Origin: a virus | Virus record (IMG/VR): IMGVR_UViG_3300046501_000163 | Span: 1 to 34,067 of that record | Direction: 5' to 3' (one strand) | Length of the DNA stretch: 34,067 nt | Shown here: one piece after another, positions 1 to 34,067 of the stretch | Position numbering within the stretch: the first letter of the stretch is position 1 | Layout of the letters: each line of letters opens with the position of its first letter | Position numbers and translations under genes: made by a program | Notes under the pieces: model-generated | The model's database searches: none | The model's input: only the letters and a program-made list of their open reading frames with translations | What the model was told of the DNA's origin: nothing

Positions 1-1
1 T

Positions 2-247
2 GTGATCTACGTCGACGACGAAGGGCTCATGAAGAGCCCCGAGCGCTTCTTCAAATTTAGCGGAAATCCGCAGCCGCTTGCCGGTAAGGGTCTGATCGTC
101 GGCACCGATGCTGACGGCAACACCGTATCCGCCGATACACCGCGAGGCTACGCTTCGATGATGGTCTCCTTTGCGGAGGCACTCGAACGCAACGGAGGGG
201 TGGGGCTGTACGCGACCCGCACTCCTTGGCGCGCGTCTTCAGTGTAA
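2..247 (+). CDS. DUF3846-like early protein, 5' end cut off by window
   Basis: This is the C-terminal part of a reading frame that is open at the left window edge; 81 residues are visible and the true start lies outside. The pattern YVDDEGL followed by PQPLAGKGLIVGTD and a downstream hydrophobic/aromatic stretch resembles phage proteins with the DUF3846 domain, a small beta-rich domain of unknown function common in phage early regions. The match is by memory of the family pattern, not by a search. The stop codon TAA lies inside the first TGTAA box of the regulatory site that follows. The function is unknown. Confidence 0.55.
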   Translation: MIYVDDEGLMKSPERFFKFSGNPQPLAGKGLIVGTDADGNTVSADTPRGYASMMVSFAEALERNGGVGLYATRTPWRASSV

Positions 248-264
248 CGCGTGTAACATTACAG
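243..264. promoter_or_regulatory. Palindromic operator candidate TGTAACATTACA
   Basis: Bases 252-263 read TGTAACATTACA, with perfect arms TGTAA/TTACA; another TGTAACG lies directly upstream at 243-249. Near-identical 12-base palindromes occur at 5990-6001, 11341-11352 and 21052-21063, each in front of a gene. Here the site precedes the small-gene operon that starts at 323. It is read as a binding site of a phage-encoded or host dimeric regulator; the protein is not identified. Confidence 0.5.
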
Positions 265-322
265 CGCATCGTAACCGGGCAGGCGATGCGTTCCACCCCC
301 GCCCGTAAATGAGAGGACTACA

Positions 323-568
323 ATGGCCAAGAAGAAGTTACGCGGTAAGGCGACCACTGCGGTCGCGGAAGCCGTGGCACCGCCCCCGTTCACGCTCGCG
401 CATCTGCGCAACACCATGCTCGAAGACTATCTCGATCATCGAGCCGGTGACATCACCCAGGCCGCCGCACAGACCCGTGCGTCCTTCGCGGCCAGCATCA
501 TCGAGACGCTGAAGATCGAGGGTGACGCGGCCGGTGCCGGTCATCATCGCGGTGAGGTCCAGGTCTAA
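323..568 (+). CDS. Small hypothetical phage protein (81 aa)
   Basis: An 81-residue protein of unknown function. It has a basic N-terminus (MAKKKLRGK), an Ala/Pro linker and a predicted helical middle (residues about 24-65). The start is an ATG preceded by GAGAGGA at a suitable distance. Its stop TAA overlaps the ATG of the next gene (TAATG), so the two are probably translationally coupled. It is the first gene downstream of the palindromic site at 243-264. No domain is recognised. Confidence 0.65.
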   Translation: MAKKKLRGKATTAVAEAVAPPPFTLAHLRNTMLEDYLDHRAGDITQAAAQTRASFAASIIETLKIEGDAAGAGHHRGEVQV

Positions 569-897
569 TGGACATCATCTTGAAGGCTATCCGTGACGGC
601 CGCACCATCGACGCGATCAAAGAATTTCGCTCGCGATATGGCAGCGGGCTCAAGGACGCCAAAGACGCCGTCGATGCGATCCGTAGCGCCCTCGGCATCT
701 CCCCTCCGTCGTCCGAGTGCATCGTGGTGTCCCGGCGCAGTACGTTCGAAGAGTACCTCGTCAGCATCTTCACCACGAAGCAAGCTGCGATGTCTCACGC
801 GGCCGAGTTGATCGACAATCGCAAAGAACTCTACGTCGCGCAGATCATCGCGAAGGCAGAGTCCGTGACGACGCGGATGCTGAAGGCCACCACCTGA
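568..897 (+). CDS. Protein with ribosomal L7/L12 C-terminal-like domain
   Basis: A 109-residue protein. Residues about 13-40 read IDAIKEFRSRYGSGLKDAKD and onward, closely following the helix-turn-helix signature of the C-terminal domain of ribosomal protein L7/L12 (normally VIKxVRxxTGLGLKEAKxxV). In L7/L12 this face binds translation factors; short phage and bacterial proteins carrying only this fold are known, but their roles are not established. The rest (residues 45-109) is helical without a recognised domain. It overlaps both neighbours by single-base stop/start junctions (TAATG upstream, TGATG downstream), so it sits in a coupled three-gene operon. A translation-related role is only a guess. 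Confidence 0.65.
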   Translation: MDIILKAIRDGRTIDAIKEFRSRYGSGLKDAKDAVDAIRSALGISPPSSECIVVSRRSTFEEYLVSIFTTKQAAMSHAAELIDNRKELYVAQIIAKAESVTTRMLKATT

Positions 898-1016
898 TGC
901 CCGCCGTCTTCCTTCACGCCGCCGAGACCACGGTGAACGTCGACCTTGTCCTTTACAAGTCCGGCGTCGGGGGCAACTGCATCTGGTTCATTCCGACGTT
1001 GCAATGCCCTTTCTGA
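897..1016 (+). CDS. Mini-protein, 39 aa, translationally coupled
   Basis: A 39-residue reading frame whose ATG overlaps the stop of the preceding gene (TGATG). The sequence starts MPAVFLHAAETTVNVDLVLY and contains two cysteines and several aromatics near the C-terminus (CIWFIPTLQC). There is no signal peptide or clear membrane segment. The overlap is the main argument that it is real; the function is unknown. Confidence 0.45.
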   Translation: MPAVFLHAAETTVNVDLVLYKSGVGGNCIWFIPTLQCPF

Positions 1017-1035
1017 TCTCTCGCTAACTACGCAC

Positions 1036-1092
1036 GGGTGACACCGCCAACGTCACCCTTGCGCCCGCTCTGTAATGTCTGTCACCTCACAA
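1036..1092. promoter_or_regulatory. GGGTGAC inverted repeat plus TGTAATG box
   Basis: GGGTGAC (1036-1042) and GTCACCC (1052-1058) form a perfect 7-base inverted repeat with a 9-base spacer. It is followed by CTGTAATGTCTGTCACC (1070-1086). This CTGTAATGTSTGTG-type box recurs upstream of 8909 and of the minus-strand cassette (8831 and 12994 complement). No T-run follows the hairpin, so an operator/promoter reading is preferred over a terminator. It precedes the operon starting at 1108. Confidence 0.45.
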
Positions 1093-1107
1093 CACAGGAC
1101 GCCAACA

Positions 1108-1371
1108 ATGGTTCCGACTACTTCTCAGAAAAAGCCGCGCCAAGATCGTCGCTTAGTTCAGGGCGCGCAGCGCTACGCCCTTGCTGATCGCAGCGATCCC
1201 TTCGTCTTTAACCGTGCAATGACGCACATCGGCAACGGCATCGCCACGATGGCCCGCGCTCGTGACGACGTGCCCCACAACTACGATGCCGAGGCTGCCA
1301 AGGAGACGCGCAAGCTCCCCGATGGCACGCCCTACGAGGTCACCGTCTACAAGAACATGCGGAGGCCGTGA
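1108..1371 (+). CDS. Hypothetical phage protein (87 aa)
   Basis: An 87-residue basic protein. The ATG at 1108 is chosen because AGGA lies 8 bases upstream; an ATG 33 bases earlier has no ribosome-binding site and would lie within the upstream regulatory box. The N-terminus is rich in Thr/Gln/Lys/Arg (SQKKPRQDRR); the middle is helical and the C-terminal part reads KLPDGTPYEVTVYKN, suggesting a beta-hairpin. No known domain is recognised. It is the first gene of a plus-strand operon running to 3078; the next gene starts 2 bases after its stop. Confidence 0.6.
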   Translation: MVPTTSQKKPRQDRRLVQGAQRYALADRSDPFVFNRAMTHIGNGIATMARARDDVPHNYDAEAAKETRKLPDGTPYEVTVYKNMRRP

Positions 1372-1372
1372 G

Positions 1373-1777
1373 ATGCACAAGGAGCGTTTGCTAAAGCTCG
1401 CAGATTTGGTCGAGCAATCCGTCAAAGTCGATGGCTTTGGTTTCGATATGAACACCTGGGGGGACGGCGCGAAGGCGGAAATCACTTGCGGGACTAACGC
1501 GTGCATGATCGGCGTCGCCGCTCTGTCCGGTCAGTTTGAGGGGTTCACTGCGACTTGTTACGTCGAAAAGCCTGCCCAGCAGCGTGGTGGATTCGAGTTT
1601 CGCCTTGGGGGCGTCCCTTTGGACCCCATTGGCGCGGCCCGAGAGTTGTTCGGTCTAACGGGTGGGCAGGCCATAAGCTTGTTCCTGACATCGCTCGGCC
1701 CGCAGGAGGGTGAAGAAGGCGCAGCTTTCCACGCTAATCGTCTCCGCGAATTCGTGAAGCACGACGGCGTCATCTGA
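1373..1777 (+). CDS. Conserved phage protein with CGTxAC motif (134 aa)
   Basis: A 134-residue protein starting RLLKLADLVEQS and containing FDMNTWGDG, then CGTNACMIGVAA (residues about 39-50), and a C-terminal RLREFVKHDG. This arrangement (an N-terminal helix, FDM..W, a CGT.AC.G.A motif, then a helix ending in R.F) is a pattern seen in many phage and plasmid hypothetical proteins whose function is not established. Its stop overlaps the next start (TGATG). The two cysteines of the CGTxAC motif might bind a metal or each other; this is inference. Confidence 0.65.
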   Translation: MHKERLLKLADLVEQSVKVDGFGFDMNTWGDGAKAEITCGTNACMIGVAALSGQFEGFTATCYVEKPAQQRGGFEFRLGGVPLDPIGAARELFGLTGGQAISLFLTSLGPQEGEEGAAFHANRLREFVKHDGVI

Positions 1778-2013
1778 TGGGACAGCACAAGCCCCGCTTC
1801 ACACGCGAGATCGCCGTACCGGGCAGCGACGACAAGGTCGCTGTACGGATCAACCCCGACGACAACACCAAGGTCGTGTTCTCCGATCCCTCGGCAGGCC
1901 ACGCCCTCACGCTCGATGCCAAAGCTGCTGGTCAGCTCGGGCAGGCACTGTCTCAGGCGGCGCGCTTCGCCGCTTACAACCTCGTCACCAACTCCGAACA
2001 ACAGGAAGATTGA
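1777..2013 (+). CDS. Hypothetical phage protein (78 aa)
   Basis: A 78-residue protein. Residues 9-45 are alternating hydrophobic/charged (ITR-type beta strands: REIAVPGSDDKVAVRINPDD), followed by a helix (AKAAGQLGQALSQAARFAAY). It overlaps the preceding gene by one base of a TGATG junction and ends 4 bases before the next ATG, so it belongs to the same operon. No function is recognised. Confidence 0.6.
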   Translation: MGQHKPRFTREIAVPGSDDKVAVRINPDDNTKVVFSDPSAGHALTLDAKAAGQLGQALSQAARFAAYNLVTNSEQQED

Positions 2014-2017
2014 TACC

Positions 2018-2464
2018 ATGTCACGTCACCACAACATCGGCCGCGTCATCGTGATCTCGCAGCACACCGCCAACCGCATCCACGGCATCGCCTCAATGCC
2101 GGAAGCAACGGAAGACTTTCGCACGATCCTTCAGTGCGCTCTCGCTTACGGCAACGTCGCGGAGTATCTGAACGGTCTCGAACTGTACTACCGCCTGCTT
2201 CGCCACATTAAGTCGTTCGCGCTCGTCTCTGCCAAGACCGGCAGCGAGCCGGGCACCGCGTTCAATATCGCCGCACGCATGATCGGCTTATCCCTGTCGA
2301 AGATGACGTCGGCCATGAATTTGACCGCGTCGGAAGCGACCGTGCTCTGCAACGAAGCCATCATCCACTTCGCCGACGCTCTCGCTACGAACGTACGGTA
2401 CAAGCCCGATCCGGTGCCGCACCCGCTGCTTCGCGACTTCACCCGCCCCGCGCGCGCCAACTGA
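2018..2464 (+). CDS. Hypothetical phage protein (148 aa)
   Basis: A 148-residue, mainly helical protein. The ATG at 2018 is preceded by AGGAAG about 11 bases upstream, inside the end of the previous gene. It is rich in Ala/Leu/Tyr with no membrane segment and no recognised motif. The next gene begins 11 bases after its stop. Likely a cytoplasmic early protein; function unknown. Confidence 0.6.
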   Translation: MSRHHNIGRVIVISQHTANRIHGIASMPEATEDFRTILQCALAYGNVAEYLNGLELYYRLLRHIKSFALVSAKTGSEPGTAFNIAARMIGLSLSKMTSAMNLTASEATVLCNEAIIHFADALATNVRYKPDPVPHPLLRDFTRPARAN

Positions 2465-2475
2465 GGGCTATCACC

Positions 2476-3078
2476 GTGAACAGCATCACCACCTCCGAGC
2501 ACTACAACGCGGACCTTAAATCCCGTCGTCTCTTCGCTACCATGCGCGACAACTCTCAGCTCATCGAGAAGCAAATCGAGCAGATCATCGGCGTTGCGGC
2601 AGGAATGCGCCGTAACCTGGCGAACACCTTGCTCGCTCTCGGCGAGATGGAAGCGCTCTTCGTCGGCAACACCGACGCGCGCCGCAAGTCCGATGCGGAG
2701 CTGCATGTGGCGCAGACCATCCTCAACGACACCTTGAACAGCCAGCTCGTTCAGGTCGATGAGGCCAAGCAGGCTGTCGACAAGCGGGCTCAGACCGTGC
2801 AGTCGATTTGCGATCAGGCGAGCAGGGTCCTCAACGACCGCTTCATCCGCGACGACTCGACCGCTGATCCGGTCGACGATGTCGAGTATGTCGACGCTGC
2901 GTGGATTGCGGAGCAGCTTCGCGTGACGAAGGTCCAGGTCGCACGCTTAGTCGAGAAGACCGTCCTGCCTCCGCACGACGCGTTCGACCGGAGCAATCGC
3001 GGTCGTCCGAAGCCGGTTTGGGTGAAGTCGTCGGTCATGGTCGCGATCAATAAGCGTCGCGCGCCCCAGGTTGTTTAA
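2476..3078 (+). CDS. Coiled-coil protein with C-terminal HTH-like segment (200 aa)
   Basis: A 200-residue protein starting with GTG. Residues about 15-120 are predicted to form long helices or a coiled coil (QLIEKQIEQIIGVAAGMRRN and later VDEAKQAVDKRAQTVQSI). Residues 138-190 (VDAAWIAEQLRVTKVQVARL, then a basic RGRPKPVWVKSSV) resemble the winged-helix DNA-binding fold of excisionase/MerR-type proteins. This suggests a dimeric DNA-binding protein, perhaps a regulator or replication accessory, because it lies directly upstream of the primase-helicase gene. The DNA-binding reading is inference from pattern alone. Confidence 0.6.
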   Translation: MNSITTSEHYNADLKSRRLFATMRDNSQLIEKQIEQIIGVAAGMRRNLANTLLALGEMEALFVGNTDARRKSDAELHVAQTILNDTLNSQLVQVDEAKQAVDKRAQTVQSICDQASRVLNDRFIRDDSTADPVDDVEYVDAAWIAEQLRVTKVQVARLVEKTVLPPHDAFDRSNRGRPKPVWVKSSVMVAINKRRAPQVV

Positions 3079-3120
3079 TTGACGACCTTGTAAGGTGTGT
3101 GACACAACACCGCCTTACAG
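3071..3120. promoter_or_regulatory. Promoter/operator region upstream of the primase-helicase gene
   Basis: An A/T-rich element TTGTTTAATTGAC (3071-3083, overlapping the stop codon of the previous gene) is followed by a spaced inverted repeat TGTAAGG (3089-3095) / CCTTACA (3113-3119), with GTGTGTGACAC in the centre. The same combination of TTGTTWAATTG element plus TGTA/TTACAG box recurs at 5966-6001. TTGACG (3079-3084) could be a -35 box, but no convincing -10 is visible. Confidence 0.45.
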
Positions 3121-3134
3121 TCTCCGCAAATGCA

Positions 3135-3211
3135 AACGGCCGTACCTTGGTTTCCCAGGATACGGCCGTTCGACCGAAAGGACTAACGCCAACGCCAATC
3201 GACGTTAGTCC
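3135..3211. repeat. Two consecutive perfect hairpins in the primase leader
   Basis: Hairpin 1 has arms AACGGCCGTA (3135-3144) and TACGGCCGTT (3161-3170), a 10-base perfect stem with an additional imperfect inner stem CCTTGG/CCCAGG. Hairpin 2 has arms GGACTAACG (3180-3188) and CGTTAGTCC (3203-3211), a 9-base perfect stem with a 14-base loop. Neither is followed by a T-run, so these are not typical terminators. They lie in the 164-base leader of the primase-helicase gene and could be RNA regulatory structures or protein-binding DNA. Confidence 0.6.
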
Positions 3212-3242
3212 CTCCGCATACCAAAGGGCGATAGAGTAGGCA

Positions 3243-5564
3243 ATGGCAGACAACACGAGCGCCCGGCGTTTAACCAACAAGAAAAACGCCTTCCAGTTCG
3301 CAACGCTCGGCCTGGGCGTCTTCGTATCGGATGGCAAGGTGCCGCTGATCCCCCGCTACAATAAGTGGGATCACGAGATCACCGCCGAAGAGCGCGACGC
3401 GGCTGTCACCGAATATGCCGAGAAGCACGATGGCGCAGAGCCCGCGCATGTCGGCTGCACAAAAGACATCGCCGTCCTCAAGAAATTGTTCCGGCTGTTC
3501 CCCGACGCTGTGCCCTCGATTGCGTGTGGCCCGTCGAAGCTCCTGGTGCTCGACGCCGACGCGAAGGACAACGGCCCTGAATTGCTCGGTGCGCTATTCG
3601 CAGAGAATGGCGGCGTGCCCGCAGGCGTTCCGGTTATCCCGACGCGATCAGGCGGTCAACATCTGATCTTCAGCGACCCCGAAGGCAAGTACACCAACAA
3701 GGCTGGCCTGCTCAAAAAGCAGTACGGGACCGACGTGCGCGGCACAGGCGGCCAATTCGTCGCGCCTGGCTCAATGCGCGTGGATGGCAAGACCTACGGC
3801 ACGAACGACGACAAGCTCAATTTCTTACGCGCGATCCATGCGAATACGATCCCCACTATCCCTGAGTTCATCGTCGAGAAGATCGGCGCTGTCGACCCGT
3901 CGCTGAAGGAAGAGATCGCGCCGACCAAAGAGCGCGAGGTCATCAAGTCCCTTCAAGATGACGACATCACGCCGTTCGAGAACGCGTTCGACGCGGTGCT
4001 GGGCGACTACGATCTCGACAAGCTGAAGGCGAGCAACAAGCACTTCGCCGAACTATACGACAACCCCTCGGATGACTGCTCGACGAACCGCTTTCTCGCC
4101 GCGCGCATGGTCATGACCGAATGGCCGTCGATGCCTGTGCAGGCGCTCTCAATCTTCTTCAGCAATTGGGAAGGCGCTGGCGTCTACACCGACGACAAGC
4201 CGCGCAGCGGAGAGTACGACGACCGCCAGATCGCGCGCGAGTGGCTGAAGAATCAGGGCCTCTCCAAGCAGTCGACCGGCGAAGCGTTCGGCGCTGTCGA
4301 GGAAGACGACGAATACGACCGTGAGATCAGGCAGGACAAGGAGCGCGAAAAGCTCGCAGCCATGAAGGCAGAGGATCTGTTCTTCGCGGGCGAATGGGGC
4401 GCATACAACGAGCCTGACTACATCGTCGAGAACACGTTCACGCCGCAACAGATCGGCATGATCCACGGACCGTCGAACGTCGGCAAGACCTTTACAGTCA
4501 TCCACCTCGGCGAGCGCATCGTCGCAGGCGAGAAGTGGTTCGGTCTCAACGTCGCTCAGGGCGGGGTGCTCTATTGCTTCGGCGAAGGTCATGCGGGCCT
4601 GCGCAACCGTCTCTATGCCTACCGCAAGGTCTACGAAGACCTCGGCCTCGGCATGGTCGTGCGCGGCGGCATCCCGAACCTGGCGCTCAACCTGAAGGCC
4701 GCACGCAAAGCCCTGCGCAAGGCCATCATCGACGCCAACAAGATGTACGCTGAACGCGGCATGTCGCCGGTCAAGGTCGTCTTCCTCGACACCTTCGCCA
4801 AGGCCATCGCTGGCGCGCAGGAAAACGACGTGGCCGCCATTCAGCCGATCCTCAACGCGCTGCGTGAGCTGTGCATTGAGATGGAGGTTTGCATCGTGAT
4901 CGTCCACCACAGCGGCAAGGACACGCTGCTGGGGCCGCGCGGCAGCTCTGCCATCGTGGCTGACGTGGACTTCAACCTCGAAATCCTGAGCCACGCGGAG
5001 GCCAAGAAGCGCAAGCTCAACACGGTGAAGCCGGGCAACCTGGCTATCGTGTCGCCGAAGATGCGCGACAGCGGCAAGGCTGGGGTCCTTCAGTTCAAAT
5101 TGCAGGAAGTCCAGCTCGGCACCAACCGTTGGGGCAACCCGGTCACCAGCATGGCCGTGGTCGAGGGGCTCGACGCCACGCCGGGATCAGATGGCAGCGC
5201 CTTTGGTGCCGCGCCCGAGGATGACGCTGAAGCCCCCACATCCACGGATGCGCTGACGCCGGAGCAGAACCGGAAAGAGCAGGAACAGCGGATCGAGCTT
5301 TGCGCTCGCGTCGCGGCGGCCGTGCAGCAGGCAGGCGTCGACTCTGTTGAAGGGCGCATGGCCTCGGTCGAAGCGGTGCAGGGGCTCGTGCCTGCGCTCG
5401 CCAAGCTCCGGGCCGAGTGTGGTCGCGGCAACTTCGCCAAGGCGATCCGCCGCGTGCTGCTCGACGGTGAGCCAAGCGTCCTACTGCCGAGCGGCGGATG
5501 GCTGCAATATCTGCCAGCGACGGGCCGCCGCAACAGCTCGTTCGCCATCAAACTGAACCGATAA
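3243..5564 (+). CDS. Primase-polymerase / RecA-like replicative helicase fusion
   Basis: A 773-residue replication protein. The N-terminal part (about residues 10-220) looks like a bifunctional primase-polymerase (prim-pol, archaeo-eukaryotic primase fold): LVLDADAKD holds the DxD metal-binding pair (D104, D106), followed by PTRSGGQHLIF and GTDVRGTGGQFVAPGS. The C-terminal part (about 385-620) is a RecA-like hexameric helicase domain (AAA_25/RepA type): Walker A GPSNVGKT at 409-416, Walker B VVFLDTFAK, and the VHHSGKD motif at 554-560. The linker (220-385) is helical and acidic. The protein probably primes and unwinds phage DNA at the repeat-rich region directly downstream. The ATG follows the two hairpins; a terminator lies 20 bases after the stop. 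Confidence 0.85.
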   Translation: MADNTSARRLTNKKNAFQFATLGLGVFVSDGKVPLIPRYNKWDHEITAEERDAAVTEYAEKHDGAEPAHVGCTKDIAVLKKLFRLFPDAVPSIACGPSKLLVLDADAKDNGPELLGALFAENGGVPAGVPVIPTRSGGQHLIFSDPEGKYTNKAGLLKKQYGTDVRGTGGQFVAPGSMRVDGKTYGTNDDKLNFLRAIHANTIPTIPEFIVEKIGAVDPSLKEEIAPTKEREVIKSLQDDDITPFENAFDAVLGDYDLDKLKASNKHFAELYDNPSDDCSTNRFLAARMVMTEWPSMPVQALSIFFSNWEGAGVYTDDKPRSGEYDDRQIAREWLKNQGLSKQSTGEAFGAVEEDDEYDREIRQDKEREKLAAMKAEDLFFAGEWGAYNEPDYIVENTFTPQQIGMIHGPSNVGKTFTVIHLGERIVAGEKWFGLNVAQGGVLYCFGEGHAGLRNRLYAYRKVYEDLGLGMVVRGGIPNLALNLKAARKALRKAIIDANKMYAERGMSPVKVVFLDTFAKAIAGAQENDVAAIQPILNALRELCIEMEVCIVIVHHSGKDTLLGPRGSSAIVADVDFNLEILSHAEAKKRKLNTVKPGNLAIVSPKMRDSGKAGVLQFKLQEVQLGTNRWGNPVTSMAVVEGLDATPGSDGSAFGAAPEDDAEAPTSTDALTPEQNRKEQEQRIELCARVAAAVQQAGVDSVEGRMASVEAVQGLVPALAKLRAECGRGNFAKAIRRVLLDGEPSVLLPSGGWLQYLPATGRRNSSFAIKLNR

Positions 5565-5890
5565 ACGCGTCTGGAAACGCGTCTGAGAGGCCCTTCGGGG
5601 CCTCTTTTCGTTTCAGGGCTCGACGCTTAAAACCTTTAAGGGCTTGAAAACACACGCTTTTACGTCTGGACGCGTTTACGCATTCTTTTAAGCGTCCAGG
5701 CTGCCAGTGCGATAAGGGCTGTACGCGTTTCCAGACGCGTTTCCAAAAAGACTAAGCGGCTGAAAGTCTTCAAGAAAAGTGGTCAACGCGTAAACGCGTA
5801 AAGGCGTCTCAACTGTACGTGCTGATCGCCTACCTGAGAAACGCGTAAACGCGTCTGCTCCCTCTCCCCCTTTAGGGGGAGGGGAGACGC
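5563..5890. other. Candidate replication origin with ACGCGT iterons
   Basis: The noncoding stretch after the primase-helicase gene carries ACGCGT at 5565, 5577, 5670, 5723, 5735, 5786, 5794, 5841 and 5849. The pair at 5563-5582 (AAACGCGTCTGGAAACGCGT) and that at 5723-5742 are perfect 20-base inverted copies with a 12-base internal period. The later pairs are ACGCGTAA tandem repeats of 8 bases (5786-5801 and 5841-5856). Further structures are CTGGACGC (5666-5673) / GCGTCCAG (5692-5699) and a GC-rich hairpin at 5851-5890 (TCCCCC, loop TTTA, GGGGGA, flanked by GCGTCT/AGACGC). Iterons beside a replication initiator gene are typical of an origin; this is inference. Confidence 0.5.
5586..5609 (+). 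terminator. Rho-independent terminator after primase-helicase gene
   Basis: AGAGGCCC (5586-5593), loop TTCG, GGGCCTCT (5598-5605), then TTTTC. A perfect 8-base stem with the stable UUCG tetraloop and a T-run, 21 bases downstream of the primase-helicase stop codon. Confidence 0.85.
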
Positions 5891-5963
5891 ATTACGCTCA
5901 GTAGGTCCGGCTTGAAGATTTCAGGCTCGACGCCTTTCAGACGGACAGGTCGAAAAGTCGGCA

Positions 5964-6021
5964 GGTTGTTAAATTGCGCTTGGTGGGGTTGTAGCGTTAC
6001 AGACGTGACATCCCCTTACAG
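5964..6021. promoter_or_regulatory. TTGTTAAATTG element and TGTAGCGTTACA palindrome
   Basis: GGTTGTTAAATTG (5964-5976) matches the elements at 3071 and 7712. It is followed by TGTAGCGTTACA (5990-6001), one mismatch from the 12-base palindrome at 11341 and 21052, then GTGACA and further TTACAG copies at 6016-6021 and 6039-6044. The site controls the operon beginning at 6033, if the repeated arrangement reflects function. Confidence 0.45.
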
Positions 6022-6032
6022 CCGAGGCCCCC

Positions 6033-6377
6033 TTGTCCTTACAGCTCCAATCCCCGAACGGCCACGCCGTCTTCATTCGCCGCCCCGACCTCGTGATCTC
6101 CGTTCACGGCTACGAGAAGGCTGACAAGCGGTCCGGCGAGATGCGCGTCAATTCGGTCATCACGTTCCAGAACCGCGAGATCGTGTTTGTGGCCGGATGC
6201 CCCGAAGCGATCAACGCCGCGCTCGATGTGCAGATGCAGTTCCCGAACGAAGACATTCGGCGGCTCGACCCGACCGGCGACAACAGCCTGCCCAGCGACG
6301 GCGGCCATGATGCCTTCCCGCGCCACGTGGACGACAGCGTCGATCACACCGGCCTACCCCTGGGCAACGCACGATGA
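6033..6377 (+). CDS. Hypothetical phage protein (114 aa), TTG start
   Basis: A 114-residue protein of unknown function. The start is a TTG with GAGG five bases upstream; the next in-frame ATG is more than 100 bases further on and would discard a plausible N-terminus (SLQLQSPNGHAVFIRRPDLV). The first 75 residues alternate as in a beta-rich fold (VISVHGYEK, VITFQNREIVFVAG); the tail is acidic and probably flexible. Its stop overlaps the next ATG (ATGA). It is the first gene of the middle operon. Confidence 0.6.
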   Translation: MSLQLQSPNGHAVFIRRPDLVISVHGYEKADKRSGEMRVNSVITFQNREIVFVAGCPEAINAALDVQMQFPNEDIRRLDPTGDNSLPSDGGHDAFPRHVDDSVDHTGLPLGNAR

Positions 6378-7000
6378 CGGACCTGATGCGCGCCGTGCTC
6401 GACGGCACCGATCCCGACCGCGTCCTCGTGGCGGTCCGCACCGCCGAGGGTGTGTCGCTCGCGACCCGGAAGGACTATGGCCGTCCGCTCGACTATCTCC
6501 GCTACCGCAACCCGAAGCCGATCAGCGATGCGCAGTTCATGGCCGGTGAGTTCTACATCGCCGACTACGCCTCGATCTCTCAGGTCGGCTCGAACACGCA
6601 GGCCACCATCGACCACCTGATGAAGGCGGTCCCCATGACGGCAGATGATCGGCGGATGCTCCGCGAAGAGGGTGTCAACTCGCAGCGCATGCACCCGAAG
6701 TCCGAGTGCCATGAAGCGAGCGATCCCAGCGACCGGATGTTGAACGCCGCATTCACGCTGAAGCGGATCGACGACCAGCTCGACCCGATCCAGCGCGCGG
6801 TGCTCCGCGATCTACTAATCAACGAGCGCACCATCGGCACCATCGCGCAGCGTTGGAAGTGGACGCCCGAGACCGCTGGGGTCTTCGCCCGCTACGCGCT
6901 GTCTCGCCTGGTGCAAGTCTACGAAGGGCTGCGCGAAGACTTCGCCGCATACCTGCGACAGGAGCGGCAGAACGAACTCGAAGCGGCAGTCGGTCTGTGA
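6374..7000 (+). CDS. Putative DUF6456/HTH-type phage regulatory protein
   Basis: A 208-residue protein. Residues about 50-70 (ISDAQFMAGEFYIADYASI) and a C-terminal segment (about 138-185: IQRAVLRDLLINERTIGTIA, then RYALSRLVQVYEGL) recall the DUF6456 family of proteobacterial and phage proteins, whose C-terminal part is a sigma-region-4-like helix-turn-helix. Such proteins occupy the late-regulator position in several phages, but function is not proven. Upstream of a promoter-terminator-tRNA arrangement, it is the best candidate here for an antiterminator or late activator. It overlaps both neighbours (ATGA and GTGA junctions). Confidence 0.5.
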   Translation: MTDLMRAVLDGTDPDRVLVAVRTAEGVSLATRKDYGRPLDYLRYRNPKPISDAQFMAGEFYIADYASISQVGSNTQATIDHLMKAVPMTADDRRMLREEGVNSQRMHPKSECHEASDPSDRMLNAAFTLKRIDDQLDPIQRAVLRDLLINERTIGTIAQRWKWTPETAGVFARYALSRLVQVYEGLREDFAAYLRQERQNELEAAVGL

Positions 7001-7131
7001 CCCGCATCATCACACGCTTCGAGCGCGACGCGCGCGATCTCTTTCACCCGGCGACCCTCTGCTTAGGGACCGCCCTCATCGGTGTCGCTGCGCTTGTCGT
7101 GGCCCTCGGCACTTACGTCCTGACACGATAA
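6997..7131 (+). CDS. Small single-span membrane protein (44 aa)
   Basis: A 44-residue protein starting with GTG that overlaps the stop of the preceding gene (GTGA). Residues 1-17 are charged (TRIITRFERDARD); residues 20-41 form one uninterrupted hydrophobic segment (TLCLGTALIGVAALVVALGT) fit to span the inner membrane. A GGAG sequence and the next ATG follow immediately. It could be a superinfection-exclusion or holin-like mini-protein; nothing in the sequence decides this. Confidence 0.55.
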   Translation: MTRIITRFERDARDLFHPATLCLGTALIGVAALVVALGTYVLTR

Positions 7132-7141
7132 CGGAGACCCC

Positions 7142-7291
7142 ATGAAGTCCATCACGCAATTGCTCGCGACGATCCTCTCGATCCCGCACGTTGAACTCAG
7201 CACACACCTCCGCGCGCAGATGATGCTCAACCGCATCAACGGTCACAGCGCGGGCTTCGGCCTCGGCTCGATCTTCGGGGCGGCGCGCTGA
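7142..7291 (+). CDS. Mini-protein, 49 aa
   Basis: A 49-residue reading frame with an ATG preceded by GGAG (7133-7136) and a stop overlapping the next start (TGATG). The sequence (MKSITQLLATILSIPHVELS and on) is moderately hydrophobic at the N-terminus and ends GFGLGSIFGAAR. It is too polar for a certain membrane span. Coupling to both neighbours is the evidence for its being real; function unknown. Confidence 0.5.
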   Translation: MKSITQLLATILSIPHVELSTHLRAQMMLNRINGHSAGFGLGSIFGAAR

Positions 7292-7686
7292 TGTCGGATC
7301 ATCCGATGCAGGAATTGGAGCGGACCGCTGCGAAGGCGAAGCCCTCTCCGCGCCGCAAACGCCTGATCGACGCCGACAGCGCCGAGCGCAAGACATACCC
7401 GATGGCGCGCGGATGCCTCGACTATTTCCCCGATGCTTTGGCAGAAGTCGCCAAACTTTCGTATCTTGGGAATATGAAGCACAACCCCGGCCAGGACATG
7501 CACCACGCGCGCGGCAAGTCTTCGGACCACGCCGATTGCATCGTCCGCCACCTGGTCGGCCGGGGCGGTTTCGACGGTGACACACGGGAAAGCGCCGCCT
7601 TGGCGTGGCGCTCCTTGGCCCTGCTTCAGGAGGAACTCGAAGCGGAGAAGGGTCTGGCACTCCCTCGGGGCGCTCGGGCGGCCTGA
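7291..7686 (+). CDS. dATP/dGTP diphosphohydrolase-like (MazG-type, DUF5664) protein
   Basis: A 131-residue protein with the family pattern of phage DUF5664/dATP-dGTP diphosphohydrolase N-terminal domains: YFPDALAEVAKLSYLGNMKH (45-64), a KSSDHADCIVRHL segment (76-88), then D-x-DTRESAALAWRSLALLQE (95-113). These belong to the all-alpha MazG-like pyrophosphohydrolases, which remove diphosphate from (d)NTPs using Glu/Asp-bound metal. In some phages a relative (MazZ) supplies precursors for 2-aminoadenine DNA, but no PurZ homologue lies in this window. A role in adjusting nucleotide pools is likely. The ATG overlaps the stop of the mini-gene upstream; it is the last gene of the middle operon. Confidence 0.65.
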   Translation: MSDHPMQELERTAAKAKPSPRRKRLIDADSAERKTYPMARGCLDYFPDALAEVAKLSYLGNMKHNPGQDMHHARGKSSDHADCIVRHLVGRGGFDGDTRESAALAWRSLALLQEELEAEKGLALPRGARAA

Positions 7687-7711
7687 TTTCCGGGTAGGTT
7701 GATTTAGGATG

Positions 7712-7783
7712 TTGTTAAATTGACCTCCGGGGGCTCAACGGGCCATAAGGGGGACGGCAAGAAAGGCGAGGGGGACCCCCGGA
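7712..7783. promoter_or_regulatory. TTGTTAAATTGAC element and 8-base inverted repeat
   Basis: TTGTTAAATTGAC (7712-7724) is the third copy of the A/T-rich element seen at 3071 and 5966, with TTGACC as a possible -35 and CATAAG (7744-7749) as a weak -10. TCCGGGGG (7726-7733) and CCCCCGGA (7776-7783) form a perfect inverted repeat with 42 bases between them. This could be the late promoter leading into the terminator at 7801 and the tRNA behind it. Confidence 0.35.
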
Positions 7784-7800
7784 CCTGATAATGCAAACAG

Positions 7801-7832
7801 AAACGCCCTCGGATCGCTCCGGGGGCGTTTTT
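7801..7832 (+). terminator. Strong rho-independent terminator just before tRNA-Trp
   Basis: AAACGCCC (7801-7808), T-G pair, CGGA (7810-7813), loop TCGC, TCCG (7818-7821), GGGCGTTT (7823-7830) and TT. The stem is 13 pairs with one wobble and ends in a T-run. The tRNA begins three bases after the terminator. Confidence 0.85.
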
Positions 7833-7835
7833 CAT

Positions 7836-7910
7836 TGGAGTGTAGCTCAGTGGTAGAGCAGTGGTCTCCAAAACCGCGTGTCGTAGGTTCGAATCCTACC
7901 TCTTCAGCCA
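7836..7910 (+). tRNA. tRNA-Trp (CCA)
   Basis: A full cloverleaf of 75 bases with encoded CCA. Acceptor TGGAGTG (7836-7842) pairs with CTCTTCA (7900-7906), with one U-U mismatch and one G-U. D-arm GCTC/GAGC; anticodon stem GTGGT/ACCGC; loop CTCCAAA with anticodon CCA at 7868-7870; T-arm GTAGG, TTCGAAT, CCTAC; discriminator G73. CCA anticodon and G73 are the main tryptophan identity elements in bacteria. The U1-A72 end and the mismatch are unusual for tRNA-Trp and suggest a phage-evolved copy. It lies between a terminator and a small gene, so it is probably expressed only by readthrough. Confidence 0.93.
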
Positions 7911-7930
7911 ATCCAATCATGGAGGCCGTC

Positions 7931-8113
7931 ATGGGCTGCAACTGCGGAGAGCGCCGCAATCTGACGGCACAGGCTCTCAACAATCTGAGAAAGGGCGATG
8001 TCAACGCCGCACGCCAGAACGTGCAGCGCTTCGCCCAAACCGTGCGCCAGGACGCCCGCGCTGCTAAGCAGGCGGTGCAGTCGGTGCTCACGCGCCGCCC
8101 GCCTTCGAGGTAA
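7931..8113 (+). CDS. Small CxC protein (60 aa)
   Basis: A 60-residue protein starting MGCNCGERRN. The ATG at 7931 has GGAGG five bases upstream, so it is preferred to an in-frame ATG at 7919 that overlaps this Shine-Dalgarno. After the CxC motif the protein is one basic helix rich in Ala, Gln and Arg (GDVNAARQNVQRFAQTVRQD). It starts 20 bases after the tRNA and ends 6 bases before the gpZ-like gene, so all three are probably on one transcript. Function unknown. Confidence 0.6.
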   Translation: MGCNCGERRNLTAQALNNLRKGDVNAARQNVQRFAQTVRQDARAAKQAVQSVLTRRPPSR

Positions 8114-8119
8114 CAGGGC

Positions 8120-8803
8120 ATGGCCGGAACGCAGACGCGTTACACCGGCCCGACGAAGACCTACAGGTCGTTCATCGGCCCTTCGCCCGCTGCGGGCTCT
8201 AACCGATGGTCGGGCGGCGCAGGCGGCACGCTGTATGTCGATCTCACCGATGCGATGTCGCGCCTTACAGTGGCGCTGAACGTCTATTCGCAAGAGGTCC
8301 AAGACCGCGCGCTCTACAACACGATCAATAAGCTCGGTAGCAAGCTGCTCACCGCTGTACGCCGCGACGTTGCGCTAATCACTGGCGCGAAATACGGACG
8401 CGTGCTGCGAGCTATCATTCCAGATCGCGCGCATCCCAATCGCCTGTTCTATCGCATCAATGCGAGCGACAAGGCGATGAAGGTTAGCGACTTCGCGGGC
8501 TCACTGAAGCCGGGGCAGAAGAACCCAAGAGCGCGACCGTGGAATAAATCGCGGAGCTTCAAGGGCGCATTCGTGATCCGCTTCAAGAACGGCGGCACCG
8601 AGATCGTTAAGCGCATTGGACGCCACAACAAGGGCGGCAAGATCAGAACGTTGTGGGGTCCCATCATCCCCCGCGAAATGATCCGGCCGGGCAACCCCAG
8701 CACCGAGCATATCGCCCGCGCGATCCCTGACGGCCTGGCCCCGGTGCTGATGCACGAACTGACGCAAGCGGTGTCGAGAGCCAAGGCAGCAAGCGGAACG
8801 TAA
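8120..8803 (+). CDS. Minor tail protein Z-like (tail completion) protein
   Basis: A 227-residue protein resembling lambda gpZ / prophage minor tail protein Z. The family pattern is seen in ALYNTINKLGSKLLTAVRRD (about 55-75), a G-RVLRAIIP segment, an IRFKNGGTEIVKRIGRHNKG strand pair (about 151-172), and the ending WGPIIPREM typical of gpZ (usually LxGPsvp). gpZ acts at tail-head joining in long-tailed phages. Unlike lambda, this gene is upstream of the terminase and separated from the rest of the tail genes by the minus-strand cassette. The identification rests on pattern recognition, not a search. Confidence 0.6.
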   Translation: MAGTQTRYTGPTKTYRSFIGPSPAAGSNRWSGGAGGTLYVDLTDAMSRLTVALNVYSQEVQDRALYNTINKLGSKLLTAVRRDVALITGAKYGRVLRAIIPDRAHPNRLFYRINASDKAMKVSDFAGSLKPGQKNPRARPWNKSRSFKGAFVIRFKNGGTEIVKRIGRHNKGGKIRTLWGPIIPREMIRPGNPSTEHIARAIPDGLAPVLMHELTQAVSRAKAASGT

Positions 8804-8811
8804 CTATGTCC

Positions 8812-8852
8812 TGTAATGCGCTTGACACGTCTGTAATGTGTGTGGCATTACA
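8812..8852 (+). promoter_or_regulatory. Promoter with TTGACA and 21-base operator TGTAATG-N7-CATTACA
   Basis: TTGACA (8822-8827) is a perfect -35 box. CATTAC (8846-8851), 18 bases downstream, is the possible but weak -10. TGTAATG (8832-8838) and CATTACA (8846-8852) form a perfect inverted repeat with 7-base spacer; an extra TGTAATG lies at 8812-8818. The same arrangement is found on the opposite strand at 12973-13002. It drives the secreted-protein gene at 8909. Confidence 0.6.
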
Positions 8853-8908
8853 CGGCTCACGCAATCAAGCGTGACCCCGGCGCACCGCGCCATTTGAAGG
8901 AGACTGTT

Positions 8909-9172
8909 ATGAAGAAGATGTTTGCTCTCGTCGCTTTTGCGGCGCTCTCGACTTCGGCCTTCGCTTCTGACGTGAAGTACGATCCCAAGTCGAGTCCGGC
9001 CGCTATCGCGGTCAACGAACAGGTTCGTCGCGAGATCGCGAACCAGGAAGACACCCCGCTCTGTCTGTTCATCTGGAACGACAAGCAGGGCTCTTGCCGG
9101 GTGCAGATGACCGCTGCCGGTCAGATGGACGGCGGTGGTGGCGCTGGCGGTGCTGCTGCCGCTGGCGAATAA
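8909..9172 (+). CDS. Small secreted protein with signal peptide (87 aa)
   Basis: An 87-residue protein with AAGGAG 6 bases before the ATG. Residues 1-19 (MKKMFALVAFAALSTSAFA) are a classical Sec signal peptide with an AxA cleavage site; the mature part starts SDVKYDP. It contains two cysteines (CLFIWNDKQGSC) that could form a disulfide in the periplasm, and ends in a Gly/Ala-rich tail. It has its own promoter and terminator, as expected of a moron (a lysogenic-conversion or superinfection gene), or it could assist lysis. The function is not recognised. Confidence 0.7.
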   Translation: MKKMFALVAFAALSTSAFASDVKYDPKSSPAAIAVNEQVRREIANQEDTPLCLFIWNDKQGSCRVQMTAAGQMDGGGGAGGAAAAGE

Positions 9173-9199
9173 CCTCTCTACGCAATAGCGTACGATACG

Positions 9200-9228
9200 C
9201 GGGCGGGGCTAACACCTCGCCCGTTTTG
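9200..9228 (+). terminator. Rho-independent terminator after secreted-protein gene
   Basis: CGGGCG (9200-9205) GGG, loop CTAACA, CCT CGCCCG (9215-9223), then TTTT. A nine-pair stem with one G-U and a T-run, 27 bases after the stop codon of the secreted-protein gene. Confidence 0.85.
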
Positions 9229-9483
9229 ATTCTCAGGCACCCCCGGCCTGAACGATCCGAACGAAAACGACGGAACGGAAATTCCCGAAATCGAAAACTA
9301 AAAAACTGTGTTTTCGAATTTCACGCGCCCCCTGCGCGAACGAGCTGAGCGGCAATACGATCAAGGGTGAGCAACTTATAGCCGGGCACACGCCCATCGG
9401 CATTGCACCAACGATCTGAGGCCGCTCAAACTAGCAGCACACCCGAGGGTGTGGCAGCCAACCGAACGAGATGAAGTTGGCTC

Positions 9484-9519
9484 GCTGTAATGGATGGACG
9501 GGGGTCACATCCTTACAGC
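9484..9519. promoter_or_regulatory. Orphan operator GCTGTAA...TTACAGC
   Basis: GCTGTAATGGATG (9484-9496) and CATCCTTACAGC (9508-9519) form a 12-pair inverted repeat with one bulged base. The outer part is the same TGTAA/TTACAG half-site seen in the dispersed operator family. No gene starts close downstream on either strand, which makes it an orphan site. Confidence 0.4.
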
Positions 9520-9639
9520 TCTGTGCGGCCCACGATGACGAGTAGATGCGCGCTGGCGGGAGCGTCGTATCGAATATACCCCGTCGTGGGCCGCTCCCGT
9601 CTGTCATTCGAGAAGCGCTTGAGCGATGATCGCTCGCGC

Positions 9640-9942
9640 TCACATACGCGCGTTTGAAAATTTTTTGCGACCAACATTTTCGCCAGGCTGAAAAGCGCGA
9701 AAGTGTAGTTGGATGAAATCGGTCGATGTAACAGTGTTGCAAAACCGTTTTGCAACAGTTTGCACCGCACGCAAGCCATGCGCGGCAATTTTCACGGTTC
9801 CGGCGTGGCCAGAAAAGCTCATGGCCCGCAAATCGCGTAGCGCGGCCGTACGTTCGTTTTGATAGTTGGCAAGCCTTTGCATGGTCCGAGCGATCCAACG
9901 CGCCAGCGCGCGCCTAATAGGCCAAAGAAAAACCGCGCTCAT
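9640..9942 (-). CDS. Doubtful minus-strand reading frame (100 aa)
   Basis: An open frame of 100 residues starting MSAVFLWPIRRALARWIART. It lies beyond the minus-strand terminator at 9981, has no clear ribosome-binding site, and contains the strong palindrome at 9735-9757. These points argue against a gene; the Arg/Ala-rich helical N-terminus and the undisturbed length argue weakly for one. No function is recognised. Confidence 0.2.
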   Translation of the reverse strand: MSAVFLWPIRRALARWIARTMQRLANYQNERTAALRDLRAMSFSGHAGTVKIAAHGLRAVQTVAKRFCNTVTSTDFIQLHFRAFQPGENVGRKKFSNARM

Positions 9943-9980
9943 CGAAAATAAATTTCGAAGGCGCGGCGATTTGGACAAAG

Positions 9981-10012
9981 AAAAACGCCGCGAGACTGAA
10001 TCTCGCGGCGTT
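9981..10012 (-). terminator. Rho-independent terminator of the minus-strand cassette
   Basis: AACGCCGCGAGA (10012-9984 read on the minus strand) pairs over 12 bases with its complement around the 5-base loop TTCAG, followed on the minus strand by TTTTTCTTT. It lies 28 bases past the last small gene of the cassette and faces the plus-strand terminator at 9200. Confidence 0.85.
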
Positions 10013-10040
10013 GTTCGGTTTAGCTATTCAGGAAGGCCCG

Positions 10041-10145
10041 TTATGGAGGTTCCGAATCGCCATTGTCCGTTGCGCCGCTTTCGCTGGCGCATGGTGGCGT
10101 TGCGGCGTATTGGGCTTTGAGTGCGGCGAATGCGGCGTTTGTCAT
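10041..10145 (-). CDS. Mini-protein, 34 aa, last gene of minus cassette
   Basis: A 34-residue frame (MTNAAFAALKAQYAATPPCA and on) with AGGAG upstream and the leader ending AACGCC-ATG that is shared by other genes of this cassette. That shared leader is the main evidence that it is translated. It is Ala/Ser/Pro-rich with one cysteine. Function unknown. Confidence 0.5.
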   Translation of the reverse strand: MTNAAFAALKAQYAATPPCASESGATDNGDSEPP

Positions 10146-10191
10146 GGCGTTGTGACTCCTATCGGTTTGTTTAGTTCAGTTCAACTACAAA

Positions 10192-10407
10192 TCAGAAGGC
10201 GCGATAATTTACGGGGACGCTATGAATGCGCCCAAGTTCTCGCGCAACTCGCCGCGCGGATGCTTTCGCGCAATAGCTACCGACAAACTGCGCGGGCTTA
10301 AAATCGGGCGCGTCGTCATGCCTGGTATAGGCCGCAAACCTCCCCCGTTCGCAGGGGTCCGGTTGGTATTCCACCCCAATGATGGGGCCGTGAAAGCTTT
10401 CTGGCAT
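10192..10407 (-). CDS. Hypothetical protein (71 aa) behind hammerhead ribozyme A
   Basis: A 71-residue protein with pattern IIGVEYQPDPCERGRFAAYT and a basic C-terminal half (SARRVARELGRIHSVPV). The ATG at 10407 is preceded on the minus strand by the leader GAAAGGATGTAACGCCAA; an alternative ATG in another frame at 10430 lies inside this leader and gives a poorer protein. If hammerhead A cleaves, this mRNA starts with a 5'-hydroxyl end about 50 bases before the start codon. No domain is recognised. Confidence 0.55.
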   Translation of the reverse strand: MPESFHGPIIGVEYQPDPCERGRFAAYTRHDDAPDFKPAQFVGSYCAKASARRVARELGRIHSVPVNYRAF

Positions 10408-10430
10408 TTGGCGTTACATCCTTTCGGCAT

Positions 10431-10482
10431 GGGCTCATCAGTAGCGGCATAACCGCTAGACGCGCGTGCGCGCGTTTCGCCC
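10431..10482 (-). ncRNA. Hammerhead ribozyme A (type II)
   Basis: On the minus strand, 52 bases contain every conserved element of a hammerhead with open stem II: GGGC (10482-10479), GAAA (10478-10475), stem III CGCGC/GCGCG closed by a short loop plus the A15.1-U16.1 pair, cleavage triplet GUC ending at 10459, stem I UAGCGG/CCGCUA with loop UUAUG (10458-10442), CUGAUGA (10441-10435) and GCCC (10434-10431), which pairs with GGGC. Cleavage is expected between 10459 and 10458. The first G is also the last base of the UAG stop codon of the gene before it. Family knowledge: CUGANGA, GAAA and NUH are the catalytic core. Confidence 0.9.
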
Positions 10483-11042
10483 TAGTATGCGGGGGCCATG
10501 TCAGGCCGAGATGCTTCGATATCAGCGGCCATTGCGGCGTTAAGGCGCGACAGAATGTCATCCGCCAATTCGTGCGCGGTATCTTCAAGGTACGAATAGC
10601 AGTCGGATTCGATACCCCAAACGCTTTCGCTTTCGTGTGTGGCGTCGCCATCGCTATCAAGCGCGGTAACCTCTACGCCAACATAGTGCCATTGATCGCT
10701 GCACCATTGGCGCAAGCGGTTGAAATCAGCCATAGCAGCGCGCGCCGCGCGCTCGCCGCGTGTACCTTCGCCATAGGGCGCGGTATCCCAGCCATCGCGC
10801 TTTGCAATGCGCACGGCTTCAGCGAAGTCATAGGTGCGATAACTGCCGCGATCCCAATGCAGGATCATTTCGCCGGGGGCTTTAGGGGGCTTCGAACCCA
10901 TGCCTTCGCGATGGCGTCGCCACTCGCTAACGGGGCCATGCCCGTCGCATTCTTCCCACGGCGCGCCGTGGTCTGAGTCGTGTGGGAAGTTTACGCGGAA
11001 TGTGCGTCCGCCGCGTTCAAACGTATCGTTGTCGAAAAGCAT
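10482..11042 (-). CDS. Conserved hypothetical protein (186 aa) between two hammerheads
   Basis: A 186-residue protein with pattern FRVNFPHDSDHGAPWEECDG, then HGPVSEWRRHREG, GEMILHWDRGSYRTYDFAEA, KRDGWDT and RLRQWCSDQWHYVGVEV, ending with WGIESDCYSYLEDTAHELAD. This is a recognisable arrangement found in uncharacterised phage/plasmid proteins (PWE-DGHG, DRG-R-YDF, GWD, W-YVGV). It is probably cytoplasmic, tryptophan-rich, and might be an anti-defence or host-interaction protein; nothing shows a catalytic role. Start: ATG behind leader GAAAGGATCTTAACGCC. It is the only gene flanked on both sides by hammerhead ribozymes, so its message would be cut free as an RNA of about 630 bases. Confidence 0.7.
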   Translation of the reverse strand: MLFDNDTFERGGRTFRVNFPHDSDHGAPWEECDGHGPVSEWRRHREGMGSKPPKAPGEMILHWDRGSYRTYDFAEAVRIAKRDGWDTAPYGEGTRGERAARAAMADFNRLRQWCSDQWHYVGVEVTALDSDGDATHESESVWGIESDCYSYLEDTAHELADDILSRLNAAMAADIEASRPDMAPAY

Positions 11043-11060
11043 GGCGTTAAGATCCTTTCG

Positions 11061-11113
11061 GGGCTCATCAGTAGCGGCGTAACCGCTAGACGGCGCGTCG
11101 CGCCGTTTCGCCC
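11061..11113 (-). ncRNA. Hammerhead ribozyme B (type II)
   Basis: On the minus strand, 53 bases: GGGC (11113-11110), GAAA (11109-11106), stem III of 7 pairs including A15.1-U16.1 (ACGGCGC / GCGCCGU around loop GAC), cleavage triplet GUC ending at 11089, stem I UAGCGG/CCGCUA with loop UUACG (11088-11072), CUGAUGA (11071-11065) and GCCC (11064-11061), closing stem II. Cleavage is expected between 11089 and 11088. Compared with copy A, the stem III sequence differs on both sides with pairing kept, while the core is identical. The first G is the last base of the UAG stop of the upstream gene; the downstream ATG at 11042 is 46 bases after the cut. Confidence 0.92.
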
Positions 11114-11322
11114 TAGTGCGCGCGGCGTTCCTTCAGCGCGTAAGCACCCACGGAATTTCCGTTTATGTCGGGAATGTTGCGGTAGTAATCGCAGGGCTCG
11201 CCGCGTTCCAAGCGCTCCGCGACTACCCGCAACATGCGTGCAATCTCCGCTTGGCAGTCGTCTTCAAATGCCGCGCCTTCGCAGACGATTTGCAGTTTGA
11301 AAATCTTGTCATCGCCACTCAT
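11113..11322 (-). CDS. Small conserved phage protein (69 aa)
   Basis: A 69-residue protein: FKLQIVCEGAAFEDDCQAEI, then ARMLRVVAERLERGEPCDYY, ending DINGNSVGAYAL. The order (beta strand, AAFED, a helix ARxLRxVAxRLExG, then D-NGN-VG) matches a widespread family of tiny phage proteins (FxLxIxxxNAAF ... LRxLAxxLExG ... DxNGNxVG) with no assigned function. Start ATG preceded by GAAAGGA. Its UAG stop codon forms the beginning of hammerhead B. It is acidic and soluble. Confidence 0.7.
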   Translation of the reverse strand: MSGDDKIFKLQIVCEGAAFEDDCQAEIARMLRVVAERLERGEPCDYYRNIPDINGNSVGAYALKERRAH

Positions 11323-11340
11323 TGAAGCGTCCTTTCGGGT

Positions 11341-11352
11341 TGTAACGTTACA
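11341..11352. promoter_or_regulatory. Perfect palindrome TGTAACGTTACA
   Basis: A perfect 12-base palindrome, identical to that at 21052-21063. It overlaps the stop codon of the 417-residue gene and lies 19 bases upstream of the start of the 69-residue gene on the minus strand. It could be an internal operator of the cassette. Confidence 0.5.
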
Positions 11353-12601
11353 CGCGCGACACTACGGGCAAGCCAAAGCAGGCTTTGACCAAGTGCGGCA
11401 CTTCCTTAATCGCTAGGCGCTGCATCTCGCCATATTCAAGGGTATGGCAACCCGCGCGCATGTTTCCGTATTCGTCGATAGAATCGACTTGGAAATGGCC
11501 TACGCGGATTTGTTGCCCGTTGCGGTGCCATGACGTGCCAGTGGCGCGGCATTCCTGGGCTTTGAGAAATGCGATAATGGCATGCTTGAACGGGCATTCC
11601 GCACCGCGCGACGTTTCGAGCGTATCACCAACGCGGCGGACCTTCGTTCCGGCCTCGCTGTAGAATGCAGCGCGGCCTAGATTGCCGGGCTCATGGTTTG
11701 CCCATTGTTCGGCACTGATTATGCGCTCACTACGGGGAAGCATCGCGGCGCGTCTTTCGGCCTGAACCGCGTCAATGCGATTCTGCAATTGCCATGAATT
11801 GAGATTGAACGCCTTAGCAACGGCCTCTTTGGCGTTGTGGGGTACAAAATGCAGACTCGGCACCTTGTCCGTTACGCCTTCGAAGTATGCGCAGACATGC
11901 GCCGCGACGCGCCAATGCTTAGAAAGCTTGGCGGTTTCGCTGGCCGCACGCTTGGCGACGCGCTTAGGATCGTTGTAACGGACGAAGGCGGCGCGAATAC
12001 GGGATGCAGCGGCTTCGATATCTAGCGCGGGGGCTTCAATGCCAAAGGCGCGGCAATAGTTGAGCGCATGCGCCGCAGGGGATGCAAGCGCGTCGATGCG
12101 CGCGGCTTCTGTGTTGTCTGAGTCGATCCAGCTAAACTTGACGTGCGGCTTAGCTGCGCGCGTAGCAGTGCTGTCAAAAGCCGCGACTAGATGCGCGACG
12201 TTATCGCGGTGCATGCTTTCGTCGTTAGACCACTGAGGGACAACGCGCGGCACATTGAACGTAAACACGTCGAGGCCGCGAAGTGCGGCGCGCACGTTGT
12301 CGCGATGGCGTTCTGTAGTCGTGCTATTCTTTTCCGAGTTGAAGAGTACAACGCGAGAACCGTCTAACGTGGCGTCTGTAAAGCGCGCTATTGGGTAGTG
12401 CGAACCATAGCTATAGATCGTTGCGCCGTGAAAATACATTTGGCCCTTTGGGCTGCGGCCGTGTTCCTGCGATTGTTGCGCCCAAACGTGCGCGCACTGC
12501 TGATAGTCGAATACTTGTTTGACCTTGGCGCGGCCTTGAATGCCAGTGCGGCGGATTTGTTCCGATGGCTCGATAGCGCGCGCGCCTGAAGCGAAGTACA
12601 T
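11348..12601 (-). CDS. Conserved phage protein with SYGSHxPIAR motif (417 aa)
   Basis: A 417-residue protein. The N-terminal part (about residues 28-110) has YQQCAHVWAQQ, then MYFHGATIYSYGSHYPIARF, VVLFNSEKNSTTTERHRDNV and RAAL. A motif of the type F-G-IYSYGSHFPIA followed by S-TT--H---V is common in uncharacterised phage and plasmid proteins; no biochemical role is established. The middle and C-terminal parts are Ala/Arg-rich helices, with a cysteine/histidine cluster near the end (CPFKHA, CRATGTSWHRNG, GCHTLEYGE). ATG at 12601 with leader GAAAGGATATAACGCC. It is the largest gene of the cassette and codes just upstream of the 69-residue gene. Confidence 0.7.
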   Translation of the reverse strand: MYFASGARAIEPSEQIRRTGIQGRAKVKQVFDYQQCAHVWAQQSQEHGRSPKGQMYFHGATIYSYGSHYPIARFTDATLDGSRVVLFNSEKNSTTTERHRDNVRAALRGLDVFTFNVPRVVPQWSNDESMHRDNVAHLVAAFDSTATRAAKPHVKFSWIDSDNTEAARIDALASPAAHALNYCRAFGIEAPALDIEAAASRIRAAFVRYNDPKRVAKRAASETAKLSKHWRVAAHVCAYFEGVTDKVPSLHFVPHNAKEAVAKAFNLNSWQLQNRIDAVQAERRAAMLPRSERIISAEQWANHEPGNLGRAAFYSEAGTKVRRVGDTLETSRGAECPFKHAIIAFLKAQECRATGTSWHRNGQQIRVGHFQVDSIDEYGNMRAGCHTLEYGEMQRLAIKEVPHLVKACFGLPVVSRV

Positions 12602-12627
12602 GGCGTTATATCCTTTCGTTGTGATGC

Positions 12628-12801
12628 TTAGTTGCGTGACAGACGCGACAGCTCGGCCGCGTGAATGCCTTTGACGGAATGTGATTCAAGGCGGGTTTGG
12701 CGCGATAGATCGCAGCCTATAGAAGCCATTGCGATCACAAGGGCGATGCAAAGAGCGATGGCGACACCGCGCACCGCTTCAGCGGCAAACGCGGCAATCA
12801 T
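12628..12801 (-). CDS. Small membrane or lipoprotein-like protein (57 aa)
   Basis: A 57-residue protein with a hydrophobic segment at about residues 11-29 (RGVAIALCIALVIAMASIG) followed by cysteine 30. The IGC triplet is a weak lipobox, so it may be a lipoprotein or a single-span membrane protein; the C-terminal 27 residues are basic (SRQTRLESHSVKGI). Its ATG overlaps the stop of the preceding gene (ATGA), so it is translationally coupled. Function unknown. Confidence 0.55.
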   Translation of the reverse strand: MIAAFAAEAVRGVAIALCIALVIAMASIGCDLSRQTRLESHSVKGIHAAELSRLSRN

Positions 12802-12923
12802 GCTTGCACCGCGCGGCTAACACAGAACGAGATATTGAAACGGCCGAGTTTCAGAAACCAAATTCCGCCAACCTTGCGAGCGCTGGCGTTGAGTATGCGT
12901 GGGGTAGCTTGTGGCGTTGGCAT
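12798..12923 (-). CDS. Mini-protein, 41 aa, first gene of minus cassette
   Basis: A 41-residue frame (MPTPQATPRILNASARKVGG, then IWFLKLGRFNISFCVSRAVQ). AAGGGA lies upstream of the ATG, and the stop overlaps the next start (ATGA). The basic/aromatic core GIWFLKLGRFNISFCVSR looks like that of other tiny phage proteins but is not assigned to a family. It is the first gene behind the promoter at 13002. Confidence 0.5.
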   Translation of the reverse strand: MPTPQATPRILNASARKVGGIWFLKLGRFNISFCVSRAVQA

Positions 12924-12972
12924 TGGTGCTTTCCCTTCGTTCTAAGGCGCGGCTGTGTGCGCTGCGCATGTT

Positions 12973-13002
12973 TGTAATGACACAGACATTACAGGCATTC
13001 AA
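12973..13002 (-). promoter_or_regulatory. Promoter/operator of the minus-strand cassette
   Basis: On the minus strand TTGAAT (13002-12997), a 17-base spacer and CATTAC (12979-12974) give a weak sigma-70-like promoter. TGTAATG and CATTACA (12993-12987 and 12979-12973) form the same 21-base inverted repeat with 7-base spacer as at 8832-8852. The element starts about 50 bases upstream of the first gene. Confidence 0.55.
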
Positions 13003-13384
13003 GCCCCTGTAGCCCTTCCCATGCCCGTTGCAGCGCCTTGGCGCTCATGGTCGCGCCTTGCCGAGCGCCTGGCACGCGGCGTGCGGAGGCATGCGTTTGC
13101 GCCGTGTCACCAACGCGCAACGCTTCGCGGTGACACATCGCGTGATGCGTAAATAATTCCAGAGTTTCAAGGGGTTACCACGCGGCTGTAACAGTCCGTG
13201 AGCAGTGTGGCCCCCCGGTCACGGGTCCCTCCCGCCCCCACCCCCGTCCAGAGGGGGCATTCGCCGCCCCCGAAATCCCCGCAGGTTTAAGCGGTTTTGC
13301 TCACTCTTGATCGCCAGCGCGCCCGGCCGACCTATGCGTCACGCGCGTAACGTGATCGACATCACAACCCTTCGGAGTCCTCAA
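13003..13384. other. Noncoding region upstream of packaging genes; possible cos area
   Basis: No gene is seen here. Noted elements: inverted repeat GTGTCACC (13104-13111) / GGTGACAC (13129-13136); a C-rich tract around 13210-13250; hairpin GGGGGC (13253-13258) / GCCCCC (13266-13271); and a CRP-like site CGTGA-N6-TCACA at 13352-13366 before the acetyltransferase gene. TCGCCGCCC (13261-13269) is the complement of GGGCGGCGA, the first 9 of 12 bases of the lambda cohesive end GGGCGGCGACCT. The position upstream of the terminase genes fits a cos site, but the orientation is inverted and the match is short, so this is only a hint. Confidence 0.3.
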
Positions 13385-13825
13385 ATGACGGGAAGATATA
13401 CGATCCGCCCCGTCGACGGGCTGGACGAAGACGTGCAGGAGCTGCTTGGCGAACTGCACATCGCAAGTTTCATGGATTCCTCGCCCGTACCGAGCTTCGA
13501 GGAAGGCGCATGGTGGGTTGCGTACGATGATAGCGCTCCTGTCGGCTTCGCCGGGATCACGCCGTCAACCTACATCGCAAACACCGGCTACCTCAAGCGC
13601 GCTGGCGTGCTGCGAGCGCACCGAGGCAAGGGGCTGCAACGCCGCCTGATCCGCGTACGCGAGCGCTACGCCAAAAAGCAGGGCTGGTCGACGATCTACA
13701 CAGACACTGCGGCCTTCAACGTGAAGTCGGCGAACAACTTGTTCCGCGCTGGCTTCCACCTCTTTAGGCCGCTGCCGCCGTGGAATGGCGAGAGCTTCCT
13801 GTATTGGAGGAAGCGCTATGCCTGA
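13385..13825 (+). CDS. GNAT-family N-acetyltransferase
   Basis: A 146-residue acyl-CoA-dependent acetyltransferase. GYLKRAGVLRAHRGKGLQRR (about residues 75-94) contains the R-G-x-G acetyl-CoA pyrophosphate-binding loop followed by the long helix; TDTAAFNVKSANNLFRAGFH (about 115-134) is the typical fourth motif (N-x-x-S-x-N-L-x-x-x-G-F). The ATG at 13385 follows GGAG by about 7 bases; earlier in-frame starts lie in the GC-rich noncoding region. The substrate is unknown; phage GNATs may modify host or phage proteins or small molecules. Its end overlaps the start of the terminase small subunit, so it belongs to the late operon. Confidence 0.85.
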   Translation: MTGRYTIRPVDGLDEDVQELLGELHIASFMDSSPVPSFEEGAWWVAYDDSAPVGFAGITPSTYIANTGYLKRAGVLRAHRGKGLQRRLIRVRERYAKKQGWSTIYTDTAAFNVKSANNLFRAGFHLFRPLPPWNGESFLYWRKRYA

Positions 13826-14477
13826 GTTGCCGCGAAAGCTCCCCGCAAAGGGCATCGCGATACTCTTTGGCGTCAGTGAGCAGCGCATTTCGCAGATGAA
13901 GCGTAAAGGCCAGCTCACGCCGGACAGCTCAAACCTGTACGACGTGCAGCAAGCCATGACGCTTCGTGGTTTTCAGATGAGCGAGCACGGCGTCCGTGTC
14001 ATCGCGCAGGAATACGGGAACGGCACGGGCCAAGTAGCCCCAGCTAAGATCGTGCCGGTCGCTACGCCGACAGAGCCGCAGCTATCCGCCGAGGATCGCG
14101 AAGCACTCGGTCTCGATGTCGAGATCAGTCAAGTAGCTCCATCGCCGAATAGCCAGATCGCAGCGCAGACGCGCATCTCCGAACTACGCGAAGCCAAGCT
14201 ACGCGCCGAACTGGACCGCGCCGAGAACCGGCTGCGTAAGGAGCGGGGCGAATTGGTCGAGCGTGTCCAGGTGCAGCGGTCATTCGTGCAAGCGGGCGCG
14301 CTCGTCGCGAACATCTTGCAGAACTTGCCTGCGGAGATCGCGGCTCTGTTTCCCGATCCTGAGATGAAAGCGGAAGTGCGGAGGAAGGTGCAGATGCGCA
14401 TCGACCAGACGCACCACGCGCTCTACTCGGCCGTGAAGGGCTTCGGAGAAGAAGATGTTGATGGACCCACTGTTTGA
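13818..14477 (+). CDS. Terminase small subunit (Nu1-like)
   Basis: A 219-residue protein preceded by GGAGG and overlapping the acetyltransferase gene by 8 bases. Residues about 4-35 (LPAKGIAILFGVSEQRISQM) form a winged helix-turn-helix like the N-terminus of lambda Nu1, which binds cos DNA. Residues about 125-160 are a charged helix suited to coiled-coil oligomerisation (RISELREAKLRAELDRAENR), and the C-terminal part would bind the large subunit. Its overlap with the large subunit gene (23 bases) supports the assignment. Confidence 0.75.
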   Translation: MPELPRKLPAKGIAILFGVSEQRISQMKRKGQLTPDSSNLYDVQQAMTLRGFQMSEHGVRVIAQEYGNGTGQVAPAKIVPVATPTEPQLSAEDREALGLDVEISQVAPSPNSQIAAQTRISELREAKLRAELDRAENRLRKERGELVERVQVQRSFVQAGALVANILQNLPAEIAALFPDPEMKAEVRRKVQMRIDQTHHALYSAVKGFGEEDVDGPTV

Positions 14478-16263
14478 GGGTCTTGCCGAAGGGATGAAGC
14501 CAAAGCCGAAGCTGTCGCTATCGGAGTGGGCGGAAAAGAAGATGGTTCTGCCGCCTGAGCGCGCATCGAACCCCGGCCCTTATCGCGTCGGTGATGCCAC
14601 GTTCCAACGCGGCATGATGGATGCGATCACTGACCCGGATAACGAGGACATCGTCTTCGTTACTTCGTCTCAGGTAGGCAAGACGACGATCATCGTGGCC
14701 GCGCAAGGTTATTACTGCGAGGCCGAACCGTGCGGTCAGCTTTCGGCGTGGCCCACGCAAGACGTGGCCGACGCATACGTTGTCGAAACATTCGAGACGA
14801 CGGTGCGCGACACGCCTGACTGGCAGCGCGTCATGACCGGCGCGACTGAGTACAAGGGCGGCTTCATCAAGTTCGTTGGCGCTAACACGCCCAACAAGCT
14901 CGCGATGACGCCGATCCGCGTAGTCACAGGCGACGAAGTGGATCGCTGGCCGGTTAGCTCCGGCAAGGAAGGTTCGCCGGTCGAGTTGGCAAAGAAGCGT
15001 CGAACTACATTCCACAACCGTAAGGGCCTGTGGGTGTCGACGCCGGTCCATGAAGACACGAGCACCATTGTTCAGCTCTTCAAGGAGACGCGCCAGCACT
15101 ACTTCTTGGTCAAGTGTCCCGCCTGCGAGCTGAAGCAGCCGCTGAAGTGGGAGAACGTGATCTACTCGAAGGGTCGCGAAACCGAAGCCGAATATGCGTG
15201 CGATGGCTGCGGCGACCTATGGGGTGAACTACTGAAGCGTCGTCTCGTCCGCGAGGGCGAATGGCAGCACCTTCAGAAATCGCCATTCAAATGCTTCCAG
15301 ACTGATACGCCACCGCACCGCGAGCGGGCGGGCTTCTGGATCAACGAGTTGTATTCGCCGTGGTCCTCCATGCGCGAGATGGCGAAGGCTTGGACAGACG
15401 CCGAGGGCAACCCGGAGCTTGAACAGACCTTCTTCAATACCCGACTCGGCCTTCCGTATCGCGGCGACATTTCGAGCTTCGCGGACCCCGAGGGTCTGAA
15501 GGCGAGGCGAGAGAAGTACGATCCGAAGAAGGTGCCGAAGCGGGCGGCTCTGCTCACTGCCGGTGTTGACGTTCAGGACGACCGCATCGAAGTGCTGGTC
15601 GTCGCATGGGGCAAGGGCGACGAGAGTTGGCTGCTTGAGCACCATGTTATCCAGCTCGATCCAAGTACGGATCAGGCGTGGGATGAACTGACGGAGTTCC
15701 TGAAGAAGGGGTACCCCCATCTTGGCGAGGCCGGTGAGACTCTCGGTATCGCAGCGGCAACCGTCGACTCGGGCGGCCACTTCACGCAGAAGGCATACGC
15801 CTACAGCGCGAAGTACCTGGCGCTCGGTTATCGGTGGTACGCGCACAAGGGCGTAGCCGGTGAAAAGAAGCCGATCTGGATCAAGTCGGAGCAACGCTTC
15901 AAGGACAACGTCAAGCTGTTCTTGATCGGCGTCGATGATGCCAAGGCGACGATCTACACGCGATACGCAAACCAGAAGCGCGGGCCGGGCTATGTCCACA
16001 TTCATGAGGGCATCAGCGACGACGCTATCGCGCAGATGACAGCGGAGCGCGCGGAGACCGAGTACGTCAACGGCTTCCCAAAGCGAACGTGGACGAAGCC
16101 AAGGCACCGTCGCAACGAAATGCTCGACATGTACGTCTACGCCTACGCCGTGCGGTGCTCGTTGAACATCGACATGGATGCTTGGATCGCCAAGCTCAAC
16201 ACCTCGAAAGAGCAAGCCCCGAAGGCGCTAAGCGCCGAAGAGATCGGCAAGCTCTATCGCTAA
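14455..16263 (+). CDS. Terminase large subunit, GpA family
   Basis: A 602-residue packaging motor of the lambda gpA type. The ATPase domain has the P-loop-like FVTSSQVGKTT (S71-T78) and the Walker B region VVTGDEVDRWP. A zinc-binding insertion typical of the family is seen as CPAC at 221-224 and CDGC at 249-252. The C-terminal nuclease begins around VDVQDDRIEVLVVAWG (about 372-387) and contains AATVDSGGHF. It cuts concatemeric DNA at cos and translocates it into proheads. The ATG at 14455 overlaps the small subunit gene; ATG 14461 is an alternative. Confidence 0.93.
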   Translation: MLMDPLFEGLAEGMKPKPKLSLSEWAEKKMVLPPERASNPGPYRVGDATFQRGMMDAITDPDNEDIVFVTSSQVGKTTIIVAAQGYYCEAEPCGQLSAWPTQDVADAYVVETFETTVRDTPDWQRVMTGATEYKGGFIKFVGANTPNKLAMTPIRVVTGDEVDRWPVSSGKEGSPVELAKKRRTTFHNRKGLWVSTPVHEDTSTIVQLFKETRQHYFLVKCPACELKQPLKWENVIYSKGRETEAEYACDGCGDLWGELLKRRLVREGEWQHLQKSPFKCFQTDTPPHRERAGFWINELYSPWSSMREMAKAWTDAEGNPELEQTFFNTRLGLPYRGDISSFADPEGLKARREKYDPKKVPKRAALLTAGVDVQDDRIEVLVVAWGKGDESWLLEHHVIQLDPSTDQAWDELTEFLKKGYPHLGEAGETLGIAAATVDSGGHFTQKAYAYSAKYLALGYRWYAHKGVAGEKKPIWIKSEQRFKDNVKLFLIGVDDAKATIYTRYANQKRGPGYVHIHEGISDDAIAQMTAERAETEYVNGFPKRTWTKPRHRRNEMLDMYVYAYAVRCSLNIDMDAWIAKLNTSKEQAPKALSAEEIGKLYR

Positions 16264-16285
16264 CACGCGGCGCGCTTACCGCGTG
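16264..16285. repeat. Hairpin between terminase and gpW-like genes
   Basis: CACGCGG (16264-16270) and CCGCGTG (16279-16285) form a perfect 7-base stem with an 8-base loop in the 43-base gap after the terminase stop codon. No T-run follows. It may stabilise the mRNA 3' end or mark a processing site. Confidence 0.45.
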
Positions 16286-16306
16286 ACCGTTTCCCCGGAG
16301 GACTAG

Positions 16307-16618
16307 ATGACCACACCCGGCGCGTGCCCTCCGGGGCGCTACGACGTGAGCGCGGCAACCGACTGCGTCGCCAAGCTCTCGAAGCTCTACGAAGCCTACA
16401 TCTCATGCGTCACAGGTACGACGCGCGTTGTGGTGCGCTTCAACGACCGATGGAGCGAGTACGCGAAGCCCGACGCTCCCGCGCTGCTCGCTCTGTACCA
16501 GACACTCTACGCGCAATGCCCCGGCGCGAAAGCCGCAGGACTACCCGACCTGAACCCGAATCTTCGGGTGCAGCGGGGCGCGCCTGCACAGGGATTGTTC
16601 CGATGGCCTCACTTGTAG
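16307..16618 (+). CDS. gpW-like head completion protein
   Basis: A 103-residue protein in the position of lambda gpW, between terminase and portal. The pattern CVAKLSKLYEAYISCVTGTT, then RVVVRFNDRWSEYAKPDAPA and a closing helix LLALYQTLYAQC fits the gpW family (helix, beta-hairpin with F-DR-V-Y, helix), which seals the portal after packaging. It is longer than lambda gpW (68 residues) owing to a Pro-rich tail. GGAGG precedes the ATG; its end overlaps the portal start by 16 bases. Confidence 0.7.
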   Translation: MTTPGACPPGRYDVSAATDCVAKLSKLYEAYISCVTGTTRVVVRFNDRWSEYAKPDAPALLALYQTLYAQCPGAKAAGLPDLNPNLRVQRGAPAQGLFRWPHL

Positions 16619-18228
16619 AATCTAACGCGGCGGCTGAAGCAAAGCTGAACGCGTCGCTGCACGCTGGTCTCGCCCCCGGTCGTGGCTTCGGCTTCCGACC
16701 GCCGCTCACATCCTCGGATATGGTCGCGTACCGATCCAAGGACTCGTTCATGGCCGACGCGCGCGACGCATCGCGCTCGAACCCGTACGGCCGCAGCGCC
16801 ACGCGCTCAACGGTCGACGCGGTCGTCGGCCTCAGTTTCAAGCTTCAGTATCTGCCGAACTACGCTGTGCTCGGCGTCACGCCCGAAGAGGCGCTGACCT
16901 ATTCGCAGATGGTGGAAAACTTGTGGGAGATGGCGGCGCAGTCGCCTTGGTTCCACTTCGACGCCCAACGCAAACAGACCTTCACGGGGTTGATGCGCAC
17001 CGCGTATTCGAGCGTCTTCACAAACGGCGAGGCGCTCGCAACCATCGAATGGAAGAAGGCTCTCAACGGCAGCCGAACGTGTTTACATCTGCTCACGCCC
17101 GAGCGCCTGAGCGACCCTATGGGCACGTTGGACTACACGGGCAAGCGCCGCATGGGCGTCGAGCGCGACATTCACGGCGCGCCTGTTGCCTACCACATCC
17201 GCGAAGCGACGCCGAGCGATGTGTGGGTGTGGGGTCCGGCCGCCGCGCAGTTCTCGTGGAAACGAGTGCCACGCTATACGCCCTGGGGTCGACAGAACGT
17301 CCTGCACTTCTTCGAGCACGATCAGCCCGACATGACACGAGGCATGACCTCGTTCACGACCGCGCTGCTGCCGATGCGCTTGCTTCAGGACTACAACGTC
17401 ACCGAGCTGGAAAGCGCGGCGATCCGGGCGACCTACGCCGCCGTGATTGAAAGCGAGCTGGACTACGACAATGCGATGAAGGTTATCGGCGCGGAGCAGG
17501 CGAAGAGCATCGCCGATAATCCGGTGCTGGACTTCACGCTTCGTATGATGGCCGACAAGGCGTCGTTCTATAAGGGCCAAGAGTTCAAGTTCGGCAAGAG
17601 CAAAGTCGCTCATCTTATGCCGAACGAGAAGCTTCATATGGTGCAGGGCAACCAGTCCGCATCGGCTCTGAAGGACTTCAACTCGGTCAACCTCTACACG
17701 CTCGCGTCCGCGCTCGGTGTCGACTACGCGACGCTCACCAAGGACTTTTCGTCCACGAACTATAGCGGCGCGCGCGCAGCATTGTTCGACGTGTGGCGAT
17801 CTTACGAAGTCCGACGTTCTGCGTTCATCGACTCGATCCCGGTTCCGTTCTTCGCGGCATGGCTGGAAGAGCAGATCGCAATTCGGGGCACCATCCCGAT
17901 GCTTGGAGACAAGTCGTTTTATGAAGTGCGTGACGCTATCTGCCGTTGCACCTTCGAGACCTGGTCGAAGCCCCGCCTCGATCCGCTGAAGGAAAACCAA
18001 GCCGACCAGGTGCTCTATGACATGGGCGCTCTCAACCTGAAGGACATCTGCGCAGCGGATGGCCGAGATTGGCGTGAGGTACTTCAGCAGCGAGCCGCAG
18101 AGAAGAGGGTGATGGGTGAACTCGGGCTGAAGCCGGAGGACATCAACCCTGAGCTGAACGCCAACAAGATCGCGGCGAAGAAGAAGGAAAACGCAGGCCA
18201 AGAAGGCGGCGGGACCGGAGAAGCATAA
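16603..18228 (+). CDS. Portal protein, lambda gpB family
   Basis: A 541-residue portal protein; twelve copies form the DNA entry ring at one capsid vertex. Family features: ARDASRSNPYGRSATRSTVD near residue 55, VVGLSFKLQYLPN, GEALATIEWKK, HLLTPERLSDP, and the HDQPDMTRGMTSFTTALLPM segment (about 243-262) followed by SAAIRATYAAVIES. Length matches lambda gpB (533). The ATG at 16603 is inside the end of the gpW-like gene; the same frame is open further upstream, but that stretch overlaps gpW and reads as an Arg-rich shadow. The protease gene follows after 2 bases. Confidence 0.92.
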   Translation: MASLVESNAAAEAKLNASLHAGLAPGRGFGFRPPLTSSDMVAYRSKDSFMADARDASRSNPYGRSATRSTVDAVVGLSFKLQYLPNYAVLGVTPEEALTYSQMVENLWEMAAQSPWFHFDAQRKQTFTGLMRTAYSSVFTNGEALATIEWKKALNGSRTCLHLLTPERLSDPMGTLDYTGKRRMGVERDIHGAPVAYHIREATPSDVWVWGPAAAQFSWKRVPRYTPWGRQNVLHFFEHDQPDMTRGMTSFTTALLPMRLLQDYNVTELESAAIRATYAAVIESELDYDNAMKVIGAEQAKSIADNPVLDFTLRMMADKASFYKGQEFKFGKSKVAHLMPNEKLHMVQGNQSASALKDFNSVNLYTLASALGVDYATLTKDFSSTNYSGARAALFDVWRSYEVRRSAFIDSIPVPFFAAWLEEQIAIRGTIPMLGDKSFYEVRDAICRCTFETWSKPRLDPLKENQADQVLYDMGALNLKDICAADGRDWREVLQQRAAEKRVMGELGLKPEDINPELNANKIAAKKKENAGQEGGGTGEA

Positions 18229-18230
18229 CC

Positions 18231-19550
18231 ATGTCCTTTCTATCGCGCATCTCCACGCGCATTCTGAATACGCCGTTGCTTGTCACCCCGGAGTACGGGG
18301 CGGTCGTAACGAGCGTGCTTGCAGATCGTATCGGTGTCGAGCCTCTCGTCGCCGATGATGTCGTTCAGTCGTACAAACGGCCGAACGACCGCGATCATTT
18401 CAACCGGCGCGCTGGGATCATGACGGTGCCGATCATCGGCGGCCTCGTGCATCGCGGCGACGGACCGGAAGCCGCCTCGGGCTTGCAGAGCTACACTTCG
18501 ATGCACAACAAGCTCGAAGCGCTGTTTGCTGATGATACCACGCGCGGCATCCTGATCGACGCAGACACCGGGGGCGGCGAGGCGGCGGGCTTGCAAGAGC
18601 TGGCCGACTGGCTGCCGAAGATGTCGAAGCAAGCTGGCAAGCCTGTTTGGTGGATCGCCAACACGACCACTGGCAGCGCAGCGTATTGGCTCGGCTCGTC
18701 TGCGGAGCGCATGTACGCAGCGCAGAACGCGCGTGTGGGGTCCATCGGCGTTTACTGGCAGCACGTCGATATGTCGAAGGCAATGGAGAGACGGGGCCAG
18801 GTCGTCTCGTTCATCTACGCTGGCGATCACAAGATTGACGGCAACCCCTTCGCGCCGCTGCCAGACGATGTGCGCGCATCAATCCAGACGAGCGTCAACA
18901 AGCTCTACGGAGATTTTGTCGGAGCTGTCGCGAGCAATCGCGGCCTCGACGAAAAAGTAGTTCGAGACACGCAGGCGAGGGTCTACGGCCCCGAAGATGC
19001 CTACGCGCTCGGACTGATCGACGGTGTCGGCGGTTACGGCGAAGTCCTGACTGCTTTCACTGAGTACCTCAACCGCCCCTTCGTGGGCTACACGTCTCAT
19101 GGAGACTCTATGACCACCAAGCTGATCTACGATCAGGAAGCCGTCGACCGTGCAAAGGCCGAAGGCATCGCGACCAACGCAGGCGCGTTGAAGGATGCTC
19201 AGGACAAGATCGCGGCGAACCTCGCCGAGCGAACTGCACTGCTCGCGGCCTTCGCCGAACTCGCTCCCGACAACAAGCGCGTTGCGATGTTCGTTGAAGC
19301 GCTGAACGACGGCGCGACCGTCGCGCTCGCTTCGAAGCTCGCGGCGAAGATCGAGACCCCCAAGGTCGAGGCTTCTGCGCAGGGCAAGACCCGCACCGAA
19401 GCAGATGTCGACCGGATCATGAGCGCGCACGCCCCGAGCATCTCGGACACCGGGGGCACCGAAGGTGAACTCGATCCGAAGGCGAAGCGCCTCGCGGAGC
19501 TGAAGGGGTCGATGACCGCCTACAACAAATCCAAGGGCTTTGTGGCCTAA
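18231..19550 (+). CDS. Head maturation protease, S49 family (gpC-like)
   Basis: A 439-residue serine protease of the SppA/S49 type that processes the prohead. DADTGGGEAAG (110-120) and NTTTGSAAYWLGSSAER (144-160) carry the nucleophile Ser149; GDHKIDGNPFAPL (198-210) carries the general base Lys201. The spacing of about 50 residues between Ser and Lys is normal for phage S49 enzymes. The C-terminal third (from about residue 294) is helical and scaffold-like and has its own start codon (see nested feature), as in lambda C/Nu3. The gene starts 2 bases after the portal stop. Confidence 0.92.
   Translation: MSFLSRISTRILNTPLLVTPEYGAVVTSVLADRIGVEPLVADDVVQSYKRPNDRDHFNRRAGIMTVPIIGGLVHRGDGPEAASGLQSYTSMHNKLEALFADDTTRGILIDADTGGGEAAGLQELADWLPKMSKQAGKPVWWIANTTTGSAAYWLGSSAERMYAAQNARVGSIGVYWQHVDMSKAMERRGQVVSFIYAGDHKIDGNPFAPLPDDVRASIQTSVNKLYGDFVGAVASNRGLDEKVVRDTQARVYGPEDAYALGLIDGVGGYGEVLTAFTEYLNRPFVGYTSHGDSMTTKLIYDQEAVDRAKAEGIATNAGALKDAQDKIAANLAERTALLAAFAELAPDNKRVAMFVEALNDGATVALASKLAAKIETPKVEASAQGKTRTEADVDRIMSAHAPSISDTGGTEGELDPKAKRLAELKGSMTAYNKSKGFVA
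19110..19550 (+). CDS. Nested scaffold protein (Nu3-like), in-frame internal start
   Basis: Within the protease gene, ATG at 19110 has GGAG (19101-19104) at 5-base spacing and begins MTTKLIYDQEAVDRAKAEGI. The product would be 146 residues, mostly helical (DAQDKIAANLAERTALLAAF) with an Ala/Lys/Glu-rich composition typical of scaffolding proteins. In lambda and relatives, the scaffold is made from an internal start at the end of the protease gene; the arrangement here is the same. The internal Shine-Dalgarno is seen in the sequence, and the function is inferred from the family layout. Confidence 0.7.
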   Translation: MTTKLIYDQEAVDRAKAEGIATNAGALKDAQDKIAANLAERTALLAAFAELAPDNKRVAMFVEALNDGATVALASKLAAKIETPKVEASAQGKTRTEADVDRIMSAHAPSISDTGGTEGELDPKAKRLAELKGSMTAYNKSKGFVA

Positions 19551-19565
19551 CCAGGAGCACACACG

Positions 19566-19976
19566 ATGACTTCCATTCCCTATCCGGTGAATGCCGGTGA
19601 GGTCGACTCGATCTCGTACCTCAACCTCGAAATGCCTGGCTCGCACCCGAAGTTCATGAACTTCACGATCCTGGGCGGCCAGACCCTGAAGGCGGGCTCT
19701 GTGCTCGGCTTGGTCACCGCTTCGCGCAAGCTGAAGCTCGCTGCCGCTGCGGCTGGCGACGGGTCGCAGGCCCCGATGGCGGTGCTCAACACCGACATCT
19801 CGACGTTCGCTGCCGATGGCACGACCCCGAAGGACATGACCTTCGACGTGATCGTCAGCGGTGCCGTCCTCAATCCGGCCGCGCTTGTGCTCGGCGCAGG
19901 CATCACCGCAATCGCTGCCCAGGACGCCTTGCGTCCGCTGGGCTTCCAGTTCCGCTCGCCGGGCTTCTCCGGTTAA
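19566..19976 (+). CDS. Head decoration protein, gpD-like
   Basis: A 136-residue protein with the gpD/HDPD pattern: a flexible N-terminus, then GGQTLKAGSVLGLVTASRKL (about 39-58), GDGSQAPMAVLNTDISTFAA, a VIVSGAVLNPAALVL segment and a closing LRPLGFQFR. gpD trimers stabilise the expanded lambda capsid at the threefold axes. CAGGAG precedes the ATG. Position between protease/scaffold and major capsid is as in lambda. Confidence 0.88.
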   Translation: MTSIPYPVNAGEVDSISYLNLEMPGSHPKFMNFTILGGQTLKAGSVLGLVTASRKLKLAAAAAGDGSQAPMAVLNTDISTFAADGTTPKDMTFDVIVSGAVLNPAALVLGAGITAIAAQDALRPLGFQFRSPGFSG

Positions 19977-19991
19977 GAAGGGCATCTTTCT

Positions 19992-21047
19992 ATGAATATT
20001 CCTCTTCAGCGTTACGAGACGTGGGAACTCGACACGATGGTCGCTCAGATCGAGCGTCCCAATCCGTGGCTGCTTCGCACGTTCTTCCCCGGCTCGAAGT
20101 TCTTCGACACCAAGCAGATCGAGTTCGACATCGTCGACCGTGGCCGTCGCTTGGCACCGTTCGTAGCGCCGACCGTCGCTGGCAAGCCGATGACCCGCGA
20201 GGGCTACCGCACTCGCACGCTGACGCCGGCCTACATCAAGCCGACCGAGCTGGTGCTGCCGACGCAGGCGTTCACCCGTCTGCCCGGCGAGGGTGCCTAC
20301 GGCGGCGTCCTGACGCCCAAGCAGCGCTTCGACGCCATCGTCGCTGAGCAGCTCAATCTCCACGAAGAGATGATCGACAACCGCCTCGAATGGATGGCCG
20401 CGCAAGCCCTTGTCGGCGGCGGCATCACCATCTCCGGCGAGTCGTACCCCGAGGTCCATGTCGACTTCGGCCGCAACCCCAACCTCGCAATTCAGCTCAC
20501 GGGCGGCGCGAAGTGGGATCAGGCGACCGCTAACCCGCTCGGCGACATCGAGTCGGCGTCGCTCAACGTTCGGCGCATCTCGAAGGGCGCAGTCGTCACC
20601 GACCTGGTGATGGACGGCGCATCTTGGGATCTGCTCAAGAAGAACGCCGATGTCGAAGAGCTGATCGACATCCGCTATCGTCGCGATGTCGGCGGCACCA
20701 CGGCCATCGACGCGGGTCCGCGTACCAAGCTGAATGAAGCTCAGTACGTCGGCACGCTTCAGGGTCGTATCGACCTGTGGGTGTACGACTCGTACTACCA
20801 GGACGACGCGGGCAACGATCAGCCGTACATCCCGCCTTACACCGTTATTGGTGTGGCGAAGCACGCGCTGGAAGGCACGCAGTATTTCGGTGCCATCATC
20901 GACCTCGAAGCGGACATCGCGGCTCGCCGTTCGTTCACGAAGTCGAAGGTGAAGTTCAACCCGTCCGGCCTTGAGCTGGTCACGCAGTCCGGTCCGTTGG
21001 TCGCTCCCAAGCGCCCGAATGCGACTTTTGTGCTGACCGTCAAGTAA
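19992..21047 (+). CDS. Major capsid protein, gpE family
   Basis: A 351-residue capsid subunit of the lambda gpE type (HK97 fold). The family signature is clear from the start: LQRYETWELDTMVAQIERPN, WLLRTFFPGSKFFDTKQIEF, RLAPFVAPTVAGKPMTREGY and TRTLTPAYIKPTE. Later YDSYYQDDAGNDQPYIPPYT and the ending LVTQSGPLVAPKRPNATFVL are also typical. AAGAAGGG lies upstream of the ATG. A 12-base palindrome follows 4 bases after the stop. Confidence 0.95.
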   Translation: MNIPLQRYETWELDTMVAQIERPNPWLLRTFFPGSKFFDTKQIEFDIVDRGRRLAPFVAPTVAGKPMTREGYRTRTLTPAYIKPTELVLPTQAFTRLPGEGAYGGVLTPKQRFDAIVAEQLNLHEEMIDNRLEWMAAQALVGGGITISGESYPEVHVDFGRNPNLAIQLTGGAKWDQATANPLGDIESASLNVRRISKGAVVTDLVMDGASWDLLKKNADVEELIDIRYRRDVGGTTAIDAGPRTKLNEAQYVGTLQGRIDLWVYDSYYQDDAGNDQPYIPPYTVIGVAKHALEGTQYFGAIIDLEADIAARRSFTKSKVKFNPSGLELVTQSGPLVAPKRPNATFVLTVK

Positions 21048-21051
21048 CGTC

Positions 21052-21099
21052 TGTAACGTTACAGCGGATCACGCCGCCTCGCTCGAAAGGGCGGGGCGG
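21052..21099. promoter_or_regulatory. TGTAACGTTACA palindrome and GC-rich hairpin after capsid gene
   Basis: TGTAACGTTACA (21052-21063) is identical to the site at 11341. It is followed by a 9-pair hairpin CCGCCTCGC (21074-21082) / GCGGGGCGG (21091-21099) with one T-G pair. The unit lies between the capsid gene and the 91-residue gene and suggests separate control of the latter or modulation of capsid-to-tail readthrough. Confidence 0.5.
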
Positions 21100-21129
21100 T
21101 CCCCGACGACCCCAACAGGAGATTGAACG

Positions 21130-21405
21130 ATGCAGCAACTGACGGCCATCAAGGCGTTCACCTACACCGTCCCCGTGCTCGACGCTAAGGGCGACACGAT
21201 CAAGACCAAAGTCAAGTTCAGCAAGCGCGAAGTGGAAGTCGACGTTGTCGACCATGTCCGCGTCAACGCTGGCGCGACTTTCGCTGTCGACGACGCCGCC
21301 CTCGCCAAGAGCTTCTTGAAGGACGGCCTCGTGCGCCCCTACGACGAAGTGCTTGACGATGAAGACGAGATCGACCCGACCAAGGGCGGCGATCCGCTCG
21401 GCTAA
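21130..21405 (+). CDS. Small head-tail region protein (91 aa)
   Basis: A 91-residue acidic protein with CAGGAG upstream. The N-terminal half is beta-rich (FTYTVPVLDAKGDTIKTKVK); the second half reads HVRVNAGATFAVDDAALAKS and FLKDGLVRPYDE, then an Asp/Glu-rich tail. The V-AG--F-VD----L---G-V pattern is common in small phage connector-region proteins of unknown function. It lies between hairpins, with an operator-like palindrome upstream, in the place where lambda has the FI gene; acidic FI-like assistance in packaging is possible but not shown. Confidence 0.6.
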   Translation: MQQLTAIKAFTYTVPVLDAKGDTIKTKVKFSKREVEVDVVDHVRVNAGATFAVDDAALAKSFLKDGLVRPYDEVLDDEDEIDPTKGGDPLG

Positions 21406-21414
21406 CGCAGTAGT

Positions 21415-21434
21415 GGGGCGGGCAGACCCGCCCC
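21415..21434. repeat. GC hairpin after the 91-residue gene
   Basis: GGGGCGGG (21415-21422), loop CAGA, CCCGCCCC (21427-21434): a perfect 8-base stem. No T-run follows, so termination would be inefficient; it could be an mRNA-stabilising or attenuating structure. Confidence 0.55.
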
Positions 21435-21459
21435 CTGACCGCGCGGAGGGCCGGTATCT

Positions 21460-21897
21460 ATGGAACAACATCACGACGTTGTAGCCGTCCACCAGAAGGT
21501 CTTGGGCCTTGAACGTGGACACGACGAACTGCGGCAGGATGTCGGCAAGGTCGAGCAGCGCATGGAGCGAGGCTTCGCGCGCGTCGACCAGAACATGGCT
21601 GACGGCTTCGCTTCGATTACGTCGAAGCTTGACGCGAAGACCACGCCGCAGTGGCAAGCGTACGGGCTTATCGTCACCGTCCTACTCGCGATCTTTGGAG
21701 CGTTCGGCACCGTGGTTCTTTCGCCGATGCGCGAGACATCCAACAAGCACGAAGCGGTCATTGAGAGCTTGAGGCGTGACCACACAGATGACCAAAGGCG
21801 GACGGAGGATCGTATCAGCCGACTTTGGGAAGAGGCCATGAAGACGGCGCGCGATCTCGCGTACCTCCGTGGCCAGCTCAACCCGATGCAGAAATGA
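21460..21897 (+). CDS. Coiled-coil membrane protein (145 aa)
   Basis: A 145-residue protein with an N-terminal coiled coil (about 8-58: LGLERGHDELRQDVGKVEQR, then repeating RMERGFARVDQNM), one membrane span at about 66-89 (AYGLIVTVLLAIFGAFGTVV) and a charged C-terminal helix. GGAGG lies upstream of the ATG. The layout recalls XhlA-type accessory proteins and other phage inner-membrane proteins; its position among head-tail genes is odd for lysis. A role in lysis, DNA ejection or exclusion is possible, and none is shown. Confidence 0.6.
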   Translation: MEQHHDVVAVHQKVLGLERGHDELRQDVGKVEQRMERGFARVDQNMADGFASITSKLDAKTTPQWQAYGLIVTVLLAIFGAFGTVVLSPMRETSNKHEAVIESLRRDHTDDQRRTEDRISRLWEEAMKTARDLAYLRGQLNPMQK

Positions 21898-21904
21898 GGC
21901 AGAC

Positions 21905-22345
21905 ATGCTGATCTACCAGCAGCAGGCGGGGCCACCCGACTGTCGCTTGGCGGTCGTACCGCCGTGCGAGTTCGACACTGATCCGGCGCAGAATGCGCCG
22001 ATCCTCGCGCTTGCTTGCTTCCAGATGCGGATGCGAGACACCATCGACTTTCGAGTCGACTTCTCGAAGTGGCTCGCCGCGAACGGCAACCCGACCATCA
22101 CTGCGGCCACGTTCGCGGCGGCGGCCGAGAGCCCCAGCGATCCGAGCATCAGCGGACAAGCGTTCACGCCCAGCGGCATGTGCGTCGTCGTGCTGAATGC
22201 GCCGGACGGATCGAAGCCGGGCGACGCTTACCATCTCGATATCACGGTCACGGTGGGGGCAACCATCCCCGTCTCCCCGACTGATGTCGCGATCCCTTCG
22301 CGAACGCTGGTGCGTCGCATTCATGTCGTCGTCGTCAACGGGTAG
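21905..22345 (+). CDS. Head-tail/tail accessory protein, beta-rich (146 aa)
   Basis: A 146-residue protein. MRMRDTIDFRVDFSKWLAAN (about 37-57) followed by ITAATFAAAAESPS, a hydrophobic strand CVVVLNAPDGSKPGDAYHLD, a strand DITVTVGA and the ending RTLVRRIHVVVV give the pattern of Ig-like phage accessory proteins (D--DF--DW------I--A-W, then G--Y-V---V-TS-GR---R---I-V), also annotated as fibre-tail adaptor proteins. The exact role is unclear. The next gene starts 23 bases before its end in another frame, so the two are tightly coupled. Confidence 0.5.
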   Translation: MLIYQQQAGPPDCRLAVVPPCEFDTDPAQNAPILALACFQMRMRDTIDFRVDFSKWLAANGNPTITAATFAAAAESPSDPSISGQAFTPSGMCVVVLNAPDGSKPGDAYHLDITVTVGATIPVSPTDVAIPSRTLVRRIHVVVVNG

Positions 22346-22712
22346 TTGGTTCGACGCCGAGGCTGTCTCCCTTTCGGAAATCATCGAAGAGTTCGGCGAG
22401 GGCTTCACGCTCGCGCCGTTCACGGCGATGCGCGTTAACTTCCCAACGTCGCCCGACCCTTCGCGGTCGGGCGCTTCGTTTCGGGGCGTGTTCGAACGCG
22501 ACGCGAAGGATGTGACGCTCGGTCTCGAAGAGGTTCACGTATCGACGCGGCACCTCTGCATCACCGCGCTCGTCTGCGACGTCCCCGACGTACGCCAGGG
22601 CGACCGTATCACCCACACCATCACAGGCGAGCTGTTCGAAGTTACAGACGCTCGGCCAGATGGCCTGAGCGGCGTAGCGATCCGCCTTGTGCAGCTCGGG
22701 AGGCAGAAATGA
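22323..22712 (+). CDS. Putative FII-like head-tail joining protein (129 aa)
   Basis: A 129-residue protein in the place of lambda gpFII. Features: a helical N-terminus, then MRVNFPTSPDPSRSGASFRG, FERDAKDVTLGLEEVHVSTR and the ending DVRQGDRITHTITGELFEVT and GVAIRLVQL. The element P-V--GD-I---G--F-V-----D--G is the signature of FII/stopper-type proteins that close the connector and bind the tail. The start at 22323 is the first ATG that avoids the long shadow frame upstream. It overlaps both neighbours. Confidence 0.6.
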   Translation: MSSSSTGSWFDAEAVSLSEIIEEFGEGFTLAPFTAMRVNFPTSPDPSRSGASFRGVFERDAKDVTLGLEEVHVSTRHLCITALVCDVPDVRQGDRITHTITGELFEVTDARPDGLSGVAIRLVQLGRQK

Positions 22713-23554
22713 GCCTGTCCCGCATGATGCTTCGCGCGCTCGCGTGCGTAGCAATTCAAGAACAAGATGACGACCCCGCGCCGCCGACAATGGCCGAAGA
22801 TCGCGTCTTCGACAGCCGTCTCGATCCTATGATCTTCCGAGAATACGCGACGCCTATGCCCGGCGTGATCGTCTACACCGACGACGACGAAGGCATCTTG
22901 CTCAACCGAGGAAGCGGCGGCGGGCCTTACGACCGCATGGTCGATCTTCGCATCGAGATTGTCATCGGCACGTTCGCGACTGAGGTCATCGACAACGTGG
23001 AGAACGTCGTCTTCGACATGCCCATGACCGATGCCCAGCTCGAAGCGCAACTCGACTTATTCGAGATGCAAGTGAAGTGGGCATTGATGTCGCTGCCCAA
23101 TCGCGTCCACACGAACGCGTTCGTAGCGTACGTGAAGCGCATTGAGAGCATCACATCTCACGCAATGCGCGATGAGAGCGGCAACAATAGGTTCTCGGCG
23201 CGCCGAATGCACTTCAAGTGCGTGATCGCCGACGACTGTCCTCCTTCCTTCGCCATCGTGGATGGGCCGCCTCCGGCGCAAGTCCCGTTCTGCGATGAAC
23301 TCGCGAAGTACCCGGCACCGTGGATCACCCCGATGCTGCAAGCGATGTGCAGAGCGCCGTCTATGCGCTGCGTGCTCGACGTGCTGGCAGGCACGAACAA
23401 TCCGTACACGTACGTCCCGCTGCTCAAACGCATCGGCATCAACGTGGACGCCGTCAATCCCGAAGCCGACCCGAATCTATTGGCCGCGCAAGGGAAGTCG
23501 CAAGGCCCCGATGGGCGCATCGAGGTCCACACCATCCTGGAGCTACAGAAATGA
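22709..23554 (+). CDS. Putative tail terminator-region protein (281 aa)
   Basis: A 281-residue protein starting at ATGA overlap with GGGAGG upstream. Residues about 1-60 (MSLSRMMLRALACVAIQEQD and later PGVIVYTDDDEG) and 75-95 (DLRIEIVIGTF) resemble tail terminator proteins of myophages: helix, then a strand with VYTDD, then strands forming a ring interface. The C-terminal half contains five cysteines and is unlike standard terminators (usually 130-200 residues). Placement immediately before the DUF2635/sheath pair is where Mu encodes K/J-type proteins. Assignment is by position and weak pattern. Confidence 0.5.
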   Translation: MSLSRMMLRALACVAIQEQDDDPAPPTMAEDRVFDSRLDPMIFREYATPMPGVIVYTDDDEGILLNRGSGGGPYDRMVDLRIEIVIGTFATEVIDNVENVVFDMPMTDAQLEAQLDLFEMQVKWALMSLPNRVHTNAFVAYVKRIESITSHAMRDESGNNRFSARRMHFKCVIADDCPPSFAIVDGPPPAQVPFCDELAKYPAPWITPMLQAMCRAPSMRCVLDVLAGTNNPYTYVPLLKRIGINVDAVNPEADPNLLAAQGKSQGPDGRIEVHTILELQK

Positions 23555-23751
23555 AGACTGTGACTGTGCGCCCCGTTCCGGGGCGAATGATCCTTATGCC
23601 CGAGCGCGACTTCGCTGAAGTGCCCGCAGAAGGAGTGCGCATCTATCAGAACGCATTCTACACGCGCGCCATTCAGCAGGGCGATCTCGAAATCGTGCCG
23701 GACGAAGCCCCGGCGACCGCTGAAGTCGCGTCGACTTCTAAGACCAAGTGA
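23551..23751 (+). CDS. DUF2635 protein (Mu gp38-like)
   Basis: A 66-residue protein. VRPVPGRMILMPERDFAEVP followed by AEGVRIYQNAFYTRAIQQGD and LEIV matches DUF2635 (V-PA-G--V--P-----P--G--V----YW-RR---GDV), the family of Mu gp38, always found just upstream of the tail sheath. Its role in tail assembly is not known. The ATG overlaps the preceding stop (ATGA), and the sheath gene begins 8 bases after its end. The acidic tail is probably flexible. Confidence 0.8.
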   Translation: MKTVTVRPVPGRMILMPERDFAEVPAEGVRIYQNAFYTRAIQQGDLEIVPDEAPATAEVASTSKTK

Positions 23752-23759
23752 GGCCGTGA

Positions 23760-25235
23760 ATGTCGGTTCTGTTCAATTCCATTCCGGGTAACATCCGGGT
23801 CCCCTTCCTGCGCTTCGAAGTAAACGCAGGCCAAGCCCCTTATCAGTCGATCCAGCGCCTGGTGCTGATCGGCCAGAAGACTTCGGACGGCTCGGCTGCC
23901 GCCGACGCGCCGCTGCTCGTCACGCAGAACGAGGATGGCCTGTTCGGTCCGGGCTCGATGCTCGCGTCGATGTACAAGGTCGCTCGCGCCAACGCTCCGT
24001 TCCAGGAGATTTGGGCGATCCCGCTGGCCGACGCCACGGGCGGCTCGACCGCAGCCACCGGCAGCATTTCAGTGGTCGCTCCGACCGGACCCGCGAGCAT
24101 TGTCGTCTACATCGGCGGCTTCCGCGTCTCGGTTCCCGTCAACGCATTGATGACCGCGCAGAACACCGCTACCGCACTCGCGGCGGCGATCAACGCATGT
24201 CCGGGCATCAACGTGACGGCCGCTGTCGATGGTGTCGTCAACAGCAAGGTCAACGTCACCGCCCGCAACAAGGGCACGCTCGGCAACACGATCCGCATCG
24301 AGACCCGCCTGTACGCTGACGACGGCGACGCTGCCGATATGTGGGCGACCATTGTGCAGCCCACGGGCGGCGCTGGCGATCCCGGCATTACCGAGGCCAT
24401 TGCCAATATGGGCGATGACCAGTGGGATTGGATCGTCATGCCCTACTGTACGTCGGCCGCACTGACCGAGATCGAGACCTGGCTTGACGGCCGTTGGGGT
24501 CCGATGTCGCAGATGTATGGGCACAACATCTCGGCTTACGCTGGCACTGCCGGTACGACGCAGACGTTCACGTCGGGTCGCAATTCCTGGCACACGTCGA
24601 TCATGCCAGTCAACAAGGCACCGCAGCCGACCTACCTTTGGGCTGCGGCCCTGGGTGCGAAGGTTGCGCAGCACTTGCAGTCGGCACCCGAGCTGTCGCG
24701 CCCGCTTCAGACCATCGAACTCGAAGGCATCTTGCCTCCGAAGAGCGTGGCCGATCAGTGGAGCACGGTGCAGCGTCAGAGCTTCTACTTCGCTGGCGCG
24801 TCCGGTTACGTCGTGCAGAGCGGCAAGGTTCTGCTCGACCGCGTCACCACGACCTACCAGCGCAATGCGTACGGTCAGCCTGACGCGTCGTGGCTCGACA
24901 TCAACACCATCGCGCAGCTCATGTACGGCCTCCGCTCGCTTGCGGCGTATATGACTTCGACCTACCCGCGTGTGGCTCTCGTGGACTCGAACCCGAATAA
25001 CCTTCAGGGCTTCGTGACCGCCGACGATATCCGTCTGGCGTTCATCCACGGCTACAAGTCGCTGGTCGGTGATGGCGTCTTCGAGAACGCTGATCTGTTC
25101 GCTCAGCTCCTGATTTGCGAGCGCAACAAGAACAACCCGGATCGCATCGACACCTACCTGCCGCTCGATCACGTCAACGCCCTGCGCGTGCTGGCGGTCA
25201 ACGCCACGTCGTTCTTGCAGTACCCGAGCGCCTAA
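23760..25235 (+). CDS. Contractile tail sheath protein (Mu gpL-like)
   Basis: A 491-residue sheath subunit. The opening VPFLRFEVNAGQAPYQSIQR, then LVLIGQKTSDGSAAADAPLL, GSMLASMYKVARANAPFQEI and WAIPLADATG is characteristic of Mu-type sheath proteins; a central beta domain (SIVVYIGGFRVSVPVNALMT) and the conserved C-terminal half (QSFYFAGASGYVVQSGKVLL, VNALRVLA) follow. The protein forms the contracting tube that drives DNA injection, proving a myovirus tail. A terminator with UUCG loop lies 33 bases downstream. Confidence 0.95.
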   Translation: MSVLFNSIPGNIRVPFLRFEVNAGQAPYQSIQRLVLIGQKTSDGSAAADAPLLVTQNEDGLFGPGSMLASMYKVARANAPFQEIWAIPLADATGGSTAATGSISVVAPTGPASIVVYIGGFRVSVPVNALMTAQNTATALAAAINACPGINVTAAVDGVVNSKVNVTARNKGTLGNTIRIETRLYADDGDAADMWATIVQPTGGAGDPGITEAIANMGDDQWDWIVMPYCTSAALTEIETWLDGRWGPMSQMYGHNISAYAGTAGTTQTFTSGRNSWHTSIMPVNKAPQPTYLWAAALGAKVAQHLQSAPELSRPLQTIELEGILPPKSVADQWSTVQRQSFYFAGASGYVVQSGKVLLDRVTTTYQRNAYGQPDASWLDINTIAQLMYGLRSLAAYMTSTYPRVALVDSNPNNLQGFVTADDIRLAFIHGYKSLVGDGVFENADLFAQLLICERNKNNPDRIDTYLPLDHVNALRVLAVNATSFLQYPSA

Positions 25236-25268
25236 CAAGCGCAGCTCACCCACCCACGCACCTAGCGA

Positions 25269-25300
25269 AAACGCCGTCCTTCGGGGCGGCGTTTCGCGTT
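25269..25300 (+). terminator. Terminator between sheath and tube genes
   Basis: AAACGCCGTCC (25269-25279), loop TTCG, GGGCGGCGTTT (25284-25294): an 11-pair stem with one T-G pair, followed by CGCGTTTTG. The weak T-run suggests partial termination, which would reduce expression of the genes after the highly expressed sheath. Confidence 0.7.
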
Positions 25301-25319
25301 TTGCACGAAGGAACTACAC

Positions 25320-25694
25320 ATGGATTGCTGCTACAGCGCAGGCGGGCGCGTCCGCATCACCGCAAACGGCAAGATTTGGGCCGTCCGGTCTTCGGTCACC
25401 GTCAACCCGATCAACTTCGAACGCGATGTCAATTCGAACCAGGACGGTTCGATCTACGTCACGACCAAGCCGGTTCCCGCGACCGCGAAGATCGTTCTGT
25501 CCGATAGCTGCGGCCTCGACATCAACGAGATCATGGCGTGCCCGCTCGACGTGACCATCGAGCTGATCGACGTTCGGCGTCGGTATCTCTTCACGAAGGC
25601 CGTCGTCGTCGGCCGCCCCGAGATCAACACCGAAACGGGTGAGATCAGCGGGTTGACCATCACCGCGAACGTGGTGACGCAGGAGACCTTCTAA
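25320..25694 (+). CDS. Tail tube protein (Mu gpM-like)
   Basis: A 124-residue beta-rich protein fitting the Mu-type tail tube family: GGRVRITANGKIWAVRSSVT, VNPINFERDVNSNQDGSIYV, then PATAKIVLSDSCGLDINEIM, CPLDVTIELIDVRRRYLFTK and GRPEINTETGEISGLTI. Tube hexamers form the inner DNA channel inside the sheath. The ATG at 25320 has GAAGGA upstream. The assembly chaperone begins 1 base after the stop. Confidence 0.9.
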   Translation: MDCCYSAGGRVRITANGKIWAVRSSVTVNPINFERDVNSNQDGSIYVTTKPVPATAKIVLSDSCGLDINEIMACPLDVTIELIDVRRRYLFTKAVVVGRPEINTETGEISGLTITANVVTQETF

Positions 25695-25695
25695 C

Positions 25696-25986
25696 ATGCC
25701 CATTACTGTCCCGCTCAGTAAGGCCCTGACCACGCACTCAGGCGATGTCAACGAACTCGTTCTTCGCGAACTCAACGCGCGCGACATGGTGGAGGTTCGG
25801 CAGCCGCCGATCAAGCTCGCCCGCGTCGGCGACGAAGTCACGCAAGAGTATCGGTACGACACGATCATGAAGCTCGCTTCGCTGCTCACCGGCATCGACG
25901 ATCTCGTGCTCGGCAAGCTGTCAGCCAAGGACTTCCACAACGTCGTCGCCGCTGTCGTCGATGCTTGGAATGCCTCGGGGGAATAG
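25696..25986 (+). CDS. Tail assembly chaperone (Mu gp41-like), unshifted product
   Basis: A 96-residue protein in the place of Mu gp41 between tube and tape measure. The pattern is ITVPLSKALTTHSGDVNELV (two strands), then LRELNARDMVEVRQPP, a central helix DTIMKLASLLTGIDDLVLGK and a last helix AKDFHNVVAAVVDAWNASGE, as in TAC proteins. It binds and protects the tape measure during tail assembly. It ends with a G-rich stop region TCGGGGGAATAG that permits a -1 frameshift (see next feature). Confidence 0.85.
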   Translation: MPITVPLSKALTTHSGDVNELVLRELNARDMVEVRQPPIKLARVGDEVTQEYRYDTIMKLASLLTGIDDLVLGKLSAKDFHNVVAAVVDAWNASGE

Positions 25987-26114
25987 CCGGTCGCATCGAA
26001 TTTCTGTTCCTCGTCGCCCGGATGTCTCCCTCGGAGATTCGGGCGATGTCGAACGAAGAACTGCGCTTTTGGTGCGACCTAGTCGTGCGCAACAAAGACC
26101 ACTTCGCGAAGTAG
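25696..26114 (+). CDS. Tail assembly chaperone frameshift product (-1, gp41/42-like)
   Basis: In the -1 frame, reading continues after GGG (25978-25980) as GIAGRIEFLFLVARMSPSEI, then RAMSNEELRFWCDLVVRNKD and a stop at 26112-26114. This is exactly the kind of C-terminal extension (a hydrophobic helix, S-x-E-I--M---EL--W) seen in Mu gp42 and lambda gpT-type extensions. The slip would occur on GGGGGAA: P-site GGG re-pairs perfectly one base back. The fused protein would have 139 residues. The extension has no own start codon with a ribosome-binding site near the junction. Frameshifting is inferred from family precedent and reading-frame layout, not observed. Confidence 0.7.
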
Positions 26115-26123
26115 AGGCTTGAG

Positions 26124-28469
26124 ATGCAGACGTTTCAGACGGCAGCAGTCGTCGGCCTGATCGACAATATGTCTGGTCCGCTGAAGACCTTGGCAAATCA
26201 GGCCAAGCAACTCGCGAAGCAGATCGACGCAGGTAAGCTGGACACGAAGGGCGCGGAGAATTACGCCGCCCAAATGAGCCGGGCGAACGCGCAAGCGCGC
26301 GAACACCTTGGCGTCGTGCGAAGCATCCATGCGGCGTGGAAGGGCGTCGGCGGCATCATGGCTGGTGTCGCCGCGTCCAAAGCGTTCTCCATGACCGGAG
26401 AGGCTCTGAAGAAGTACGCTCCGCTCGAAAGCGAGACGCGTTACCAGAAGGCGGTCGGTAACTACTCCGACGCCGACATGCGACTACTCGATAAACAGCG
26501 GAACGAAGCTGTTGATAAGTGGGGCATGAAGCTGCTCGACACGACGCACGCGCAGCAAGTGTTCACCACTCGAAATTTCAGCGCGCCGATCACTGAGGCC
26601 GCTACGAACGCCTCGATCATCCTCGGCCGCGCGATGAACACAAGCGCTGAAGACGCCGGTAAGATGATTGAAGGCGCGGTGTTCGGCCAGGGCATCCACC
26701 TGAAGGACCCGCAGACTGCTCGTATGGAGACCGTGCGCGCGGCTGACATGGCGGCCATCGCCGCCAAGAAGGGCGCGATGACGCCCGAAGATATCAAGCA
26801 GCTCAACATCTACGGCATGGCCCCGGCACACGCTGCGGGCCTGACGCCCGAACAGGTCTACGCGACCGGCATGACCTTCAAGCGCGCCAACATCGACGGC
26901 ACCCAGGCGGGTACGTTCATGCGCGCCGCGTCTTCTCGCTTGCTCGCTCCAACGAGCATGGGCCGAGACGCACTGACGCTGATGCTAGATCGCATCGGCA
27001 TGAAGTACGACGACTTCATGAAGGGCGGCGAGCTGTCGCCTGAAGCCATCGACAAAGCGATGCGTGAGAACGGTCGCGGTTTGGGCCTCGGCGCTAAGGG
27101 CATCAAGTCTTTGCGCGGGTCCATCGACAAGGCGGATGACGACGACAAGGATCTGTTTGGCGACCGCGCGTCGTATGCTGCCGCAGTCCGTAAGGCGCTC
27201 GAAGACAGCGGTCAGAAGTTCGACAAGGGTGAAATCCCGAAGATGGTCGGACACGCTCTGCGGCTTCGCGATATCGCCCGTGAGAAGGCAAACCTCGGCG
27301 GTCTGTACGACAAGATCATCGAGAACATGACGCCCCAGGAGAAGATCAAATTCTTCGGCGACAAGCAGGGCGGTCGAGCTGGATCGCTCGATGGTGCGCA
27401 GTACCAAGAATACCTGAAGGCGCAAGGCGACTCGAAGGGCTACGCGCTGAAGATCGCCGAAGAGCGGATGGAGGGCTTCGCAGCCTCCGTGGGCCGCATC
27501 ACGTCGGCACTCGACAGTGCCTCTAATCGCTTGGTGCAGGCCAATGAAGGCTGGCTCACGAAGCTGACCAATACGGGCGCAGATACCCTCAATTGGGTTT
27601 CGAACCTGAGCGAGTTCAACAAGCAGCTACTGACCGGCGCGGGTGCCATCGTCACGCTTACGGGCGCGGTGGCCGGTGCCAAGGCAGCATTCGGAATCGT
27701 ATCGGGTCTAGCAGGCGGGGCAGGCGTCGCCGGAGCGGCGGCCGGAGCGGCAGGCGTCGAAGGCGCAGCCGCTGGCGCAGCAGGCGCAAGCGTGTTCGCT
27801 GGTGGCGCAGCTCCCATCATCGGTACGGCCATCGGCGGCGCGGCAGCAACCGCATTCACCGACCGAATGGTTCACCTGATGAGCCCGGAGCAACAGAAGG
27901 CCGTAGCGGGCAATATGTTCGACCCGGACCTCGCGCTCGGCGCTTCAATCATCAACCCGGACGCGCCCGCCAACGGACGCGACCCCATCGGTGAAGCGGT
28001 AGCGAGCGGCTTCGTCATGGTCGCAGAGCACCTGCGCAACCGCTTCAAAGACGCCGTCAACTTGGTCGGCGGCACAGTGAAGGGCGATTACTTGTCTGTG
28101 TGGGGCATGCAGCCGATGAGCGGCGACAGCCGCGCATTCCTCTCGGGTTACGACCCCGGCACCAAATCCAACGGGTGGCAAGACTCCGCGCGCACGACCT
28201 GGACGCCGCCGAAGGATAACGACGACAAGAAGTGGGGCGATGGCACCACGTCCAAGCTCGTTGAAGTCCAAGGCACTGTCCAGGGCTCGGCTGAAGTTCA
28301 CCAAAATCTCGTCATCGAACTGCGCCCCTCGCAGTATTTGGAAAACATCGTGAAGCGCGCCGAGAGCGTTGCGAACATGAGCCTGAGTGGCCGCCTCGGC
28401 ACGAGTATGCAGGGGCCAGGCGACAACGGCACCAAGTCAAGTCAAGGGGCGCTCACAGGAACGCAGTGA
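26124..28469 (+). CDS. Tail tape measure protein
   Basis: A 781-residue protein, the longest tail gene, directly after the chaperone. It begins VVGLIDNMSGPLKTLANQAK and continues as long helices (about 15-130); MRAASSRLLAPTSMGRDAL (about 269-287) and the central helices fit the TP901/Mu-type tape measure family. Residues about 510-590 are a hydrophobic Gly/Ala-rich stretch (LTGAGAIVTLTGAVAGAKAA and repeats such as GAAAGAAG), which in this family helps membrane passage of DNA. It fixes tail length. GAGG precedes the ATG; the gpN-like gene follows after 1 base. Confidence 0.92.
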   Translation: MQTFQTAAVVGLIDNMSGPLKTLANQAKQLAKQIDAGKLDTKGAENYAAQMSRANAQAREHLGVVRSIHAAWKGVGGIMAGVAASKAFSMTGEALKKYAPLESETRYQKAVGNYSDADMRLLDKQRNEAVDKWGMKLLDTTHAQQVFTTRNFSAPITEAATNASIILGRAMNTSAEDAGKMIEGAVFGQGIHLKDPQTARMETVRAADMAAIAAKKGAMTPEDIKQLNIYGMAPAHAAGLTPEQVYATGMTFKRANIDGTQAGTFMRAASSRLLAPTSMGRDALTLMLDRIGMKYDDFMKGGELSPEAIDKAMRENGRGLGLGAKGIKSLRGSIDKADDDDKDLFGDRASYAAAVRKALEDSGQKFDKGEIPKMVGHALRLRDIAREKANLGGLYDKIIENMTPQEKIKFFGDKQGGRAGSLDGAQYQEYLKAQGDSKGYALKIAEERMEGFAASVGRITSALDSASNRLVQANEGWLTKLTNTGADTLNWVSNLSEFNKQLLTGAGAIVTLTGAVAGAKAAFGIVSGLAGGAGVAGAAAGAAGVEGAAAGAAGASVFAGGAAPIIGTAIGGAAATAFTDRMVHLMSPEQQKAVAGNMFDPDLALGASIINPDAPANGRDPIGEAVASGFVMVAEHLRNRFKDAVNLVGGTVKGDYLSVWGMQPMSGDSRAFLSGYDPGTKSNGWQDSARTTWTPPKDNDDKKWGDGTTSKLVEVQGTVQGSAEVHQNLVIELRPSQYLENIVKRAESVANMSLSGRLGTSMQGPGDNGTKSSQGALTGTQ

Positions 28470-28470
28470 C

Positions 28471-29832
28471 ATGACTTGCATGTGTATCGACGACCTACGC
28501 CCCGCATCGTTTCGGGGCGTAGGCTTTCATGTGGCGTCCGAGAAGAGTGACTACGGACGCCGCATCATCACCCACGAATACCCGATGCGCGACAACCCCT
28601 ACAACGAAGACATGGGGGAGAAGGCGCAGAAGTTTCATGTCAGCGCCTACTTGTTCGGCGATGACTGGAAGGCGAAGAAAGACGCCATCGTTGCGGCCTG
28701 CCGGGCGCGCGGTCCGGCGCTGCTTCAGCTCCCAACGGACGCACCCAAGCTCGTTGTCTGCAACAGCATCAGCGTTTCGCGCACCAAAGACGAGTGCGGA
28801 TTCTACCAGGTCACTTTGGAGTTCACGGGCGCGGACAACGCGACGATGCCTCTTGGCGTCGGCATGTTCGAGGGCCTCATCGGTGCGCTCCTGGGTCCGG
28901 CTACTTCGCTGTTCACGGCAGCATACGACCGCAGCGTCATCATTCGTGACGTGCTGGACTTCGTACCGGCATTGCAGACAAGCCGTATCACGCAGTTCAG
29001 TTCTGACGCTATCGCCGCCGTCGAAGGCGGATCGAGCAACAGCCCTGATCTGTCGACGGACATTGTGCAGGCGTCGATCAGCGTATTCCAGAACGCCTCG
29101 ATGTACGCTCAGCCCGACGCGGTCGGATCGCTCATCCTGGCTGCACAGCCTATCGCGGCCAAAGCCATCGGCCAGGTCGAGACCCTCACAGGTTACGTTG
29201 CGACCGGGTCGGGCACAGTCACCGTGCGCTCCGGCGCAGCTGCTATCGTCCCGATGGTCGCCTACGTCATGAATGGCATCGGCAATTCTATGCCGGTCGA
29301 TGACGCAATCCGCACACTCACCGAGTTCGCAACGTGGAGCGTGAACGAAACGTCTCTGAGCGAGCTAGAGCGACGCGGCGCTTCGAGCTTCGTGACGTTG
29401 CCGTCCCGGCCGATCAGCCCGTCAGAGATTGCGGACGCGAAGAACGGCACGCTGTTCTGCGGTGTAGTTCGATCCTTTGCACTCATGAAGCTCGCACAGG
29501 CGATCAGCGTCAAGGCGTTCGTCACACAGCGCGAAGCCGTACAGGCCCGCGCCACCATCGTTGAGCTGTTCAACTCGCAGATCGCTTTGCTCGACGAAGA
29601 CGAGATCGTCAACACGATGCTCTCGGCCCGCGACTACGCAGTCCGTGCAGTAACGCAGCGCATGGCGAACATCGCACCCGTCATCGAGATCGTCGCTCCG
29701 CAGTCTCGGCCGTCGCTCTATTGGGCGCACCGGCTCTACGGCGACGTGTACCGCGCAGAAGAACTGGCCGACCGCAACAGCGTCGCGTCGCCCGGCTTCA
29801 TGCCCTCACGATTCGAAGCGCTCGCCCGGTAG
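28471..29832 (+). CDS. DNA circularisation/tail protein N (Mu gpN-like)
   Basis: A 453-residue protein with the DNA_circ_N signature: LRPASFRGVGFHVASEKSDY, GRRIITHEYPMRDNPYNEDM, KFHVSAYLFGDDWKAKKDAI, then GPALLQLPTDAPKLVVCNSI and GFYQVTLEFT (residues about 9-120). The family is a baseplate/tail hub component of Mu-type tails; its N-terminal domain is historically named after DNA circularisation by Mu N. The C-terminal 300 residues are helical. The start at 28471 is one base after the tape measure stop. A hairpin CCGCGC-GTAA-GCGCGG lies directly before the next gene. Confidence 0.92.
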   Translation: MTCMCIDDLRPASFRGVGFHVASEKSDYGRRIITHEYPMRDNPYNEDMGEKAQKFHVSAYLFGDDWKAKKDAIVAACRARGPALLQLPTDAPKLVVCNSISVSRTKDECGFYQVTLEFTGADNATMPLGVGMFEGLIGALLGPATSLFTAAYDRSVIIRDVLDFVPALQTSRITQFSSDAIAAVEGGSSNSPDLSTDIVQASISVFQNASMYAQPDAVGSLILAAQPIAAKAIGQVETLTGYVATGSGTVTVRSGAAAIVPMVAYVMNGIGNSMPVDDAIRTLTEFATWSVNETSLSELERRGASSFVTLPSRPISPSEIADAKNGTLFCGVVRSFALMKLAQAISVKAFVTQREAVQARATIVELFNSQIALLDEDEIVNTMLSARDYAVRAVTQRMANIAPVIEIVAPQSRPSLYWAHRLYGDVYRAEELADRNSVASPGFMPSRFEALAR

Positions 29833-29861
29833 CCAGCCGCGCGTAAGCGCGGAAGGCACCA

Positions 29862-30923
29862 ATGACAGACCAGATCACGAAAGTCTCCGTCGCAGTCGGC
29901 GGGATGGAATACAGCTCGTTTGAGCGTGTGACTGTTACTTACGCGGCGAACCAAGCTGCTCGCGCCTTCGCCTTCACCGTCTCGGACGGGGAGGCACCCT
30001 GGGCGGACCAGTGGAACTTCATGCCCGGCACGCCGGTCACTGTGTCGGCGAACGGGCAACTCCTGGTCACCGGCTACGTCAACCGGATGACGCCCAGCTT
30101 CGACGCTGAGCACCACACGGTCGAAGTGAGCGGCACGTCGAAGGGCGCGGACAGCGTCAAGAGTTCTGCGGAGCACAAGAAGGGCGAGTTCCGAGACAAG
30201 ACGATCATCCAGATCGCGCAGGAACTCGACAAGCAGGGTGTCGGCTTCAAGACCGACATCCAGCAGCCGAAGATCGAATACTTCAGGCTCAACCCTATGG
30301 AGACTGTATTCGGCGCTGTCGAGCGGCTTGCTCGGCGGCACCCGATGCTGCTTCAGGGAATGCCGGACGGCTCAATCAAACTTACGAAGGGTGGGATGGG
30401 GGGTATGAACGCCCCGCTCATCCAGGGCGTGAACATCCTCGGCGGCAGCGCCACATTCGACGATACCGACCAGCACAGCGAGTACAAGGTCAAAGGCCAG
30501 CGCGTGTTCGGTGTCGACAAGAAGTCGCTGCGCATCGTCGCGACCGAGAAGGATAGTGGCGTCAAGCGCCATCTACCGAAACACGTCCACCAAGAATCGG
30601 ACATCGACGAAGAGACCGCAGGCAAGCGCGCCAAGCATCACAAGAACCGCCAGCAAGGCGAGTCGGTGACCGCGAGCATTAAGACGCAGTCGTGGTTCGA
30701 CGGGGCAGGGATGCTCTGGCAGGCCAACGCCCTGGTGTTCGTCGCCTGTCCGATTCTGAAGCTCAACAATCAGATGCTCATCAAGAGCGTCTCGCTCACC
30801 CAGGACAACAGCGGCTCGTTCGCACAGCTCTCGCTCGTACTGCCCCAGGCATTCGACGGAGAGGGCAGCGGCATGGGCGGCGGCGGTACGGGCTCGGGCA
30901 CACAGACCCCGTGGAGTGGCTGA
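29862..30923 (+). CDS. Baseplate hub protein (Mu gpP/gp44-like)
   Basis: A 353-residue hub protein. The N-terminal half (about 7-200) shows the GPD/gp44 pattern: FERVTVTYAANQAARAFAFT, WNFMPGTPVTVSANGQLLVT, GYVNRMTPSFDAEHHTVEVS and GTSKGADSVKSSA; a C-terminal module has GQRVFGVDKKSLRIVATEKD and LPKHVHQESDIDEETAGKRA, typical of this family (the D--------A--RA-----N segment). Trimers form the hub carrying the spike. Its C-terminal tail is Gly-rich. The stop overlaps the next start (TGATG). Confidence 0.92.
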   Translation: MTDQITKVSVAVGGMEYSSFERVTVTYAANQAARAFAFTVSDGEAPWADQWNFMPGTPVTVSANGQLLVTGYVNRMTPSFDAEHHTVEVSGTSKGADSVKSSAEHKKGEFRDKTIIQIAQELDKQGVGFKTDIQQPKIEYFRLNPMETVFGAVERLARRHPMLLQGMPDGSIKLTKGGMGGMNAPLIQGVNILGGSATFDDTDQHSEYKVKGQRVFGVDKKSLRIVATEKDSGVKRHLPKHVHQESDIDEETAGKRAKHHKNRQQGESVTASIKTQSWFDGAGMLWQANALVFVACPILKLNNQMLIKSVSLTQDNSGSFAQLSLVLPQAFDGEGSGMGGGGTGSGTQTPWSG

Positions 30924-31567
30924 TGGAAGATTACTACACACATCGTAATTCAGCGCATCGCTATCTCGTCACCAAAGTCGACGACGAAGGCGACATTCAA
31001 ATGCTGGACGGTGATGGGCTCGAAGACGAGTCGCATACCAAGATCGTGCGGCTGTACCCGCACGGCTTCAGCTCCCACTCGTTGGACGAAGCGCACTTCT
31101 TGGCGCTCGCCCTGGGCGGCCGACGCGACATGCTCATCGCCTTGGGCGGCGAGCACGCTAAGAAGCGGCCTCGAAAGTTGGCGAAGGGTGACAGCATTCT
31201 CTACAACGCCGAGGGCGATGCGATCCGCGTCTTCAAGAAGTCGCTCGACTTCGTCCACACCGGCAACATCAAGCTGTCCATTGGCAACGGCGTCAACGGC
31301 TCAGGCGAGCCAGGCGACGACAAAGACGTAACCATCGTCATGACGGACAAAGACATCACGCTCACCAAGGGCGAGTCGTCCGTAAAAATCACTGGCGACA
31401 ACATCGTCGCGAAGCGCGGCAGCTCGACCATGACCATCGCGGACGGGCAGATCACGCACGAGGCCGACAAGGTCATCGTCAAGGGCGAGACGCATCTTGG
31501 CGGCGAGGGCGGCGAGCCGGTGCAGCTCTGCGGCGGCGGCTGCGCGACGAAGGTCTTCGCCATCTAG
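30923..31567 (+). CDS. Baseplate spike protein V (Mu gp45-like)
   Basis: A 214-residue cell-puncturing spike. The N-terminal OB-fold domain (about 1-95) has HRYLVTKVDDEGDIQMLDGD and VRLYPHGFSSHSL, with the P-GF-S sequence typical of gp45; the middle GDSILYNAEGDAIRVFKKSL leads into a beta-helix (repeats such as VTIVMTDKDITLTKGESSVK and NIVAKRGSSTMTIADGQITH). It ends in a small tip with two cysteines (LCGGGC) and no HxH iron motif. The spike pierces the outer membrane after sheath contraction. Confidence 0.92.
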   Translation: MEDYYTHRNSAHRYLVTKVDDEGDIQMLDGDGLEDESHTKIVRLYPHGFSSHSLDEAHFLALALGGRRDMLIALGGEHAKKRPRKLAKGDSILYNAEGDAIRVFKKSLDFVHTGNIKLSIGNGVNGSGEPGDDKDVTIVMTDKDITLTKGESSVKITGDNIVAKRGSSTMTIADGQITHEADKVIVKGETHLGGEGGEPVQLCGGGCATKVFAI

Positions 31568-31575
31568 GAGACATC

Positions 31576-32115
31576 ATGGACATCCGCATTCGCGAACAAG
31601 AAGGCGTCGGCGATCAGCCGTTCCTTCTTTGGGATACCGTTTGGGATCAGAACTCTCTCGACACGTACTTCGCGGATTGGAAGCTCGCAGGACCGAGCGA
31701 ACCGAATAACGCCTACGGGCTCAGCGCAAAGCACGCGCTCAACACCGCGATCCTGATCTCCCTCTTCACCTGGCGCAGCGCCGAACCTTACGACCAGCTT
31801 CCGTCTGGCACTGACCCGAAGGGGTGGTGGGGTGACGCAATCGACTTGGACGAGAACGAAACCAAGATCGGCTCGCGCCTATGGCTGCTCTATCGCTCGC
31901 CGCTCACCGAAGAGACGGCCCGCAGGGCAGAGGACTACGCGTACGAGGCGCTCACGCCGCTCGTCACGCAAGGTGCCGTAGCACGCTTCGTCTGCACGGC
32001 TACCGCCTACCCGGTCAAGGGATGGCTGACGCTCGACGTGAAGGCTTTCAGCCAAGCGGGCCAGCTCATCTACGACCAGAAATTTGAACGCATCTGGCGG
32101 CAGGAGTTTCCGTAA
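31576..32115 (+). CDS. Baseplate wedge protein (Mu gp46/W-like)
   Basis: A 179-residue protein with the GP46 family pattern: an N-terminal LLWDTVWDQNSLDTYFADW, then LNTAILISLFTWRSAEPYDQ (the LxTAVxISLFTDRRA-like core), RGWWGD-like GWWGDAIDL, IGSRLWLLYRSPLTEETARR and a closing EYALEAL-like segment. It is a lysozyme-free wedge/hub linker homologous in position to T4 gp25. GGAG precedes the ATG. The next gene starts immediately after the stop. Confidence 0.92.
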   Translation: MDIRIREQEGVGDQPFLLWDTVWDQNSLDTYFADWKLAGPSEPNNAYGLSAKHALNTAILISLFTWRSAEPYDQLPSGTDPKGWWGDAIDLDENETKIGSRLWLLYRSPLTEETARRAEDYAYEALTPLVTQGAVARFVCTATAYPVKGWLTLDVKAFSQAGQLIYDQKFERIWRQEFP

Positions 32116-33204
32116 ATGGCCTTTGCTATTCCCGACATCAAGGCGGTCGTGCAGCGCGCACGCAATGGCTTCCGCGCCGAGATGCCTGGCACCGACGCAT
32201 GGATTTGGCCGAACAACGTCTACGTCACCGCCAAGGTTATCGGCGGCGCTGTATGGGAAGTGTTCGGCCGCCTGAAGTGGATGGACCGCCAGCGCTTCGC
32301 GCTCACGGCGGAAGGTTACGAACTAGAACGCCACGGCCTCGACTACGGCATCGCGCGCAAGCCCGCTTCGTATGCCCAGGGCAACTTGGTGGTGGTCGCC
32401 GACACATGGCCGCTCAACATCCCGGTCGGCACGGTCTTCTCGCGCGGCGACGGTGTGACCTACACGTCGACGCAAGCGCGCGAAGTCGGCAAGTACAGCT
32501 TGTCAGCCTTGGTGCCTGTCGTTTGCGATACTTCAGGGCGCACAGGCAACACGGTCTACGGCGCGCCGTTCGCAAGCGCTGGCGGACTGGCGGGCATAGA
32601 GAGTATCGCGGTCGACGAATACGGGCTCGGCCAGGGCGCGGACATCGAGACGGACGATCAGCTCCGCACGCGTATCCTTCATCGGAAGCGCTATCCACCC
32701 CACGGCGGCGCGGAATACGACTACGTGGCTTGGGGTCTCGAACTGCCGGGCGTCACGCGTGTCTTCCCCGCTGGCAATGCCTATGGGCGCGGCACAGTGG
32801 GGGTGTGGTTCCTGATGGACGAAACGTACCTGGCGGGCATTCCGCAGCCGGTCGACGTTGCTGCCGTTCAACAGCACATAGACGCCGTCGCTCCGGTCAC
32901 TGCGAACGTGATCGTGCAGGCCCCGACCGCCGACTGTATCGACATCGTCGTGAAGGGCTTGTCGCCCGACACACAGGAAGTCCGCGAGAGCGTGGCGGCC
33001 GAGCTTCAGTCGCTCTTCCGCCGCATGGCGCAACCTGGCCTTCCGCAGAACCCGTTCACGCTCTACCGCTCGCAGCTCTGGCAGGCGGTGAGCAATGCGA
33101 CCGGCGAGCTTCATCATGAGATCGCCGCGCCGCTCACCGATCTCACCTTCGGCGTAGGCATTATGCCTTGCCTTGCGAGTGTGACCTTCCTCCCCGCCGA
33201 CTAA
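32116..33204 (+). CDS. Baseplate J-like protein (Mu gp47-like)
   Basis: A 362-residue baseplate wedge protein. Family pattern: VVQRARNGFRAEMPGTDAWI at the N-terminus, RHGLDYGIARKPASYAQGNL (about 76-95), IPVGTVFSRGDGVTYTSTQA, ADIETDDQLRTRILHRKRYP, PHGGAEYDYVAWGLELPGVT and a RVFPAGNAYGRGTVGVWFLM segment; the last third contains the strand/helix module common to gpJ/gp6-type wedges. It connects hub to tail fibres. CAGGAG lies at the end of the gp46-like gene, and the ATG follows its stop without a gap. Confidence 0.94.
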   Translation: MAFAIPDIKAVVQRARNGFRAEMPGTDAWIWPNNVYVTAKVIGGAVWEVFGRLKWMDRQRFALTAEGYELERHGLDYGIARKPASYAQGNLVVVADTWPLNIPVGTVFSRGDGVTYTSTQAREVGKYSLSALVPVVCDTSGRTGNTVYGAPFASAGGLAGIESIAVDEYGLGQGADIETDDQLRTRILHRKRYPPHGGAEYDYVAWGLELPGVTRVFPAGNAYGRGTVGVWFLMDETYLAGIPQPVDVAAVQQHIDAVAPVTANVIVQAPTADCIDIVVKGLSPDTQEVRESVAAELQSLFRRMAQPGLPQNPFTLYRSQLWQAVSNATGELHHEIAAPLTDLTFGVGIMPCLASVTFLPAD

Positions 33205-33214
33205 GGAGGCACCA

Positions 33215-34067
33215 ATGGCCCTACTGCAATGCCCCTCGGGGCCGCAGGATACGACCTGGTGCCCGAAGACAACCGACGATGCTCTCCCTACTGTGCTCGG
33301 GCTGCTACCGCCCGGACCGGCATGGGAGGGCGGTCGCGTCGAGGGCACCTTCCAAAATCAATACTGGCGCGGCTTCTCTAACCTGCTCGGCTACACGTAC
33401 GGGCGGCTCTGTGACTATGTGGACGAGTTCTACTGCGCCACGGTCAAAGAGTCGCGCGATCAGTGGATCGCCGAGTACGGCTTGAATGACCCGTGCGATC
33501 CGTACGGGTACAACCTCTGCATCAAGGTTGCCGCTGAAGGCGGCGCGACGTGCGACTACTTCGTTCGGATGGCCGAGCTGTCAGGTTACGTCTTGACGTG
33601 CCACGACACTAGCAAGGACCCCGAGCCGATCTCAGGCTGCTTCGAGGTAGGCTGCACCAGCCTTGGCCCGACGCCTACTTACGTGCCGCTCGGCAGCCGC
33701 CTCGGCTACGGTCAACATGGCGCGTGCGCCTACGGCGAAGTGGTGCATCATCCCGAGCCGCCCTTTTGGGAGAACGGCTTCACGGCCGATGCGCAGTGCG
33801 CCGTGCCGGGTAGCAACCTTGGCGAGGGGCCGGACGAACACGAGTCGTGCTGCTTGATCGTTGGATACTACGACTTCGACAAACCCGAGGTCGCCGTTGA
33901 GTCTGACTACTGTCAGAACATGAACACGACGATCACCTTCGAATGCCCGCGCGACAACGTACCGGCAGACACCACGCCTTGCCCGACAAGGCGAGAGATC
34001 GACACCTACGATCAGACCGGCAACTACATCGAATGGGGCAACGCCTATACGTGGGAAGTCGAAGTCG
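33215..34067 (+). CDS. Tail protein of Mu gp48/DUF2313 type, 3' end cut off by window
   Basis: An open frame from ATG 33215 (AAGGAGG upstream) to the window edge, 284 codons visible. Residues 24-80 (LPTVLGLLPPGPAWEGGRVE, later YWRGFSNLLGYTYGRLCDYV and DEFYCATVKESRDQWIAEYG) fit the N-terminus of DUF2313/YmfQ proteins (L---LP-G-AW ... DP-T----L--WE---GLP). It differs from Mu gp48 by being longer and cysteine-rich (more than 15 Cys in the visible part), suggesting an added receptor-side or metal-binding domain. In Mu, gp48 caps the baseplate and precedes the tail fibre gene. Confidence 0.8.
   Translation, partial: MALLQCPSGPQDTTWCPKTTDDALPTVLGLLPPGPAWEGGRVEGTFQNQYWRGFSNLLGYTYGRLCDYVDEFYCATVKESRDQWIAEYGLNDPCDPYGYNLCIKVAAEGGATCDYFVRMAELSGYVLTCHDTSKDPEPISGCFEVGCTSLGPTPTYVPLGSRLGYGQHGACAYGEVVHHPEPPFWENGFTADAQCAVPGSNLGEGPDEHESCCLIVGYYDFDKPEVAVESDYCQNMNTTITFECPRDNVPADTTPCPTRREIDTYDQTGNYIEWGNAYTWEVEV

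Follow-up and report, generated by a model that had tools for sequence, protein, structure and literature searches.

The DNA considered here, hereafter the window, is a 34,067-base IMG/VR virus record in which the hexamer ACGCGT is densely repeated directly behind a gene for a predicted primase-polymerase (prim-pol)/helicase. The question raised by this locus is whether the repeats mark the place where the phage starts to copy its DNA and, if so, which part of the phage's own machinery recognises them.

The ACGCGT array and the gene in front of it

We confirmed the nine copies of ACGCGT described in an earlier sequence-only reading, which lie within 290 bp at positions 5565, 5577, 5670, 5723, 5735, 5786, 5794, 5841 and 5849. 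The whole window contains 22 copies, nine of them at 5565-5854, where 0.13 copies would be expected in 328 bp at the background rate (Poisson P = 2e-14), and the next-densest 328-bp stretch contains two. An equal density of ACGCGT in other noncoding DNA had been named as evidence that would count against an origin, and this is not what we observed: none of the other 13 copies fell in the remaining 3,545 noncoding bases, all 13 lying in the 30,196 bases of coding sequence, a split based on a hand-picked ORF list. In comparison with 60 shuffles, the nine copies of ACGCGT did not exceed the maximum at k = 6, which was also nine; at k = 8, AAACGCGT occurred seven times in the window array and the shuffle maximum was three. 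The window has clustered short repeats, above chance, beside an initiator-like gene, as is characteristic of iteron origins.

The geometry that had been described for these repeats was also borne out, with a perfect 20-bp inverted repeat (5563-5582 and 5723-5742, separated by 140 bp), a 12-bp period at 5563-5585 and 5723-5745, an 8-bp period at 5785-5807 (2.9 copies) and 5839-5854 (2.0 copies), and hairpins at 5585-5606 (terminator-like, and at shuffle level by itself) and 5864-5881. The second of these hairpins lacks a T-run on either strand and is absent from the sites of the terminator scan. The GC-skew analysis that had been suggested as a check gave a local bend, from +0.048 (5001-6000) to -0.060 and -0.087 (5501-7000), but this was not a global extreme and gave no clear origin signal. 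An Rfam search of the window returned tRNA only, and a DNA search of phage records gave no counterpart of the region among the 20 of 261 records listed, in which nearly all matches were to tRNA-Trp. The parts of the region are as follows.

3243..5564, + strand: prim-pol/RepA-type helicase gene, 773 aa (Pfam and profile matches)
5289..5561, + strand: C-terminal ~90 residues, proposed winged-helix iteron-binding domain, or specificity module (covariation with the iteron; model)
5290..5932, no strand: block of exchange or co-variation, C-terminal domain plus putative origin (window/L004 DNA identity)
5563..5585, no strand: left iteron pair AAACGCGTCTGG, 12-bp period (repeat analysis)
5585..5606, + strand: terminator-like hairpin of the prim-pol/helicase gene (1 found versus 0.9 expected from shuffles, weak alone; counterpart in L004)
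5619..5669, no strand: AT-richer spacer between iteron groups (largest array gap, 48% AT versus 39% in the downstream flank)
5670..5682, no strand: single iteron with half-site ACGCGTTTACGCA (motif positions)
5723..5745, no strand: inverted iteron pair ACGCGTTTCCAG, 12-bp period (repeat analysis)
5784..5808, no strand: 8-bp iteron run CAACGCGTAAACGCGTAAAGGCGTC (repeat analysis)
5839..5856, no strand: 8-bp iteron pair AAACGCGTAAACGCGTCT (repeat analysis)
5864..5881, no strand: distal GC-rich hairpin CTCCCCC-TTTA-GGGGGAG, proposed origin hairpin (recurrent stem near array ends)
5887..5897, no strand: trailing half-sites ACGC..ACGC past the distal hairpin, where L004 has ACGA (window/L004 alignment)

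The ORF at 3243-5564 had Pfam matches to Prim-Pol (PF09250, residues 66-191, E = 1.3e-18) and to the AAA_25 helicase family (PF13481, residues 381-560, E = 5.4e-23), and the closest solved protein by profile was the RSF1010 RepA helicase (1g8y, E = 5.4e-7, profile 381-571); the RepA-like RecA-fold helicase domain of the RSF1010 RepA family is present in this ORF. The last ~90 residues of the 773-aa protein matched no Pfam family at E 0.001. An AF2 model of this C-terminus (pLDDT 80, pTM 0.67) consisted of helices followed by three strands; it had no significant Foldseek match (best E 0.48), and its best VIA match had a Z of 4.9 (rmsd 3.7, 82 aligned), in a list made up mostly of winged-helix proteins, including the plasmid and chromosome initiators RctB and Pi. 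The model of a related C-terminus, the L008 type (type II, pLDDT 81), matched ORC1, KAT6A and Cdc6 with a Foldseek probability of 1.00 and gave VIA Z scores of up to 10.3 (78 aligned, rmsd 3.1), with 114 chains reaching a Z of at least 8. As modelled, the L008-type C-terminus is clearly a winged helix, and because the model of the window's own C-terminus matches weakly while that of the related type II is clear, we consider the winged-helix fold only likely for the window protein.

Arrays behind the gene in relatives and in distant records

Relatives of the gene were collected by protein scans of IMG/VR, GTDB and further genomes, and much of this family evidence consists of metagenomic contigs that are possibly incomplete. 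They were found in 6/391 genomes of the family, 1/397 of the order and 7/265 of the genus (Bradyrhizobium STM 3809). The host of the window phage probably belongs to the Bradyrhizobium/Tardiphaga group, because relatives carry those names. Loci L010 and L006 are one and the same contig, and L015, L016 and L026 repeat L011, L012 and L013.

At 15 of the 16 loci (including L013, whose motif is not iteron-like), the top 8-mer behind the gene was more frequent than in any of the 60 shuffles, the shuffle maximum at k = 8 being three throughout; in the 16th locus, L011, CGTGCG was present 11 times, which was above shuffles at k = 6 only. The top 8-mer of the upstream coding control reached 2-3 copies in all 16 loci. 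The top 8-mers behind the gene were CAATTCGT in L004 (5 copies), AAAGTGCC in L006 (9), CGGAAGGT in L007 (11), ACTGGCGG in L008 (9), GGAAGGAA in L009 (12), CGTGGGGG in L012 (5, on a contig that stops 220 bp behind the gene), ACCGTGCA in both L014 and L020 (10 each), CGCATGAT in L017 (7), TGACACGC in L018 (9), GTGGCGGA in L019 (7), TTGAAGCG in L029 (6) and GACTGCCG in L030 (4). Locus L013 had no iteron-like array, just two TCTGGCGG-like copies past the stop. In L007, L014, L020 and L055, the array lies ~0.7-1.5 kb behind the gene, with other genes or sequence between.

Arrays were also sought in named records encoding a RepA-type helicase, 18 of which were hand-picked out of 549 and tested against 100 shuffles. 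An array lay directly behind the gene in 7/18, and the regions upstream of the gene (0/18) and mid-gene (0/18) did not exceed the shuffles. The arrays comprised GCGTGACA in phage RHph_X2_25 (14 copies) and Rhizobium phage 16-3 (12), CTTCCGCA in Caenibius plasmid p1 (12), GCGCAACA in a Methylobacterium currus plasmid (6), ACTACAAA in Roseobacter phage CRP-811 (10), GTGAACCA in Alteromonas phage PB15 (5) and AATGTACC in Idiomarinaceae phage 1N2-2 (5). No array was found behind the gene in the remaining 11 of the 18, namely Mae-JY30, GB2A, KYD2, Thonko, ReqiPine5, ct76p945, Kc166B (131 bases of downstream sequence covered), pPNAP03, p2_510, Upyo and H40/1. Between RHph_X2_25 and 16-3, the last 110 residues were 72% identical and the iteron was kept, while the spacers drift.

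We compared the architecture of 22 arrays. Near the distal array end, 17 of them had a perfect stem of 7 bp or more, versus 0.82 expected from shuffles, and the sequences of these stems varied widely among arrays; the motif CC[AT]nGG was found at the apex in 16/22 (6.2 expected), a weaker signal than the stem itself. The largest gap of the array was AT-richer than the downstream flank in 20/22, a modest effect measured against flanks that are largely coding, and the exceptions among the 22 were L029 and the M. currus plasmid. The window itself has such an AT-rich region between or beside its iterons, as iteron origins do. The relatives thus appear to share one array design, in which 8-bp iterons behind the gene are usually accompanied by an AT-richer spacer and a closing GC-rich hairpin, each array having its own sequence. 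The 12- and 8-bp spaced repeats would accordingly represent one case in a family of origins whose iterons can be exchanged, which was invisible to the sequence-only reading.

Iteron identity, the C-terminal domain and switches in place

We evaluated which part of the protein the iteron follows by Mantel tests of iteron similarity against protein identity, from which L013 was omitted because it has no array. With 15 loci, the correlation was 0.416 for the C-terminus (P = 0.0004), 0.236 for the helicase (P = 0.02) and -0.022 for the prim-pol domain (P = 0.57). With L055 added (16 loci), it was 0.514 for the C-terminus (P = 0.0002; partial 0.422, P = 0.0006) and 0.354 for the helicase (P = 0.0016; partial 0.168, P = 0.047), and there was no correlation with prim-pol identity (-0.069, P = 0.71). 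Without L020, whose ORF is partial, the C-terminus gave 0.440 (partial 0.383, P = 0.0006), and the helicase partial was 0.076 (P = 0.21). In the loci compared, iteron identity followed the last ~90 residues and not the primase-polymerase domain.

Individual pairs of loci illustrate this in both directions. L008 and L019 are 32% identical in the prim-pol domain, 22% in the helicase and 63% in the C-terminus, and TGGCGG iterons are common to both; the window and L004 are 98% identical in the prim-pol domain, 99% in the helicase and 54% in the C-terminus, and their iterons differ. The iteron of L055 was predicted in advance and then found (ACCGTGCA, 9 copies). A second blind test with L053 was not counted, its ORF being identical to that of L019. 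For L007, exact GGAAGGAA was predicted from the likeness of its C-terminus to that of L009 and gave 0 matches; because the L007 array is GGAAGGT, this prediction was right for the GGAAGG core only. Arrays of like design behind the relatives, together with a motif that follows the C-terminus, therefore fit an iteron origin bound by its initiator, and they lend support to the earlier suggestion of an origin behind the initiator gene.

The window and L004 also differ within sharp limits. In 120-column steps, their DNA identity was 0.92-1.0 up to ~5280, fell to 0.79 in the step over the edge and to 0.47-0.66 between 5281 and 5932 (the C-terminal domain and the array), was 0.73 in the far-edge step, and returned to 0.95-0.99 between 5933 and 6291. 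A further dip, less deep (0.72-0.86), at 6232-6471 lies outside the block and is not part of the putative origin. Inside the block the layout was kept, as the two sequences align at the terminator-like hairpin, at CCTTTAAGGGCTTGAAAACAC and at the distal hairpin; CCTTTAAGGGCTTGAAAACAC is an exact match in the spacer common to the two, and elsewhere in IMG/VR its exact pattern was found in L004 only. Of the 15 half-sites ACGA/TCGT in L004, 10 fell exactly on ACGC/GCGT in the window (shift null mean 0.36, maximum 3), although, counted from the window side of this alignment, the switch was exact at only 10 of 25 half-sites. The window and L004 arrays therefore do not differ by simple replacement with an unrelated array; individual sites have changed while their positions were retained. 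A similar relationship was seen between PB15 and 1N2-2: of the 11 GGTACA/TGTACC sites in 1N2-2, 10 coincided with GGTTCA/TGAACC in PB15 (null mean 0.18, maximum 2), and over 163 columns the spacers of the two phages were 55% identical. As judged from the aligned DNA, this is a second in-place iteron switch.

Readings of the array and their meaning

What the comparison of sequences has established here is the array, the conservation of its architecture, the covariation and the sharp edges of the block. As a whole, these are best explained if 5563-5900 is a phage replication origin at which the phage's own 773-residue prim-pol/RepA-type helicase acts as initiator, and if the C-terminus and array form a co-changing specificity module, a reading to which we assign a probability of about 0.85; the stretch is then very probably the place where this soil phage starts copying its DNA. 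We propose that the C-terminal domain, as a putative winged helix, would bind the AAACGCGT iterons directly behind its own gene, and that binding in groups around the AT-richer spacers would help to melt the DNA. The hexameric helicase would then be loaded on the exposed strands, and the fused Prim-Pol would make the first primers, perhaps, as a speculation, at the distal hairpin. Between relatives, the C-terminus and the iteron array may change as a unit, by exchange or by step-by-step co-evolution, and the selective reason for such a change of module may be that related phages then do not have to fire one another's origins.

Other functions for such an array were considered. Repeated sites occur at repressor operators too, and the helicase C-terminus or a separate repressor could bind ACGCGT in a regulatory operator cluster that controls the early region, with no replication start; the terminator-like hairpin and the intergenic palindrome downstream of the prim-pol/helicase gene would suit such a cluster. 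However, a promoter scan covering the sigma-70-like type found none at 5400-6100, the motif follows the helicase C-terminus, and phage, prophage and plasmid records repeatedly have the array behind this gene, all of which makes an operator cluster very unlikely. Regularly spaced repeats also occur at partition and packaging sites, and a terminase gene lies ~2.5 kb from the array in the Caenibius plasmid record, as might be expected of a partition (centromere-like) or packaging (cos/pac) site for another phage protein. In the window, though, the gene for the terminase large subunit (14455-16263) is 8.5 kb from the array, and a separate binding protein would leave the covariation with the helicase C-terminus unexplained, so that we regard this function as extremely improbable.

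The stretch might also be an origin whose iterons are bound by a separate initiator, the covariation with the C-terminus reflecting only linkage to the adjacent array. The domain adjoins the array, so recombination would carry both, and helicase identity correlates with the iteron too. Nevertheless, the covariation holds across 0.7-0.9 kb between gene and array (L014, L020 and L055, with ACCGTGCA in all and C-termini 57-66% identical), and inspection of the loci read showed no other constant gene; we consider a separate initiator unlikely. Recognition of the iterons by the protein's own C-terminus remains our preferred reading, and it has counterparts in several known systems.

According to passages of PMC7581432 (citing Ubeda 2007), the C-terminal domain of the initiator helicases SaPI Rep and SCC Cch2 recognises short iterons directly downstream of their own gene, and these helicases are of DUF927 or D5/Primase_Cterm types. 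The window resembles the SaPI/SCCmec Rep-ori arrangement in that its iterons lie directly downstream of the helicase gene, with C-terminal recognition proposed, but its gene is without DUF927 or D5/Primase_Cterm (Pfam, E 0.001) and instead has a RecA-fold AAA_25 helicase of the RSF1010 RepA type fused to Prim-Pol; the recurrent distal hairpin is a further difference. The Sulfolobus plasmid pRN1 is described in sections of PMC4234260 as combining Prim-Pol, helicase and a C-terminal winged helix in one protein, ORF904, with an essential region directly downstream of the gene that contains a terminator and a stem-loop. In the window, Prim-Pol is likewise fused to a helicase in one ORF; pRN1, by contrast, has an SF3 helicase, a 100-nt stem-loop and, per its authors, no iteron structure (PMC4234260), whereas here the helicase is AAA_25, iterons are present and the hairpin is just 18 nt.

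As summarised in part of PMC4234260, the phage P4 alpha protein unites a TOPRIM-type primase, a helicase and a C-terminal winged helix that binds origin repeats. The single protein of the window would likewise carry primase, helicase and C-terminal domain, although only Prim-Pol and AAA_25 were found in it and no TOPRIM-type primase. The same source describes for RSF1010 oriV three separate polypeptides, RepA, RepB' and RepC, of which RepC recognises the repeats; a RepA-type hexameric helicase and an iteron origin are the likeness here, and the fusion of prim-pol and helicase in a single ORF (3243-5564) is the difference. In the PLE satellites of Vibrio, the DNA-binding domain of RepA covaries with the origin iterons, with module swapping and origin restructuring, and an origin-directed nuclease, Odn, may drive this covariation (passages of PMC8263062); that domain is an N-terminal RepA_N domain, the iterons are three semi-palindromes of ~30 bp, and those passages describe no fused primase/helicase. 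By analogy, the best reading of the mechanism is that of an initiator-helicase that would find its origin by its C-terminus, as do SaPI Rep, SCC Cch2 and P4 alpha, built from other parts (a pRN1-like Prim-Pol and an RSF1010-type helicase). Our literature search found no paper joining prim-pol, iterons and helicase, or a Bradyrhizobium prophage with iterons.

We additionally put forward, tentatively and with rather more doubt than belief, that the region is an evolvable origin lock and key, in which the C-terminal winged helix and the 8-bp array reach new specificities together, both through exchange of the whole module (L008/L019) and through a concerted change of about ten iterons where they stand (window/L004; PB15/1N2-2), and in which a GC-rich hairpin of free sequence but kept structure and place is the priming start for the primase. 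Origin-directed nucleases, superinfecting relatives or satellites could exert the pressure on such a lock and key.

It is an old puzzle how an initiator and all of its binding sites switch specificity together, because replication would be expected to fail if only one of the two changed. With natural pairs in which nearly all of the difference lies in the C-terminal domain and the iterons, the recognition code and the path of switching become directly testable. For unstudied phages and plasmids with RepA-type helicases, the arrays suggest a rule for finding the origin, namely an 8-bp array closed by a hairpin behind the helicase gene, of which Rhizobium phage 16-3 and Sinorhizobium phage RHph_X2_25 are named examples.

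Candidate regulatory elements

A 22-bp element, CTGTAATGTCTGTnACnTnACA, was matched four times in the window (up to 3 mismatches allowed) versus 0 times in 100 shuffles, and is a candidate phage promoter or operator. Its copies lie at:
1070-1091 (+)
8831-8852 (+)
12973-12994 (-)
21042-21063 (+)

Palindromes resembling TGTAACGTTACA were observed in intergenic DNA of the window at:
252-263
5990-6001, within a segment common to the window and the closely related contig L004
11341-11352
21052-21063

With up to 2 mismatches allowed, this palindrome had 10 two-strand matches in the window versus 3.2 expected; these sites possibly form an operator or promoter family.

Repeats and tRNA gene of the window

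Two adjacent repeats spaced about 630 bp apart, at 10431-10494 and 11061-11125 (32 bp, 97%, and 33 bp, 76%, respectively), are located at minus-strand ORF ends. The window also carries a tRNA-Trp (CCA) gene at 7836-7910; matches to L004 skip from about window position 7840 to 7920, and that contig seems to lack the gene.

Loci of the prim-pol relatives

An additional ORF (4634-5182) separates the prim-pol gene from the iteron array in the related locus L006. The prim-pol ORF and array are identical in L053 and L019, and because one of these loci is a viral contig and the other a stretch of a Bradyrhizobium-group genome, this shared arrangement suggests a prophage.

Follow-up and report, generated by a model that had tools for sequence, protein, structure and literature searches.

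Paired type II hammerhead ribozymes flanking a single gene in a viral genome and their probable role in transcript processing

Gene context

The window analysed here, 34,067 bases in length, is a whole IMG/VR virus record. Its plus strand carries terminase, portal, protease and major head genes, while a short run of closely packed genes, all on the minus strand, is located between a primase/helicase-type gene and the terminase gene. Following the minus strand, this run includes a 417-aa gene (phrog_7247; 12601-11348), a 69-aa gene (phrog_9027; 11322-11113), a 186-aa gene (phrog_11104; 11042-10482, ATG at 11042) and a 71-aa gene for which no family match was obtained (10407-10192, ATG at 10407). 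The last gene of the run is a small ORF lying between the 71-aa gene and a terminator-like hairpin of 13 bp with a T-rich tail (10012-9984 (-)). The number of terminator-like sites in this region is not above chance, and this one has the longest stem among them. Since a search of the minus strand for sigma-70-like promoters found none, co-transcription of the run is something we infer. Close relatives of the phage were found neither by megablast against GenBank phages nor by scans with the single 186-aa and 417-aa proteins.

Two hammerhead-like elements occupy successive gaps of this run. Copy B (11113-11061 (-)) takes up the interval from the 69-aa to the 186-aa gene and copy A (10482-10431 (-)) that from the 186-aa to the 71-aa gene, so that the gene at 10482-11042 is flanked on both sides, on its own strand, in a clustered gene-flanking arrangement. 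In both copies stem II begins with the final G of the upstream gene's UAG stop, and on its 3' side it passes directly into the Shine-Dalgarno-like sequence GAAAGGAT of the next gene (11059-11052 (-), just 3' of copy B and ahead of the ATG at 11042; 10425-10418 (-), just 3' of copy A and ahead of the ATG at 10407). No hammerhead is present at the junction of the 417-aa and 69-aa genes, and the operon would therefore be cut only in part.

Structure and detection of the two copies

Copy A is a complete type II hammerhead ribozyme with an open stem II and an intact core. It reads, 5' to 3' on the minus strand, GGGC-GAA-ACGCGC(GCAC)GCGCGU-C^-UAGCGG(UUAUG)CCGCUA-CUGAUGA-GCCC. Stem II has 4 bp (10482-10479/10434-10431) and is followed by the core GAA (10478-10476), a stem III of 6 bp counting A15.1-U16.1 (10475-10470/10465-10460), the cleavage triplet GUC (10461-10459), a 6-bp stem I with the pentaloop UUAUG (10458-10453/10447-10442) and CUGAUGA (10441-10435). 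The predicted cut, 10459|10458, directly follows the GUC and is the position which the earlier note had given. Copy B is built in the same way, with stem II at 11113-11110/11064-11061, the core GAA at 11109-11107, a stem III of 7 bp at 11106-11100/11096-11090, a predicted cut at 11089|11088, stem I with the pentaloop UUACG at 11088-11083/11077-11072 and CUGAUGA at 11071-11065. The order of elements in both is that of type II: the 5' strand of stem II, GAA, a closed stem III, GUC and the cut, and then a closed stem I, CUGAUGA and the 3' strand of stem II. The invariant core (CUGAUGA, GAAA and the triplet NUH, here GUC) is present in A and B. The minimum free energy fold of the isolated RNA is exactly this three-way junction for each copy, with a folding z of -2.8 for copy A and an unremarkable -1.5 for copy B. 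Within a 270-nt context the computed thermodynamic pairing drops to 0.19-0.33 for stem II, which counts against the two copies acting as ribozymes.

The full motif occurs twice in the window and not once in 600 dinucleotide shuffles, even at loose settings; CUGAUGA alone is ordinary there (five occurrences against 3.8 expected). The Rfam model Hammerhead_II (RF02276) scores copy A at 32.9 bits and copy B at 33.4 bits (E about 2e-4 in 1.7 kb), both just short of its gathering cut-off of 37 bits, which is a score limit set by the curators and not a structural feature of the family. We therefore also used a covariance model, R1, made from 35 other phage hammerheads from which the window copies had been left out. 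This gave 70.3 bits (E 6.8e-18) for copy A and 64.8 bits (E 2.5e-16) for copy B, and its scan of the window returned these two and no third copy. A candidate at 1972-1919 (-), with 14.5 bits, lacks CUGAUGA and is not confirmed by R1; we attribute it to chance. The proposal of a second hammerhead at 10431-10482 is thus borne out by the core, the stems, the shuffles and the independent model.

Over the 32 nt of stem I and core the two copies are 97% identical, and the near identity through stem I and CUGAUGA noted earlier holds, with the lone change located at loop position 4. All four bases are freely used there by family members (12 C, 11 U, 7 G and 7 A, n=37). A reading of the U to C change as a compensation within a pseudoknot was rejected, given this freedom and the poor match of short loops to the tail. 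The copies share the ribozyme and the Shine-Dalgarno sequence as a single unit of about 85 nt. Stem III had been described as carrying compensatory changes. It does differ between the copies with its pairing intact, but by one inserted base pair and not by a series of base substitutions, and because this is a single event, two copies alone provide thin evidence of covariation; the argument pointed in the right direction and carried little weight. That the elements are a selected RNA structure and not a repeated coding motif is supported by their location between predicted genes, where they touch only the last base of a stop codon.

Covariation in the wider phage family

Viral contigs were scanned with a sequence-only pattern consisting of GGCGAAAC, GTC and CTGATGAGCC with free gaps between them, which matched at least 179 places in at least 119 contig stretches. 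The pattern fixes neither stem I nor outer stem III, and the two were present together in 149 of the 179 matches listed (83%) compared to 0.3% in letter-shuffled sequence; the 83% is slightly favoured by the choice of the best-pairing GTC where several were possible, though not on the scale of the difference. Covariation was examined in 35 short-loop members, with a stem I of the same length as in the window copies, picked for stem I and III pairing. In their 16-pair structure 99.3% of cells are paired, against 68.6% in shuffles and 28-43% with slid partners, a figure that is partly built in by the selection of members, which does not apply to the variety of pairs. Double-sided changes number 159 against 47 in shuffles, and both sides change in ten pairs of stems I and III and in the outer stem II pair. 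The latter, which was not used for selection, is A-U in 22 members, G-C in 7, U-A in 2, G-U in 1 and unpaired in 3. The pattern itself dictates the three inner pairs of stem II and the initial two of stem III, and the covariation concerns the rest. The earlier note had proposed an alignment of related phages as a check on all three stems, and family-wide this shows covariation in stem I, outer stem III and the outer pair of stem II.

The same was observed at a single orthologous junction. In 12 contigs among the matches listed, a hammerhead immediately precedes one and the same short gene, whose product starts V/MTPKFR. Nine distinct combinations of stems I and III occur there, with exchanges between C-G and G-C, between G-C and A-U and among C-G, U-A and A-U; pairs 1-4 of stem I and 1-6 of stem III are formed in every case, and the core is fixed. 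The stems have been rewritten in these related phages with their pairing kept.

The short-loop form has a stem I of 6 bp and a pentaloop with U first and mostly G last, and the Rfam type II model under-detects phage elements of this subclass. Across the family, 55 of 125 members have at least four Watson-Crick pairs between loop I and the 3' tail, in contrast to 14 with swapped tails. The shortest loops, such as those of the window copies, have little complementarity to the 3' tail, and this pseudoknot, a tertiary contact which is common though not universal in type II and would give fast cleavage, is not convincing for them. This counts against the view that A and B act as ribozymes.

Position in viral contigs and arrays

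Position was analysed for 136 distinct viral copies with enough flanking sequence, among the matches listed. An ORF stop lies at most 45 nt before stem II in 127 of these, the commonest distance being 0, and a start codon lies at most 75 nt after CUGAUGA in 133, mostly at 25-35 nt. Stop, start and Shine-Dalgarno motif are found together in 94 of the 136 (69%), compared to 7% of random places and 6% on the opposite strand. Type II hammerheads take the same junction position in at least about 100 viral contigs among the matches listed. At least 34 contigs include two or more copies with a median spacing of 656 nt, about one gene, and among the matches listed no contig has copies on both strands. 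Whole-record Rfam searches of 30 mostly multi-copy records, chosen for having many, found up to 11 copies per record.

The richest arrays, in L011, L023, L036, L077, L098, L116, L117 and relatives, have 7-11 type II hammerheads each, on one strand. They precede short genes mostly without assigned function, one of which encodes a DUF7178 protein. A different arrangement is seen in L059 (172-298(+)), L075 and L079, where back-to-back doublets are 10-14 nt apart with no intervening gene, and where a double cut would excise an RNA of 69 nt.

The flanked gene

The 186-aa protein is a member of phrog_11104 (E 1.8e-44), a family of mostly acidic proteins, and has a net charge of -16. Its AlphaFold model is confident (mean pLDDT 94), and comparison of the predicted fold to the PDB found no counterpart. 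An ArdA-like anti-restriction role was considered in view of the acidity of the protein and the ardA precedent, and was set aside, as neither its sequence nor its fold gave a match in Pfam, NCBIfam, PADLOC or the PDB. Phages of Pseudomonas, Xanthomonas, Achromobacter, Brevundimonas, Xylophilus and Clavibacter have distant homologues, as do 43 IMG/VR records. When these records were searched whole with the type I, II and III Rfam models, only two hammerheads were found, both adjoining the homologue. In L171 (3491-4498 (+)) a type II element of 56 bits is located directly upstream of the homologue (3935-4498), following the stop at 3847 of a 118-aa ORF, in a geometry like that of the window. In L180 (3962-4609 (+)) a type I-like element, with 20.3 bits against a cut-off of 34, starts right after the stop of the homologue at 4552. 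The record with the closest homologue, L139, has no hammerhead.

Most phages with a homologue lack a ribozyme at this place, which counts against the processing role proposed below for the pair in the window, and the ribozyme is sporadic and not conserved with the phrog_11104 gene. Where hammerheads are present in such phages they sit at this gene, an association suggested by two cases. Searching in the other direction, for homologues among 122 stretches that bear hammerheads, gave no convincing case. The phrog_11104 junctions of three phages carry type II elements on both sides (the window), a type II element (L171) and a type I-like element (L180). Different hammerhead types might have been recruited independently to these junctions, as if the mRNA had to be freed from its neighbours, an idea which we regard as tentative and somewhat doubtful.

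Proposed mechanism and alternatives

After cleavage by a hammerhead the 5' fragment bears a cyclic phosphate and the 3' fragment a 5'-OH. The structure of A and B, their family membership, their position and the covariation of the family make it probable that both are active type II hammerheads which cut a minus-strand operon RNA into single-gene mRNA with hairpin ends; cleavage of the two copies, operon transcription and the effect on expression are what we infer from these observations. Transcribed inside the operon, each copy would cut itself after GUC (11089|11088 and 10459|10458), between a stop codon and the next ribosome-binding site. The 5' fragment of each cut would end in a stem III hairpin just past the upstream stop codon, and the 3' fragment of copy B would open with a stem I hairpin lying 46 nt ahead of the following start codon (11088 to 11042). 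The double cut would free a 630-nt mRNA for the 186-aa protein alone, bearing the stem I hairpin of copy B and a 5'-OH at its 5' end and the stem III hairpin of copy A and a cyclic phosphate at its 3' end. The likely benefit would be to uncouple the stability, decay and translation of neighbouring genes.

Other roles can be envisaged for cleaving ribozymes at these junctions. They might regulate the downstream gene, in that cleavage, or a factor controlling it, would alter access to the adjoining Shine-Dalgarno sequence in the manner of a slow or ligand-gated switch. The 3' shoulders of A and B do run into GAAAGGAT, regulated cleavage has been suggested for some phage hammerheads (PMC3088659), and in a halovirus the hammerhead stands 13 nt ahead of a start codon, a 5' end having been mapped close to where it cuts (PMC3088659). 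We nevertheless think regulation unlikely: the occurrence of many copies in arrays, with varied stems and loops and before unrelated genes, looks more like an all-purpose processing device than a dedicated sensor, and an aptamer-like insertion is absent. Far less probable is a re-ligation or circularisation of the excised RNA to give a circular mRNA of the 186-aa gene. Near-identical hammerheads bracketing one gene would suit it, as would product ends that are chemically ligatable by general hammerhead chemistry and the 69-nt RNAs that back-to-back doublets in some relatives would release. Against this, the type II cut parts stem III from stem I, such that re-ligation needs both fragments together, and no spliced or circular products were found from clustered phage hammerheads (PMC3088659).

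It could also be argued that the elements do not cleave at all. If the 32-bp segment were a recombination linker or the remnant of a small duplication, its hammerhead likeness would be inherited and unused, and this would account for the common unit of about 85 nt and for the recurrence of exactly this stem I hairpin in three further phages, where the adjacent genes are unrelated. A linker would, however, keep its sequence and not its pairing, whereas stems I and III covary strongly across relatives and at the orthologous junction, and those of A and B differ in stem III by a whole base pair; a DNA-level origin is accordingly very improbable. Least probable of all are plain, non-catalytic intergenic hairpins serving as 3'-end stabilisers or weak terminators. 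Stem III is strong, G+C-rich and directly after the stop codon, as such a hairpin would be, but no U-run follows it, and GAA, GUC, CUGAUGA and stems I and II would all be superfluous. Cleavage into gene-length mRNA thus remains our preferred reading.

Comparison with known systems

Type II hammerheads were described by Perreault et al. 2011, together with their occurrence in prophages and in clusters flanking single genes (PMC3088659). Of the 18 consensus hammerheads assayed in that study, 14 cleaved in vitro, those of A. tumefaciens also in E. coli, and it was suggested that clustered copies divide long phage transcripts into mRNAs of gene length (PMC3088659). A 2017 review adds that prokaryotic hammerheads often flank ORFs of small unknown proteins (PMC6155905). 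The cutting of phage transcripts by hammerheads has thus already been proposed, and cleavage shown, and the window adds a probable instance. Its copies resemble RF02276 (PMC3088659) in their core, open stem II, closed stems I and III, GUC, intergenic position in phage DNA and clustering around single genes, and differ in their short-loop form, unconvincing pseudoknot and score of 33 of 37 bits. The prophage clusters of Agrobacterium tumefaciens (which flank ardA and another gene), Azorhizobium caulinodans and Clostridium scindens likewise have several close hammerheads in a phage-type transcript (PMC3088659); for these, in vitro cleavage was demonstrated, and for those of A. tumefaciens cleavage in E. 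coli as well, whereas the window copies are known from sequence and flank phrog_11104 instead of ardA. The HHphage of haloviruses HF1/HF2 is also located just upstream of the start of an early gene, with an mRNA 5' end near the cut, but it has a variant core, is from an archaeal virus and was described as one copy (PMC3088659). Theta ribozymes of gut phages are also small and self-cleaving; they are described as HDV-like in fold and as tied to suppressor-tRNA recoding and not to gene junctions (PMC10879173).

The benefit of self-cleaving ribozymes to phages was still an open question in 2011. New here are the quantified junction geometry, the short-loop subclass under-scored by Rfam and the possible link to phrog_11104, for none of which was a report found in the literature searched, which took in a minority of subscription journals. 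The position statistics render the idea of one mRNA per gene directly testable by end-mapping RNA-seq.

Two minor observations concern the stem I hairpin and a tRNA. A search in which one loop base was left free found the 17-nt stem I hairpin of the window with CUGAUGA in L136 (13225-13173(-)), L137 (1187-1247(+)) and L138 (1916-1861(-)). Stems II and III are different there yet paired, the flanking genes are unrelated and R1 gives 51-56 bits. The sharing could be an exchange of ribozyme halves or a coincidence; common descent of the exactly shared hairpin was considered and set aside, as it is not distinguishable from coincidence. Elsewhere in the window, a tRNA-Trp with the anticodon CCA is located at 7836-7910 (+).
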